A stretch of DNA of 64,000 nucleotides, taken from Labia minor (taxonomy: Eukaryota > Arthropoda > Insecta > Dermaptera > Spongiphoridae). Position 1 is the first letter of the stretch. Each line of letters begins with the position of its first letter. Positions 1 through 64,000 of this stretch are shown one piece after another. The stretch lies in contig OY720350.1 of the NCBI GenBank assembly GCA_963082975.1, forward strand, positions 41,691,851 to 41,755,850, written 5' to 3'. Made by a program: the position numbers and the translations under genes. The notes below the pieces were generated by a model. That model searched no databases and had not been told where the DNA came from. It worked only from the letters and a program-made list of their open reading frames with translations.

Positions 1-408
1 TGTAATTAACATATCTAAAAGAAACGAATAATTTTTTATGTATATAAACAATATATATTTGAAAATTAATAAAAATTATAAAATTATATTTACAAATTAT
101 GTGATCTCACTATTAAACATATCTTATTTACATATTGTTTTTTCATATATTGTGAGACGTATAAATTTACACCTTTGAAAATAGTTTTATTATTAAATAC
201 ACAAAACATATTATCTTGTAAGTATGGCCTCGTTGTAAGATCCTGGCCACAGACCATCTAACAGACTAGTGCACTCTATTGTCTTTCCTGAAACAAAGTT
301 TTTGGCGCCACCTAGCGTTGCAGAGGTTTCAACTAAGTGAAAAAAATCGGGCTTTTGTGTGTGTGTGTGTTTCGTTTTTGTTTTTTATTTTTTTGAAGGA
401 ATATTGGG
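1..408. repeat. AT-rich dispersed repeat, copy 1
   Basis: No gene is visible. Bases about 20-180 resemble about 560-730 (same run of AT-rich words including a tacaaattatgt and an acatattgtttt motif). Bases about 250-372 (accatctaacagactag, then a GT run) recur at about 1058-1175. This is therefore one copy of a degenerate dispersed repeat whose second copy is broken up by a later hAT-like end. I do not recognise the family. Confidence 0.5.
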
Positions 409-535
409 AATTTTCCAGTTAAGTGCAAAAATTATTTATTCAGAGATAAAACTAACATTTAAGCAATCAATTATGCTTTTTTCAAAAATGTTAGTTTTAT
501 ACCCTAATAAATAATTTTTCACTTACCTGGAAATT
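409..535. repeat. Foldback (MITE-like) inverted repeat
   Basis: The left arm begins aattttccagttaagtgcaa and the right arm, read in reverse complement, begins aatttccaggtaagtgaaa. Pairing runs imperfectly through aaattatttatt and ataaaactaacattt, so almost the whole 127-bp unit folds into one long hairpin with a short loop. There is no ORF. It looks like a small foldback MITE; no convincing target duplication is visible. Confidence 0.6.
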
Positions 536-559
536 CTACTAATTAAAAAAATGAATAAA

Positions 560-814
560 ATAAATTAATAATGTTCTATGTAATATACAATATTTATTTA
601 AAAATCAATTAAAATTATAAAATGCTATTTACAAATTATGTTATGAGTAAACACTGTTATACACATATCTTTTTCACATATTGTTTTGTCATATGTTGAA
701 TTTAAATTTTCCACTTGTGCGAAAATTTTGACAATTTTTAAATTGTAATTATTGATTCCTAGATGAAACGAGCAATGTTCATGTAATATATAATATATAA
801 TCTTTTTATATTTA
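560..814. repeat. AT-rich dispersed repeat, copy 2 (left part)
   Basis: Imperfect second copy of the block near 20-180. An open frame on the minus strand (625-825) has no recognisable domain and lies inside this repeat, so it is not called as a gene. Confidence 0.45.
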
Positions 815-1353
815 CAGTGGCGCAACCAGGATTTGATCCTGGGGGGGGGGGGGTTTGACTAGCCGTTCCACCTTCCTTTGGCGGTGCCTCCCCCCCCCCC
901 CCGGGGGGGCTCTCTCAAAGGCAAATTTTCATTAAGATGTTTTTTAAATTTAAATATTTAAAAAAGTTTTGTAGTGCCATCTATCGGACGCATACAGAGT
1001 TATCGCTTGGGCGCCTGTAGCGTTCCATTGGTGTCTGGGAAAAGCGTTTCACCCACAGACCATCTAACAGACTAGTAAACTCTATTGTCTTTGCTGAAAC
1101 CAAGTTTTTGTCGCCACCATGCGGGGGCTAACCACAACTAATTGAAAATAAAATCGGGCTTGTGTGTGAGTGTGTATTTTTGCCTGGTTTTTGCCTACAG
1201 AGTTAGCGGTTGAGCTCTTGCAGCGCCTCTCAGCGGTGTAAGCTAGAGACATATTAAAAAAAAAATGGTTTTACCTATTTCTAAGGAGTTGATGGAGCCT
1301 GGTTTCACCCATTTCTATGGAGAGTACCCCCCCCCCCTGATCCTGGCACAGTG
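815..1353. mobile_element. Degenerate hAT-like inverted-repeat element
   Basis: The left end reads CAGTGGCGCAACCAGGAT and the right end, in reverse complement, CACTGTGCCAGGATCA. Both are followed inward by long G runs (841-853 on the left; a C run at 1327-1337 on the right). CAGTGGCG-type ends are typical of hAT elements. The interior has poly-C/poly-G tracts at 888-907 and several short GC-rich words but no transposase. Target duplication is not clear. It could instead be several fragments side by side. Confidence 0.35.
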
Positions 1354-1670
1354 TATCAGTCAGACATGATGTCTCTCTGTCCTCTCCATCTTCCAATCAT
1401 CAGAATGCTTATCTTCCCGTTCCTAGCAGCCCTTGACTACTATTCCAATGAACTACCTGCACTCAAGTGATCAATAGTCATTCAATTTTAAAAAACATAT
1501 GTGTAATTTATATATGAGCACTTGAAAAAATTGAATACATGATACAATGTCCCATTTATCATGCGTTCCTATTTCATTTACATTGTCCGCATTTTAGGTA
1601 TAAATGTTTATTTAGAGCATCTTAATGACATTTCCCTAATAAAAGGCGTTTTATTACTTATATATTAATA

Positions 1671-1701
<31 letters not shown>

Positions 1702-1926
1702 AGATAAAGATATAAAATCTTATAGGATCAAAAATTATGTTTTGTCTATCTGGTTTTGAGAATGACTTATAGAATAACAATGAAATTTACGTTTATGAGG
1801 AAACTGTTAATTGTTTATCATAATTAAAGTATTTAGTAAACAGAAGTCAATAAATTTGAAATAATAACAAAATTAAAACAATTCAAACAAACAAGTTGTA
1901 TAATTTGACTTTGAAAAATATATTAA
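1354..1926. other. AT-rich spacer with ATAG-type microsatellite
   Basis: No coding potential was recognised. A simple repeat of AT then ATAGAT units lies at about 1666-1710. The rest is low-complexity AT sequence. Confidence 0.6.
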
Positions 1927-2330
1927 TCTAGAGTCTAGAGCAGAGATGGGCATTAAGTCGATCGCGATCGACTGGTGGACCGCCGAGTCATTTTAAAGTG
2001 ATCGCCTTTACTCATTGCCTTTTTTACTTAAACTACTCCTTAGCATATAAAAAATTCCATTACTCGGGGAAGAAATAACCAAAAATATAAACGAATTGTT
2101 TTCTATAACTATTGAGGAAGATGAAGTTCTTCTTCTTCAAAATGACATAATTTTAAAAGCACATAATTCAGATCCTACAAATATTTTTTGGAATTTAATG
2201 GACGAAGTTAAGTATCCTAATTTAAAAGGTCTCGCATTAAATTTAACATCGTTCTTTGGCTCTACCTACCTATGTGAATCTGCATTTTCTACGATGAATA
2301 TAATTAAATCAAAATATCGCTCCCGTCTTA

Positions 2331-3325
2331 AGCGCCCCATACACTGTCAGTTTAACTGAAGATAATCGTAAGGCCGTAGATCGGGATTGCCCACACATTT
2401 ATCAGTTGATCTGAAGATAATGGACTGCAGTTCGCCCGGACTGAAGGTGTGTGGTCGCCGGGCAGGCGGGGATAGGATGAGAGATTCGCGACAGGCAGCG
2501 ACCTGTCGGATAATGATCTCATGTGCCCCCCACCACACACTGTCAGTTAGCCTGCAGGCAAACGATCTGTTGTCACCGTTTCCATCAGTTTTGCGTGAGA
2601 TAATTTTCGTGAGATCATTCACCAGCCGAGATTGGACTGACGAGGAAAGATGGACTGGAAACCTCCTTTCATTTCTGCATTTATTGAATTATATCGGGCC
2701 TACCCCTGTTTATGGAAAGTCAAGAACGATGCCTACGCTAATAAAAGATCGCGGGATGAGGCGTACGGTGAGTTGTTGAAGTTCTATCAAAAAACTGTGC
2801 CGTCAGCCACCATTGACACAGTGAAAAAAAAAATTAATAACTTGAGATGTGCGTTCCGTAAAGAGTTGAAGAAAGTAAAACAGCAAAAGTCGGGCTCATC
2901 GGGTGATGACGTATACACCCCGAAACTGTGGTATTTCGACTTGCTATTGTTTACAGCCCTCCATGAAGAAACTAGAGCGACGATTGGGAGTGAGGAATGT
3001 GAGAGCTAGCCTCTCTATCTCGCATCCAACTTTTTACCCAGACCCTTTTTTCTTGGGGTTCCCCAAGAACTGACAAAACAAACATAGCGCAACGTTTCAG
3101 ACGGATGGTGAAAAACTGGGGATCTCCTGCAGTTCTGTTTCATTGACCGACAGTCCGCCTGCAGGTACCGGACTGTAGTGTGTGCTATCTTCAGGCTATC
3201 ATCTACAGTTCAGTACGGCCGCCTGCAGGCGGTTGACTATTAGTGTATGGAACTCGGCGATATTGGTCTTACGATCGCCTGTTGAGGCGACGGCCTGCAG
3301 GCAATCGCATAGTGTATGGCCCCCC
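2331..3325 (+). mobile_element. PIF/Harbinger element inserted in hAT-1, TTA target duplication
   Basis: Ends are AGCGCCCCATACACT (2331-2345) and, in reverse complement, GGGGGGCCATACACT (3311-3325); 11 of 15 match. TTA flanks both sides (2328-2330 and 3326-3328), the 3-bp duplication typical of PIF/Harbinger. The region is much more GC-rich than its surroundings. CCTGCAGG-centred palindromic words recur near the right end, possibly transposase or Myb-like protein binding sites. It carries a MADF-domain ORF, the usual second gene of Harbinger elements, but no DDE transposase, so it is non-autonomous. Confidence 0.85.
2650..3009 (+). CDS. MADF (Myb/SANT-like) domain protein of a Harbinger element
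   Basis: The 119-residue frame is a nearly complete MADF domain. FIELYRAYPCLWKVK is at residues 11-25, the second-helix region KKKINNLRCAFRKELKKVK at 59-77, and the closing VYTPKLWYFDLLLF at 88-101. The conserved tryptophans W22 and W94 are present. MADF proteins bind DNA. In PIF/Harbinger elements a Myb/SANT-like partner delivers the DDE transposase to the element ends, and the location between Harbinger termini fits that role. The ATG at 2650 is in-frame, but another frame just upstream (2622-2680) reads RDWTDEERW, a plausible MADF N-terminus, so a frameshift or a different start near 2670-2690 is possible. The ORF ends shortly after the domain. Confidence 0.8.
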   Translation: MDWKPPFISAFIELYRAYPCLWKVKNDAYANKRSRDEAYGELLKFYQKTVPSATIDTVKKKINNLRCAFRKELKKVKQQKSGSSGDDVYTPKLWYFDLLLFTALHEETRATIGSEECES

Positions 3326-3701
3326 TTACAGACAATCACCTCGAATGCAGTACAAGACTGGCAGTTAGTAATTATACACCAAGATTTACTAAATTAGCAG
3401 AGGATATGCAGTGTAAATCTTCTAATGCGGACAATTTCACATGACTTTATCTTAAATAATAATTCCAATCAATATTTCTTATGAACTTGATATTTTTATA
3501 CTTTTATAATCTTTAAATTTTGTTTGAAAATATATACCTAAGTTCCTTTCTTATTCTATTTTTTTAGTTACCTATGTACATTTATACCATTGTTTATTAT
3601 TATTATTTTAATAAATATCTGGTGGACCGACTTATTGTAAAAAAATTAGAAGTAGACCGCATCCTAAAAAAGTTTGCCCATCCCTGCTCTAGAGTCTAGA
3701 G

Positions 3702-4147
3702 AAAAACATTATTATTATATATTATTATAATATGCCATTTACCCAACAAGAATTAGACCAACTACGGTATTTTTTTGAAAAAATTATTCAATTTATTTGG
3801 ATTGATTATAATGCAAAAATATAATATTAATTATTATATAACAAAATGTAGAACAAATATCAATATAGCATTTCTTTAAAGAATATAATGGAAAAGATTA
3901 TAAGATTATATAAATTGTGTAAATTGTCTCAATTCCAATCAGTAAATTTTGATTAATTAATTCTGTTGGGCCATTTAATATAAATAAATAATAAAATTAA
4001 TTATAATAAAAAAAAGTGTCCTAAGTTAGGAAAATAAAATAAAGTAATTTTATTATCTGAAACATAATTTAGAGGTATAATTCTTTAAATCTCACCAAGT
4101 AATTAAAAATTAAATATAAATATTAATTTGAAACGATATATCTATAG
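3702..4147. other. AT-rich spacer
   Basis: Low-complexity AT sequence; nothing recognised on either strand. Confidence 0.6.
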
Positions 4148-4215
4148 CAGGTGTGGCCAAACTTTTAGCTTTTATGGGCTACTTTTTGAATGCGGTCGAC
4201 TATGGATATGGGCAA
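4148..4215. mobile_element. hAT-2 end fragment
   Basis: Begins CAGGTGTGGCCAAACTTTTA and continues through a GCGGTCGACTATGGATATGG word, closely matching the left end of hAT-2 at 7115-7190. No partner end is seen nearby. An AAT microsatellite follows at about 4216-4247. Confidence 0.65.
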
Positions 4216-4659
4216 ATAATTTTAATAATAATAATAATAATAATAAAGTGCTAAAAATGGGAAAAAATTATATATTATTAATTATATAATCAAATACTAA
4301 AATATAGAAAGGTTAAATCAATAATATATTTATATATGTTCTTAGATATATGAAAGATATGTTAGTGTTAATTATTATAATAATATTAATAAAAAAAAAT
4401 TGTAAATGGAAGGGCTGTTATTTTTCATTTAAATTTATAAATTCAATTAAAATAAATACTTCATTTTGGAATGGATATGAGAGGAGGGGGAGGTAGAGGC
4501 GAAATTTGGGTAGAGTAGAGTAGTCTAGTACTAAACGGTCTTTTGAGAAAGGGAAGCACTTGGATAAAAAGTATATAAATTATCGGGATAAGAAAAATAT
4601 AAATATATGGTATATAAAAGATGTAATAACATATAGGATGATTATGATCTCAAATTATT
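4216..4659. other. AAT microsatellite and AT-rich spacer
   Basis: An (AAT)n tract at about 4216-4247, then low-complexity sequence with a G-rich patch near 4480-4530 (gaggaggggg...). No gene is recognised. A 74-codon frame at 4560-4784 runs into the repeat block below and has no domain. Confidence 0.5.
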
Positions 4660-4930
4660 TTTTAATAAATTTAAAAATAATATCCCGGGTAGCGAGTAGA
4701 TTCTTTTCTATTAACTCAGTAGAAAAGAATACTATTTCAGGGATTGGCGTCCCTGCCCTTACGCGAGCTCATGATTTCTTCTAAATCCCTCTTCTACCTG
4801 AAGGAATCATGTCATTTACCCGTTGACTCCTTTCCATCCATTCCCTTACTTTCACTCCCACCCCCCACCCCTGATTATTCAAAAAATTAAAATTATTTGG
4901 ATGAAGGAGAATACCTAGCATAGATCATTA
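4660..4930 (+). repeat. Dispersed repeat R2, copy 1
   Basis: A block with GC-richer words (gggtagcgagtagattc, gggattggcgtccctgccc, gcgagctcatgatttcttc) recurs in the same order at 6205-6460 with many substitutions. The two copies are about 1.5 kb apart in direct orientation. No ORF is shared between copies. I do not recognise the family; a SINE or a segmental duplication are both possible. Confidence 0.65.
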
Positions 4931-4959
4931 AAAAGAAAAAAAATTTGAAATCTTCACTT

Positions 4960-5130
4960 TTAATAGGAGACTCTTTAGAGTCTCCTATATATATTTGAAT
5001 AAACCCCCCTTCGGGGGTTAATTCAAATATATCCAGATTACGTCAATTCTCCGATTAGCAAAACCCGCTATATTCACGAGTGAGACATGCCTTATGTGCC
5101 TCTGAGAGGACCCACCTCTCCTACGCTTCA
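4960..5130 (+). other. Cluster of three strong hairpins
   Basis: Three stem-loops lie within 160 bp. GGAGACTCT-TT-AGAGTCTCC is a perfect 9-bp stem at 4966-4985. A longer stem at 4986-5032 pairs atatatttgaat with attcaaatatat and is capped by CCCCC-CTTC-GGGGG. GAGAGG-ACCCA-CCTCTC is at 5104-5120. The density is unusual for this AT-rich region and could mark a structured RNA, a transposon end or a regulatory region about 400 bp upstream of the candidate exon. No known RNA family is recognised. Confidence 0.4.
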
Positions 5131-5494
5131 TATTAGTAAAAATTTGGAACTCATATTTATAGTACGTTTTGGAAAATTAGAAAAACCAATCAAATCAAGG
5201 TTTTTCATTTTATTAAAATTTTCGACTAAATCGTGTAAATGGTGACTAAGACCAAACCATTGAGCATAATTTTAGCCAGATTCTAAATAAAATTAATTTT
5301 TTGTATCATTAAATGGAAATTTTTAATTAATTTTAATATTGGTTTATTTTTACACTTCAACAAAAATCTTGCCTCATAACAACAGATCAAACCTATACGA
5401 ATAGATTCATCATGAAACGTAGATTCATTTTCACTACTATTATATAATTTTACGGTGCTTCGTTGATTAAATATTAATTATTGAATTTTGACAG
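5131..5494. other. AT-rich stretch upstream of the candidate exon
   Basis: Mixed AT-rich sequence with no repeat detected inside the window. It ends in attgaattttgacag, a possible weak 3' splice acceptor (AG at 5493-5494). If used, the exon would start at 5495 rather than at a transcription start. Confidence 0.4.
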
Positions 5495-5513
5495 ATTGAA
5501 AAGATTTGCCGCC

Positions 5514-5579
5514 ATGTCGGCCCCCTCCGCCACCTCTTCTCACCTCCCTCCCACCCTCCCTCCTGGCCTGCCTGTGCAG
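5514..5579 (+). CDS. Candidate host first coding exon (22 codons, phase 0)
   Basis: A sharply GC-rich island in AT-rich sequence holds GCCGCCATG, a textbook Kozak start (ATG at 5514). It opens a frame MSAPSATSSHLPPTLPPGLP followed by VQ, and then CAG|GTGAGC, a consensus 5' splice donor (GT at 5580-5581). The peptide is rich in Ser, Pro and Leu and looks like a disordered N-terminus. If unspliced, the frame would run only 38 codons before a stop, so splicing is the better reading. No downstream exon is recognisable in the window, so the next exon may lie far away or outside. The protein is not identified. Confidence 0.5.
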
Positions 5580-6199
5580 GTGAGCTTCGAGCACTTCAGT
5601 TCGCATTCCATTTCCAGTCGAAGACGTTGACTGGCGTCACCACCGAAATCATCCCTCAATCAAGAATTAATTGTAAATTTATTTATTCCTATTAATTTAA
5701 ATGAAGTTTAATAAATTTTAGAAAAGATTCAAATAAAAATTTAATTTTATAAAATATAGATTTTTAACTTTTTACTGATATATTAATTATATATATTTAA
5801 TAAATTTCGCCCCCACCTCCAATGCTTTGCTTCTCGGTGACCTTGAAGGGGACAGCATATCAATGCTGCATTGCTTACCCCCAATGGATGAGATTCAACT
5901 CCCTTTGACTTTATTTTCAAAATAAATTATATTATTTCCCCTTCGTTAAATGAAATTATATACAAATTAATTATAATACGTATTATACGACAAATAAATT
6001 AATACGAATTATTTTAATAAATCGATTTAACCAACTTTTCCATCCCAATCATTCCTTCTTTTTTGTATTTTAACATTGAAACATTTTTCCTGCTATTCTA
6101 TTCTATTTTCAAATTTTATATTCAAAAATAAATAACTTAAAATAACATAAAAAGGAAGGAAATAATTTTATTGTTTTTATATATGAAGCAATAAGAAAA
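5580..6199 (+). other. Possible intron start; low-copy sequence
   Basis: Follows the candidate splice donor. It contains a second less AT-rich patch at about 5808-5920 (gcccccacctcc..., gaaggggacagcatatc...) without a convincing ORF or paired splice sites. The rest is AT-rich. No repeat copy of this region is seen elsewhere in the window. Confidence 0.4.
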
Positions 6200-6204
6200 A
6201 ATTA

Positions 6205-6460
6205 ATGTTTAATAAATTTAAAAATAATATCCTGGGTAACGGGTAGATTCTTTTCTATAATCCCAGTAGAAAAAATTCTATTTCAGGGATTGGCGTTCCT
6301 GCCCTCACGTGAGCTCATGATTTTTTCTGCCTTCCCTCTCCCATGGAAAAATCATGTCCTTTACCTTTTAACTTTTTTCTACCAGTTCCTTTACTAGTCC
6401 CCCTCTGATCTTTAGTAAAATTCAACCTTATTTAGAGGAAGATGAATATCACTTATCAAT
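6205..6460 (+). repeat. Dispersed repeat R2, copy 2
   Basis: Matches the block at 4660-4930 (gggtaacgggtagattc, gggattggcgttcctgccc, tgagctcatgattttttc). Sequence outside these limits does not match, so the repeated unit is about 250 bp. Confidence 0.65.
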
Positions 6461-6796
6461 TCTTTAAATAAGAAAATAAGCTTAGTTAGGGGATTAGTTA
6501 GCTATACAGGTATATTATATCGTATATAAATTTCTCACTTTCAATTATGAAATATTTAATTTGCAATGTTACTTTCACGTGCATTATTCGACCTGATATA
6601 ACTATTAGATATCTTCACCATTTCTTCTTCTTTCTTAATATAAGAAAATTTCTAACTCCTATATAATATTAATATATTAAAATGGACGAATCGAATGTGA
6701 GTTAAGTTAACATACAATTATGTAAAAAACCATATTTACTTTTGTTAAAAAAAAGATTTCCATATATTTTAAAGTGCATCCAATATAATTAAATTA
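6461..6796. other. AT-rich spacer
   Basis: Nothing recognised. Confidence 0.5.
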
Positions 6797-6921
6797 CAGC
6801 GGACCCAAAACAATATCTTGAGTATAATAACTAAAGCACCTCGGTATCTACCAGTTAGACTATTACATAGAGATCTCAAATTGCGCACAATAGAGGAAGT
6901 GGTTAAATACATTTCTAATTA
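6797..6921 (+). pseudogene. Jockey/I-type LINE reverse transcriptase ORF, C-terminal fragment
   Basis: The frame from 6797 reads QRTQNNILSIITKAPRYLPV and then RLLHRDLKLRTIEEVVKYIS before a stop at about 6919. The pattern A-P-x-Y ... LHRDL-x(4)-TIEEV is the well-known C-terminal tail of Jockey-clade non-LTR retrotransposon polyproteins (NAPWYV...HRDL...TV.EEI). Nothing of the reverse transcriptase core is recognisable upstream. A further short open stretch in the same frame follows the stop to about 7060 and is of unknown nature. This is an old 5'-truncated relic. Confidence 0.7.
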
Positions 6922-7234
6922 ATTTGAGGATGATGCTTCTAGTTTAAACATGAAATGGAAAGTATGCATGTTTTCAATTCATTGTCAAAAACTGTTATTA
7001 CGCAGTGAAAATTTAGACTCTGTAAACAAAATTCTGGTTGAACACTTTCAGAAACGCTAAAATTATATATTCATTTGTATAAAATTATTTCAGAATATAA
7101 ATGATTGTATATATCAGGTGTGGCCAAACTTTTAGCTTTTACTACTTTTTGAATAAAATATAGTCTGCGGTCGACTATGGATATGGGAAAATAATTTTAA
7201 AATTTTAGAAGATAATTAAAGAAGTCATTAATAT

Positions 7235-7449
7235 CGCCGATTTAAATTGCAAACCTCCACTTTTGGTCAAAAATTCCATTTTCACACTATTAGAAAGAGA
7301 AAAACACCTTACATTGTGTGGCTATGAAACACCGCTATTATGCACCTATTTAATTAAAATCACGTGACAAGCAAAAAATTTATGCGTTTTAAGAAAGTTG
7401 TGCAAAATATGCTGAATATGAGTTAGCAGGTTTGCAATCTAAGCCGACG
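7235..7449. mobile_element. Short MITE inside hAT-2
   Basis: Terminal inverted repeats of about 22 bp: CGCCGATTTAAATTGCAAAC on the left and, in reverse complement, CGTCGGCTTAGATTGCAAAC on the right. The element is 215 bp with no ORF. The surrounding ATAT on both sides may be part of a short target duplication. Family not assigned. Confidence 0.6.
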
Positions 7450-7552
7450 ATATATTTTTTATTTTATGAATTCTAACAATATTTACTAAAGTTTTAAAAA
7501 ATACAATGTTAAGAAATAAATACGAACAACACAAATTTTAAGCATACAATTT

Positions 7553-7753
7553 TTATTTGGATGAAACCTGGCATTGCATAAGAGCAGCAAGTTTCTCAAA
7601 ATTTGGCTCATATGAACTTAAAGCAATTCTTAAGCATGACTCTAAATGTAGATCCGTTATTTGCGATCGAGGTTTTGTTTTGATCGCATTCATATAAGAA
7701 AATGCGGATTCACATATAATATGTGGAGCCAAAGAAGGAATTGAAACGAGCAA
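7553..7753 (-). pseudogene. hAT transposase C-terminal remnant
   Basis: The 66-residue frame contains ICESAFSYMNAIKTKPRSQI and then TDLHLESCLRIALSSYEPNF and ends LAALMQCQVSSK. This is the same dimerisation tail as in hAT-1 (CESAFS.MN.IK...R..L.D.HLE). It is the end of the transposase gene of hAT-2. The rest of the protein, including the catalytic core, is not found, so it is a relic. The ATG at 7753 is simply the first Met in the remaining frame. Confidence 0.8.
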
Positions 7754-8540
7754 CCATTGTCCAAATATTTGGATATTTATCTTTGCTTATTAGTTTCCAA
7801 AAATTGCTATCTGAAACCATTGATTTTAGATTTATATCGCATTTAATATTTAGTATTTCTTCTTCTAATTCTGCTATATTAACTCAGTGTCACGTGGATA
7901 ATCTTCTTCGTAATTTTTATAATTTGTTAGATAATGTCTTTTACGTTTTCTTTCTTAGACAAAGCTACTGTTGCATTGCAAATAAAACAGATACATTTAC
8001 ATATCTTTCATCATAGTAAAGAAATAATCTTCTTCCCATTCACTGTGATAATGATACGTTTTTTTCCAGCTTGTACTTGTATTATTCATTCTAAAATAAT
8101 AGGGTTAAATATTATTTTAGAATTTACCTACTAAAGATATTATTACGGAATATTTAAAACAATAACTAACATACTTACTTCTGTTCTCTATCACTGACTG
8201 TCACTTCACTGGCTGTCACTTTACAATCTCTCTAACACACACTGATACTGATATGCGCCCTGACTATGTTCCCTATAGAGAAAAAGCAATTTGAGACACA
8301 CGGCCACACAGCTACCAACTAGCGCTACAGAGCGCGTTCAGTATTACTACATTGTTTATCTTATCAGGATAAATATAAACAGTATGTGTATGTTTCACAA
8401 ATAATTTATTATTGTAAGATTAAATTATAGAATTAAGAATTTCAAACATTTATTTAAGTTATAACAAATTGTCCAATTTTGACTTCGCGGGCTACTTTTA
8501 AAGCCTTTGCGGTCGACGTGTTGGCCATATGGTTATAGAT

Positions 8541-8825
8541 CCATGAAGTCAATTAAAAAAATAAATTTATGTAGAGAAAGAAGTCAAAACAATTATTCAT
8601 AAACAATTGTGTCTATAAAATGAAACAAAATATTTTAATATAATAATAAATATATTAAAATATATATTCTTATAAAATATGATTAATATTATAAATGAAA
8701 AATATTATTCATCATAATTAATTAAAAATAAAAAAAAAATTAATTAAACAATATGTTATGTAATTTATTTAATTCGATATAAGTCGCATTATTCTAAATT
8801 TGGAAAAATAGTGATTGAAATGGGT
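8541..8825. other. AT-rich spacer
   Basis: Low-complexity; nothing recognised. Confidence 0.5.
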
Positions 8826-8833
8826 GTTCTAGA

Positions 8834-9888
8834 ACAGGGATGGCGAACCTATGGCACGTTTGAAAAATTTCATGACACGCATAAAGACAAAATTATTTTT
8901 TGAATAATTATAACTTTTTACAATAGAAATAAATTAAAAATGAATAAATCACATTTAAATTTAAATTTATGAAATTTGAAGTACTGAACATTTATTTATC
9001 TATCTTAGTAGATTAAACCGGCAAATTATACATTTTATTAAGCTGAAATATCGCTTGAATTCCCTCGCAGTATAAAAACATTCATGATAGATAGACTCAG
9101 TGTTACCGTTTGGACTTCTATTATGTCATTGCGTGTTGTTATCGTACAAATAGCATTGTTCAGGATTTTAAATTTTTTTCAAATCTTTACTTTTCATGAC
9201 CTGGGGAACCCAAATATGACTTTTGTATTTTTCGTGTCTGTCATTTTATTTGTCTGTTTGTCTGAGAAATTGTGAAGTTATAAACTCCAAATTGATTGGG
9301 ACGATGAAATACAGCAAAATATCAGAATATTCTTATATGCTCTTATTTTAATATATGCTGTAAATATTTTATCAATATTTATTAAAAAAAAAAGAAAAAT
9401 TAATTTTATAAATTTTATATCAAGCTTTACTTTACGCATAGGACGGTTGGAGAATAGTGCCAGAATCGCAATCTTTTTCTGAATTTAACATAACATTATC
9501 AAAACAAGAAAATGTAAGTGGTTCACGGTATCAAATATAAATTTTGCTTTTTTGTCATTATCTACAACTAAAAACTACAAACTAAAATCAATTAAAGAAT
9601 TTCCATACAATAAAAATAAAAATTTTAGGAAAGATATATTTTTACCAAAAATAAATTCCAAATTTTTTAATAATCATTTTATTTTTTTGAAATAAAGTTT
9701 AATATTTAAAATTATAACACTTTTATACAGGATAGTTAGAAGTTATACAAAAATATTCGATTATATATTCAAGCTAAAAGGGGTACAGGTGGTAGAGAAA
9801 AAAATGACAATTTTGTGGCACGTTAGTTACTTGAAAAAGATTTTTTATAATTTTGTGGCACGGACATTGAAAAAGGTTCGCCATTCGT
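8834..9888 (+). mobile_element. hAT-3 element, copy 1
   Basis: Ends are ACAGGGATGGCGAACCT and, in reverse complement, ACGAATGGCGAACCT. Each end is followed by a GGCACG word (tatggcacgttt at left, gtggcacggaca at right). A perfect 8-bp duplication GTTCTAGA flanks it (8826-8833 and 9889-9896). The interior is AT-rich with no transposase. It includes a stretch around 9200-9300 (gtctgt words, then aaactccaaattgattggga) that is also present in copy 2 at the window end and so is part of the amplified family. Confidence 0.85.
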
Positions 9889-9896
9889 GTTCTAGA

Positions 9897-10337
9897 AGTT
9901 CTAGAATTTAATTGAATACCCACTGCCGTTATGTAATTCAGTAAAGAGAAGAGAAAAAATAAATACAAATGCTCACGCATACAAAAAAATCACAGAAATG
10001 AACTTAGGCATTATCATTCAATCAATGATAATCCGATTGGATGGATAAAGTTCAATTGAGGATAATTCTAAAGTCATTGACATGATTATTAAGGGAGAGA
10101 AGCAAGCGATAATCCATCTATTATTCTTATAAAAATATCCTTTTTTACATTAATCGGATTTCACATTCAAATTTTCCAAAAAAAAAACAATATGAATTTA
10201 TTCTATCCTATAATAATTTATAATTCTTAAAAAGTTAAAATTTTCCATTTTACTCTTTTGTAGTGAACATAAGACAACTCACACTTGACTCTGACTTATT
10301 CTAATAAATAATGAAGACATGATTATAGTAAATATGC
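9897..10337. other. AT-rich spacer
   Basis: Nothing recognised; short ORFs only. Confidence 0.5.
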
Positions 10338-10345
10338 CTCTAAAT

Positions 10346-10507
10346 TAGTGTTTCCCAACGTGGGGGGCAATTTGATTTTACAGGGGGACAATTCGAAAAT
10401 ATTTAACTCTTTTTAATATTAAAAACTATGCATAAGTTACATAAGGGGCACAAGAATTTTAGAAGGACTTAGGTGGGGCATGGCACAAAAAAGTTTGGGA
10501 AACAATG
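10346..10507. mobile_element. hAT MITE (162 bp)
   Basis: Left end TAGTGTTTCCCAACG; right end in reverse complement CATTGTTTCCCAAAC. Flanks ctctaaat (10338-10345) and ctctataa (10508-10515) match at 6 of 8. The G-rich words ggggggca and ggggca inside are typical of this hAT MITE type. No ORF. Confidence 0.7.
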
Positions 10508-10515
10508 CTCTATAA

Positions 10516-11189
10516 GTCTAAACTAAGAAATAAATTGATTTATAAATTTCTCATCTAAGTTTACTTTATAAAGAGAATTTTATTCCACTTATTCATTTTG
10601 AAAATTCCAAGTTAAAAATAATTTAATAGTAATAATCAATTAAAAAAATTGTAAAAAAAATATATTAAATTTTAATATATTAGATTTACCACTTTGTGGA
10701 AAAATGGTAGAACTATTGTCTAATTAGAAAAATGACTTTAATAGAATATTTATTTTAATTTTTAAAGTATTATAGTAAGACTACCAGACAGTCCTTCATT
10801 GATTATAATAAATAATAAATATCTTTAAGTAGTTTAATAAAATATATCTATATTAATCATACGTAATAATAAATATTGAAATAAGCCTTATGAAATGTCA
10901 TACATTGTCATACAAGATTGGGAATAGGAAATGGTATGAGGGTTGAGTTCTTAAATGATATATAATATTCATCTCTCCATCTTGTTTGTCAAATAGCCAT
11001 ATATACATATTTATGGTAGATACATACAAAGCAATAAATGCAAATTTGAAATTATTTGATATGTCGAAATGAAAGGATAAATTAATATTTTATACTATTT
11101 GTAATAATAAAGGATATATGTTTACTATTGAGACTTTTTTCTAATTTTTTATCATTTACCCATTTCATCATAGAAAAAAAAAATAATCA
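10516..11189. other. AT-rich spacer
   Basis: Nothing recognised. Confidence 0.5.
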
Positions 11190-11372
11190 ATCCATCACCT
11201 GGGTTCCTGTACCACCTTACCAATTAGCGGTTTGGTAATAAAACTATACCTTCTTTGAGACCTACTGAATAAGCATAAAAAATTTCTTAAGAATCGGCCC
11301 AGTCGTTTCGGAGGAGTATGATTTCAAAGTTTTTTGACACGAGATTTTTATATATAAGATATATAAATATAA
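11190..11372 (+). mobile_element. RTE-like LINE or SINE 3' tail
   Basis: Contains accttaccaattagcggttt, then gaatcggcccagtcgtttcg gaggagtatgatttc, then a gacacgagatttttatatat end. This order (a polar word, CAGTCGTTTCGGAG, an AGA.T tail with ATATA) is the usual 3' end of RTE-type LINEs and their SINE partners in invertebrates. A related tail occurs at 33239-33360. No ORF is left. Confidence 0.5.
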
Positions 11373-11479
11373 GGAGGGAGAGGGTAAAAGATTTTAGAGT
11401 TCCTATATTCTTTCTGGAGTACTTAGTATATTATTTATAAAATCTTAATGATAATCTGAACAAAATCTTTTAATTCTAA

Positions 11480-11510
<31 letters not shown>

Positions 11511-11956
11511 TAGAGTGTTTGTAGTGTTATTGCATTACAAAGCTGTTCTCGTGATATCTTCAAAGCGTAACACTAATTTTCATTTCAAGTACTCAACAAG
11601 GATCATTTTTACCGCTTTCCTTAGGTTGTCATAATCCTAGAATAATAATAATAATAATTAACTCGAATTACCATTGGTCCAAGAGCTATTCTATCCCCAA
11701 CTTACTACTTCAAAAGTTGTTCAGTTAATATAAGTAAGAAATTTTAAACATGTGGCTTTAAAACAACAGAATTTTAAGAGATTCAAACATGCTTACCTTT
11801 AGCCATTTTTGATTTTTATAAAACAAAAATATTAGTCATTTAAAGAATTTTTTTTCTTTTTGTATTATGATAAACGTAAGTTGGAAAAACAGTTATATTT
11901 GATAAATATAATCAATAATATATATTAATTTAATTTAAGCCAATTGACAGAGATAT
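11373..11956. other. Spacer with AAT microsatellites
   Basis: AAT-type microsatellites at about 11484-11512 and 11640-11658; otherwise AT-rich low-copy sequence with no gene seen. Confidence 0.5.
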
Positions 11957-12602
11957 TCATTTTTACCGACCGACGATAGTAAGGGAGGTATTGTTTTCAC
12001 ACCAAATTTCACATGTGGAGATTTTTACATATCTCCACAAATCATGCATTTTCTTAACAGAAAAAAGTATTTTTAGCATTATGTCTGTCCATCTGTCCGT
12101 CCATCCGTCCATATAGATGTGTACAGCTTGAACGGCTCAACGGATTTTGATGAAATTTGGTATATTTACTTACTGCATCAGTACGATGAATTGATAAACT
12201 TTTGGTGCAAATCCGGAAACTGGAAGTGGAAGTATTAGCGATCGACGATAGGAAGGGAAGGGTTATTTTCACACCAAATTTCACATTAGGAGATTTTTTA
12301 TATATCACCATGAATCTTTGTATTGTATTGTATTGGTTTTATCCTCGAGGAAAATCATCTTTATTAGTTTTTTCTTAATTTAAAATTATATGACGTCATT
12401 TAGCCATTCATGACGTCACAGCCTGGTCTTACATATATATTATAAATAAAAGAAAATTAAAAATATTTATGTTATATACATATCTGTTGTTTTTTATTAC
12501 ATGAATAGATATATTAAAATTATTTGAAATTGTTTCTGTAGCTGGAAATTAATTTACTTCAAACCGTCGGTCGGTTCGGACCTGGCCACAGGTCAACTTA
12601 TT
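11957..12602 (+). mobile_element. HINE-B copy 1 (Helentron-type non-autonomous element)
   Basis: Reference copy of the family. The 5' end is TTTTTACCGACCGACG, with the subterminal motif ACCGACCGACG at 11965-11975. Its exact inverse CGTCGGTCGGT is at 12565-12575, directly before the hairpin GACCTG-GCCA-CAGGTC (12579-12594), and the element closes in AACTTATT. Internal order: GTATTG, a GAGATTT word, ATGTCTGT (12081) opening a GTCC(A/G)TCC simple repeat, ATTTGGTA (12155), CCGGAAACTGGAAGTGG (12213), and two TGACGTCA palindromes 20 bp apart (12391, 12411). This is the layout known for Helentron-associated elements such as INE-1/DINE-1. It has no coding capacity. Confidence 0.85.
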
Positions 12603-13562
12603 ATTTATATTTTCTTCTGATAGTAAGAAATAAATAAATATTTAATAATATAGCAAAGAGATAATATTATTTTTAAGAGAATAATCATTATTAATAAAAA
12701 ATATGGTTATTCGATTGAAACATTTCTATAGATTTTAAATAGTGTTTAATCAGTTCTTTATATAAATATTTTCTATTTTAAAAATCATTAAACTTTTGTA
12801 TATATCGATTGAAAATAAAATTTTTTTAATAATTGAATTTTTTGGAAGCATTGAACTTAATAGGTGTTGTATATGTTTAATACATATATGTGAGGAAAAT
12901 ATTTCAATTAATTCAAGGGATCTATGATTTTTTTGGTACCCAGTTGTATTGTATTCAACAATATTGTCTCTTTTTACAATATTTTAAATGTAGGTATTTT
13001 CTTTTCTAATTAAAAACAAAGAATAAATATATGAATATTGATAAATAAAATAAATAAAATAAAAATATATAAAATTAGAGTATACAATTTACAAAATGAT
13101 ACTTTAGAGGAGAAAGAACCTTTTCATCACTCGAATGCAACAACAACAAACATACAATAATGTGCAAAGAAAACCATAAAGTCAATCAACTAGAGAAAAA
13201 AGATATTGGACAGAAGAGAGGAACAGGAAATAACAAAAAAGTAACAACAAATGAAACAATCAACATTTAACAAACTGTATATATATATATAACTATAAAC
13301 AAAGACAAAAACAGACAAAAAAAAATAAAATAAAAAAGGGGTGATGTTTAAAGTAAAAGGATTTCTCTTGAACTTATACAACAACAAAATGAGATGGAAA
13401 TAATTGATACATCTAATAAGAAAAGTTTTCGACGAACTAGGAATAGAACGTTCCATTAAAAATAAAGTTGTTATTTTTTTATATTTGGTAAAAGTATTTT
13501 AAGAATTAAATCATTTTTATTCTAGGAATCCATGATTCTTTGTTTGTTTTTTTATTTAAATA
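12603..13562. other. AT-rich spacer
   Basis: Low-complexity sequence. An 88-codon minus-strand frame (13190-13456) is Phe/Tyr/Leu-rich translation of AT repeats with a TA run at about 13276-13291 and is not accepted as a gene. Confidence 0.5.
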
Positions 13563-13988
13563 TAATTAGAGGGTTATTCCCGCCCGGGAATTCCCGGGAA
13601 AACCCCTCTGTTTTTATTTCCCATTTACCGGGAAAAAACGAAACATTTCCCTGGAAAACAAAACAAATTATTTTTCATGCTGATTATGATGCTGATACCG
13701 AAATCTTTATTTATTAACTGAAATAATCGTAATAAATATAAAATACAAGTGTACATACATCCATTTGTCTTTTGTTATAATTTTTTTTCCTTTTTCTTTT
13801 TTTCTTTCCCTTTAATTTTTCTTTATAATTTCTATATTTTTTGAGTTTTTATACAGTGAACTCTGGCAGACGGCAGTTGCCATTGCCAAATTATTTTGTA
13901 TTTAACTTTTTTTTTTGTATATATATATATATATACACTTAAAATTATATACTTAAAATTCGATTTCACAAGCTTGGATCTGTTTTAA

Positions 13989-15470
13989 CACGTTGACGGA
14001 CACTTGCGTCTATAGCCGTCAAAGCGAAATTCACAATGTGACATGACGGCTATAGCCGTCCAAAAGGAAACGGTCATTTTTAGACCCTGCGATTATAGCA
14101 CCACAAATTTGCATTTACCTACATAAAAGTATAAACCTAGTGGCACATTTTTGAAAAAAACTTTTTAAAAATTTTTTTGGATATGTATGCACGAGATTGT
14201 TAAAGTAACGCGATCTCTTGAATTTATATAATAGTTGTTATTGATACATTTAACAATATTTATTGTTTATACTGGTAAGTATTTGTTTATTATTGAATTT
14301 ACAATGTAATGAGAAAATAAAAAAATGAAAATTTTGCATTTTTTGATATATTAGTGTTAAAAAGTAAACAGTATAACCTTAACTGTTTATTTTTTTTTTT
14401 TTTTATAATTTGAACATTTGAAATATAAATAAATAATAATAATGTTAATAATAAATATATATATAATATACAATAATTAATAATATAAAATAAAATTTAA
14501 ATGTTTATTCAATATTTAAAGAAAATGGCCAGTTGGGAAGGGGAGAAGCTAGGCTGCTGAGGCTTTTTGAGGAAATAGATAGGGGTCAAGCAGCAGTGCA
14601 TCTGAATCTGATGCTGACAGTGCTGAATATGATAGTTCGAGTTGTGAAGATAATGAATCAACTACAGATGAGGAATATGAAGAACTAGAAGCACCAGAAA
14701 ATGATTAAACATGGCATACCAATACAATACCTATAAGAAACTTTTCTTTTGATGCAGATGCCGTTGGGATTCTTTTGGATATAGACGAAAATGTTTCTCC
14801 AATTCAGGTTTTTGATAAAATATGGGATGATCAGGTAATGGAAATGATTATCAAATCTACAAATGATTACGGCATAAAACTTTGCAATCAAACACGGCCA
14901 CATACAAGGCATAGTAGGAAGGCAAATTTCAAAAATACTGATACGATTGAAATGAGAAATTTTTTAGGTTTGTGTTTGCTTCAGTCCCAGCTAAAATTAT
15001 CCAGCATTAGAAACATCGTATTGCTGCAAGAATTGCATGTCAAAACCTGCACTGTGTCCTGCACCATGCTTAAAAAACATGGCATATCGAAACTAATGTA
15101 TAATAATTATAAAATTATAATAATTTTTTTTGTCATTTATTTATTTTTGTTTGATTATGAACTAACATTTCGTGTAAAACCCCAAAAAATACTTTGTTGA
15201 ACACAAAAAAATGCTTATTTGAGTCATTAAACCTATCAATTACGTTTTTAAATGTTTGCTGCTATAGCCGTCATCGTCCCATTACTTAGTGTCGAGAGTC
15301 CGCTGGCGCCATGACGGTTATAGACGCAACCTAATTAAGAGTAGTAAATTAATAAAAATTAAGTTTATTTAAGCAGAAACAGTAAAACTATACTTCTACT
15401 ATTCTAAAAATTGAAAAATCATATAGTGTCAATTTTTGAACTTCACTTGTTCCAACTGTCCGTCAACGTG
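13989..15470 (+). mobile_element. piggyBac element with perfect 14-bp TIRs and TTAA sites
   Basis: Perfect terminal inverted repeats CACGTTGACGGACA at 13989-14002 and, inverted, 15457-15470. TTAA lies on both sides (13985-13988, 15471-15474). The internal words TATAGCCGTCA/TGACGGCTATAG recur near both ends as subterminal repeats. The sister host copy at about 23951-23965 has the uninterrupted sequence with a single TTAA, proving the boundaries. Only part of the transposase remains, so it is non-autonomous. Confidence 0.95.
14524..15107 (+). pseudogene. piggyBac transposase relic, internally deleted
   Basis: An acidic N-terminal stretch (SASESDADSAEYDSSS..., about 14593-14705) ends in an in-frame stop. 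From 14775 the frame encodes the start of the piggyBac transposase domain, including VFDKIWDDQVMEMIIKSTND and FLGLCLLQSQLKLSSIRN (through about 15013). The catalytic Asp-rich core that should follow is missing. Instead, about 15030-15095 in another frame encodes CMSKPALCPAPCLKNMAYR, which matches the cysteine-rich C-terminal end of the same protein family. The two ends have been joined by an internal deletion. The known role of the full protein is TTAA-specific cut-and-paste transposition; this copy cannot do it. Confidence 0.8.
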
Positions 15471-16392
15471 TTAATTGCCATACCTGACCCCTTAGTAAAG
15501 GTTCTATATAAAATAATTCTTGAATAGGTAACAATAATAAAATACACTATTGCACTTGACCATTTGGAAAGAGAGTGATTTTCCTTACACCCTTCCAATT
15601 AAGCCCTCTCCATCACCTGCCCCTTAACTTCAATTAAAATAAATAAGCTGTCGTTGAGAGCGAGTAAGGTAAAGACCTAATTATATTTTTTGATAAATAA
15701 ATAAATATTATTATTTATTTATTCAAGAAATATATATACAATCATTCTGTATGTTATTTCAGTCCACCTTTTTGGGTGGTGGCAAAAAAATAGCAAAAAC
15801 ATCCAAAAAGCAAATAAAAACAAAAAAAAAGCAAAACATATTTACATATTTACATAATAACTAACACTATGTAATCAACCATCATAAATGACTTTAATTG
15901 AGGGCACATATAATCACAGACTCAGAGTTTCAGTTTTCCATCTTTTTAGATATATACTGTAAAGAAAAACCAAAATAAGAAAAACAAAATACAAAAATAA
16001 TGCAAAAAAAAAATAAAAATCGAAAATAATGCAAAAAAAAAAACACAAAGAAACAAAAAAAATAATAAAAAGGAATAACTAATCGTTACTCCTCTAATAT
16101 GAAGGATCTCACTTTTAGGCGACATTTCCCTTGATTGCCTCTCGTTTCTAAAAATATTATTTTCTAAACAAGTAAAAGAAAATAATTATGTTTATGTTAT
16201 ATTTTGATGATTATATATTATATCTTATTTTATTTTTTTTTTTTAATTAAATTTATTTTATTTTTTGGCAAAAACAACATTTATTTAACTTTTTCGTAAA
16301 ACTTTTAAAATTTCCACCTCAAATTTAGTATTTTTGATAATTTCCCGATTCCCGGGAACGAAAATACTCCGGGCAAAGTAACCCTCTAATTA

Positions 16393-18194
16393 TAATATCT
16401 TTAACAAGAGATAATTTGAAAATTAAGTTAAACGAAAGAACATTACTATACTTTCATGTATGACATCTGATAATAAAATTACGTAAAATATTAAATAATA
16501 AATAAATCACTTTAATATACCAAATAGTTTTTATTCATTAATAAATTAATAAAAATTTAATTTTGAGAAATAAAAGAAGAAACTTGATTTCAGAGAACTG
16601 AGAAGGGTTTGTAAAATGAATATATATTTAAAAGAATATTAGTATGTTATTTAATTCCAGATTCGTAAATAATTTAAACCGTTTAAATTTTTTTTATAAA
16701 TTTATCTGTATTATATATAAATTTTAACTGTTGTTTAAATGGTTCATAAATTGAGGTATTGATATATTCAATATACATGTATTTATTTTTTGCCAATAAT
16801 TAAAGTACAAATATGGGTTCGGTTAGTTTTTTTTTAGAAATTGGGAAGTAGTATGAGTGCCTTGGAAAACATTCAGATTCCTCCTGAAGGTAAGATGAGT
16901 TAGAAATAAGTTTAAGGTAGCGAATGCAAAGACTTAAAATTCACAAATGAAACTTTTAAGATGGAATGATGATAAATGATATTTTTGGTTATTAATTGAT
17001 CATCTTCTTAAATAAATATTAGGCCTGTATCTGGTAATAAAAAAAGTTTTATATAAGAGGAGCAGAGAAATTTTCAATGGATGAAAAAAGGAACCCACAT
17101 ATATACATATTATAATAAAAAAATTAGATTATTTATCTTTCTTTGTCAAAATATATAAGAAAAAAAAATGACAATATTTTTAGATTTTAATTTAATATGA
17201 TGGAGAAAATAATACATAATAAATATTAAAAAAAAAAAAATTCTTTGGTTTTATTTTTAAATCATATCAAAAACTTTTTTAACTTAATTTATCCCATTTT
17301 CAAGTCTCATTTCATATTTTACTGAGATTGTCCCACGAGGCCGCTAAAGACACACCACTGATATAGAACTCAACAAATTATATAATATTAATACATTTTT
17401 TGATTATTTATATATATAATATATTATTGGGAATAGAAGGGACTAAAATAGGTTCGAAATGGTCAATTTTCTAGAAATCAATATTTATTTGTTAATTATT
17501 TTTTTTAAAACTATATAAAAAATAAATTAAAACTAATAAATCAAAAATTAATTATTGGAATTATCTGTTTTCGATTTTAATTATAGGAAAAATCGAGATA
17601 TTTTTTTTATTTGGTTTAAAAAAACGAATTGCCTTTTTCCACGTATATTTAAAATATAGATATATACCACTTATGTTTAAACACCCCTATTTAATCATGT
17701 TATCTTAAATATATGTATATACATGTATATATATATAATTATTTCTGGATTATTTTAATGTGTTTTTGTAAAATTTGTGTCAACCCCAACGCTAGTTTGG
17801 CATAATTTTCAAGAGAATTTAGAAGATAGAATTATTTTTGGGATTCTGGTTCTTAGTCTATGTTATCAAGAGTCATAATGTTGCAATTTTGGGTTAAATG
17901 GATGGATAATCTTTGACTTACAATGTTTTAAAGCTCTAGAGAATATTTACCATTGACACTAACATACATCTATCTCTAGCTCGTTCCACAGCTCGAGGCC
18001 AACTATATAGGTTTATATATGTATTTCTTATCTTGGAAATTATACACAGAATTTTTATGAAATTTATGTATTTGAAAGTTATAAGTATCAAGAATCATTT
18101 TAGTTGTTTTTATTGATTAAATTTATTATTAATAGGAATAGGTTTCAATAAATATCTAAATCAAATAATTGGAATGATTAAAGGTATATATACA
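16393..18194. other. AT-rich spacer
   Basis: About 1.8 kb of AT-rich sequence with poly-A and TA tracts. No gene, repeat family or RNA recognised on either strand. Confidence 0.5.
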
Positions 18195-18826
18195 ATTTTT
18201 ACCGACCGACGATAGTAAGGGAGGTATTGTTTTCACACCAAATTTCACATGTGGAGATTTTTACATAGCTCCACGAATCATGCATTTTCTTAACAGAAAA
18301 AAGTATTTTTAGCATTATGTCTGTCCATCTGTCCGTCCATCCGTCCATATAGATGTGTACAGCTTGAACGGCTCAACGGATTTTGATGAAATTTGGTATA
18401 TTTACTTACTGCATCAGTACGATGAATTGATAAACTTTTGGAAACTGGAAGTGGAAGTATTAGCGATCGACGATAGGAAGGGAAGGGTTATTTTCACACC
18501 AAATTTCACATTAGGAGATTTTTTATATATCACCATGAATCTTTGTATTGTATTGTATTGGTTTTATCCTCGAGGAAAATCATCTTTATTAGTTTTTTCT
18601 TAATTTAAAATTATATGACGTCATCTAGCCATTCATGACGTCACAGCCTGGTCTTACATATATATTATAAATAAAAGAAAATTAAAAATATTTATGTTAT
18701 ATACATATCTGTTGTTTTTTATTACATTAATAGATATATTAAAATTATTTGAAATTGTTTCTGTAGCTGGAAATTAATTTACTTCAAACCGTCGGTAGAT
18801 TCGGACCTGGCCACAGGTCAACTTAT
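18195..18826 (+). mobile_element. HINE-B copy 2
   Basis: Very close to copy 1 over its whole length, so the two shared a recent master. 5' end TTTTTACCGACCGACG, simple repeat at about 18320-18347, both TGACGTCA sites (18616, 18636), hairpin GACCTGGCCACAGGTC at about 18804-18819, close AACTTATT. The 3' subterminal motif is degraded (gtcggtagat). The 82-codon frame at 18355-18603 is a chance translation of the element. Confidence 0.85.
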
Positions 18827-20739
18827 TTTTAGTATAATAAGATTATTTTTGCCCTTTAGGTCTAGGACTTTAATATTTTTTGAAACCTAAGATTTATTAA
18901 TTCGTAATTTATTTGATGTGTGACTTTTTTAAAAATCCAGAATTTATTTCAGAAACTTATATTAAAATTTACTTTAATTTTCTCAATGGAAAAAATTATA
19001 ATTAGCCTTCTACTTGGAAATTGACTTAATACTACATTCTCATCATTTACGATGTACCCATACTATATATACTGCGAGTTTTGCCAAAATAAATGTTGAT
19101 ACATATAGAATTAATGCTATAAGATAGTTTACCTGATTTATGACATTTCCGGCCTCAAAATAAAGAAAAAAAATAAAAAGAAAAAACTTATACAACTTAA
19201 ATAAAAAGTAGATCATTTCGTAATTTAAAAAACATATAATTGTATTTATATTTGTTTCTTTAACTATTGATTACTAACTATATATATATATATAAAATCA
19301 ATAGATTTAGATACATATTGTACATTTAATTTATATAAAAAAAAATGATTAATTAAAATAAAATTCATATTCATTAAATCTTTCATATATATTAATTAAC
19401 AGGGGGATATTATCATACCTTACTAGTTTCTGGGAGCGCCTGTGAAATGTCAGTTATGCAACCAGAACGGATATATTTCTTATCCATTAATCTTTGTAAA
19501 AGTTTTTGCTAGTAATATAAAAAAAAAATAGAAATATTAAAATAAATCATAAAAGTAAACTTTATGTATATATTGATTATACCAATATTAAATATAAACG
19601 TTGGTGATAAGGCAATCAATAATACAACAGCAAATTTTAACAAGTAGAAATATAAAGGGATATAAATATTATAAACATTAAAATACACTTTTATTTCTAA
19701 TTTATTTATATTATACATTAATTGAAAGCATATGAATTATCTATAAAAGAAAACACACAGACCTATACACACAATTATTATATTACTGGTCTTAAATTAT
19801 ATATGAAAAAATAAATGTTTCCTATTATTAATGTAATTTATGAATATCCCTTATAATCTCAAATTGTTTTTCCTTAGTCATAAATTTTAGATTAATGTTT
19901 AAAATATTATTACAATTTTATTCTTTTAATGTACTATTTCCTTTATTCAGTTTTTATTTCAAAAAAAAAATTATGATTGTTTTTTCTCTATCATTCGAAT
20001 ATAAAAATGAAGCGAAGAAAGTATAATATATTTTTTGTTTAAATGTGCGTGATAATTTAATTTTACAAAAGTATTGTTGAACTTATCATATACGGAAAAT
20101 TGTCATTTTTCACTTGTCTCTTATCAAATAATTCAAATTGTCATATTGACTGCCAAATATAATATCCAGGACAAAATCAATGACCCATATTTTATGTAAC
20201 CCGTAAATATTAATTAAGATATATTCAAATTGATGTCACATATTTTTTCATTTCATTACTTACATCCTTTTTTCACTTTTTTTTTTCGTTAATATTTTAA
20301 AAATTTTTTTCATGAAATCAGTATTAATTTAGTTTTTATTTCTTTATCTATCAATTTCTTCATTTATAAACAATTATTTAATTAACAGTAGAATAATAAG
20401 CATTTTTATAATTATTTCAAAGAAATGATAAAATTATCGTCACTTGAATTGGTAGCATGAAAGAGTACTTGGTTCAATTTTTTACCTAATTGACTCATGT
20501 GATATATATACGTATATTTAATATATATATATATATATGGAAATTAGTGTGCCCGAGCATTGACTCGCGAACTTGTATTTCAGCTGTTTGTGTGCACATT
20601 ACATGTATATATTGTTACTGTAATTGTTTATAATGTTCAATAAAATAGAGAACACAGCCAGCTGTGAATTTTGAGCTGAATTTCAATTTTTTAACTCAAG
20701 AAAGATAAAAAATATGTTACTACCTTCAATAGAAGGTGT
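18827..20739. other. AT-rich spacer
   Basis: Mostly low-complexity, with a TA run at about 20518-20538. A less AT-rich patch at 19400-19480 and another at 20555-20680 have no ORF or known motif; the latter may be an outer part of the mariner relic that follows. Confidence 0.45.
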
Positions 20740-21100
20740 TGAATGGAGACAATGTTATCGATAAGTTGCTGAACAGCGCTGATGTCACTTTGGTAAAGAG
20801 AACACCCATGATAACGAGCGTTCAAAAATTCAAATGGATCACTTATAACCATCCACCTTATAGTCCAGACTTGGCTTCTTCAAATTTTCATCAATGCTCA
20901 AGGAATATACAATAGTGGTGAAGAAGTATAAAGGTAGGATACAAAAACTCCCCATATATTACGAAAAACAATTAAATTTATAAGACGACTATGAAAATAA
21001 GGATTTTAAAATATATTCTTAATAAATAAAACATTAATACATTTGTTTATATATTCTAGTTTTTGTTTATTCTCTGGTGGGAACTACTTTCCGGATGACT
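20740..21100 (+). pseudogene. mariner/Tc1-type transposase relic
   Basis: Translation around 20836-20885 gives NHPPYSPDLASSNFH, matching the mariner signature HPPYSPDLAPSDYH that surrounds the second catalytic Asp. The aspartate of SPD is present. The frame upstream contains plausible but scrambled mariner words, with stops and shifts. The end near 21080-21100 (gaactactttccggatgact) resembles the C-terminal or terminal region of such elements. No terminal inverted repeats could be paired. This is an old, non-functional copy. Confidence 0.6.
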
Positions 21101-21136
<36 letters not shown>

Positions 21137-21392
21137 ATCATTCCAGTAGATAGATAGTTACTTCAGAAAAAATATCTACATTTAAATAAAAAGAAAACAA
21201 AACTAAAATTTTTATTTGCTGGCTCTGAAGCAATTGCAAATTATTACAATTATTGTTATGTAGTGTGAATTTTACAATTATTGTGTCTATGAACAGCTTT
21301 ATTGTTACCCATAATTCAACATGACTGTTGATCAGGATGATTCAAAGAAGAAAATCATTGAGACAAGAAAATAAAAAAAAAAAACAAAAAAA

Positions 21393-21982
21393 ATCTCGCA
21401 AATTTGAATTGGATTAATTAACATAATATATTATATTTAAATTAAATTTAATTAATTATAAATTATAAATTAAAATTAATAAATAATATTTATTAAACCA
21501 GCGCATGTTTGGCTCTTTGTTGATGGCACCACGTCACGTGTTGACGCGTGAGATTTGCAGTGTTAAAAAATTAATTCCGCCGGTACTTTCAGTGATTCAA
21601 TCAAGCTGAAATTCTATATATAGCAGTTTTATACAATTCTTAATCATGTGAAAAATTATCAAGCCTATATCTTTATATTTACGGTCACTTTAGAGGAAAA
21701 AAATCAAAACGTTGTAGGTAATGATCCTCTTCCGGTTGAGCTACATTTCTCAAAAGTTGATAGAAAACTATGAATTTTGAATAATGGCCATGTACCAAAT
21801 TTCATCATTCTAGCTCAAACCGTTTTTGAGTAATCTTGGTTTCATACATACACACAGTCAGACAGATATTTTTCTCAACCTTAGTGAAAATGATTCAGGA
21901 AGCTTCAAAACGTATAAAATCATCAAAATCTCAACATCGAATCAATCATGATCGCAATACTATCTCTGGCGAGATAGTAAAA
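21393..21982 (-). mobile_element. HINE-A copy 1, 3' end truncated
   Basis: Minus-strand copy of family HINE-A (described fully at 44956-45557). The 5' end (right side) has the hairpin ACTATCTC-GCCA-GAGATAGT followed by GTATTGCGATC. The 3' hairpin is missing: the match begins at atctcgca (21393), right after an A/C-rich run. The CA-rich simple repeat is short here (about 21846-21860). Confidence 0.8.
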
Positions 21983-23045
21983 TATAGAAGAAAATAAAAA
22001 TTAAATGTTTCATATATATAATATTTAATTATTGATATTATTTACCTGTACTTGTATATTTAAAATTTATCTCTTCGTATTTTTTTAATAATTTTTGAAG
22101 TGTTTTTATCAAGTGGGATATACCATTAATTAAGTGCCTCCGAATATATTAGATCTTAAATTAATTAAAAATTCAAGATAGAATTTTCAAAATATCAAAG
22201 AAATTTAATTTAATTTGAATTATTAATATACATACATTATATAGGAGTACAATTGATATATAATTAGAAAATAATAAACGACTTAAAATCTTCATAAATG
22301 AATTTATAATTCTTTTTTTTTTTTTCGAGTATTTCTTTAAACATTACTGATAGCAATTCAATTTATATTCTTTTTGAATGAAATAAATTGATTTATAATA
22401 TAAATTTTATTATTTTTCTAACAATATTTACCTAAAATGAATAAATATATTGTTAATTTGTTCTAAAACGTTTTCTAAGAGAGTGAATGGAATTGGAAGA
22501 GTGAAGGTATATCATAGTATAACCTAATTTCTATAATTTCCTTTGAAAATTTCTCTGTCGCTACTTTTATACGAGACCTGAGTGAGGCAATGGCTTGCAT
22601 CTTGTTCATTTCATTAATCCTATTCAGTCTATTATCTTTGGGTGGCGCCGAAATGTAGCAAAGTGAATTAATGAATGGTATTTAGTGAGACAAGACCTCA
22701 TGCTGTCATTTGCACAGAGACTTACCAAATAGGCTTAGAAGAAGAATAATTTACTAACACACGGCTAATAAACAACAACAACAATATCAACAAAGAAACA
22801 TTCCAGTATTTAAACAAACCTACCTTGTTTTCTTAATAACTGTCCTTGTATTTTATTTTGGTTATTTAAATATTTAATTATATTTTTAACCACTTTTGTA
22901 ATTAGTTATAGCTACATAATATACTTTTATAATTAAATATGTTATTATATATATGGCCCTTTACAGCCACTCCAATAGCATTAGAAAATTTATATATTTA
23001 TTATTCCGTTATTTATTTAACGATAAATTAACACATGAATTTTTA
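21983..23045. other. AT-rich spacer
   Basis: AT-rich. A moderately GC-richer patch at 22550-22760 (cttttatacgagacctgag..., tgggtggcgccgaaatg) shows no ORF, splice pair or repeat partner in this window. Confidence 0.45.
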
Positions 23046-24202
23046 AATCTTTATTTATTAACTGAAATAATCGTAATAAATATAAAATACATACATTTGT
23101 CTTTTGTTATAATTTTTACCGACGATAGTAAGGGAGGTATTGTTTTCACACCAAATTTCACATGTGGAGATTTTTACATATCTCCACGAATCATGCATTT
23201 TCTAAACAGAAAATAGTATTTTTAGCATGATGTCTGTCCGTCCGTCTGTCCGTCCGTCTGTCCGTCCGTCCGTATAGATGTGTACAGCCTGAACGGCTCA
23301 ACCGATATTGATGAAATTTGGTAGATTTACTTAATGCATCAGTGGGATGAATTGATCAACTTTTGGTGCAATTCCGGAAACCGGAAGTGGTAGTATTAGC
23401 GATCGACGATAGGAAGGAAAGGGTTATTTTCACACCAAAGGAGATTTTTTTATATATCACCACGAATCATGCACTTTGTATTGGTTTTATCCTCGAGAAA
23501 AATCATATTTATTAGTTTTTTCTTGATTTAAAATTATATGACGTCATCCAGCCATTCATGACGTCACAGCCTGGTCTTGCATATATATTATAAATAAAAT
23601 AAAATTAAAAATGTATATATTTATTATTTATGTATCCATATCTGTTTTTTATTACATTAATAGATATATGAAAATTATTTGAAATTGTTTCTGTAGCTGG
23701 AAATTAATTTATTTCAAACCGTCGGTCGGTTGGGATCTGGCCACAGGTCAACTTATTTTTTCTTTTTCTTTTTTTCTCTCCCTTTAATTTTTCTTTATAA
23801 TTTCTCTATTTTTTGAGTTTTTTTACAGTGAACTCTGGCAGGCGGCAGTTGCCATTTCCAAATTATTTTGTATTTAACTTTTTTTTGTATATATATATAT
23901 ATATATATACTTAAAATTATATACTTAAAATTCGATTTCACAAGCTTGTGTCTGTTTTAATTGCCATACCTGACCCCTTGGTAAGGTTTCTATATAAAAT
24001 AGTTCTTAAATAGGTAACAATAATAAAATACACTATTGCACTTGACCATTTCGAAAGTGAGTAATTTTCCTTACACCCTTCAAATTAACCCCCTCCATGA
24101 CCTGCCCCTTAACTTAAATTAATATTCCTGGGGATCCCGGGAAATGCATTTTTATATTTCCCGATTCTCGGGAACGAAAATACTCCGGGAAAAGTAACAC
24201 TC
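23046..24202. mobile_element. CCCGGG-end element, copy 2, 5'-truncated, hosts HINE-B
   Basis: Matches copy 1 from its aaatctttatttattaactg word (13703 in copy 1) to the right terminus AGTAACACTC at 24202. The left terminus is absent. HINE-B copy 3 splits it at 23113-23756 inside a T-run. Its own tctgttttaattgccatacc (about 23951) is the empty site of the piggyBac insertion in copy 1. Confidence 0.8.
23113..23756 (+). mobile_element. HINE-B copy 3, inserted in CCCGGG-end element
   Basis: Starts TTTTTACCGACG (one CCGA unit of the subterminal motif lost). It has a long GTCCGTCC/GTCTGTCC repeat at 23231-23273, both TGACGTCA sites (23539, 23559), the inverse motif CGTCGGTCGGT, a slightly decayed hairpin ATCTGGCCACAGGTC-like, and AACTTATT. 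Copy 1 of the host element shows an unbroken T-run at this position. Confidence 0.85.
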
Positions 24203-25528
24203 TAGTAGGAATATTATATATTTATAAATACATTTTGGTTATAACAAGGAAAATAATAAATTTTTTATTTAAAGAAAACTTTTAAATATAAGTTTTTGGT
24301 TTATTAAATTTATATGTTTTTTCATATAAATATGATACGATATGTAATCAAATAAGTGACTGGCAAGAGAAATCCAAAGGGTTATGAATGATATCCAAAT
24401 TTATATATACATTATCAGTATAAATTCACTCATCCATTCAGATTCTGTGTGTTAATTGTTTTAACTACAACATCCAAACAAACTAAAAATCTTTCCCAAT
24501 AATTATATTCATGAGATTAATAAAACAGATAGTAATGACGATGACAGATAGTAAAGTTCGTTGGATAAACAAATCAACAGAAATGCATTGTCTATCATTC
24601 AATTAAAAATCAAAATAGTTATATTTATTTAATATTTTTACTTTTATTTATGTAAATGTATAGTACATAATTTCAAAAGTAATTTTCTCAAAAATTAGTC
24701 TGAAAATTTTGATTACAATTAATATAAATAACTGAACAAATATTTTTTATTATTGCTAAAGTATCTATTATCTTATGATTCAATTAAAATTTATTGAGAA
24801 AAAAACATTTTTTCTATCGTCATTAACTCTCACAATCTTTTTTCGCCTGACAATTAATTAAATATACAAATTTTTAATTTTCAATTAAATTATAATAATT
24901 TAATCAAATATACTTTGTTTGTGTGTGAACTAAATATTAATTTGAATTTTTTAATTCAAATTTAAATTTAATATTATATATATCTTTTAAAATTATTTAA
25001 AATGAATTAAAGTGAATGAACAGAAAACGATGAAAACTTCTAAACGGCTGAATAAAATTACATAATAAATTCGAGAGAAATAGTAAATTTAAAATCTATG
25101 TTTTTTTTTTACTGGTCAATTTTTTACTAATTAATTATTATGGTCTTATTGTTGATATGAAAGAAAGATAAAATTATATTAATATTTTAAATTTTAATTT
25201 ATTTTAATTAATAGTCTTGAATAAGTAATACATTTTGTATAAAAAAAATAAAATGCACTAAAATAATCCATTAACCAAGTCCAGCAACATCTATTGATTT
25301 ATTAGGTGTATTTGGTGGAAGTATCAGAGAGATCTACCAAGAAATGTTACTAGATATATTTGGTCCTTAATATCAGAATATTTTATAAAATTGATTCTGT
25401 ATAAAATTCAAAAGAATTTTAAAATTATCTTTTTAAATTAATATTCAATCTTTATATTCTTTGATTAATTGATTAATTCATATTTTAGAAAATAAAATAA
25501 GTTTTAAGATAAATTGAGGTTAAAAAAA
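24203..25528. other. AT-rich spacer
   Basis: Low-complexity AT sequence; nothing recognised. Confidence 0.5.
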
Positions 25529-25710
25529 GCTGGAGTGTCTCCACTCGACTATCTCGCTATTTGAATTGGATTAAATAACATATATTAATTTAAATTAAAT
25601 TAAATTAATTAAATTATAAATTAAAATTAATAAATAATATTTATTAAACCAGCGCATGTTTGGCTCTTTGTTGATGGCACGTGTTGGCTCGTGAGGTTTG
25701 CAGTGTTAAA

Positions 25711-26331
25711 TAAGTTGACCTGTGGCCAGGTCCGAACCGACCGACAGTTTGAAGTAAATTAATTTCCAGCTACAGAAACAATTTCAAATAATTTTAATAT
25801 ATCTATTAATGTAATAAAAAAAGATATGGATAGAACATAAATATTTTTAATTTTATTTTATTTATAATATATATGCTGTGACGTCATGAATGGCTGGATG
25901 ACGTCATATAATTTTAAATCAAGAAAAAACTAATAAATATGATTTTTCTCGAGGATAAAACCAATACAAAGAGTGTAATATATAAAAAAATCTCCTCATG
26001 TGAAATTTGGTGTGAAAATAACCCTTCCCTTCCTATCGTTGATCGCTAATACTACCACTTCCGGTTCACGGATGTGCACCAAAAGTTGATCAATTCATCC
26101 CACTGATGCATTAAGTAAATATACCAAATTTCATCAAAATCGGTTGAGCCGTTCAGGCTGTACACATCTATACGGACGGACGGACAGACGGACAGACGGA
26201 CGGACAGACATCATGCTAAAAATACTTTTTTCTGTTTAGAAAATGCATGATTCGTGGAGATATGTAAAAATCTCCACATGTGAAATTTGGTGTGAAAACA
26301 ATACCTCCCTTACTATCGTCGGTCGGTAAAA
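25711..26331 (-). mobile_element. HINE-B copy 4, inserted in HINE-A copy 2
   Basis: Reverse orientation. Starts taagttgacctgtggccagg (the 3' end with its hairpin) and ends ggtcggtaaaaa (the 5' end). GGAC-type simple repeat at 26173-26212; both TGACGTCA sites retained (25879, 25899). Other HINE-A copies read gtgttaaaaaattaattctg without interruption at this point, so the insertion went into the A/T homopolymer run. Confidence 0.85.
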
Positions 26332-26609
26332 ACTAATTCTGGTACTTTCAGCCATTCAATCAAGTTGAAATTCTATATATAGCAGTTTTATACAATTATT
26401 AATTATGTGAAAAATTATCAAACATATATCTTTATTTTTACGGTCACTTTAGAAGAAAAAAAAATCAAAAATTTGTAGGTAATGACCCTCTTCCGGTTGA
26501 GCTACATTTCTCAAAAGTTAATAGAAAACTATGAATTTTGAATAACGTTCAAAACGTATAAAAACATCAAAATCTCAACATCGAAAATTTTCGTGATCGC
26601 AATACTATC

Positions 26610-26980
26610 TGTTAAGTTGATGTGTGTATGCTTGACGAATTATTTGAAGAAAGCTGTTGTGATCTGTAATAATGTAATCTGGAGAAATAATGTGAAATGA
26701 ATAAATGTTTATAAATCAAATGCTTGCAAATAATATAATATTTATTGATGTGTTTTAATGAAACATAAACATTTAATGTGTTATGATACACGTTCAAAGA
26801 AATCCGATGATGTGGACTGATGTCCTGCAAAGATGTGATTCAGTGTATGTTCAAAACACGAATGAATGAACATGGCGTCTCGCTGAAGTGGCGTACATCT
26901 CTCTGGCGGCGTCGAAGATGGTGCATTTCAGGGCTTGTAGCACCCCCTATATTAATTCTTCGAAGCTTGGTGCTTCTCCA
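26610..26980 (-). repeat. BEL/Pao 3' LTR
   Basis: On the minus strand it opens TGGAGAAGCACC and closes CTTAACA (TG...CA). It is 371 bp and near-identical to the LTR at 30273-30643. The short frames in each LTR are the same chance reading and are not genes. Confidence 0.93.
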
Positions 26981-27017
26981 TCCCGCCGGCCTTGAAGTAT
27001 CTTCAACGAAACCCCTC

Positions 27018-28121
27018 TTAGTGGACTGTATCTTCTTGGTTGATCGGTAAAGGGCACAGCTTCATCACCGATCGTCTGATGATGTTTCCATTTGGCATGG
27101 ATACATCAACAACTCTGACAATCTTGTCCTTGCCAGGATATAATTTTGCAATTCTTCCAAGTGACCATTTCAGCGGAGGTAAATTGTCTTCTTTCAAAAG
27201 AACCAGAGCTCCAAGTTTGACATTTGCAGATTGATTCGTCCATTTCTGACGAACCTGCAGTTCTGAAATGTACTCAGCAGCCCATCTCCTCCACAATGAC
27301 TGAAACAGCTTGGTGATATATGCATATCTTTTCAAACGATTGTCTTTGATTTCGACAACGTTTGATTCTGGAATATTTGTTGCTGGTTTTCCAATTAAAA
27401 AATGTGCAGGGGTTAATGGATTATGATCTGATGGATCTGATGATAAAGGTGTAAGTGGACGAGAATTTAGAATGGATTCTATCATAGTTAGCACAGTGGT
27501 ATATTCTTCAAAATTCAATTTGGATTCGCCTAGAATTCTATTTAAATGATGTTTTGTTCTTTTTATCATGCTTTCCCAGCAGCCTCCAAAGTGTGGGCTT
27601 TTAGCTGGAATAAAATGCCATTGTATATTTTCTCTCATTAGAGCTTCATATATTTGGCTGTTATTAAGAATTTTGAAAAGTTCCTTTAATTTATGATGAG
27701 CCCCCACAAAATTTGTACCATTGTCTGAATATATGGCTAATGGTCTGCCTCTGCGGGCAATAAAGCGCTTCAATGAATTTAAGAACATATCCGCCGATAG
27801 ATCTGATACCAATTCTAAGTGCACTGCTCGGGTTGATAAACATGTAAAAAGGCAAATGTACGCCTTGACTATTCGAGGCCGTCTACTGTTACCTTCCTTC
27901 AAAAGTACGGGGCCTGCATAATCAACCCCTACATTGTGAAAAGGCATATACTGTTCTACCCGTGCAGCTGGTAAATTCCCCATTTGATAATTAATTGATT
28001 TTGGTTTGGCTCGAAAACATTTAATGCAGTTGTGAATTATTTCCCTAGCCAGATTTCTGCCCCCAATAGGCCAATACTTTTGTCTAATGGAATATAATAA
28101 TTGTTGAGGTCCACAATGCAA
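27018..28121 (-). CDS. BEL/Pao integrase region (fossil part)
   Basis: The 367-residue frame has three recognisable parts. An N-terminal zinc-binding H...C..C segment (HCGPQQLL... to CIKCFRAKP) lies at about residues 2-37. A central integrase core has VGVDYAGP, then IYSDNGTNFVGA and then CWESMIKR, supplying the D, D and E of the DDE triad at about residues 65-190. A C-terminal DUF5641-type tail (PLKWSLGRIAKLYPG... to RRSVMKLCPLP) covers the last 80 or so residues. This order is specific to the BEL/Pao group. In the family, integrase inserts the reverse-transcribed copy into the host genome. Here it is one part of an incomplete element. Confidence 0.92.
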   Translation of the reverse strand: MHCGPQQLLYSIRQKYWPIGGRNLAREIIHNCIKCFRAKPKSINYQMGNLPAARVEQYMPFHNVGVDYAGPVLLKEGNSRRPRIVKAYICLFTCLSTRAVHLELVSDLSADMFLNSLKRFIARRGRPLAIYSDNGTNFVGAHHKLKELFKILNNSQIYEALMRENIQWHFIPAKSPHFGGCWESMIKRTKHHLNRILGESKLNFEEYTTVLTMIESILNSRPLTPLSSDPSDHNPLTPAHFLIGKPATNIPESNVVEIKDNRLKRYAYITKLFQSLWRRWAAEYISELQVRQKWTNQSANVKLGALVLLKEDNLPPLKWSLGRIAKLYPGKDKIVRVVDVSMPNGNIIRRSVMKLCPLPINQEDTVH

Positions 28122-28202
28122 TAGTCGTATATGCTCCTACACGACCTTTTTAAATCAAATTCAAGTTCAGTTAATCTTAATAAATTCACTTTGAAATTGT
28201 TG

Positions 28203-29999
28203 TTAAGTGAATTTATTGCCTGCTACGATCCAACCGAATTTACTTTTTTGTAATATGGGACGGCCCTTTCCTAAGAATATTTGCCCTGCACACAACGAAT
28301 CATAAAATATGTCTGCACCTATTAACATATCAATATCCTCGCTTTCATTAAATGTTTCATCTGCAAGTTCAATATCATCTGGAATATTCAAATGATTGAT
28401 ATTAAATGAATTAGTCGGTAATTTGTCAGTGATATGGTCCATAACAAGAAACTGTGAATTTCGCTTATACTGTGATTTCAACGAGCATATCTCTAAATTC
28501 GTTTTATGTTTAATTTCATGTTGTATATTACCTATACCTGCAATTGTATGTTCTATTTTGAATTTTTTTGATTTTAATTTATCGCACAATTTTTTTGTAA
28601 TTAAATTGCTTTGCGATCCATTGTCTAAAAGCGCTCTACATATGTGATAATTGCCATGAATGTCCTTTACCTTTACTTTAATTGTGGATAATAATGTTTT
28701 ATTTGATTGTATATCGGAACATATTCCTACCAAACCGTGGGTCGTGCTATTTGAATCGCTATTATTATCATTTTCTTTGATTTCTATGTCATCTGTTGGC
28801 TGCATTTTTGATTGTATTTCAACGGGGTCTAAATGAAGTAATGTATTATGGGATTTGTTACACTTAGTGCATTTTGATGATTTACATGACGAGGCGTAAT
28901 GGGAGGGTTTGAGACAATTTAAACATAATTTTAAATTCCGAATGTTGTTAATTCTTTCCCGAGTGTTTAATTTTAAAAATTTTGAACATTTGTATATTGC
29001 GTGTGGCTCTTTACATAAGGCACACGATTTTGCAGTTGATATATGAGTATATCCTTTGTTTAATTTTGGTGATATTGGCCTAGTGGGTTTCGAATCTCCA
29101 ACTCGTATTAAAATAGCAGATTTTTCCCTAATAAATTTTAATAATGTTTCGAAAGAAATATTATCGTCCCTGGTTGTCTGTATTTCCCAATCCCTTCTGG
29201 TTTTACTATCAAATTTTGATGAAATTAAATAAACTAATAATGTATCCCAGGAATCAGTTGGTTCACCTAATGCTTTTAATGCTCTTAAATTTTTGTTTAT
29301 ATCATCATGTAACATCTGTAGATGGCTCCCCGATTCTCTTTGTAGCGAGGGCAGTTCAAATATAGACTTTACATGATTGTGAATTAATAATTTTTTATTT
29401 TCGAATCTTTCATTAAGAAGATCCCATGCTATTTGATAATTTTGAGCCGTGACCTTCATTGATTCCAAAATTTCTAAAGCCCGCCCCTTTAGAGTTGATT
29501 TCAAATAATATAATTTTTGAACCTCAGATAATTGATCATTTTGATCAATTAGAGCTGAGAATGCATCTTTGAATTCGAGCCAATTGTTAAAATTCCCATC
29601 GAAATTAGGTAGTTCTATGGTAGGTAATTGTATGAATTGATTTTTAGAGGACGATGATGCTAAGCTAATTACATCAGCGTCTGGCCTAACGACAGACGCT
29701 CTCTCAAATTCATGAACCGCTTTTTTAATTTTGGATTTTAATGCGAAATAACGATTTTCAAAAGTAGATCGTTCCTCAATTTCTATTTCGAAAGATTCCG
29801 CGTTATCAATACATTTCAGTTCAATTTGATCCTGAATTGTATTGAATTTTTCGAATTTTGATTCAAAATTTTCTAAACGATCCACTGATTGAATAATTGA
29901 TTCTTGGTCGAAAGTTTGTATGGACTCAACATAATTTTTGAATTTAGTCAATTGTGCTTTTATTAATTTTCTTGAATTTTTTAAATGCTGCAATTCCAT
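28203..29999 (-). CDS. BEL/Pao Gag and aspartic protease region (fossil part)
   Basis: The 598-residue frame begins with a coiled-coil-like N-terminus. Then comes the DUF1759 capsid-type domain (LPTIELPNFDGNFNNWLEFK onward, about residues 125-290) and cysteine-rich zinc knuckles (CALCKEPHAIYKC, CLNCLKPSHYASSCKSSKC, about 330-395). An aspartic protease domain follows, with ALLDNGSQSNLI as its active-site motif (about 450-460). In the family, Gag packages the RNA and the protease matures the polyprotein. The ATG at 29999 follows a leader of about 270 bp after the 5' LTR. Confidence 0.92.
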   Translation of the reverse strand: MELQHLKNSRKLIKAQLTKFKNYVESIQTFDQESIIQSVDRLENFESKFEKFNTIQDQIELKCIDNAESFEIEIEERSTFENRYFALKSKIKKAVHEFERASVVRPDADVISLASSSSKNQFIQLPTIELPNFDGNFNNWLEFKDAFSALIDQNDQLSEVQKLYYLKSTLKGRALEILESMKVTAQNYQIAWDLLNERFENKKLLIHNHVKSIFELPSLQRESGSHLQMLHDDINKNLRALKALGEPTDSWDTLLVYLISSKFDSKTRRDWEIQTTRDDNISFETLLKFIREKSAILIRVGDSKPTRPISPKLNKGYTHISTAKSCALCKEPHAIYKCSKFLKLNTRERINNIRNLKLCLNCLKPSHYASSCKSSKCTKCNKSHNTLLHLDPVEIQSKMQPTDDIEIKENDNNSDSNSTTHGLVGICSDIQSNKTLLSTIKVKVKDIHGNYHICRALLDNGSQSNLITKKLCDKLKSKKFKIEHTIAGIGNIQHEIKHKTNLEICSLKSQYKRNSQFLVMDHITDKLPTNSFNINHLNIPDDIELADETFNESEDIDMLIGADIFYDSLCAGQIFLGKGRPILQKSKFGWIVAGNKFT

Positions 30000-30272
30000 A
30001 TTGAATAAAGGCTACACCAATTATGCAACTATAATGAATTATATGAATTAATGAAAGGAATGAAAAGGACTTACCGCACAAATTAATCCCAGCAACAAAT
30101 ATTAATTGTTTGTTAAATCAAGTTGCTCAATTTCTCCAGATACAAATACTGTTTTCGGATTTCTTGGCTTCTCAAATATGATTCGTCTCAATATGTTGAA
30201 TTACTTGCTGTATCTAGCTCGATTGAACTAAATATTGAATATACTGGATGAATCCGGCTCAATTGGACCAAA

Positions 30273-30643
30273 TGTTAAGCTGATGTGTGTATGCTTGACG
30301 AATTATTTGAAGAAAGCTGTTGTGATCTGTAATAATGTAATCTGGAGAAATAATGTGAAATGAATAAATGTTTATAAATCAAATGCTTGCAAATAATATA
30401 ATATTTATTGATGTGTTTTAATGAAACATAAACATTTAATGTGTTATGATACACGTTCAAAGAAATCCGATGATGTGGACTGATGTCCTGCAATGATGTG
30501 CTTCAATGTATGTTCAAACCAAGAATGAATGAACATGGCGTCTCGCTGAAGTGGCGTACATCTCTCTGGCGGCGTCGAAGATGGTGCATTTCAGGGCTTG
30601 TAGCACCCCCTATATTAATTCTTCGAAGCTTGGTGCTTCTCCA
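30273..30643 (-). repeat. BEL/Pao 5' LTR
   Basis: Partner of the LTR at 26610-26980, same 371-bp length. Just downstream (minus strand) is TTTGGTCCAATTGAGCCGG, in the position of a primer-binding site; the matching tRNA was not identified. Confidence 0.92.
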
Positions 30644-30665
30644 CTATCTCTTACGAGATAGCAAA

Positions 30666-30721
30666 AAGAATGCGAAGAAACTATAAATACATAAACTATT
30701 TATTGTATATTTATTTGTAAA

Positions 30722-30758
<37 letters not shown>

Positions 30759-30807
30759 TATAAATATATATATTAATGTTTTTGTTTTTATTTATTAAAT
30801 TTTAGTC
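30666..30807. repeat. TA-rich microsatellite
   Basis: TA/TATAAA repeats at about 30726-30772; no gene. Confidence 0.7.
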
Positions 30808-31168
30808 AACTTTAATGGGGCCCCTTTACAGTCACTTATTTGAACTGGGATATTTCATTTATTTATTTATTTTTATTAATTTTTTTGTATTTTATATTCT
30901 TTTATTGGATATGGATGTTTGATTATATAGTTAGTTTTTTGATTGTGTGGATAAAAAATTTCTTCCTTTCTAAGTAATCTATCTATCCGTCTGGCTCAAT
31001 AGAACCGGTCAGTAATCAGGAGTTTACTGTTTGCATGACTGGTGAACAAGACGAAATTCTCCCTCAAGGGGTTGTATTGTGAGGAATGAAATGAATCACG
31101 TATGATAGATGATTTCTTTAAGGCACAAAGGTAAGGTACCTCATGCTTCAAATAATCAATAATAATAA
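30808..31168 (+). repeat. Dispersed repeat S, copy 1 (SINE-like)
   Basis: Shares its order of words with 33637-34015: ttcaatgggg(a/c)cccctttacag near the start, a ggatgatttctttaaggcac block near the end, and an AAT-type tail. Length about 360-380 bp, no ORF. The simple 3' tail suggests a retroposed SINE-like unit. I could not find convincing tRNA-type A and B boxes. Copies are clearly diverged. Confidence 0.6.
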
Positions 31169-31310
31169 CTTATATAAAGTGGACTTTCTGATGATATAAA
31201 AATTACTTTATGACATACAAAAAAAAAAATAAAAAATAATAAAAAAAGAATTTACAAGTATTGAAGATATTGCGATTTTTAGTGTTTAATGATAAAGTGT
31301 ACAATGATAG

Positions 31311-31513
31311 TATTATTAAGGGAATTTTTATTAAAAGACCACATTGTTTGTATAAAATTATTTATTAAATTAAACAATACAACGTTTCGACTGCTTACGG
31401 TTACTTGAAAACGACTGCAGAATAAGCAGTCGAAACGTTGTACAGTTATTTTAATTTAATAAATAATTTTATACAAACAATGTGGTCATTTAATAAAAAT
31501 TCCTTTAATAATT
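31311..31513. repeat. About 200-bp near-perfect palindrome
   Basis: Arms pair over about 90 bp: tattattaagggaatttttat... with its inverse at the right end. They continue through ccacattgtttgtataaaat and then caacgtttcgactgctta against taagcagtcgaaacgttg, leaving a small loop around 31398-31420. No ORF. It could be a foldback MITE or a head-to-head duplication of one transposon end. Confidence 0.75.
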
Positions 31514-33238
31514 ATCAAAATAACCACAAAAGCTTTAATAAATGATAGTATTGATATTAAACTAAATAGGAAGAATAGGAAGAAAATAATAAAGTGAAAA
31601 TAGGTCTTATAAAATTATTAAGAGAATATATATTTTCATATATGACTGAATCTATATATATATAAATATATATAAGTTATGATATGCATAGTCATATTTA
31701 TTCAAACATTGATCAAAAAGTCATATTACATGAAATATTATCTTTACCAATTATTGGAGAAATTTAATCTATTCTATGATTATGCCTTAGAGAAATTAAT
31801 ACTGTTGATAGAGTGAAAAATAATTTCACATTAATGTTATTTTGTTATTGATAAAATGAATTCGGTATATTTATTAAAACAAAAATAATAAAAATAAATA
31901 TAAATATTTGAATAAATATATATATATATAACGCTCTCTATATTAAGTATTTGGAAGAGATATGGATTATAATAAATACATTGAAAACTTTTTAATTAAG
32001 TGTAATAGGTTTTAAAATATGTTCAAAATAATAGAAGATTAATTATTTAATAGAAATACATTAATGTATAAAAAATAATACATCTATATATAAAAAATAT
32101 ATCTATATAAACCAAAGCCATTTGTATTATATATTTATTAATTATAAAGATAATGGTAAAATAATTTAAAAAAAAAAATATACGAGAATGTTTTATCATC
32201 CTCTGTTTCACTAATTCATTCATCCTGAGTGGTTTAAATGGAAATTCACCGTGGATTGAAGTGGGCTTCATTCGTCCACTTCTTGTTTATTTGCCATCGA
32301 GAATGGACTTTACAAAAATATAAAAAAAATAAATAAATAAATAAAAAAAAAACAAACAAATCCCTCTCACCCATTTCCATTAACCAGTTGAGGTCATCAT
32401 CAGTGATGTTGTTGTTGTATTATCTAAAGGATGTAGAAAATATATCTAGAGAAAAATATATCTATATATATTTTTTTTTAATTTATTTATTTTCCCCGTG
32501 AATATAATTAATATAAATGGATAATGGAAGAAAATGAAAATATGGCTTTTTATATAATTTTTTTTAATCACACTTTCAATTCTAATGAGATTGGACTTAG
32601 ATAAAAAAAAAATAAAATTTAATTTGTTGATCGGTTTAGAAATAACAAAATGAATTAATTTTTGTTTTTTATTTTTAATTATTTTTATTGGAATTATTAC
32701 AAATAATAATAATAATAATTTATTAAATGAATATAAATGAAATTTTATTTTTTATTATTACATTTTTCTTTTTTTTTTTTTTTTTGTTAATAATTATTAC
32801 ATTTTAATTAACAGTTTTCGGAATAAGTATATTCTCTTATTATAGAGATTCTTATTGTTTTTCTCACAACTCTACCTACATTATTTCATTACCATTGTAT
32901 GATTCAAAATAAAATTCAAAATATTTAATAGGACATGACATTTTTCCCATCCCAGAATATTCAAACAATAATTGAAACAATATAAATAAAACGATTCAAT
33001 ATTTTACTTACATTGTGATTTATATTTTTATTTTTATTACAACTGTTATTATGGGTATGTTATTTTTGACAGTTTAAAAAAAAATTAAAAATATTAATAA
33101 AATTGATCAAAATAATAAGTTGAACAGATTTCCAATTATTTTTATTTATTTATTGTAAATTTTTCAATGTAACCATGGTAACCATGAATAGACTTTTACC
33201 AAAATATTACTAATTAAATTAATTTTGGATTTAATTAC
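31514..33238. other. AT-rich spacer
   Basis: Long low-complexity region with poly-A, poly-T and AAT tracts. A mildly GC-richer patch at 32190-32290 (ctgagtggtttaaatgg..., gaagtgggcttcattcgtcc) lies in a short minus-strand frame without a domain. No gene called. Confidence 0.5.
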
Positions 33239-33360
33239 ACTAAAACCTTCCTTGGTATGCCCGCAACGATCCCTGAAAGTTTCATCGCAATCGGACGCGT
33301 AGTTTTTGAGTTTAGGCGAGATAGACATACAGACAGACATTCCCTTTTATATATATAGAT
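33239..33360 (+). mobile_element. RTE-like LINE/SINE 3' tail, second copy type
   Basis: Reads aaaccttccttggtatgccc, then tcgcaatcggacgcgtagtt, then agacatacagacagacattc and a TATATATA end. This word order is widespread in invertebrate RTE-type 3' ends (AATCGG.(C)GTAGTTT...GACAGACA...). It is related in layout to 11190-11372. No coding part. Confidence 0.55.
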
Positions 33361-33636
33361 TCATAAATAACATAATCTATCTTTGGTAAATAACTTTATT
33401 AACTCTCCTATTTTTAATATTATTTCAAAAATGATCACAAGCAAATTACAATTATGATGATTAATATAAAAAGTATGTGCCTTGATTTCGGACAACACCT
33501 ACCCAATTGTCTCGATTCACAAAGGTAACATTTCAGCATTCATTACGAAAATTCTTTTCTAATTATTTGCTCGTATGAAAAGTTATATTGATTTGAAAAA
33601 GGGTGAAATATCAGAATAATTATTATTATATACTAG
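33361..33636. other. AT-rich spacer
   Basis: Nothing recognised. Confidence 0.45.
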
Positions 33637-34015
33637 TCATGTTCAATGGGGACCCCTTTACAGTCCCTTTTTGAGCGGTGATATTTTTTATTATTTTTAT
33701 TCAACTATTTATTTATTTATTGTATATTGTGTTTATTGATTGGTTATTTTATTGAATAGATTGTTTTTAGTCTAAAAAGAAAATTCATTCTTTCCAAGTG
33801 ATCTACCGGAGGATCGTTGAGTCTGACACAATGGAATCGGTCAGGATTCAGTAAATTACTGTTTGCCTGGCTGTACCCCGGCGAAGAAGATGAAATTATC
33901 CTTGTTGGGATTGCTTGGAGATAAATGAGATTTATCTTGTACGATGGATGATTTCTTTAAGGCACAAATGCCGTAGTTGCTGAGGTGCCTCGATGTTTAA
34001 ATAATAATAATAATC
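33637..34015 (+). repeat. Dispersed repeat S, copy 2 (SINE-like)
   Basis: Diverged partner of 30808-31168, in the same orientation, ending in an AAT-type tail (aaataataataataatc). Confidence 0.6.
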
Positions 34016-34048
34016 AGAATAAATACGCTATATTATTTCTTTACCATA

Positions 34049-34704
34049 ATAAGTTGACCTGTGGCCAGGTCCGAACCGACCGACGGTTTGAAATAAATTA
34101 ATTTCCAGCTACAGAAACAATTTCAAATAATTTTAATATATTTATTAATGTAATAAAAAACAGATATGGATATAACATAAATATTTTTAATTTTATTTTA
34201 TTTATAATATATAGCTGAAGTAGCCGGCGTTACCCGAGGCTGTGACGTCATGAAGGGCTGGGTGACGTCATATAATTTTAAATTAAGAAAAACATAATGA
34301 AGATGATTTTTCCCGAGGATAAAACCAATACATTCGTGGTGATATGTAAAAAAAATCTCCTTATGTGAAATTTGGTGCGAAAATAACCCTTCCCTTCTTA
34401 TCGTCGATCGCTAATACTACCACTTCCGGTTTCCGGATTTGCACCAAAAGTTGATCAATTCATCCCACTGATGCATTAAGTAAATATACCAAATTTCATC
34501 AAAATCCGTTAAGCCGTTCAGGCTGTACACATCTATACGGACGGACAGACGGACGGACGGACGGACAGACGGACGGACAGACATCATGCTAAAAATACTT
34601 TTTTCTGTTAAGAAAATGCATGATTCGTGGAGATATGTAAAAATCTCCACATGTGAAATTTGGTGTGAAAACAATACCTCCCTTACTATCGTCGGTCGGT
34701 AAAA
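34049..34704 (-). mobile_element. HINE-B copy 5
   Basis: Reverse orientation with both ends intact: taagttgacctgtggccagg at left, ggtcggtaaaaa at right. The GGAC simple repeat is at 34536-34580 and the TGACGTCA pair at 34243 and 34263. It carries about 25 extra bases (gaagtagccggcgttacccg...) just before the first TGACGTCA that other copies lack. These may be ancestral family sequence or a small insertion. The overlapping open frames here are chance readings of the element. Confidence 0.85.
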
Positions 34705-34838
34705 AGGTAAAAGCATCGTTAAAACATGCCGAAATTAAATTTTGTAACAAGCAAGTTCGGTTGAAGGAAATAGTGAAGGCAATATTAAACATCAATCATA
34801 TGACAGTTCGGAATCTTTTGAAAAGAGCAGGCAGCTAA
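34705..34838 (+). pseudogene. Possible coding relic with helix-turn-helix-like end
   Basis: Directly after HINE-B copy 5 an open frame reads KVKASLKHAEIKFCNKQVRL and then KEIVKAILNINHMTVRNLLK RAGS before a stop. The charged, helix-forming composition and the I-(x)6-TVRNLLKR ending resemble a transposase N-terminal helix-turn-helix, but I cannot assign a family. The start codon of the longer frame lies in HINE-B and is not meaningful. Confidence 0.3.
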
Positions 34839-35840
34839 AATAACTTCGATATTTGTCAATCTCGCTGGGAAAAACTTATTATTTTAAATTAATTGTATTT
34901 TCTGGACGAGATAAAAATTTTTATGTTGTTTCCTTTAAACTAATTATAATAATGATTTCCAAAATTGGAAAATTATCAAAAGAATAATCTTCTTATTTTT
35001 ATTTTACCAAAATTAATTAATTAAGACTATTAAAACAAAGATTGATAGAATATTTATTATTTGAAAATTAAGATTTTTCAATTTATATAAGATAATACAA
35101 ATTCATATATTCAAATGTTTAATTTGATCATTTATTTTTATTTTAATAATATAATTTAGCCTGGGTTCACTTTAGACGGTAGAATGTTAATTATTTTATT
35201 CTTCCTAATATTTTGAACATTTAATTGTAAATTTTCGATCATAAAAAACTGAACTTCTAACTCCCATAACTGAAAACTAATCCACTTAGAACTTACATTA
35301 GACTTGATTGTGATCACAAGAGATAAAATCTATATTAAATGAGACTTTAGTTGAGATTATCATTAGTTTAATATAAAATTTCAATGGTAGAGTAATATTA
35401 TCTTAAAATTAGATATTGTATTTCCAAGTATCTAAATTTTTTATCACTTTAATTCTGTTTAAAGTGAAATATTGATCTCGGGACTTTAATTTTAAAGTAC
35501 AATTTTAATTCAGTCTAGGAATAATTTTTCTGGTCAAACAATTTACAGAGGTTTATAAATACTTATATTATTTTATAAATACAGGTTTAATCTGCAGTAA
35601 TCACATTCCTACAAACCTTCCTAATCTGAGTTACTCAAGTCTATTTTCTATTCTTTTCCAACTCACTTAGGTTCATCCTTTCCTTGACCACCCACCGGTC
35701 ATTTCCCAAGCTTTTCTCTTCCATTCTAACCACAAGTACCGTCTATATCAACATTCTTGATTTTATGACCCTAACTATGTTTGGACGTGCTTCCTCGTTT
35801 TGAAGTTCGCTTGACCTCATCCTTCTTAGTCCCATAAATG
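34839..35840. other. AT-rich spacer
   Basis: Nothing recognised; the segment 35590-35830 is less AT-rich but has no ORF or repeat partner here. Confidence 0.45.
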
Positions 35841-35848
35841 CTATAAAA

Positions 35849-36098
35849 CAGTGATTCCCAAAGTCTGTGCCCCGGTTCCTCGAGGCACCCTGAAATATTC
35901 AATTAAACAATTCAGCAATTTTCCAATTCATGAAATTTTTCCCCCAAAATCTTGTTAGATAATTTTTCACTGTTCAATTCGTAAAAAGAAAGTTTTCCAG
36001 TTTTTCAAGAAATCCAAAAAATCTGATATATTGAGGGTGCCGCGGAAAAAATCCGAGAATTTAGGGAGCTGAAAACTGGAAAAGATTGGAAACCTCTG
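35849..36098. mobile_element. hAT MITE (250 bp) with perfect 8-bp duplication
   Basis: Ends CAGTGATTCCC and, in reverse complement, CAGAGGTTTCC. Perfect duplication CTATAAAA at 35841-35848 and 36099-36106. The subterminal words gtgccccggttcctcgaggc and agggtgccgcgg are typical of hAT MITEs. No ORF. Confidence 0.88.
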
Positions 36099-36106
36099 CT
36101 ATAAAA

Positions 36107-38406
36107 GAACTCTATTTTCAAACACTAAATCTATATCGACTCCCAAAATTATAGATAAATTCAGGTATTTTATAGATTAATTAAGTGTATCTAGTGATAT
36201 TGTAGGTTTATATTTTTTTATTGTGTTAATTTTTTATTAGTTTTCTTAACTTGGATTATTTGTAAAAAATTTTTTAACAATATAAGAACTTTTTTATTGT
36301 GATAATTTTGGTTTTAGTCGTATAATCTTTAACAATTAATTGATTGGAACGTTGACATGCAAGAACGAGGATTAATTAAACGGTTATAAGAGTGGAAGAA
36401 TCATGGTATAGAAAAGAAACCAGAGATAAAAGAAGAACGTTGATAAATCATGTATTTTTTCTTTTATCTTCTTTATTAGAAAGCCTCGATTGACAAGAAC
36501 AATTGATTAAAGTGTTTTTTTTTTAGTAATATAAAGGAAAAGTACTCTTATATCACTATATTGAAATTTGTTTTTATTAAAATTAAATTTTATGAAAAAG
36601 ATAAAAGAAATTACAAATTTGATTAGATTATTCTTATAAGAACTGATCAAACAAATTTTTTTTTAATAATTATATTAGTTTTATGAGTGGTATATTTAGT
36701 GAACGGTTTTTAAATGTTTCCAAATCCCCCTTCAATATTTTCTATATAAAAATTTTTTTTTAATAAAATATTTGAACAATTATTAATTAAAACCATCACT
36801 GTATCTATCTATGTTGGAGGCAATTGATTTTAATACTGTAGATCACATTTAAATTATAATCTATAGTTATACACTGAACTTTTATATATTAAATTAAATT
36901 AAATATAAGAGAATAAGATTAACACCAAAAGAATTAATATTTTATTTACAAATTAATAAATTGCGAAATAAAATCTAATAAAATCTTTTTTTTTATATAT
37001 ATTGCAATTTAAATTGGCATAGGAATTGCAAGAGAAAAGCGAAAGGATAAACTCTCCAACTCTTCGATATCAAGTCAATAGGAAAAAAAATAAAAAAACA
37101 GATGATGCTGTCCAATAGAAATCGAATATCTAAATTTATAGCTTTCTATTTTCAAAGAAAAAAAAATGAAATAAATATACTTTACAAATATCGTAAAAAA
37201 AGAGAGAAGTGAAAGTAGATATATTTTTACCTTGACAAATGAGAGTAAGTAACATTATTGAAAATGAAAATTAATGAGGTGTTTTGAATGTTGTTAATAA
37301 AATAAAATAATTGAAATCTATAATATAATTGTTTTTCTTAACCCCTTTCTCTCGTGTCTTAATACATAGGACAATAAATGATATTAACAATAATATAAAT
37401 ATAATATTTATAAGCCGCCACAGGTTGGGTGGCAACAGCGTTTACTTACCTTCTCATAGTCCCATGGCAAGGGAATTTCTCTAGCTGGGATCTATGGGAT
37501 GAAGTCAACACAGCCTCCAGGATCAAAATTGGGAAGCTACTTGATAAAAAGTAGCGGCTCCGATCAAGAAAATCAAGATAAAGGTTGATAGGACCCGTTC
37601 TACTGATTAGGACACCTAATTAATATGACCAACCTGAAAGGCTGTTCTTTCGTGGAATGTACAAAAGTCACAGTTTTTTTCTTTTTCTTTATAACTATAA
37701 TATAACAATAATATTAGTTTATTTAGACACTTATCTTCTCACTATATTAAAAAAATGGCTCCAGGGTGATTAATTTCAAGCTTAAAAACTTTAGCTAACT
37801 TGAAATTATATTACTAAAAAAAATAATATTTATTTTTATAATTTTTATCATCTTACTTAATTGAAAAGTTAAAAGTGATATAATAAAATTATACGTAAAT
37901 ATAAATGTACACCTATATTTAATAATATAAATATAAAAAAAATTTATAAAATAACGTTTTTCCAATAGACTAAAAAGAATAAAATAATTTTTCTATAAGC
38001 CTGAACTTTTATGGATGAATTGCTTCATATTTGTTACTCAGAAACATAATAGATCACGCTATGCCACTATTTGTGTATGTATGTATCATACATATAATAC
38101 ATATTTTTAAAATGTAAAATATAAATTTCTTCTTTTGCATTTTTATATGAGAATTTATAAAAATTCTTTTTTTTTAATTAAATTATTGTTGAAATTAGAT
38201 TATAACATTTTTTTCCCTCTATCTGATTGCATCTTATCAAATTACATCAGGATTATTTTATTTTCAAATAATTCACAAACTCTTCGTTATCTAATTATAA
38301 ATTTTTCCTGTATAACATATACAATAATAATATATGTATATAATTAATTTACTGATTAAATTAAAATATATTTTAAATAAGAACTCAAAAAGAAATAAAT
38401 GTCTTA
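36107..38406. other. AT-rich spacer with one GC-richer patch
   Basis: Mostly low-complexity. The patch at 37410-37660 (gccgccacaggttgggtggc, cccatggcaagggaatttc, ctgggatctatgggatg) has near-balanced composition. It shows no long ORF, no clear exon and no second copy in the window. It could be an old repeat or a low-copy conserved element. Confidence 0.45.
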
Positions 38407-38545
38407 TCTACTTATACTGATTGAAACAAAATGGATGAAAACCTTTTACATACAGACTTTCAACCAAATACTACACTCGGGGGTACAGGGGGCGGAGCCC
38501 CCGTCTAGGTGTGAAGAGCGCCTGGAAGGCGCTCTGATCAGCTAG
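38407..38545 (+). mobile_element. Candidate short canonical Helitron (or its 3' end)
   Basis: The right side has the classic Helitron 3' layout: an 8-bp perfect hairpin AGAGCGCC-TGGAA-GGCGCTCT (38517-38537), a short spacer, then CTAG (38542-38545) followed by T. A second GC hairpin GGGGGC-GGA-GCCCCC lies just upstream (about 38491-38505), also followed by CTAG. A possible 5' end TCTACTTATACTG (38407), preceded by A, fits the A|TC...CTRR|T rule but is weaker. The GC-rich 80 bp stand out sharply from the flanks. Confidence 0.5.
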
Positions 38546-38830
38546 TTAAATTATAAATGAAAATCTTCTATTTCTTCATAATATAGCATTTTTTTATAAC
38601 TTCATTTGGCCTCTGTCTCTTTGTCTGTCTCTTCTCTCTTTTGACAAATTGAAATCAATTTTTCATCATTTTAATATTGAGAGAGACTTTTGAAATTTGA
38701 TTTCAGGATAGATTTTCATTTTGAACGTATTTAAAAATATATTTCATAGCATTAAAATTAATGATGAATTCTTATTAATCAGTTGTATGAGGAGGGGTTT
38801 CTTCCCCTCAGATGATATAGAGAAAATATC
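38546..38830. other. AT-rich spacer
   Basis: Nothing recognised. Confidence 0.45.
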
Positions 38831-38832
38831 TT

Positions 38833-38983
38833 TTTTACTTTCCCGCATACTTCGTATAAGGGAAGTATTGGAATCGTCAAAAATTTAGACTTCGAGATTT
38901 CGATAAATCTTGACGTTTTAGACCTCCCTGAGTCGGAAAATACCATTTTTCGAATTATGTCTGTGTGTGTGTATGTATGTATG

Positions 38984-39014
<31 letters not shown>

Positions 39015-39854
39015 TGTCTTAAGCAAATTTACTCAAAAACTAATCAAGCTAGGACTTCGAAATTTGGTACACCGATATTATTCACAGTTTGTAGATTTCT
39101 ATCAAAATTTCGTCAAAATCGGTTAACCGGAAGTGGTACTTTACCTACACTGGTTGCGTTTACCTTTCAAGTAAAGTACCAGTTTGCTTCGAGATATTTG
39201 CTTCATATTTTGTATATAGATTTAAAAATATGAAAAAAATTCAGATACCAAATTTCATCATGATCTGACTACCGGAAGTGACATTTTACCTATACAAGTA
39301 GCGTTTCTTTTTTACCGACCGACGATAGTAAGGGAGGTATTGTTTTCACACCAAATTTCACCTATGGATATTTTTAGGTACATATCTCCACGAATCATGC
39401 ATTTTCTTAACAGAAAAAAGTATTTTTAGCATGATGTCTGTCCGTACGTCCGTATAGATGTATACAGCCTGAACGGCTAAACGGATTTTGATGAAATTTG
39501 GTATATTTACTTAATACATCAGTAGGATGAATTGATCAACTTTTGGTGCAAATCCGGAAACCGGAAGTGCTAGTATTGCCGATCGAAGAGAGGAAGTGAA
39601 GGGTTATTTTCATATCAAATTTCACGTGAGGACATATCTCCATGTGTTATGCACTTTGTATTGGTTTTATCCTCGAGAAAAATCATCTTCATTAGTTTTT
39701 TCTTAATTTAAAATTATATGACTTCACCCAGCACTTCATGACGTCACAGCCAGCCCTTATATATTATAAATAAAATAAAATTAAAAATATTTATATTATA
39801 TCCATATCTGTTTTTTTTACATTTAAAATATCAGTTAACCGGAAGTAGCACTTT

Positions 39855-39889
<35 letters not shown>

Positions 39890-40035
39890 GTTACCAAATA
39901 TCAAATTTGACACCAATAAACTAATACGAACTGGCTCTTTATCAATACCAAGTTTACACATTCTAAATATTCATTCACAACTCTTTATACCTATTTATAT
40001 GCGGGAAAGTCTAGGGGAGGACACTCCCGCTTATT
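38833..40035 (+). mobile_element. HINE-C (third Helentron-type family), interrupted by HINE-B
   Basis: The 5' end is TTTTTACTTTCCCGCATAC. Subterminal motif ACTTTCCCGCATA (38837-38849) recurs as its exact inverse TATGCGGGAAAGT at 39998-40010, just before the hairpin GGGAG-GACA-CTCCC (40015-40028), and the element closes in CTTATT. Internal order: GTATTGGAATCG, CGAGATTTCGAT, ATGTCTGT (38957) opening a GTAT repeat to about 39013, ATTTGGTAC (39062), CCGGAAGTGG (39127). HINE-B copy 6 lies at 39308-39827. The part after it (ggttaaccggaagtagcact and a TA run at 39859-39887) is again HINE-C. No coding capacity; the 100-codon frame at 39888-40190 spans its 3' end by chance. Confidence 0.85.
39308..39827 (+). 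mobile_element. HINE-B copy 6, 3'-truncated, nested in HINE-C
   Basis: Intact 5' end TTTTTACCGACCGACG in a T-run of HINE-C, a short GTCC repeat (about 39436-39453), and only one intact TGACGTCA (about 39738). It stops after ctgttttttttacatt and lacks the 3' motif and hairpin. Either an incomplete insertion or a later deletion at its 3' boundary. Confidence 0.8.
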
Positions 40036-40964
40036 ATACATTGTATATGTCGCCGATAGAAAGGAAACAAAACAATAGAATAACCTTTTTTTATGAAGAC
40101 AATATATATATATATATATATACATTTATAAAATCTCATATTAATAAAAATTATTTATTTATACACATTAACACATACATATATTTATGAATTAAAAATT
40201 ATATAGTAATTTTTTCATTATCATTTTATAAATATATTTAGAGTAGAATTGTAATATAAAAATTGATATAATAATTAATAAATCAAATCTATATAAAAAG
40301 CATTAATCTATTTTTAATTTAAACTGTATGGGAAAATATTTAGTAGTTGTTTAATAGTTGTTTTAATACTATTGTAAATGTTTTTTTTATTTTAATATTT
40401 CCATCTTAATTTATCGTATTATATGGTAAGTATAGATTGATTTATTTAATTTTTCATTGATGGTGTGGAAAATAAATATTTACTATTTTGCCTAAATAGG
40501 ATAAAGATAAGATTAAAAAAATGATGTAACAACCAACTTTCGTCTGGGGTTTTTATTTCCGTAGAGTGACGCGATCTATAAACTAAGAACAGGCCGTAGA
40601 CAGTGAACCATTAAGGATAAGATAAGGGACACTCACCCCTTACCACGTTTCATTCTTCAGCCCCTATCTTGCAGTTACGCTTTTAGACTAAGATGGATAA
40701 TACTCAAAATAAATAAATGATGAAAAAAATTTAAAGATAACTGACATCGATAATAGAATAGTAAAAAATATAAATAGTCTTTTATGTTATTTTTTAATAT
40801 TAATATAAATTTATAAATATGTGAAAAGGATAGTTGAATGGATATATTACTTATAAAATAAGGACATTAGATAAAAAAAATTAAAAATTTATATTAATAT
40901 TGTTAGGCACTAGGTTATTTTTTAAAACATATCATTAGTTATGTAAAATAAAATTTAAATATCA
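40036..40964. other. AT-rich spacer
   Basis: TA run at about 40102-40122; a GC-richer patch at 40540-40690 (tttcgtctggggtttttatt, cactcaccccttaccacg) with no ORF. Nothing assigned. Confidence 0.45.
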
Positions 40965-41564
40965 GCTGGAGTGTCTCCACTCGACTATCTCGCAATTTGA
41001 ATTGGATTAAATAACATAATATATTATATTTAAATTAAATTTAATTAATTATAAATTATAAATTAAAATTAATGAATAATATTAAATTAAACCAGCGCAT
41101 GTTTGGCTTTTTGTTGATGGCACCACGTCACGTGTTGGCACGTGAGATTTGCAGTGTTAGAAAATTAATTCTGGTATTTTCAGCGATTCAATCAAGCTAA
41201 AATTCGATATATAGCAGTTTTATACAATTTTTAATCATGTGAAAAACGATCAAACATATATCTTTATTTTTACGGTCACTTTAGATGAAAAATAATCAAA
41301 ACGTTGTAGGTAATGACCCTCTTCCGGTTGAGCTACATTTCTCAAAAGTTGATAGAAAACTACGAATTTTGAATAAGGCCTACCTGCCAAATTTTATGAT
41401 TCTGGCTCAAACCGTTTTTGCGTAATCTTGTCTACATACATACATACAGACACACACACACAGACACAGAAAATTTTTTCAACCTTAGTGAAAATGATTC
41501 AGGAACCTTCAAAACGTATAAAAACATCAAAATCTCAACATCGAAAATTTGGCGAGATAGTAAA
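40965..41564 (-). mobile_element. HINE-A copy 3
   Basis: Minus strand; intact 3' hairpin side (gctggagtgtctccactcg), CA/GACA repeat at about 41440-41470, and the 5' end reduced to ggcgagatagtaaaa because about 20 bases of the 5' hairpin arm are missing. Confidence 0.85.
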
Positions 41565-42547
41565 AATTATCAATCTTGATAACAATAATTTTTAATTAAA
41601 CACTCGTGGAAGTTTCAAGATGAGTTATATATTTTCTTTATGTGCATTTCGGTTGTTACACCATTATCAGAGGCTTTATTTTACTCAACTGACATTTACT
41701 CTACAAGTCTACATAAATTTTATGTTTAATATTTGTTGTGGTTTTATATAAAAAAATCAACAAGAAAATATAGATTAGGTTTTTTTTTTGTATTAAAAAT
41801 TTGACTCCCTTCCTTTATTTGTAAATTTCTTCGAGGTGTTTATAAATGTAGGTAAATAGCGATTTCAGATCAGCGAGGTGTAACACTTCCTTTCGATTAC
41901 AATTGTTTATTTTCATTATACAATTAATATCAAAATATAAATGTATTTTTATACATGATTGATCCAAATTTTAAAAAGAAAATTTTTAGCGATCTATCAA
42001 TAAAGACTTGTTATGGTCTATGTATCAAATGAAACAATATGTAATAGAAATCTACACAAAGAAAAAGAAAGAGAGTAAAATTGACTTTTAATGTATTTCT
42101 AAAGAACCCTACGGTATACAAGTGCTTTTTTATTTTTTTTTTTAATGTTGTTATTGCTGTTGTGTTACTAAATAAAATTATTGACATTCGACTAAGATTC
42201 TACAAATACACTTAGAGAAAGGCGTTTCCATTTACAGGGCTTTACAAAGAGTGTGACTATAAGGGTGAGGGGACATATATAGCTGGGCACATACTCAACA
42301 AAAGGGGCCAAGAAATCGTGCGCAAAAGTAAGATATTGGAGATTTTAGTCAAGATTCTCGAATTTGAATCTTTACACTATAATAGTGTATTTATTTAAGT
42401 TATATAGAATATAGGAAGAAACCATTCAATATTTATTATCGGTTATTCAATTAAAAATTAATTAATTATATTTTAAGTTAAGAATGTCAAAGTTAATAAA
42501 CATTTTATTGGAATATTATTTAATTAATATAATTATATTTCAATCAA
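41565..42547. other. AT-rich spacer
   Basis: Nothing recognised; the less AT-rich patch 42190-42330 has no ORF. Confidence 0.45.
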
Positions 42548-43112
42548 TTTTTACTATCTCGCCAGAGATAGTATTGCGATCACGAAAATTTTCAAAATTT
42601 TGATGTTATTATACGTTTTGAGTCATTTTCACTAACAATAAGGTTGAGAAAAATGTCTCTGTGTGTGTGTATGTAGACAAGATTACGCAACGGTTAGAGC
42701 TAGAATAATGTAATTTGGTACACGGGCATTATTCAAAATTCGGAGTTTTCTATCAGCTTTTAAGAAATGTAGATCATCCGGAAGAGGACCATTACCTACC
42801 ATGTTTTCATTTTTTTCCTATAAACTAACGGCAAAAGTAATGATATATGTCTGATAGTTTTTCCACAAGATTAAAAATGGTATAAAACTGCCATATATAG
42901 AATTTCAGCTTGATTGAATCGCTGAAAGTATCGGAATTAATTTTTTAAAACTACAAATCACGCGCCAGCCATCAACAAAGAGCCAAACACGCGCTGGTTT
43001 AATAAATATTATTTATTTATTTTAATTTATAATTAATTATAATTAATTTAAATATAATATATGTTAATTAATCCAATTCAAATTTGCGAGATAGTCGAGT
43101 GGAGACACACCA
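42548..43112 (+). mobile_element. HINE-A copy 4
   Basis: Plus strand. 5' TTTTTACTATCTCGCCAGAG (hairpin with gagatagt), subterminal motif ACTATCTCGC at 42553-42562 and inverse GCGAGATAGT at 43086-43095. The simple repeat is only a short GT run at 42660-42670. The 3' hairpin is decayed (gagtggagacacac). Confidence 0.85.
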
Positions 43113-43468
43113 AATTTTTTTTATATTATTATTCACAACTTCTTAATAAAAGTATTATAAAATGAAACAATTTATTTGGGAGGAAATCTAACATCCCTTG
43201 TAACCATGATCCTTAATGTACATACGATGTGTATCATACAACCATATAGCCCTAGGAGGATCAGGTACTTGATAAATTCAATTATTAACACATGTTTACT
43301 TATTGATTGGTTGATTAGCAGCTGTTAACCATGCTATTCAATTCAAATACAATACAAGGGAGCTATTGTTTCGAAGATGCTATTCGTTTTGTTGGTGTCT
43401 CATAGTTTTTTTCAAATTATAAATGTAATATAAATAGAATATTCCAATATATATTTTATTTAAAAAAT
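43113..43468. other. Low-copy spacer
   Basis: Less AT-rich than average (43190-43400) but with no ORF, repeat partner or RNA motif recognised. Confidence 0.45.
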
Positions 43469-43894
43469 CTGGAGTGTCTTCACTCGACTATCTTGAATTG
43501 GTTTAAATAACACATATTATATTTAAATTAAATTAATTATAAATTAAAAATAATATTTATTAACCAGCGCATGTTTGACACCACGCCACCTGCTGGCTCT
43601 TGATGGGAGTCAACGTGTTAAAAAATTAATTCCGGTATTTTCAGCAATTCAATCAAACTGAAATTCTATATATAGCAGTTTTATACAATTTATAATCATA
43701 TGATAAACTATCAATCATATATCTTTATTTTTACGGTCAGTTTAGAGAAAAAAATTGAAAACGTGGTAGGTAATGGTCAATTTTCTCAACCTTAGTGAAA
43801 ATGAATCAATGTCCTTCAAAACGTATAAAAACATCAAAATCTCGACATCGAAAATTTTCGTGATCGAAATACCTTCTCTGGCGAGATAGTAAAA
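43469..43894 (-). mobile_element. HINE-A copy 5, internally deleted
   Basis: Both ends are present (ctggagtgtcttcactcgac; tctggcgagatagtaaaa) but the central part including the CA repeat and the ATTTGGTA/CCGGAAG words is missing. Confidence 0.8.
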
Positions 43895-44955
43895 AGTGGG
43901 AAAGGGATTTTTCATTTCTTATGTTGGACACCACTGATGTTTTGGTAAGCGGTTGACTTAAACTTCTTAAGTACCCTCCAATCCCTATGCTTCTAATATT
44001 AAAATCAAATTTACTTCTGAGTTAAGCAACAAGTAAAGACATTAAAGCTTAGTTTTGGAACTTTCAAACACTTACCTGTATGTTCTATTATCTATTGGAT
44101 TAGTATTAGGTATTGGATCTGATTCGAAAAGCTAAAATTAACCAAACTCTCTGGAAAATATATTGATAGAATTAAAAATTCCATTATTTACATTAAAAAT
44201 TCTATTTGCCATTTAATAATTACAATCTAGAATCAAATATTCATTTCATTTCTTTGTAATATTTTTTGTTACCAACGCAAAGGATTGCGCCTGGGTGAGT
44301 TAATAGAGAGAAAAAAAAAAGAAAGAATCCGGAAAGAAACTTCCAAGCTGTTTGAGAATATTTCACTACCATTCTCTTAATAAATATCTCCAGTTTTATT
44401 TATTCTTAGATAAAATGTCGTGGATGCATTAAACAGAAACAAGCCAAATTGCTATGCTGTTTACAAGAAAGTTTAAAATCAAGATATTATTCATAAATAA
44501 AGGTCTTAAAGGGCCAAAAAGACACTCAACTGGAAATCTTTAAATAATTAAAATGTCATTGCTATAAATGTTAAGAAAAGGACTTTTGATCATTTAAAAG
44601 TAACTAAAAGGAAATATATATATATATATAGGCATATTTAATTAAATAAATCAAAGAAATATATAGAAATTAAAGAAACTTTTTACATTGAAAAATTTAA
44701 ATAATTAATTAAAGAATAAAGTCAAAATCGAAATTCAAATAAATTAATTGAAGGTTCTTTTATTTAAAAAGAGAATCAATAATTTAAGAAATTCGATTGA
44801 TATTAAAATCTGCCTTGATTATAAATTGAATTGAAAATGCTTATATTAATATGATCCTAGAGTGGAAAATATTTGAATGGATTGAATATTTATTAAGCCT
44901 TTTCTCATCAGCTTCTTATCAGCTCTCTGAACTTTTCAGAATAAAATTTAAATAA
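43895..44955. other. AT-rich spacer
   Basis: Nothing recognised. Confidence 0.45.
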
Positions 44956-45557
44956 GCTGGAGTGTCTCCACTCGACTATCTCGCAATTTGAATTGGATTA
45001 AATAACATAATATATTATATTTAAATTAAATTTAATTAATTATAAATTATAAATAATAAATATTAAACCAGCGCATGTTTGGCTTTTTGTTGATGGCACC
45101 ACGTCACGTGTTGGCGCGTGAGATTTGCAGTGTTAAAAAATTAATTCTGGTACTTTCAGCAATTCAATCAAGCTGAAATTCTATATATAGCAGTTTTATA
45201 CAATGATTAATCATGTGAAAAATTATCAAACATATATCTTTATTTTTACGGTCACTTTAGAGGAAAAAAAATCAAAACGTTGTAGGTAATGACCCTCTTC
45301 CGGTTGAGCTACATTTCTCAAAAGTTGAGAGAAAACTATGAATTTTGAATAATGCTCATGTACCAAATTGCATCATTCTAGCTCAAACCGTTTTTGCGTA
45401 ATCTTGCCTACATACATACACACACACACACACACACAGACATTTTTCTCAACCTTAGTGAAAATGATTCAGGAACCTTCAAAACTTTTAAAAACATCAA
45501 AATCTCAACATCGAAAATTTTCGTGATCGCAATACTATCTCTGGCGAGATAGTAAAA
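44956..45557 (-). mobile_element. HINE-A copy 6 (reference copy)
   Basis: Full-length on the minus strand, about 600 bp. Read 5' to 3': TTTTTACTATCTCGCCAGAG with the hairpin ACTATCTC-GCCA-GAGATAGT; GTATTGCGATCACG; GAGATTTTGATG; ATGTCTGT into a GT repeat (45412-45442); ATTTGGTACATG-like word; CTCAACCGGAAGAGGGTCATT; an AT-rich 3' part with an ACGTGACGTGG word. Then the subterminal motif inverse GCGAGATAGT (44975-44984 on the plus strand as ACTATCTCGC), hairpin GAGTG-GAGA-CACTC (44960-44973) and AGCTTATT. No coding capacity. Confidence 0.88.
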
Positions 45558-45827
45558 ACTACCAGGTTTAATTTACAATATGCCTTCAGGGCCTATAAAG
45601 TCCACCAAAGTGAGGTAGAGGTGTTATGATCAGTAAAACGGAATCTCTAACCAGAGGGTACGCGGTCTGAAATCTAAAAAAAAATATTATTATAAAATTT
45701 ATTTTTATTTTTTACAGTAACTTAAATATATTGTAATTTAATAATTATTATATTGTAATTAATAAATTATTATCTGTCTGCAACCACCATAATAAAATAT
45801 TAATATAAAATATTATTATAATATAAA
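45558..45827. other. Low-copy spacer
   Basis: Contains a less AT-rich patch at 45560-45670 with no ORF; otherwise AT-rich. Confidence 0.4.
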
Positions 45828-46486
45828 CAGTGGCGTACCTAGAACTTTTGCCGCCCGGGGCGATCTCCAGTTTGCCACCCTTTCTATTATAAGTCAATCA
45901 AATAGTGGTTTTTATAAATTAATACACATATATATAAATAATTATTAAGTTATTTAATCAATATTAATTAATACACAGTGTGTAAATTTTTTTACACATA
46001 TTTGTAAGCACTCGTAAACATATTTAAATAATATTTACTCTTCTAGCTCTCAAAATTTATATTATTTGTAATTTCTTGTTCTATTGACAATATTGCAAGA
46101 TTTTGTAGTCTTAATTGACTCATTGTAGATCGAAGATAATTTTACCGAACAAAATCTTAAAGATGCGTTTACGAATTCAACGAATTTTAATGAATACAAT
46201 AAAATAAAATTATTATCCTGTTCTTGGAATTAGAATTCAAAATTTACACTAAAATGCATTTATATACACCGAGGAATATTATTCGAAATCATATAGCTGA
46301 TCATAATTTATATAAATCAAATAGTAAACTTATAATAATCATTTATTATTCAAGAAAGAAAAAAAAATAAATATGAAATGAATAAGTTGCTTTTTACAAC
46401 TATAACGAAATATAAAAAATGCCGCCCCAAGATAAGTGCCGCCCGGTGCGGACCGCACCCACCGCCCCCCCTTAGGTACGCCACTG
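45828..46486 (+). mobile_element. hAT-like MITE D, tandem copy 1
   Basis: Terminal repeats CAGTGGCGTACCTAGAAC and, in reverse complement, CAGTGGCGTACCTAAGGG, with GCCGCCC words just inside each end. Such CAGTGGCG ends are typical of hAT elements. Length 659 bp. No transposase; the 64-codon frame near the right end is a chance reading across the element border. Confidence 0.85.
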
Positions 46487-46638
46487 ACTTAAACCAAAAC
46501 CCTGAAGAGGATTCTGAACGACTGAAACATCGACTAATGTTGGAAAAAGAATTTAAAAAGTTTTATTTCTAAATCTTCTGAATGACTTCTAATTATGTTT
46601 ATAGATACAATTTTTATAATTATATATTATAATATAAA
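46487..46638 (+). other. Spacer of the 811-bp tandem unit
   Basis: 152 bp between copies, repeated at 47298-47449. It reads open as DLNQNPEEDSERLKHRLMLE followed by KEFKKFYF and a stop. The charged peptide looks more like real coding sequence than the flanks do. It may be an exon or transposon fragment that was duplicated with the array. No donor or acceptor is convincing. Confidence 0.35.
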
Positions 46639-47297
46639 CAGTGGCGTACCTAGAACTTTTGCCGCCCGGGGCGATCTCCAGTTTGCCACCCTTTCTATTA
46701 TAAGTCAATCAAATAGTGGTTTTTATAAATTAATACACATATATATAAATAATTATTAAGTTATTTAATCAATATTAATTAATACACAGTGTGTAAATTT
46801 TTTTACACATATTTGTAAGCACTCGTAAACATATTTAAATAATATTTACTCTTCTAGCTCTCAAAATTTATATTATTTGTAATTTCTTGTTCTATTGACA
46901 ATATTGCAAGATTTTGTAGTCTTAATTGACTCATTGTAGATCGAAGATAATTTTACCGAACAAAATCTTAAAGATGCGTTTACGAATTCAACGAATTTTA
47001 ATGAATACAATAAAATAAAATTATTATCCTGTTCTTGGAATTAGAATTCAAAATTTACACTAAAATGCATTTATATACACCGAGGAATATTATTCGAAAT
47101 CATATAGCTGATCATAATTTATATAAATCAAATAGTAAACTTATAATAATCATTTATTATTCAAGAAAGAAAAAAAAATAAATATGAAATGAATAAGTTG
47201 CTTTTTACAACTATAACGAAATATAAAAAATGCCGCCCCAAGATAAGTGCCGCCCGGTGCGGACCGCACCCACCGCCCCCCCTTAGGTACGCCACTG
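46639..47297 (+). mobile_element. hAT-like MITE D, tandem copy 2
   Basis: Appears base-for-base the same as copy 1 at an offset of exactly 811 bp, including the spacer. Either a very recent tandem duplication or an assembly duplication. Confidence 0.85.
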
Positions 47298-47449
47298 ACT
47301 TAAACCAAAACCCTGAAGAGGATTCTGAACGACTGAAACATCGACTAATGTTGGAAAAAGAATTTAAAAAGTTTTATTTCTAAATCTTCTGAATGACTTC
47401 TAATTATGTTTATAGATACAATTTTTATAATTATATATTATAATATAAA

Positions 47450-48041
47450 CAGTGGCGTACCTAGAACTTTTGCCGCCCGGGGCGATCTCCAGTTTGCCAC
47501 CCTTTCTATTATAAGTCAATCAAATAGTGGTTTTTATAAATTAATACACATAAATAAATTATTAAGTTATTTAATCAATATTAATTAATACACAGTGTGT
47601 AAATTTTTTTACACATATTTGTATGCACTCGTAAACATATTTATATAATATTTACTCTTCTAGCTTTCATACTAGAAAAATCATGTAAAAATTTATATTA
47701 TTTGTAATTTCTTGTTCTATTGACAATATTGCAAGATTGTGCGTTTACGAATTCAACAAATTTTAATGAATACAATAAAATAAAATTATTATCCTGTTCT
47801 TGGAATTAGAATTCAAAATTTACACTAAAATGCATTTATATACACCGAGGAATAATATTCGAAATCATATAGTTGATCATAATTTATATAAATCAAATAG
47901 TAAACTTATAATAATCATAATAATCATTTATTATTCAAGAAAAAAAAAATAAATATGAAATGAATAAGTTGCTTTTTACAACTATAACGAAATATAAAAA
48001 ATGCCGCCCCAAGATAAGTGCCGCCCTTAGGTACGCCACTG
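47450..48041 (+). mobile_element. hAT-like MITE D, tandem copy 3 (diverged, with target duplication)
   Basis: Starts at the next 811-bp step but is 592 bp, with several indels relative to copies 1 and 2. TATAAA flanks both sides (47444-47449, 48042-48047), so the duplication is 6 bp or an imperfect 8-bp NTATAAAC. This is the only copy whose right flank matches its left, so it keeps the original insertion boundary. Confidence 0.85.
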
Positions 48042-48047
48042 TATAAA

Positions 48048-49091
48048 CATCACAAAATTATATTTATCTAAATTTTAAATTTATAATATACATTAACATT
48101 GATTATATATTATTTATTCAATTTATAACAATAAAATTATTAAGTATATTGAAATACAAATATTATATAAGTAATATATGAATATCATATTCAATTTTCA
48201 TCTCATTGCTAATGTATTAAAAATATATATATTCAATAAATAAGTAACTAATCATTTTATTTATAATTCAGTATTATTTTTAAAGATTAATTTAAAACAA
48301 AATTAAGAAATATTCTGAAAATATACCTTCCATTCTTTATTAACAAAATATAAAGATACATTACGATACTCTTAATTATCATAAGGAAATCTTAAACAAT
48401 AAAAAAAAAATAGGAAGATAAAAAGCGAGAATGAGATTGGATTAAATTTCGAAGATTATAAATGAAAACTCTAAAAGGTAAATCCAGTACCAGAGAAAAA
48501 GTAAATGTAAGTAATGTTGGTGGATAGTTCATGTAAATAGTTTCCAAGCTAAAAAGATAACCAGGTCAGCCAACAGGCCTCTTCTATTGTTAGGTTACCT
48601 TCATAAAGTTACTTTCAAGGAAGGAAAATTAATGGAAAAGTAAGGATCATTCAAGAGAACCGTAGCAATAATGGTCTAAGATCCCTAAAATATTAGAAAT
48701 TACATATAAATATTGAAAAGTACATGTATGTGTATCTTATATTTTCATTATGTATATAAATAATTAATTTATTAGATAAAAATAAAACAAATAATTAAAT
48801 ACAATTATTAAAAGATATAAGAGCAATATAACTGAAAATATATTTTGACGCCATTTTCAAGAAAGTTTTAGAATCTTAATCAGTTGGGTGAATTTATAGG
48901 TTTGAAACATTTGACTTATTGTATTTTAAAGTTTCGAAGTACCCCCCGGCTCCAATGTGATTCGAAAAGTTTAACTGCCTGAATATTACAAATAATAATT
49001 TATGTAATATGGAATATATTTACAAATTTTATAGAATTATCAGTAGAATTACTGCAAATTAATAAAAATCATGCTTTTATATAAAATATTC
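48048..49091. other. AT-rich spacer
   Basis: A less AT-rich patch at 48470-48690 has donor-like gtaagt words but no ORF or exon; otherwise low-complexity. Confidence 0.45.
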
Positions 49092-49495
49092 AAAAATAAA
49101 ATAAATAATTAAAAAAAAATTAAGTTACAGTATTTTATTTATAAATGCACTAAAAACTAGAAAATAATTTTTCTCTTAGCTTCAATATAAGTATATTCTT
49201 CTTCATGATGGGGTTGTACAATGGTCCGCCTAAATTAAAAATGGTGACAAAATTAAAAATTAAATGCAAGCGTTTTATTTGAGAGATCCCTAGAAAATGA
49301 ATTAACTAATTCATTTTATTCAAAGTATCTAGACCATTGTTGTTGAAGTGCTAAGTAGGCGGACCATTGTACAACCCCATCATGAAGAAGAATAATACTT
49401 ATTGAGGCTAAGAGAAAAATTATTTTCTAGTTTTTAGTGCATTTATAAATAAAACACTGTAACTTAATTTTTTTTTAATTATTTATTTTATTTTT
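49092..49495. repeat. Long inverted repeat (about 140-bp arms)
   Basis: Arms 49092-49231 and 49357-49495 are near-perfect inverse copies (for example ggggttgtacaatggtccgc against gcggaccattgtacaacccc). The spacer is about 125 bp. The mismatches seen are few, such as cagtatttta against cagtgtttta. The related word aataaaacactgtaa recurs alone at 49755-49769. Foldback transposon or inverted duplication; no ORF. Confidence 0.85.
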
Positions 49496-49797
49496 AATTT
49501 TTTAGTAAATAAATTTTTAAGGTTTTCAGTTTTATTTGAATATACTTTGATAAATGATATTTAATGATATGTTAAAATTTATTAATTAAATTATTAATTA
49601 ATTAATTAAGAAAATGAAATCTTTATTTCATATTCATGTATTGTCATCCAAATCTGAAAAGTGTGCAAAGTTTTAGTTCGATTGGTAAACTGCAACTGTG
49701 TTAAAATTGAGTAACTAGATTTGAACGATACAATATTAGACAACCAAGCAAGTTAAATAAAACACTGTAATAATAAAAAGATAAACAAAGGATGATG
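49496..49797. other. AT-rich spacer
   Basis: Nothing recognised beyond the lone aataaaacactgtaa word at 49755-49769. Confidence 0.5.
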
Positions 49798-49805
49798 AAT
49801 TAGAG

Positions 49806-49969
49806 TAGCGTTTCTCAACCTTTTTGACCAAACGCCCACTTCGTAAGGCCGGCTTCATAATTCGCTCCCCTATAAATTTTATCAGATAAAAATTGCATGA
49901 TAATCCCTAATATAAGGTAGGTACACTTGGTACACCAGGGGGCGATATCGCCCAGGATGAGAATCTCTA
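49806..49969. mobile_element. hAT MITE (164 bp) with perfect 8-bp duplication
   Basis: Ends TAGCGTTTCTCAACC and, in reverse complement, TAGAGATTCTCATCC (12 of 15 match). Perfect duplication AATTAGAG at 49798-49805 and 49970-49977. Internal aacgcccacttcg and gggggcgatatcgccc words are typical of hAT MITEs. Confidence 0.9.
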
Positions 49970-49977
49970 AATTAGAG

Positions 49978-51711
49978 GATTTAATAAAAATAGAATAATC
50001 GTTTGAGTTCAGATAGAATGTATTAAATTGCATCTATATATGTATATGAATTCAATAAATTATATACTTAGAATAGTCAACAACCTATATAATTCAATTA
50101 TTCAGTTTGATACTATAATTTACTAATATAATTTCATATTCAATATAAAGCAATATTATCAATTCAAAGTATAAATTATAATGCTTTGCATTCGATATTA
50201 GTAGAATTCATTGAATCGAACAAAGATCAATCCATTTAATATGAATAAGAATAGGAATAAATTATTAATTATCATGATTGTATTTAGATTATAATTGTTA
50301 TATATGATGATTTCCACAAAACTCAAAGGATTTTAAATGTATTTATATAAAATTATGATTAGTGATATTCGGTAAGAAAGTATGATTGAAAATTAATTTT
50401 AATCTCAAAAAGAAATATTATTTTTTTAAATTTTATATGAATTGCGGCAATATTTTATAAAATTTAAAGAGATAAAAAATTCAAAATAAAATAAAAATTT
50501 ATTAAATATATAAATTGTAGATTTAAAAATAATTTTTCTTTTATTCATGAAATATTAAATAGCAAGGGAAATATTTGTTAATGATTGGGAGGGGGGGGGG
50601 GGGTTTATACGCGCAAATCAAAGTCTTTTTGACATTCCCGAGCCGTAAATTAAATGCAATATTCCTCTTGTGATGTACAATATGTTAAAAGACCAATGTC
50701 AAATTTTGAATAAGCTGCGTAATTTAGTTTGTGATTAACAGTCATCTGAATATATCCCTCGTGGATGGGATATCTATCTCAGTGAATAGAGACCACTGAC
50801 CTACCCAAACCCATTTATCTTCCTCCCAGACCTTCTTGAGATGTCCTACCATAAAGTCCTTTTCTTGTTTCAAACCCTTACTCACCCCTTCTTTCTTCTA
50901 GTGACAGAGTCAACCTTACCCAAGTAGAAAATAATTAATTCAAACTACAAATTTCATTGTAACATACCATTTTGTAAATTTTAATGAAAATGTAAAACGG
51001 TAATTTTGTGTTCTGTTGACCTATGACTTGCCAGTAAATAAGGAATATTCCTCACATTTAGTCTTTCTAACAATTTTCTCTTTCAAAAGCTGAAGAAATT
51101 AGGAAGAGATATGGGTCTATTCAAAACAAATGTCTAGGACCAGTAGAAAATCTGAAAGGGATGTAAAGAGATGTAAAACAGTTTTAAGCAAAAAATCATT
51201 CTCCTCTCATACAAATATATAATTATTATTTCTTATATATATATATATATAATTAAATTAAAACAAATTATTACTATCAAAACTTTTCCCCAGAGTGGGA
51301 AACATATTTTCAGAGAAAAATAAAAAATTGTAATCTGATGAAAGAAGATCATTGAAATTATAATGAATGACTGTAGTGATATATGCATGCTTTACAATCT
51401 TGTATGAATTGACAATGGTAACTGCATAATTTCAATAGATTTGCTTCATTTGACTTGATTACTATTATTTGATTACATATTCAAATTAATTCAATTAACT
51501 TGATATAAATTTTTTTCCAAATGCCAGCCTCAGTTTGTCATCTAGTTAATTTAAAGTCAATTAATTTGGAAATGAGAACTCGTGAAAATTTTTACTTTGT
51601 TTTTTAAAGCCTAAAGGCAATATTCAGATTTTTAATAGAAAATACATATGCATATAAATATTTTTCAAAATAACTTTTTAAAAATATATATAATATATTA
51701 ATATATATTTA

Positions 51712-51757
<46 letters not shown>

Positions 51758-52660
51758 TATTTATTAATTCTGATTATTCATATATATATGGTTGGTGTTA
51801 ATTCTATCAAGAGATGAAATTCACATGTTTTTTTTTTTAAATAAATATTGGATGAAATTAATTGCTGATTTTTAATCATATTAAAATTGTAGTTAATTTA
51901 GAATAATTCATTTACCAAATTTGTTTTAATCAAATACTTACAATTGGTAAATTTAATTCTAATTTCTAATTAAAATTAAAAATATTTTTTTAACTTAATT
52001 ATCTAGAGAATGGATTAATTGCATAATTAAATTAAAAATAAATTTAATTAATATTTTTTATTTCCTTTTCTTTACAGATATGGAAAAAAAAATATTTTTA
52101 AATATTTTATTAGGACATTCTAATTCTAATCTATAATTTTGTATTTATTAATTTTATTAATATGCCTAATGAATCAATATTTATTAATTCTCTAGTACTA
52201 CATTTTTTTAAAAGGTTGTGAATATATTATTAATTCAATGTATAATCCAATTCTCTCTCTCATTCTTTTTCTTCTCCCTCTCCTTATTCGTTGGTTATAT
52301 TTTATTAAATGAAATTCGGAATGCATCCAAATCTAAATGAATTTCAAGTTAATTTACTCTCAAGTGGCCAGCAGGAGATGCTTGGCAGAACAAAGGCTGC
52401 CGTTTGCCTCCTCGGTCCTTGTTAAGGGAATTAAGGCTGGGTGGTGAATAGAATTTGCTGTAAGAGAACAGACAGTAGGTCTATGTCTACCAAATGAGGG
52501 TAATTTCGACCATCACTTTTAATGTATAATTTATAATTATATTAAACTTCTATATTTATCGTAAAATATTATATACAATAATGTAATAATAAATAATAAT
52601 AAATTGTTATAATATCTTTCTTTAAAAATCTTAGTCTTAAGATACTCAAATAGAAAAAAT
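49978..52660. other. AT-rich spacer with simple repeats
   Basis: Includes a G run at 50590-50603, TA runs at about 51236-51250 and 51717-51754, and a GC-richer patch at 52365-52500 (tggccagcaggagatgcttg, cgtttgcctcctcggtcc). The patch shows no convincing exon. No gene assigned. Confidence 0.45.
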
Positions 52661-53846
52661 CTAGAGTGTCTCCACTCGACTATCTCGCAATTTGAATTGG
52701 ATTAAATAACATATATTAATTTAAATTAAATTAAATTAATTAAATTATAAATTAAAATTAATAAATAATATTTATTAAACCAGCACGTGTTTGGCTCTTG
52801 GTTGATGGACCCCGTCACGTGCTGATTCAATCAAGCTGAAATTAAATATATAGCAGTTTTATAAAATTTATAATCATATGAAAAACTATCAAGCATAGAT
52901 CTTTATTTTTACGGTCAGTTTAGAGGAAAAATAAGCTGGAGTGTCTCCACTCGACTATCTCGCAATTTGAATTGGATTAAATAACATAATATATTATATT
53001 TAAATTAAATTTAATTAATTATAAATTATAAATAATAAATATTAAACCAGCGCATGTTTGGTTTTTTATTGATGGCACCATGGCACGTGTTGGCGCGTGA
53101 GATTTGCAGTGTTAAAAAATTAATTCTGGTACTTTCAGCGATTCAATCAAGCTGAAATTCTATATATAGTAGTTTTATACAATTATTAATCATGTGAAAA
53201 ATTATCAAACATATATCTTTATTTTTACGGTCACTTTAGAGGAAAAAAAATCAAAACGTTGTAAGTAATGACCCTCTTCCGGTTGAGCTACATTTCTCAA
53301 AAGTTGATAGAAAACTATGAATTTTGAATAATGCTCATGTACCAAATTGCATCATTCTAGCTCAAACCGTTTTTGCGTAATCTTGCCTACATACATACAC
53401 ACACACATACACACACACACATACACACACACACACATACACACACACACAGACATTTTTCTCAACCTTAGTGAAGATGATTCAGGAACCTTCAAAACGT
53501 ATAAAAACATCAAAATCTCAACATCGAAAATTTTCGTGATCGCAATACTATCTCTGGCGAGATAGTAATAATCAAAACGTTTTAGGAAATGGTCCTCTTC
53601 CGGATGAACTACATTTCTCAGAAGTTGATAGAAAACTACGAATTTTGATTATACTAAATTTAATTATTCTAGCTTAAGCGGTTTTTGAGTGATCTTCTCT
53701 ACATACATACACCCACACACACAGAGAGACTTTTTTCTCATCCTTAGTGAAAATGACTCAGGGACCTTCAAAACGCATAAAAATATCAAAATCTTGACAT
53801 TGAAAATTTTCTTGATCGCAATACTATCGCTGGCGAGATAGTAAAA
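52661..53846 (-). mobile_element. HINE-A copy 7, split by HINE-A copy 8
   Basis: The 3' half lies at 52661-52930 (ctagagtgtctccactcgac to cagtttagaggaaaa) and the 5' half at about 53570-53846 (aatcaaaacgttttaggaaa to ggcgagatagtaaaa). The junction falls exactly where other copies read gaggaaaaaaatcaaaacg, so the two halves form one element. Confidence 0.88.
52933..53568 (-). mobile_element. HINE-A copy 8, nested in copy 7
   Basis: Complete element from aagctggagtgtctccactc to tggcgagatagtaa in the same orientation as its host. The CA repeat is expanded (53388-53453), making a chance 72-codon His/Thr-rich frame. Its neighbours on both sides are HINE-A sequence, so both termini are defined exactly except for the A/T run. 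Confidence 0.88.
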
Positions 53847-54200
53847 AGTCACAATGCCTTAATTTGGGGGAGCAAGGTGAACTGCAAGGCGATCAGACGA
53901 TTTTTACTCTATGACTCCAAAGTATAATCCTTTTGCGATCTGGATACATACCATCGTTAGCACCGAACTGGGTCTCAGTTACAGTTTAGCAATTTTTGAA
54001 ATGATCTTCTACTATAAAACCTTGATACTCACCCAAACACGACATGGTTATTACTAAAAATTTATTATATGACCTACCTAATGAACCAACCCCCTCTTTC
54101 TACAATAAATTTTCCAAATGTAGGTCTATTTCAGTCGCACCACTTCAAATTTCTTATTTTATTGAAATTTGTATATTAAATTTAATCTTTCCCTTATATA
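53847..54200. other. Low-copy spacer
   Basis: Mixed composition; no ORF longer than 70 codons with a recognisable domain. Confidence 0.4.
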
Positions 54201-54395
54201 ATTACAAATTATTTAATATTTTTTTCTCATTCATTTTCTTCAGTATGCATTAAAATTTCCTCGCTTAGAAAAAAAAAAAATAATCGAATTTTATTGAAAT
54301 TACAAATTATTTAATATTTTTTTCTCATTCATTTTCTTAAGTAAACATTAAAATTTCCTCGCTTAGAAAAAAAAATAATCGAATTTTATTGAAAG
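54201..54395. repeat. Two-unit tandem duplication, about 98 bp per unit
   Basis: attacaaattatttaatatt through cgaattttattgaaa occurs twice in direct succession (54201 and 54299) with few differences. A run of 9-12 A bases lies inside each unit. Confidence 0.85.
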
Positions 54396-56473
54396 CAAAA
54401 AAAAAAAAATGGGATCTACTTCTCATGGTATCCTGTTCACCTGTTAAAGCCTTTCATTAGTTTTTCATCATTTTATATTATTTGTTTATATGTTAAATCT
54501 TTAATAGAATTTTTTTTTCTTTCTATTTTTGTATCTTCTTGAATGACAACATCTTTCAAAACAATACCAATTTATTGTAAAAAAAATGTAAATCTTTTAC
54601 ATTTTTCTTACTTAAATAGATATCTTATAAGAGTGTTTTTATATAAAAAGTTTATATATATATTATATATAATAAATTGAAACATAAATGTCAATATTTT
54701 TATTGAGTGAAAATTTCAAACTAAATCATCAATATAAATTTTTTCTTTATTTTTTTTTTTGTGAATGAATTTTTGTTCAATAATAATTTAATATTGATGT
54801 TAAATTACTTTTTTCAAACTTTTCATATGGAATGGGTAAAAGCAATTTATTGGAAAAAAATAATAAAATTATTAGTTTTAAACTCTATTCATTAAGTGAC
54901 TATTCCAGTGCAATTTTTAAAGTCATTTATTTTCACTTGAAATTTCTTTTTCACTTTTGTTCTTTTTTTTCAATATTATTTCATTTTTTTTTTACCTTTA
55001 AGTTCTGATCTATAATATTTAAAAAAAAAAAATGAAATCAGGAAGGATATGAAAATTTGATTTATAAAGGGGCTGGCAGGCACAAAAAAATTATTTTAAT
55101 GTTTTTGGATGTAATGATAGGTTGGATGCTACGGGGGAATAAAGTAAAAAAAATGAAGATAAATGGTAATTCTAACTGAAGAAAATATCCACAAGGTTCA
55201 TTCCTTCTAACATTACCACCAAAAAAAAAAAAAAAAAAAATTTAAAAAGTTTCCGTTAAAACTTTGGGATATAAAAAAAGAAGTTTCGTTTAATATTTTT
55301 TAAAATTAATCATTTTAAATATAGTGAAAAGAAAATGGTATCTGACATCATGGTTGATTTACAAAGAATGAAAATGTTTTAAAATTATCTAGAATGCTTA
55401 AGACTAATTAAATATAAATAAACTTTTAAAGAAATAATTAAAGATGAATAACTAATAAAAGTATGCTCAATTTCTTTTTAATTAACAATGAATTTTCATG
55501 AATTTATATTATATTATAAAATAATATATTTTAGTGAACATAAAAATTAACAAAATTAATTATTTATATTATGTAAATAAATATTATATTATTATATAAA
55601 TTATTTTAAGATTAACCACTAAATGAGCAAAAATCGAATGTACATGTAGATTGGAAATATCTGACGATTTTAAATTAAATAATAGAAATTTCTCAAAGAT
55701 TAGTTTAAAGTAAAATAAGAACAAAGAATATATAAATAAGAATAGAAGATAATAAGAAATTCTAAGAAAATATCAATATATGAATGCTTCAATTACCAAA
55801 TCGATTAGTTAACTATATGTGAAACTTATCAATCATGTTTTTAATAAAGTAAATGAAAATATTTGTTAAAGGGCTTACATATTATATATAATAGAATAGA
55901 TATGCTTGTTATAAAAATTTTTTGAAGATACATATAGGAAAAATAAGAAAAAAAATATTGAAAGTTTAAGGTAGATTATATCATTCTCATTACTACAATT
56001 TATACATGATTATAATCGATTTGGCAAATGATTCAGTCAAATTCAGTCTTAAATTTATGTTCTTATTATAGAAAACTTCATTATAAATTTGTAATTGCAA
56101 TTACTGCTAAATTCTCATAAAGTGGAAGGAAAAATCTGTAAATAAATAAACAAACAAATAAATAAAATAGAATTAGTTCGATGATGAATGCTTAGAATTA
56201 ATAGAAAATAGGATAAAACTAAATTACAATGGATTAATAGTAAAGAAAGAAAAGGAGAGGTTAGGATAAATTAATATTAGGAAATTAGTAACGAAAATCA
56301 TTAAAATTAAGAAAATGGAAAACTTAAAAAATAAAATATTAAATATAGAAAAATTGTGGCTAGAACATGAATAAAAAGAGATTTGTATTTTGGGATTAAA
56401 AATATCAAAAATGGTTATCAGGCATGGTTTGACCTAATTAGAGATGATAATAATCATTTAATAACAGATGTGA
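54396..56473. other. AT-rich spacer
   Basis: Low-complexity with a long A run at about 55219-55240. The part from 56200 on may be degraded LINE sequence upstream of the fragment below, but nothing in it is recognisable. Confidence 0.45.
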
Positions 56474-56800
56474 GTGATATTAGACGAGAGTAGATTTAAA
56501 GTAAGTGAAAATAGGATTCTTTGCAGCATTTATGAGCCAAAAGACATAGTTAGAGTATTAAAAGCGAGAAAGCCAGGACACGTGGCTAGAATGGGAGAGG
56601 AAAAATTAGCTAATAATAAATTGGTGAGGAGGCCGATTGGCAAACCCTGGGTTGGAAGACCAAAGGCGTGGACAATATAGGAAGGGTCGTGAGAGAGAAG
56701 GGAGATAATAGGTGTTGGATGGGTGTAGCTCAGGATAGGGAGTATTGGAGAAATGTGGTGGCTGCGGCCAAGAATTTTCGTGTTCCGTATATATATAATG
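56474..56800 (+). pseudogene. Non-LTR retrotransposon ORF, C-terminal tail
   Basis: Two overlapping frames together show the familiar LINE tail. The first has RILCSIYEPKDIVRVLKARK and then PGHVARMGEEKLANNKLVRR ending near VGRPKAW (to about 56677). A second frame continues with DNIGRVVREKGDNRCWMGVA QDREYWRNVVAAAK (56668-56787). The pattern GHVARM...GRP...GRP..W...AQDR..WR..V..AK is the C-terminal end of reverse-transcriptase polyproteins in the group often annotated as craniofacial-development-protein-like LINEs. At least one frameshift near 56670 and the lack of any RT core mark it as a 5'-truncated relic. An RTE or related clade is likely. Confidence 0.75.
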
Positions 56801-56822
56801 TATATAGTCATGTATATTTACC

Positions 56823-56886
56823 TACCCAGACAAACCTTTTAGACGTCGGCTAGACGTCGAATCGACGTGACTATTCTGGCTGGGTA
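56823..56886. mobile_element. Tiny inverted-repeat element with AGACGTC words
   Basis: Bounded by TACCCAG and CTGGGTA. Inside are three gacgtc-type words (agacgtcgg, agacgtcga, tcgacgtga). Length 64 bp, flanked by AT-rich sequence. Similar short TACCCAG...CTGGGTA units with gacgtc words are known as MITE-like repeats. It could also be the 3' boundary of the LINE. Confidence 0.4.
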
Positions 56887-57604
56887 GTCAATATTTGTTA
56901 TGTGTTTGCTAATAGAAAGAAAAAACAATTTATTTATTTATTCTAATAATAATTAACAAATATTTTATTTACTTATACGGTATAAACGTTTTACCTATTT
57001 GTCTAAAACTCTAGCAGTTTTTTTTCTTTCAAACAATATCCTATATTCTTTGCTGAGTGAAAATAAAAATTATTTATCAAAGTGAAAACTCAAATAAGTA
57101 CTACCCCTTCTTAATTTAAAATTATTTAACCAATGTTTATTTGAGTGAAGGTGAAGAAAATTAATGTTCTTTTATCAATTCAAACCATAAATAAATCTAT
57201 AGCTGATGCAGATACTTGAAATAGATAGATGTTTAAAAAAAACGCCAATGGGTGGATTTAATTAAAAGTCGGTATAGGAAATGTACCGTAGAAGGGCGAA
57301 ACAAGCAGTTAGCGGAAATGGCTGACTCGGAGTGCTGCATCGAGAATTACGGTTGATTAGAAGAACTCGACCAAAGAAACCTCCTGGGGGTAGCAAACAG
57401 TCCGCCTATCACTCTACTAGCCATTAGAGAGTCTCAATCACCCCTTAAACGTAGATTGGGGCATTCTTTTAGATAGTGAATTATATATATATACATATAT
57501 AAGTATATATTTAAGCCATTAAATAAAAAAATTAAATAAATCAAAGAATTGGATTCTATTTATAGATAGTATTATATTTTTAATTATTTAAAATTTAATC
57601 TTTA
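56887..57604. other. Spacer with one GC-richer patch
   Basis: The patch at 57265-57450 (gtaccgtagaagggcgaaac, aaatggctgactcggagtgc, cctcctgggggtagc) is compositionally distinct. It has no ORF, no tRNA or rRNA signature and no second copy here. Confidence 0.45.
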
Positions 57605-58184
57605 ATCTCGTAAGAGATAGTATTGCGATCACGAAAATTTTCGATGTTGAGATTTTGATGTTTTTATACGTTTTGAAGGTTACTGAATCATTTTCACTAA
57701 GGATGAGAAAAATGTCTGTGTGTGTGTATGTATGTAACCAAGATTACGCAAAAACGATTTGAGCTAGAATGATGAAATTTGGTACATGGGCATTATTTAA
57801 AATCCATAGTTTTCTATAAACTTTTGAGAAATGTAGCTCAACCGGAAGAGGGTCATTACTTACAACGTTTTGATTTTTTTTCTTCTAAAGTGACCGTAAA
57901 AATAAAGATATATGTTTGATAATTTTTCACATGATTAATAATTGTATAAAACTGCTATATATAGAATTTCAGCTTGATTGATTCGCTGAAATTACCAGAA
58001 TTAATTTTTTAACACTGCAAATCTCACGCGCCAACACGTGACGTGGTGCCATCAACAAAAAGCCAAACATGCGCTGGTTTAATATTTATTATTTATTAAT
58101 TTTAATTTATAATTTAATTTAAATTAATATATGTTATTTAATCCAATTCAAATGTGCGAAATAGTCGAGTGGAGACACTCCAGC
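57605..58184 (+). mobile_element. HINE-A copy 10
   Basis: Plus-strand copy. 5' hairpin slightly decayed (atctcgtaagagatag), ATGTCTGT at 57712 into GT/GTAT repeat, ATTTGGTAC at 57777, CCGGAAGAGG at 57842. The 3' inverse motif is one base off (gcgaaatagt); the hairpin gagtg-gaga-cactc and cagctt close it. This copy aligns particularly clearly with HINE-C over its first 250 bp. Confidence 0.88.
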
Positions 58185-59290
58185 TTTTTTTTTTATTTTT
58201 CATAAATTCATTAAATCAATCAATTGCCTTCTTATTTGAAAAATAAGACTATATTTACTTTTTTAGACATAGTGTTTGTATTTATATTTTATTTATTTTA
58301 TTAATGTAATTATTTTTAAAAAAATTATTTTTATTTATCTATTTTTAATTTTGTGCGTTGATTATAAAAAATTTAATCCTAAATTAAAAATTGACTGGTA
58401 TAGGAATGATTTATTTATATACTTATCATCAAGTCAATTAAAATAAAATTTAAGAAAAAAAGATAAAAAAAAACAAAACACCGAAAATAGCAAATAAAAA
58501 ATAAAGATTAAATAATAAATGAGCAACGGGCTTTTGGCGTCAACCCTCACCTCAGTTAAGAATAGTGAATGGTATCACTTGTCCCTATCTTTCCCTATTG
58601 TGTATTCCCTTTGATGACAAAGTGAAGTGTGTGGACATACAAAGTCCCACTGTTTAGTATCTCTTGACTTAGGGCTCACTGTTAATTATCCAATCAACCG
58701 TTATTGATACGATTTGCAAATACTCTGGGAGTAAAACGAATTTCTAAAACAAACATCAACAATCTCTAAGGGATTTATTATCAATATTTCAATCGTGCAA
58801 ATTTACATACTTACTTTGAAGTGATTGATTATGGGTTATTAAACCAAAAAAAATATAAGTATTATGATTTTTATTTAATAATTATAAAATAGAACAATTT
58901 TCCTGATAGTTTGGTTGCATAATCTAACGATAAGTTGTTTTGTAGCTCTCAATATATAAAATATTTATCTTTTCATGGATGATTGAGTCTCTGAAAATGA
59001 CATGTAAATAGAATCGCTAATTCACTTTGAAAATGTATATGTGCCTCTTTTAAGTTCAAGTTAAATGATGAGGTTTTATAAATGATGACCTAATGAAATA
59101 TATTACATACCTAAAGTGACCATTTCAGGTAGTTTGTCCCTTATTTTAAATTTATTATCATATTATTATACTAAGTTATTGTTATATTATTTACTATATT
59201 TTTCAGTTACTTTCATTATAATAAACAGAAATAATGAACAATATGCGTGTTCTTCATAGCCACCCCAAACTATTACCGAAAATTAAATTA
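58185..59290. other. AT-rich spacer
   Basis: A GC-richer patch at 58515-58740 includes a short frame MSNGLLASTLTSVKNSEWYH... and, on the minus strand, a donor-like ctgaggtgagg. No exon can be supported. Confidence 0.4.
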
Positions 59291-59879
59291 GCTGGAGTGT
59301 CTCCACTCGACTATCTCGCAATTTGAATTGAATTAAATAACATAGTATATTATATTTAAATTAAACTTAATTAATTATAAATTCTAAATAATAAATATTA
59401 AACCAACGCATGTTTGGCTTTATGTTGATGGCACCACGTCACGTGTTGGCGCGTGAGATTTGCAGTGTTAAAAAATTAATTCCGGTATTTTCAGCGATTC
59501 AATCAAGCTGAAATTCTATATATAGAAGATTTATACAATTATTAATCATGTGAAAAATTATCAAACATATATCTTTATTTTTACGGTCACTTTAGAGGGA
59601 AAAAATCAAAACGTTGTAAGTAATGACTCTCTTCCGGTTGAGCTACATTTCTCAAAAGTTGATAGAAAACTATGGATTTTGAATAATGCCCATGTACCAA
59701 ATTTCATCATTCTAGCTTAAACCGTTTTTGCGTAATCTTGGTTACATACATACACACATACAAACACACACACACAGACATTTTTCTCAACCTTAGTGAA
59801 AATGATTCAGGAACCTTCAAAACCTATAAAAACAGCAAAATCTCAACATAGAAAATTTTCGTCATACGAGATAGTAAAA
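59291..59879 (-). mobile_element. HINE-A copy 11
   Basis: Minus strand, nearly full-length; the 5' hairpin is broken down to atacgagatagtaaaa. CA repeat at about 59748-59780. Confidence 0.86.
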
Positions 59880-60067
59880 ATGTCCCGTTTTTAGGAAAAA
59901 AATAAATGGTCACGTTATACATACCATATAATTTATTATCATATTTCATAAAGAGGATATAAATTATTATTCTAATTTGTAAGATAGCTTTTTCCTGTTG
60001 CCAATGTTTGATAATAAATAAATTAATTATCCTATTAAAAAATAATTATTATTTGAATTGTACTAAC

Positions 60068-60125
60068 ACAAAGTTGAGGCTCACGAGCCGCATTTGGTTC
60101 TTTTGATATCAAGATGTAGCTCTCC
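60068..60125 (-). mobile_element. hAT element end (ZBED/GTF2IRD2-like type), fragment
   Basis: gttgaggctcacgagccgca followed by tttggttctttt and tgtagctctcc matches the recurrent hAT end with GGCTCGCGAGCCGCATGTGG-type sequence. No partner end is found, so the element is broken or very diverged; its interior may extend into 60126-61000. Confidence 0.5.
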
Positions 60126-61009
60126 AGTTCCACGTGCAAATATTAATAATTATATTCTTATATTTTCAAAACTCATAATATTATATTTCAAAAAATAAAA
60201 TATTCTGCAAACAGAATAAAAACACTCAACAGAAAACAGTTTATTGATTTCAAAAACTAAATCTATAGAAGGATCAAATACCATAATAATGTTTCAGAAG
60301 GTTTCCGGTCCATGTACAACATATATGTAATATATTTACTTGCTGGCCAATTTCACGTTATAAAAAAATGTATGATTAAAACCTAAACTAAATAATTCAA
60401 ATCGTTATTTTGAAAAAAATTTAATAGAAATTGAAAAATTATTTTGATACTTAATGATTTTTTTATTATTCCACATGAAGAATCAAATTTTGCTATTATA
60501 TTTATTAATATAAAAAAATAAAATTATAATTGTTCAACTATATGATGGGCTAACACATATAAACAACTGATTTAATAATATAAATAATTTAGATCAATAT
60601 ATCAATTGTAAATTAAATGTTATCTAATTTAGGTAAGCAAAAAAAATTTGATTTACAATGTGTTGCAAGTATACATATTAAATTTAAATGGTATGTATTT
60701 AAAATTATATTTGATAATTATGAAGATAATATAATAATAATTTTTATTTTTGTTAAAAATATTCGAGAGGAGGTCAACAAGTCCGTGACTTTTTGAATTT
60801 CCTGTCTCTTGAATGAAATGTCAATACTGCTCCTATCAGCAACTATCAGCTGACTCCTGTCGAAATTTGAATCATCTGGGTCTTTTAGTTTTTGTTTGAC
60901 ATCCATTAATAGCACACTACCTCGTTATTTGAGAAGAAAATGGAAAAAAGTGAATTTTTTGTTCTCATTTAGCATTATATTTTGCAGAAAAAAACATCAC
61001 TTAAACCGA
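60126..61009. other. AT-rich region with one unexplained open frame
   Basis: A minus-strand frame at 60718-60915 reads MLLMDVKQKLKDPDDSNFDR and then SQLIVADRSSIDISFKRQEI and so on for 65 residues. The first 50 residues are hydrophilic and coding-like, while the last dozen are AT-rich noise. It could be an exon or a hAT/Tc1 fragment. No domain is recognised. Confidence 0.35.
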
Positions 61010-61140
61010 GATTTTGCACCGTTTAGTAACCGTGGATGAAACGTAGATGCATCACAACACACCAGAGACCAAACAGCAGTTAAAATAGTGGGTTTCTCGG
61101 GTTGAATCTGGACCAAAGATTAAATCTTAATTTTTGGAGA
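61010..61140 (+). pseudogene. mariner transposase relic (first catalytic Asp region)
   Basis: In one frame, with two in-frame stops, translation gives LVTVDET-stop-MHHNTPETKQQLK-stop-WVSRVESGPK. This matches the mariner block LVTVDETWIHHYTPETKQQSKQW..PGES.PK, where D of VDE is the first catalytic residue. The stops replace the two conserved Trp codons (TGG to TAG), as expected from decay. Only about 40 codons survive. It is not continuous with the other mariner relic at 20740. Confidence 0.85.
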
Positions 61141-62668
61141 AATGTTGAACTAAGTATAAAGAGCTCAAAAGAGACTACGTTGATAAATAAAATAATTTTT
61201 TATCCCAAAACCTGTGTTTCATTCAAACAATTACAGACTTATTGACCTGCCCTCGTAGAATATGAAGCTAGAAGGGGTGATTTTTTCAATTATTATTTAT
61301 AAATGATTCTAAAATGAATAAAATATTATAAAACAAGAGAAAAAAAACCGAATGAATAGAAGTATGAAAAGAAAAACGAATGAAAATCAATCAAAATATT
61401 TAGTCAATCAACAAGTGGTCGATAGGATTCAAATTCAACAGTCGAAAATCTCACTGGCCTCTATCCAATATTACTTTATTCTTTGTTTCACATTAAAAAA
61501 TGTCAAAATTATTTTTTTTGGTTTGTTTAAATTATAATTATTATATATTGTATAGATATCATTGTAACTTTGATTTTGATTAGTAACCATATGCCCTAAA
61601 AGATATAATTCAGAAATTAATAGAATACATAGGGAATAATATTCAAAAAAAAAATTACACAAAAAAATAACATAATTAATGTAAAGGTAAAATATCTGGA
61701 ATGATATTGATAAATAAATAATAAAATATAAGCAATGTTGGAAATAGTTGGGAAGGGGAACCAAAAAAGAGTTAATAATGTTAACAAAAATTTTTTTTTT
61801 TTCAATATTGAAATTATTTCATATAAAATATATTAGAACTTTAATGTTTTATGTTTTTTAATTACTCAGAATAATTTATCCTACTTATTTTGTTATTTTT
61901 TTGAGGAGGGAGATTTATATACTCCCCTAATTGGGAAGATAATAAAATAATTATTTATTATCTTAAAAAATAATCAAATTTAATTTAGTAATTCAATTTT
62001 AGAATAATTGTATTAATTAATTTGATGGTTAAAAATAATTTTTAACTTTTTACTTGTGTTCAAATCATATAAAAACATTTATTATTTATTCAATTACAGT
62101 TTTTTTCTTTTATTATTAGATAATAATTTCAATAATTATTCTTTTTTTATTTCATATGCAATTAAGTAATTATCCAAATACATTATTTACCTCTGCATAT
62201 AACAAAAAAAAAAAAATAATAAAATTAAAATAGAAATTAAATATTTATATAAATGAATTTTAATATGAATTCAATAAATTTACCTAAAAACAAATATTTC
62301 ATTAAATCAGATACAAATATTTAAAATATTTTTAAAGTTTTCCAATTCAATATAAGAATGTTGGGATTACTTATTTTATTCGTCAATCAATGAAGAAATA
62401 GATGATGTATTTATTATTTGTTCTAATACATTAGTCTTCTTTATGCATGTTTGTTGTAGATTATCGAATACCCAATTCAAATTACATTGAAATAAATTCA
62501 TTTGATATCGTTTCTAAATATAAAACAAAAATAAAAACATATTAATATTATATATTAAATATTAAATGATGTTTATTTAAGAATTTAACTGTATTTAGTA
62601 AATGTTGCTTCTGGTAAAAGTAATTTGAAAGTATATATATTCAAAAGGGTTAGAATTATGATATAGGT
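61141..62668. other. AT-rich spacer
   Basis: The minus-strand frames at 61471-61805 are Phe/Ile/Tyr-rich readings of AT sequence and are not accepted. Nothing else recognised. Confidence 0.5.
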
Positions 62669-62949
62669 CACGGATGGCGAACCTTTTTCAATGTCCGTGC
62701 CACAAAATTATAAAAAATATTTTTCAAGTAACTAACGTGCCACAAAATTGTCATTTTTTTTTCTCTACCACCTGTACCCCTTTTAGCTTGAATATATAAT
62801 CGAATATTTTTGTATAACTTCTAACTATTCTGTATAAAAGTGTTATAATTTTAAATATTGAACTTTATTCCAAAAAAATAAAATGATTATTAAAAAATTT
62901 GGTATTTATTTTTGGTTAAAAATATCTTTCCTAAATTTTTTTTTTATTA

Positions 62950-63580
62950 ACACACTTCACTTAACTCACAGTGTCAGGTCGTCCGTGTGTTGTTTGTCCG
63001 CGGCATTTTATAATCGAGATTTCAATAACTTCCCGTCATTCAATCAACTTGAAATTTTGCATACGCGCTTGCTCCTGCTAATAATACACGAATCAATCGA
63101 AAAATCCACTGAATTATTTATCTATTAATGGTAATTAATTAACTAAACTTTCATATGCGGAATATGGAATAGTTTTCAATCATAGATGGCGATAGCAGTT
63201 CTACAGACGCTGAAGCTCTGCGATATGCCGCAGTAATATTTCTAAAAAATGTCAAACTATTCTGTGATTGTAAAAAAATGTTACACATGTTATTAATAAG
63301 AAATATTTAAAATAACGACTACATTTATTTATGTACGACTAAAAAGTATAAAATAAATTTAAGTAAAAAGAAATCTTTTTAAAAAACACACTTTACTTAA
63401 AATTGCACTAAAAAGTAAAAAATAAAATCACTGTAAAGTGTGTGCGCCCAATAGTGGAAGCAAATGTTTTACGGTGTTATTATAATTTGAGTGCACACAC
63501 TTTACAGTGATTTTATTTTTTACTTTTTAGTGCAATTTTAAGTAAAGTGTGTTTTTTAAAAAGATTTCTTTTTACTTAAA
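62950..63580. mobile_element. Unclassified insertion in hAT-3 copy 2
   Basis: Copy 1 reads straight through this point, so about 630 bp were gained here. The left side opens AACACACTTCACTTAACTCA, includes a GTCCG-type short repeat (62990-63002) and a tcaacttgaaattttgcata word, and the right side is the long inverted repeat below. The same ACACACTT(T/C)ACTTAA word occurs three times, twice in the arms. No ORF with a known domain. Family not recognised. Confidence 0.6.
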
Positions 63581-63587
63581 TTTATTT
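63350..63587. repeat. Perfect 95-bp inverted repeat
   Basis: Arms 63350-63444 and 63493-63587 appear exact inverse copies (ends aaaataaatttaag; inner limit gtgtgtgc/gcacacac). The 48-bp spacer reads gcccaatagtggaagcaaat and on. The right arm overlaps the junction with hAT-3 sequence, so the inversion may have formed at or after insertion. Confidence 0.85.
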
Positions 63588-64000
63588 TTATTGTATGGAA
63601 ATTCTTTAATTGATTTTAGTTTGTAGTTTTTAGTTGTAGTTAATGACTAAAAAGCAAAATTTATATTTGATTCCGTGAACCACTTACATTTTCTTGTTTT
63701 GACTTCCTATGTTATTTTCTAGAAAAAATATTGCGATTCTAGCACTATTCTCTAACCGTCCTATGCGTAAAGTAAAGCTTGATATAAATTTTATAAAATT
63801 AATTTTTCTTTTTTTTATTTAATAAATATTGATAAAATTTACAGCATATATTAAAATAAGAGCATACTTATAAGAATATTCTGTTAATAGGTGTATTTCA
63901 TCGCCCCAATCAATTTGGAGTTTATAACTTCACAATTTCCCAGACAGACAGACAAATAAAATGACAGACACGAAAAATACAAAAGTCATATTTGGTTTCC

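Follow-up and report, generated by a model that had tools for sequence, protein, structure and literature searches.

Three Helentron-like repeat families of Labia minor with different ends and a common internal skeleton

Non-coding elements of the Helentron-associated type (HINE/DINE-1) have been described from several animals, and the partial accounts drawn on here portray a recurring layout. DINE-1/INE-1 of Drosophila carries subterminal inverted repeats (subTIRs), a partial inverted repeat beside the 5′ subTIR, a microsatellite in its left block, a conserved core of ~90 bp and a 3′ stem-loop, and inserts at T-rich targets; its subTIRs vary, with five different ones among 11 species and, within D. 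willistoni, three subtypes that differ in them, and the possibility of a functional core has already been argued (Yang and Barbash, 2008; PMC2374699, in the portions used here). The HINE/Helentron elements of mite, Culex and Drosophila likewise have subTIRs, a 3′ palindrome and a T-rich site, leave their target unmodified and, in the case of the HINEs, are non-coding; for several of the HINE families, a corresponding Helentron was identified (Thomas et al., 2014; PMC4067079, in part). In the Pacific oyster, several related Cg_HINEs exist side by side, each with an element-specific subTIR, an inner repeat, a stem-loop and a microsatellite, and some with two arrays (PMC7492417, in part). The Hel-2 Helitrons of Lepidoptera have a 5′ inverted repeat, subterminal inverted repeats, a 3′ hairpin and a (CTGT)n microsatellite, but differ in their TC and CTAG ends and their A/T target (PMC4344730, in part). 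Helitron2_Cv of Calliphora is a fly family, which we compare by description only (PMC3630058, in part).

Here we describe three repeat families, A, B and C, from a window of Labia minor DNA, by which we mean the whole 64 kb stretch that was analyzed. The three families fit the Helentron-associated elements: the layout of a non-coding element with subTIRs, a 3′ hairpin and a T-rich site is supported, and the features listed above for DINE-1 have their counterparts, putative ones in the case of the partial inverted repeat, in a likeness at the level of description. Unlike DINE-1 with its GTCY microsatellite, A and C have GT/GTAT repeats, and C is a composite (PMC2374699, in part). Unlike the HINEs of Thomas et al. 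(2014), they have no partner in the stretches read, and the 10 bp subTIR of A falls short of the 11 bp family rule given there (PMC4067079, in part). Where the oyster elements have central satellite arrays, C instead has the left part of another family embedded (PMC7492417, in part). The inference of a conserved core with variable ends is not new, having been published for Drosophila DINE-1 (PMC2374699, in part). Our additions are a new set of HINE families from another genome, the composite of C and B, and two leads concerning the core.

We consider it about 85% probable that A, B and C are non-coding HINEs of one lineage, which are transposed by a rolling-circle mechanism with a Rep/helicase supplied in trans, whose ends change together, and of which C arose by insertion of a B copy and loss of sequence. 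Three related families with different subTIR pairs in one genome would allow the joint change of ends to be studied side by side.

The three families and the composite element C

The genome searched comprises 604 Mb in 71 contigs, and the window corresponds to positions 41691851-41755850. Comparison of the window with itself revealed ~10 copies of A, six of B (one of them within C) and a single C (Table 1). A first look at the genome yielded 3221, 7197 and 1795 matches for A, B and C, which are candidates and not copy numbers; 40 were scored for each family. The scored copies are 97-100% identical to the A query (44956..45553) and, for the C composite, 94-98% identical. As predicted, all three are repeat families, with multiple copies in the window and/or the genome. 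Their consensus sequences were derived from eight copies of A (seven from the window and one from locus L008), 37 of B and 21 of C, after exclusion of repeated places and of copies with less than 85% of the query length. On average, copies diverge from their own consensus by 1.2% in C, 2.6% in B and 6.1% in A, figures in which young, similar copies of B and C are over-represented because most are the best matches to the window copies. The window has five stop-to-stop frames of at least 120 aa, all of them outside A, B and C.

Table 1. Copies of A, B and C and other mobile-element features of the window (positions in the window).
Feature	Positions	Strand	Basis or remark
C element (chimeric HINE), whole	38837..40035	+	repeated in genome
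C left module: subTIR, inner repeat, microsatellite, core	38837..39313	+	
B copy without 3′ end, within C	39314..39824 (end approximate)	+	consensus identity to B
C right module: 3′ subTIR TATGCGGGAAAGT, hairpin, CTTATT	39825..40035	+	
B element	11965..12602	+	
B copy	18200..18827	+	
B copy	23118..23757	+	shortened 5′ subTIR
B copy	25709..26332	-	nested in A copy (empty-site test)
B copy	34048..34705	-	
A element	57605..58184	+	degenerate ends
A copy	44956..45553	-	intact ends
A copy	21393..21978	-	
A copy	25529..26614	-	interrupted by B copy 25709-26332
A copy	40965..41554	-	
A copy	42553..43112	+	diverged (82%)
A copy	43469..43890	-	internal deletion
A copy	52935..53566	-	nested in another A copy
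A copy, outer	52661..53842	-	interrupted by A copy 52935..53566
A copy	59291..59865	-	
Canonical-type Helitron, 5′ end	11359	-	
Canonical-type Helitron, 3′ end	38480-38545	+	
BEL/Pao-like retroelement pieces: integrase with DUF5641; DUF1759 gag-like frame	27018-30011	-	
Direct repeats of ~180-300 bp, spacing ~0.8 kb	45799-47918		outside A, B and C copies

At its positions 475-985, the C consensus consists of a B element minus its last ~100 bp, i.e. the 3′ subTIR and hairpin, neither of which is present in the embedded piece. Aligned with the B consensus over 507 positions, the piece shows 94.5% identity and several indels in addition. Among the 28 C loci read, which represent 26 distinct places when the window is counted, the best match spans the embedded B completely at 27 and for the most part at the remaining one (L028); as the query contained B, C copies without it may have been missed. 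The outer ends are well preserved, with an exact 5′ motif at 27/28 and an exact 3′ motif at 26/28 loci, or at 25 and 24 of the 26 distinct places, respectively. C is therefore a chimera that has a B copy without its 3′ end at its center and that has spread as a composite, a make-up that the original prediction had missed. Since the embedded B differs by 5.5% from the B consensus, while C copies diverge by a mean of 1.2% from theirs, the join appears to predate the spread of C.

In the left module of C, the words ATGTCTGT, ATTTGGTA and CCGGAA, discussed below, are located at 38957, 39062 and 39127; the same words within 39314-39824 are B's own, as they belong to the embedded copy. In B, too, the initial part recurs downstream of the core (positions 3-88 versus 275-361, 87% identity), so that left ends seem to have been stacked on two occasions. 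For tandem Helitrons, inner copies truncated at the 3′ end have been described (PMC7492417, in part). With its single 3′ end and the internal left ends of B, C constitutes a natural test of which 5′ end is accepted.

Individual C copies show other arrangements. At L016, the 5′ end is doubled, with two subTIRs in a row, and at L018 and L025, C copies are found directly behind an A-type 3′ hairpin, within the T-run of that hairpin.

Ends, internal skeleton and descent

The consensus subTIRs measure 10 bp in A, 11 bp in B and 13 bp in C, against ~11-15 bp expected of HINE/DINE-1-like elements, and each is perfectly complementary to its own 3′ copy; both arms are exact in 26/37 copies of B and 19/21 of C. 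All three consensuses have the end layout that the original prediction described, with the inverted 3′ motif, a hairpin-like stretch and CTTATT, but the A copy at 57605-58184 is degenerate and lacks both ACTATCTCGC and CTTATT, which are supplied by other A copies. The ends had further been called unrelated, which fails for A and C: their left-end motifs, ACTATCTCGC and ACTTTCCCGC, agree at 8/10 positions, their last 36 bp are 83% identical (E 4e-5), and both 3′ ends contain GGAG...CTCC. In view of the shared motif positions and of GGAG...CTCC, the ends of A and C have diverged and have not been replaced. What had been worded as repeated replacement is thereby reduced to a single case, B, which has ACCGACCGACG at its left end and the complement of ACCGACCGACG at its right.

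Beside the 5′ subTIR, each family has an inverted second piece ending in ATTG (GAGATAGTATTG in A, GGGAAGTATTG in C and GGGAGGTATTG in B). It pairs with the 5′ end fully in A, with a bulge in C and at 5/7 positions in B; the corresponding folding z-scores against shuffles are -5.5, -1.7 and 0.02, so that B folds no better than its shuffles. In its inner repeat, AAGGGAGGTATTG, B comes close to C (AAGGGAAGTATTG), whereas its subTIR reads ACCGACCGACG. The inner repeat of B may thus keep an older end sequence, and the two subTIRs of B would then have changed together. At the 3′ end, the folding z-scores are modest in A (-1.5) and B (-1.9) and reach -3.4 in C, where the best fold pairs the subTIR with a far arm and does not form the short hairpin.

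Inside these ends, the words GTATTG, GAGATTT, ATGTCTGT, ATTTGGTA and CCGGAA have a common order and matching spacing in the three consensuses, as had been predicted. In A/B/C, they are found at positions 19/24/29, 48/54/58, 111/117/121, 186/191/223 and 251/249/288, and the distance from ATTTGGTA to CCGGAA amounts to 65, 58 and 65 bp. As to the additional words attributed to both A and C, CCCTGAGTC is present in C and CCTGAATC in the A consensus, and the A copy at 57605 has neither. Columns that are identical in all three families make up 5/24 of the end segment, 7/11 of the inner repeat plus ATTG, 31/87 of the part before the microsatellite, 48/106 of the core and 36/153 of the part after the microsatellite, all of these fractions being inflated by the alignment itself. 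The claim that the families differ more at their ends than inside is borne out by the 5′ end (5/24) in comparison with the core (48/106).

For all homology comparisons, C was taken outside the embedded B piece (referred to as C5). A and C are 71% identical over 157 bp of the core (E 4e-18) and 69% identical over 134 bp upstream of it (E 2e-9), and none of 500 shuffles reached the A-C5 score with microsatellites masked. This pattern bears on the best-surviving alternative, according to which unrelated ends with separate histories were joined to a common core cassette by recombination. We regard such an exchange of modules as unlikely, although a serious contender. Joins do occur, given that C carries a piece of B, and A and C are alike over their left ~390 bp and their last ~50 bp, not in the middle. 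However, the ends of A and C are related as well, in their motifs and their last 36 bp, and B is collinear with a joint profile of A and C5 from profile position 21 to 299 (~250 bp), from slightly inside the end across the core, with no evident border.

Taken pairwise, the relationship of B to the others is borderline. The A-B score was reached by 2/500 shuffles, with the best alignment in AT-rich tail sequence outside the core, and the B-C5 score by 1/500, with the alignment within the core. Such values could be accommodated by convergence, in which a common host factor or base composition, and not descent, would have kept the short words, but we deem this very improbable in light of the A+C5 profile. 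With its microsatellite columns removed, the profile scores 37.3 bits against B without the GTCC run (33.8 bits with it), whereas dinucleotide shuffles of B without this run gave any match in 157/1000 cases and 5.0 bits at most; the match is also collinear over ~250 bp. The profile recovers all six B copies of the window, at 17.1 to 37.6 bits, and gives nothing above 2.9 bits in the window outside A, B and C. The prediction that the consensuses align above chance thus withstood this test, and the resemblance of A, B and C is homology within one lineage. A scan for further core-bearing families in ~360 kb, comprising loci and window, returned ten unassigned matches, none of them convincing as a further family.

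The insertion sites are T-rich. At least two T are present on each side of all 30 B copies in which both end motifs are exact (37 examined), and T-runs flank 14 of 15 scorable C copies (21 examined) and both scorable A copies (8 examined). At L058, two head-to-tail B copies have one T-run in common. Two nested insertions, B in A (25709-26332) and A in A (52935-53566), were compared with uninterrupted A; beyond the T-run, neither has a target duplication, and single-base differences are seen beside it. A T-rich site without target duplication is in line with the account of Helentron insertion given by Thomas et al. (2014; PMC4067079, in part). That the families are ordinary MITEs or canonical Helitrons is hardly credible: they are short, non-coding and abundant, and TC/CTAG Helitrons do occur in the same genome, but no target was duplicated at the two nested sites, and the ends, set in T-runs, have neither TC nor CTRR, starting instead with AC after the T-run and finishing with CTTATT.

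If A, B and C are HINEs of one lineage, as we prefer, their transposition might proceed as follows. Proteins acting in trans would nick next to the 5′ subTIR, at the T/AC border, and one strand would be peeled off up to a stop at the 3′ subTIR plus hairpin. As the two arms match perfectly within each consensus, the 5′ and 3′ subTIRs must have changed together between families; the arms may pair in a single-stranded or circular intermediate, where repair would make them alike. The internal left module would change more slowly than the ends. In the case of C, a B copy would have inserted into, or become joined into, the left module of C, with loss of the stretch that contained the B 3′ end; with one 3′ end remaining, the composite could then have moved as a unit.

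Rep/helicase genes and the core outside the three families

A search of the genome with PF14214 yielded 104 Rep stretches, some of them in open frames of 1651-2181 aa. Loci L084-L087 bear the Helentron signature RGSPHIH, and L087 has both Rep and PIF1 domains; the remaining Rep loci with a readable motif have the Helitron form RGLPH. For the L084-L087 family, the 5′ end, TTTTTAGTTATACGAGGGTTACC, was set at the point of divergence of two copies. It is found at eight places at 100%, with the ninth match at 73%, although the independent support for it is less than eightfold since several copies have the same upstream flank. Given the eight identical 5′ ends, this family has perhaps been active recently. 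Its 5′ motif is unlike those of A, B and C, and it does not contain their core, which is accordingly not needed by every Helentron in the genome. In 30 Rep loci with ~1.5 kb flanks and eight stretches beside Rep genes, a set that comprises some of the 104 Rep stretches and in most cases stops short of the element ends, no Rep element with the ends of A, B or C was found. The autonomous element that had been anticipated is thus present insofar as the genome has a Rep/helicase Helentron, but this has other ends and no core, and the stretches read contain no partner of A, B or C.

The Helentron-type Rep/PIF1 family encompasses L084-L087, L089, L090, L118 and L119. L118 and L119 look like deletion derivatives, and L119 has an inverted-repeat unit with arms of ~158 bp at the 3′ side of the Helentron. 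Two decayed Rep loci contain pieces of B. At L083, a B 3′ end and, after it, a C-type hairpin preceded by another motif lie upstream of Rep and may represent a further HINE family, and L088 holds an AT-rich B fragment (74%).

The genome also harbors a canonical-type non-autonomous Helitron family with a 5′ TC, a hairpin and a 3′ CTAG (L093, L088 and L003); the sole copy read at both ends, L093, is located between the nucleotides A and T. A profile built from four 5′ ends of this family matches the B consensus at its core (positions 163-206, ~44 bp) with 12.3 bits, above 1000/1000 shuffles (maximum 8.2), in a test that was not blind, as the family was chosen after the likeness had been seen by eye. 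Across the 37 B copies, all of which are matched, the profile scores 7.1 to 18.7 bits, with two copies at 7.1, below the shuffle maximum. It gives 0.3 bits at the matching place in A, within the range of the shuffles, and no match in C5. Pairwise comparisons with this Helitron family, for which two copies were tried, were discarded: L093 against A beats 1000/1000 shuffles, but in AT-rich sequence; against B, the scores are equaled by 30 and 23 of 1000 shuffles; and C5 is at chance.

Words resembling ACCGGAAGTG (at most one mismatch) occur 16 times in the window versus 0.77 expected, and all 16 lie inside A, B or C; they do not represent independent events, being mostly copies of one ancestral site. 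We take ACCGGAAGTG to be the ETS consensus. It is conceivable, but in our estimation distinctly unlikely, that the core (ACGGCT..ACCGATTTTGATGAAATTTGGTA ... ACCGGAAGTG) is a cis-module that outlives the turnover of the ends and is common to Helentron-type and canonical Helitron families of the same genome. Such a module might serve as an ETS-like host-factor site or as a Rep-loading site, and C-like elements might gain by stacking cores behind one pair of ends. The core-like stretch of the canonical-type family, if confirmed, would point to a function in cis beyond that of the ends.

Matches to GATGAAATTTGGTA-gap-CCGGAA in IMG/VR (4 stretches) and GTDB (17 stretches) were rejected, as they look like chance prokaryotic or phage matches; none of these 21 loci has a microsatellite or another word of the elements in the preceding 110 bp. 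A full-text literature search for the core words returned only unrelated titles, which is not proof that the core is unpublished.

The domain matches of the window include a MADF domain and a DDE_Tnp_1_7 transposase fragment, the latter presumably of the piggyBac type; along with the BEL/Pao-like frames, they are suggestive of an insect. Rfam and tRNA scans of the window found nothing.
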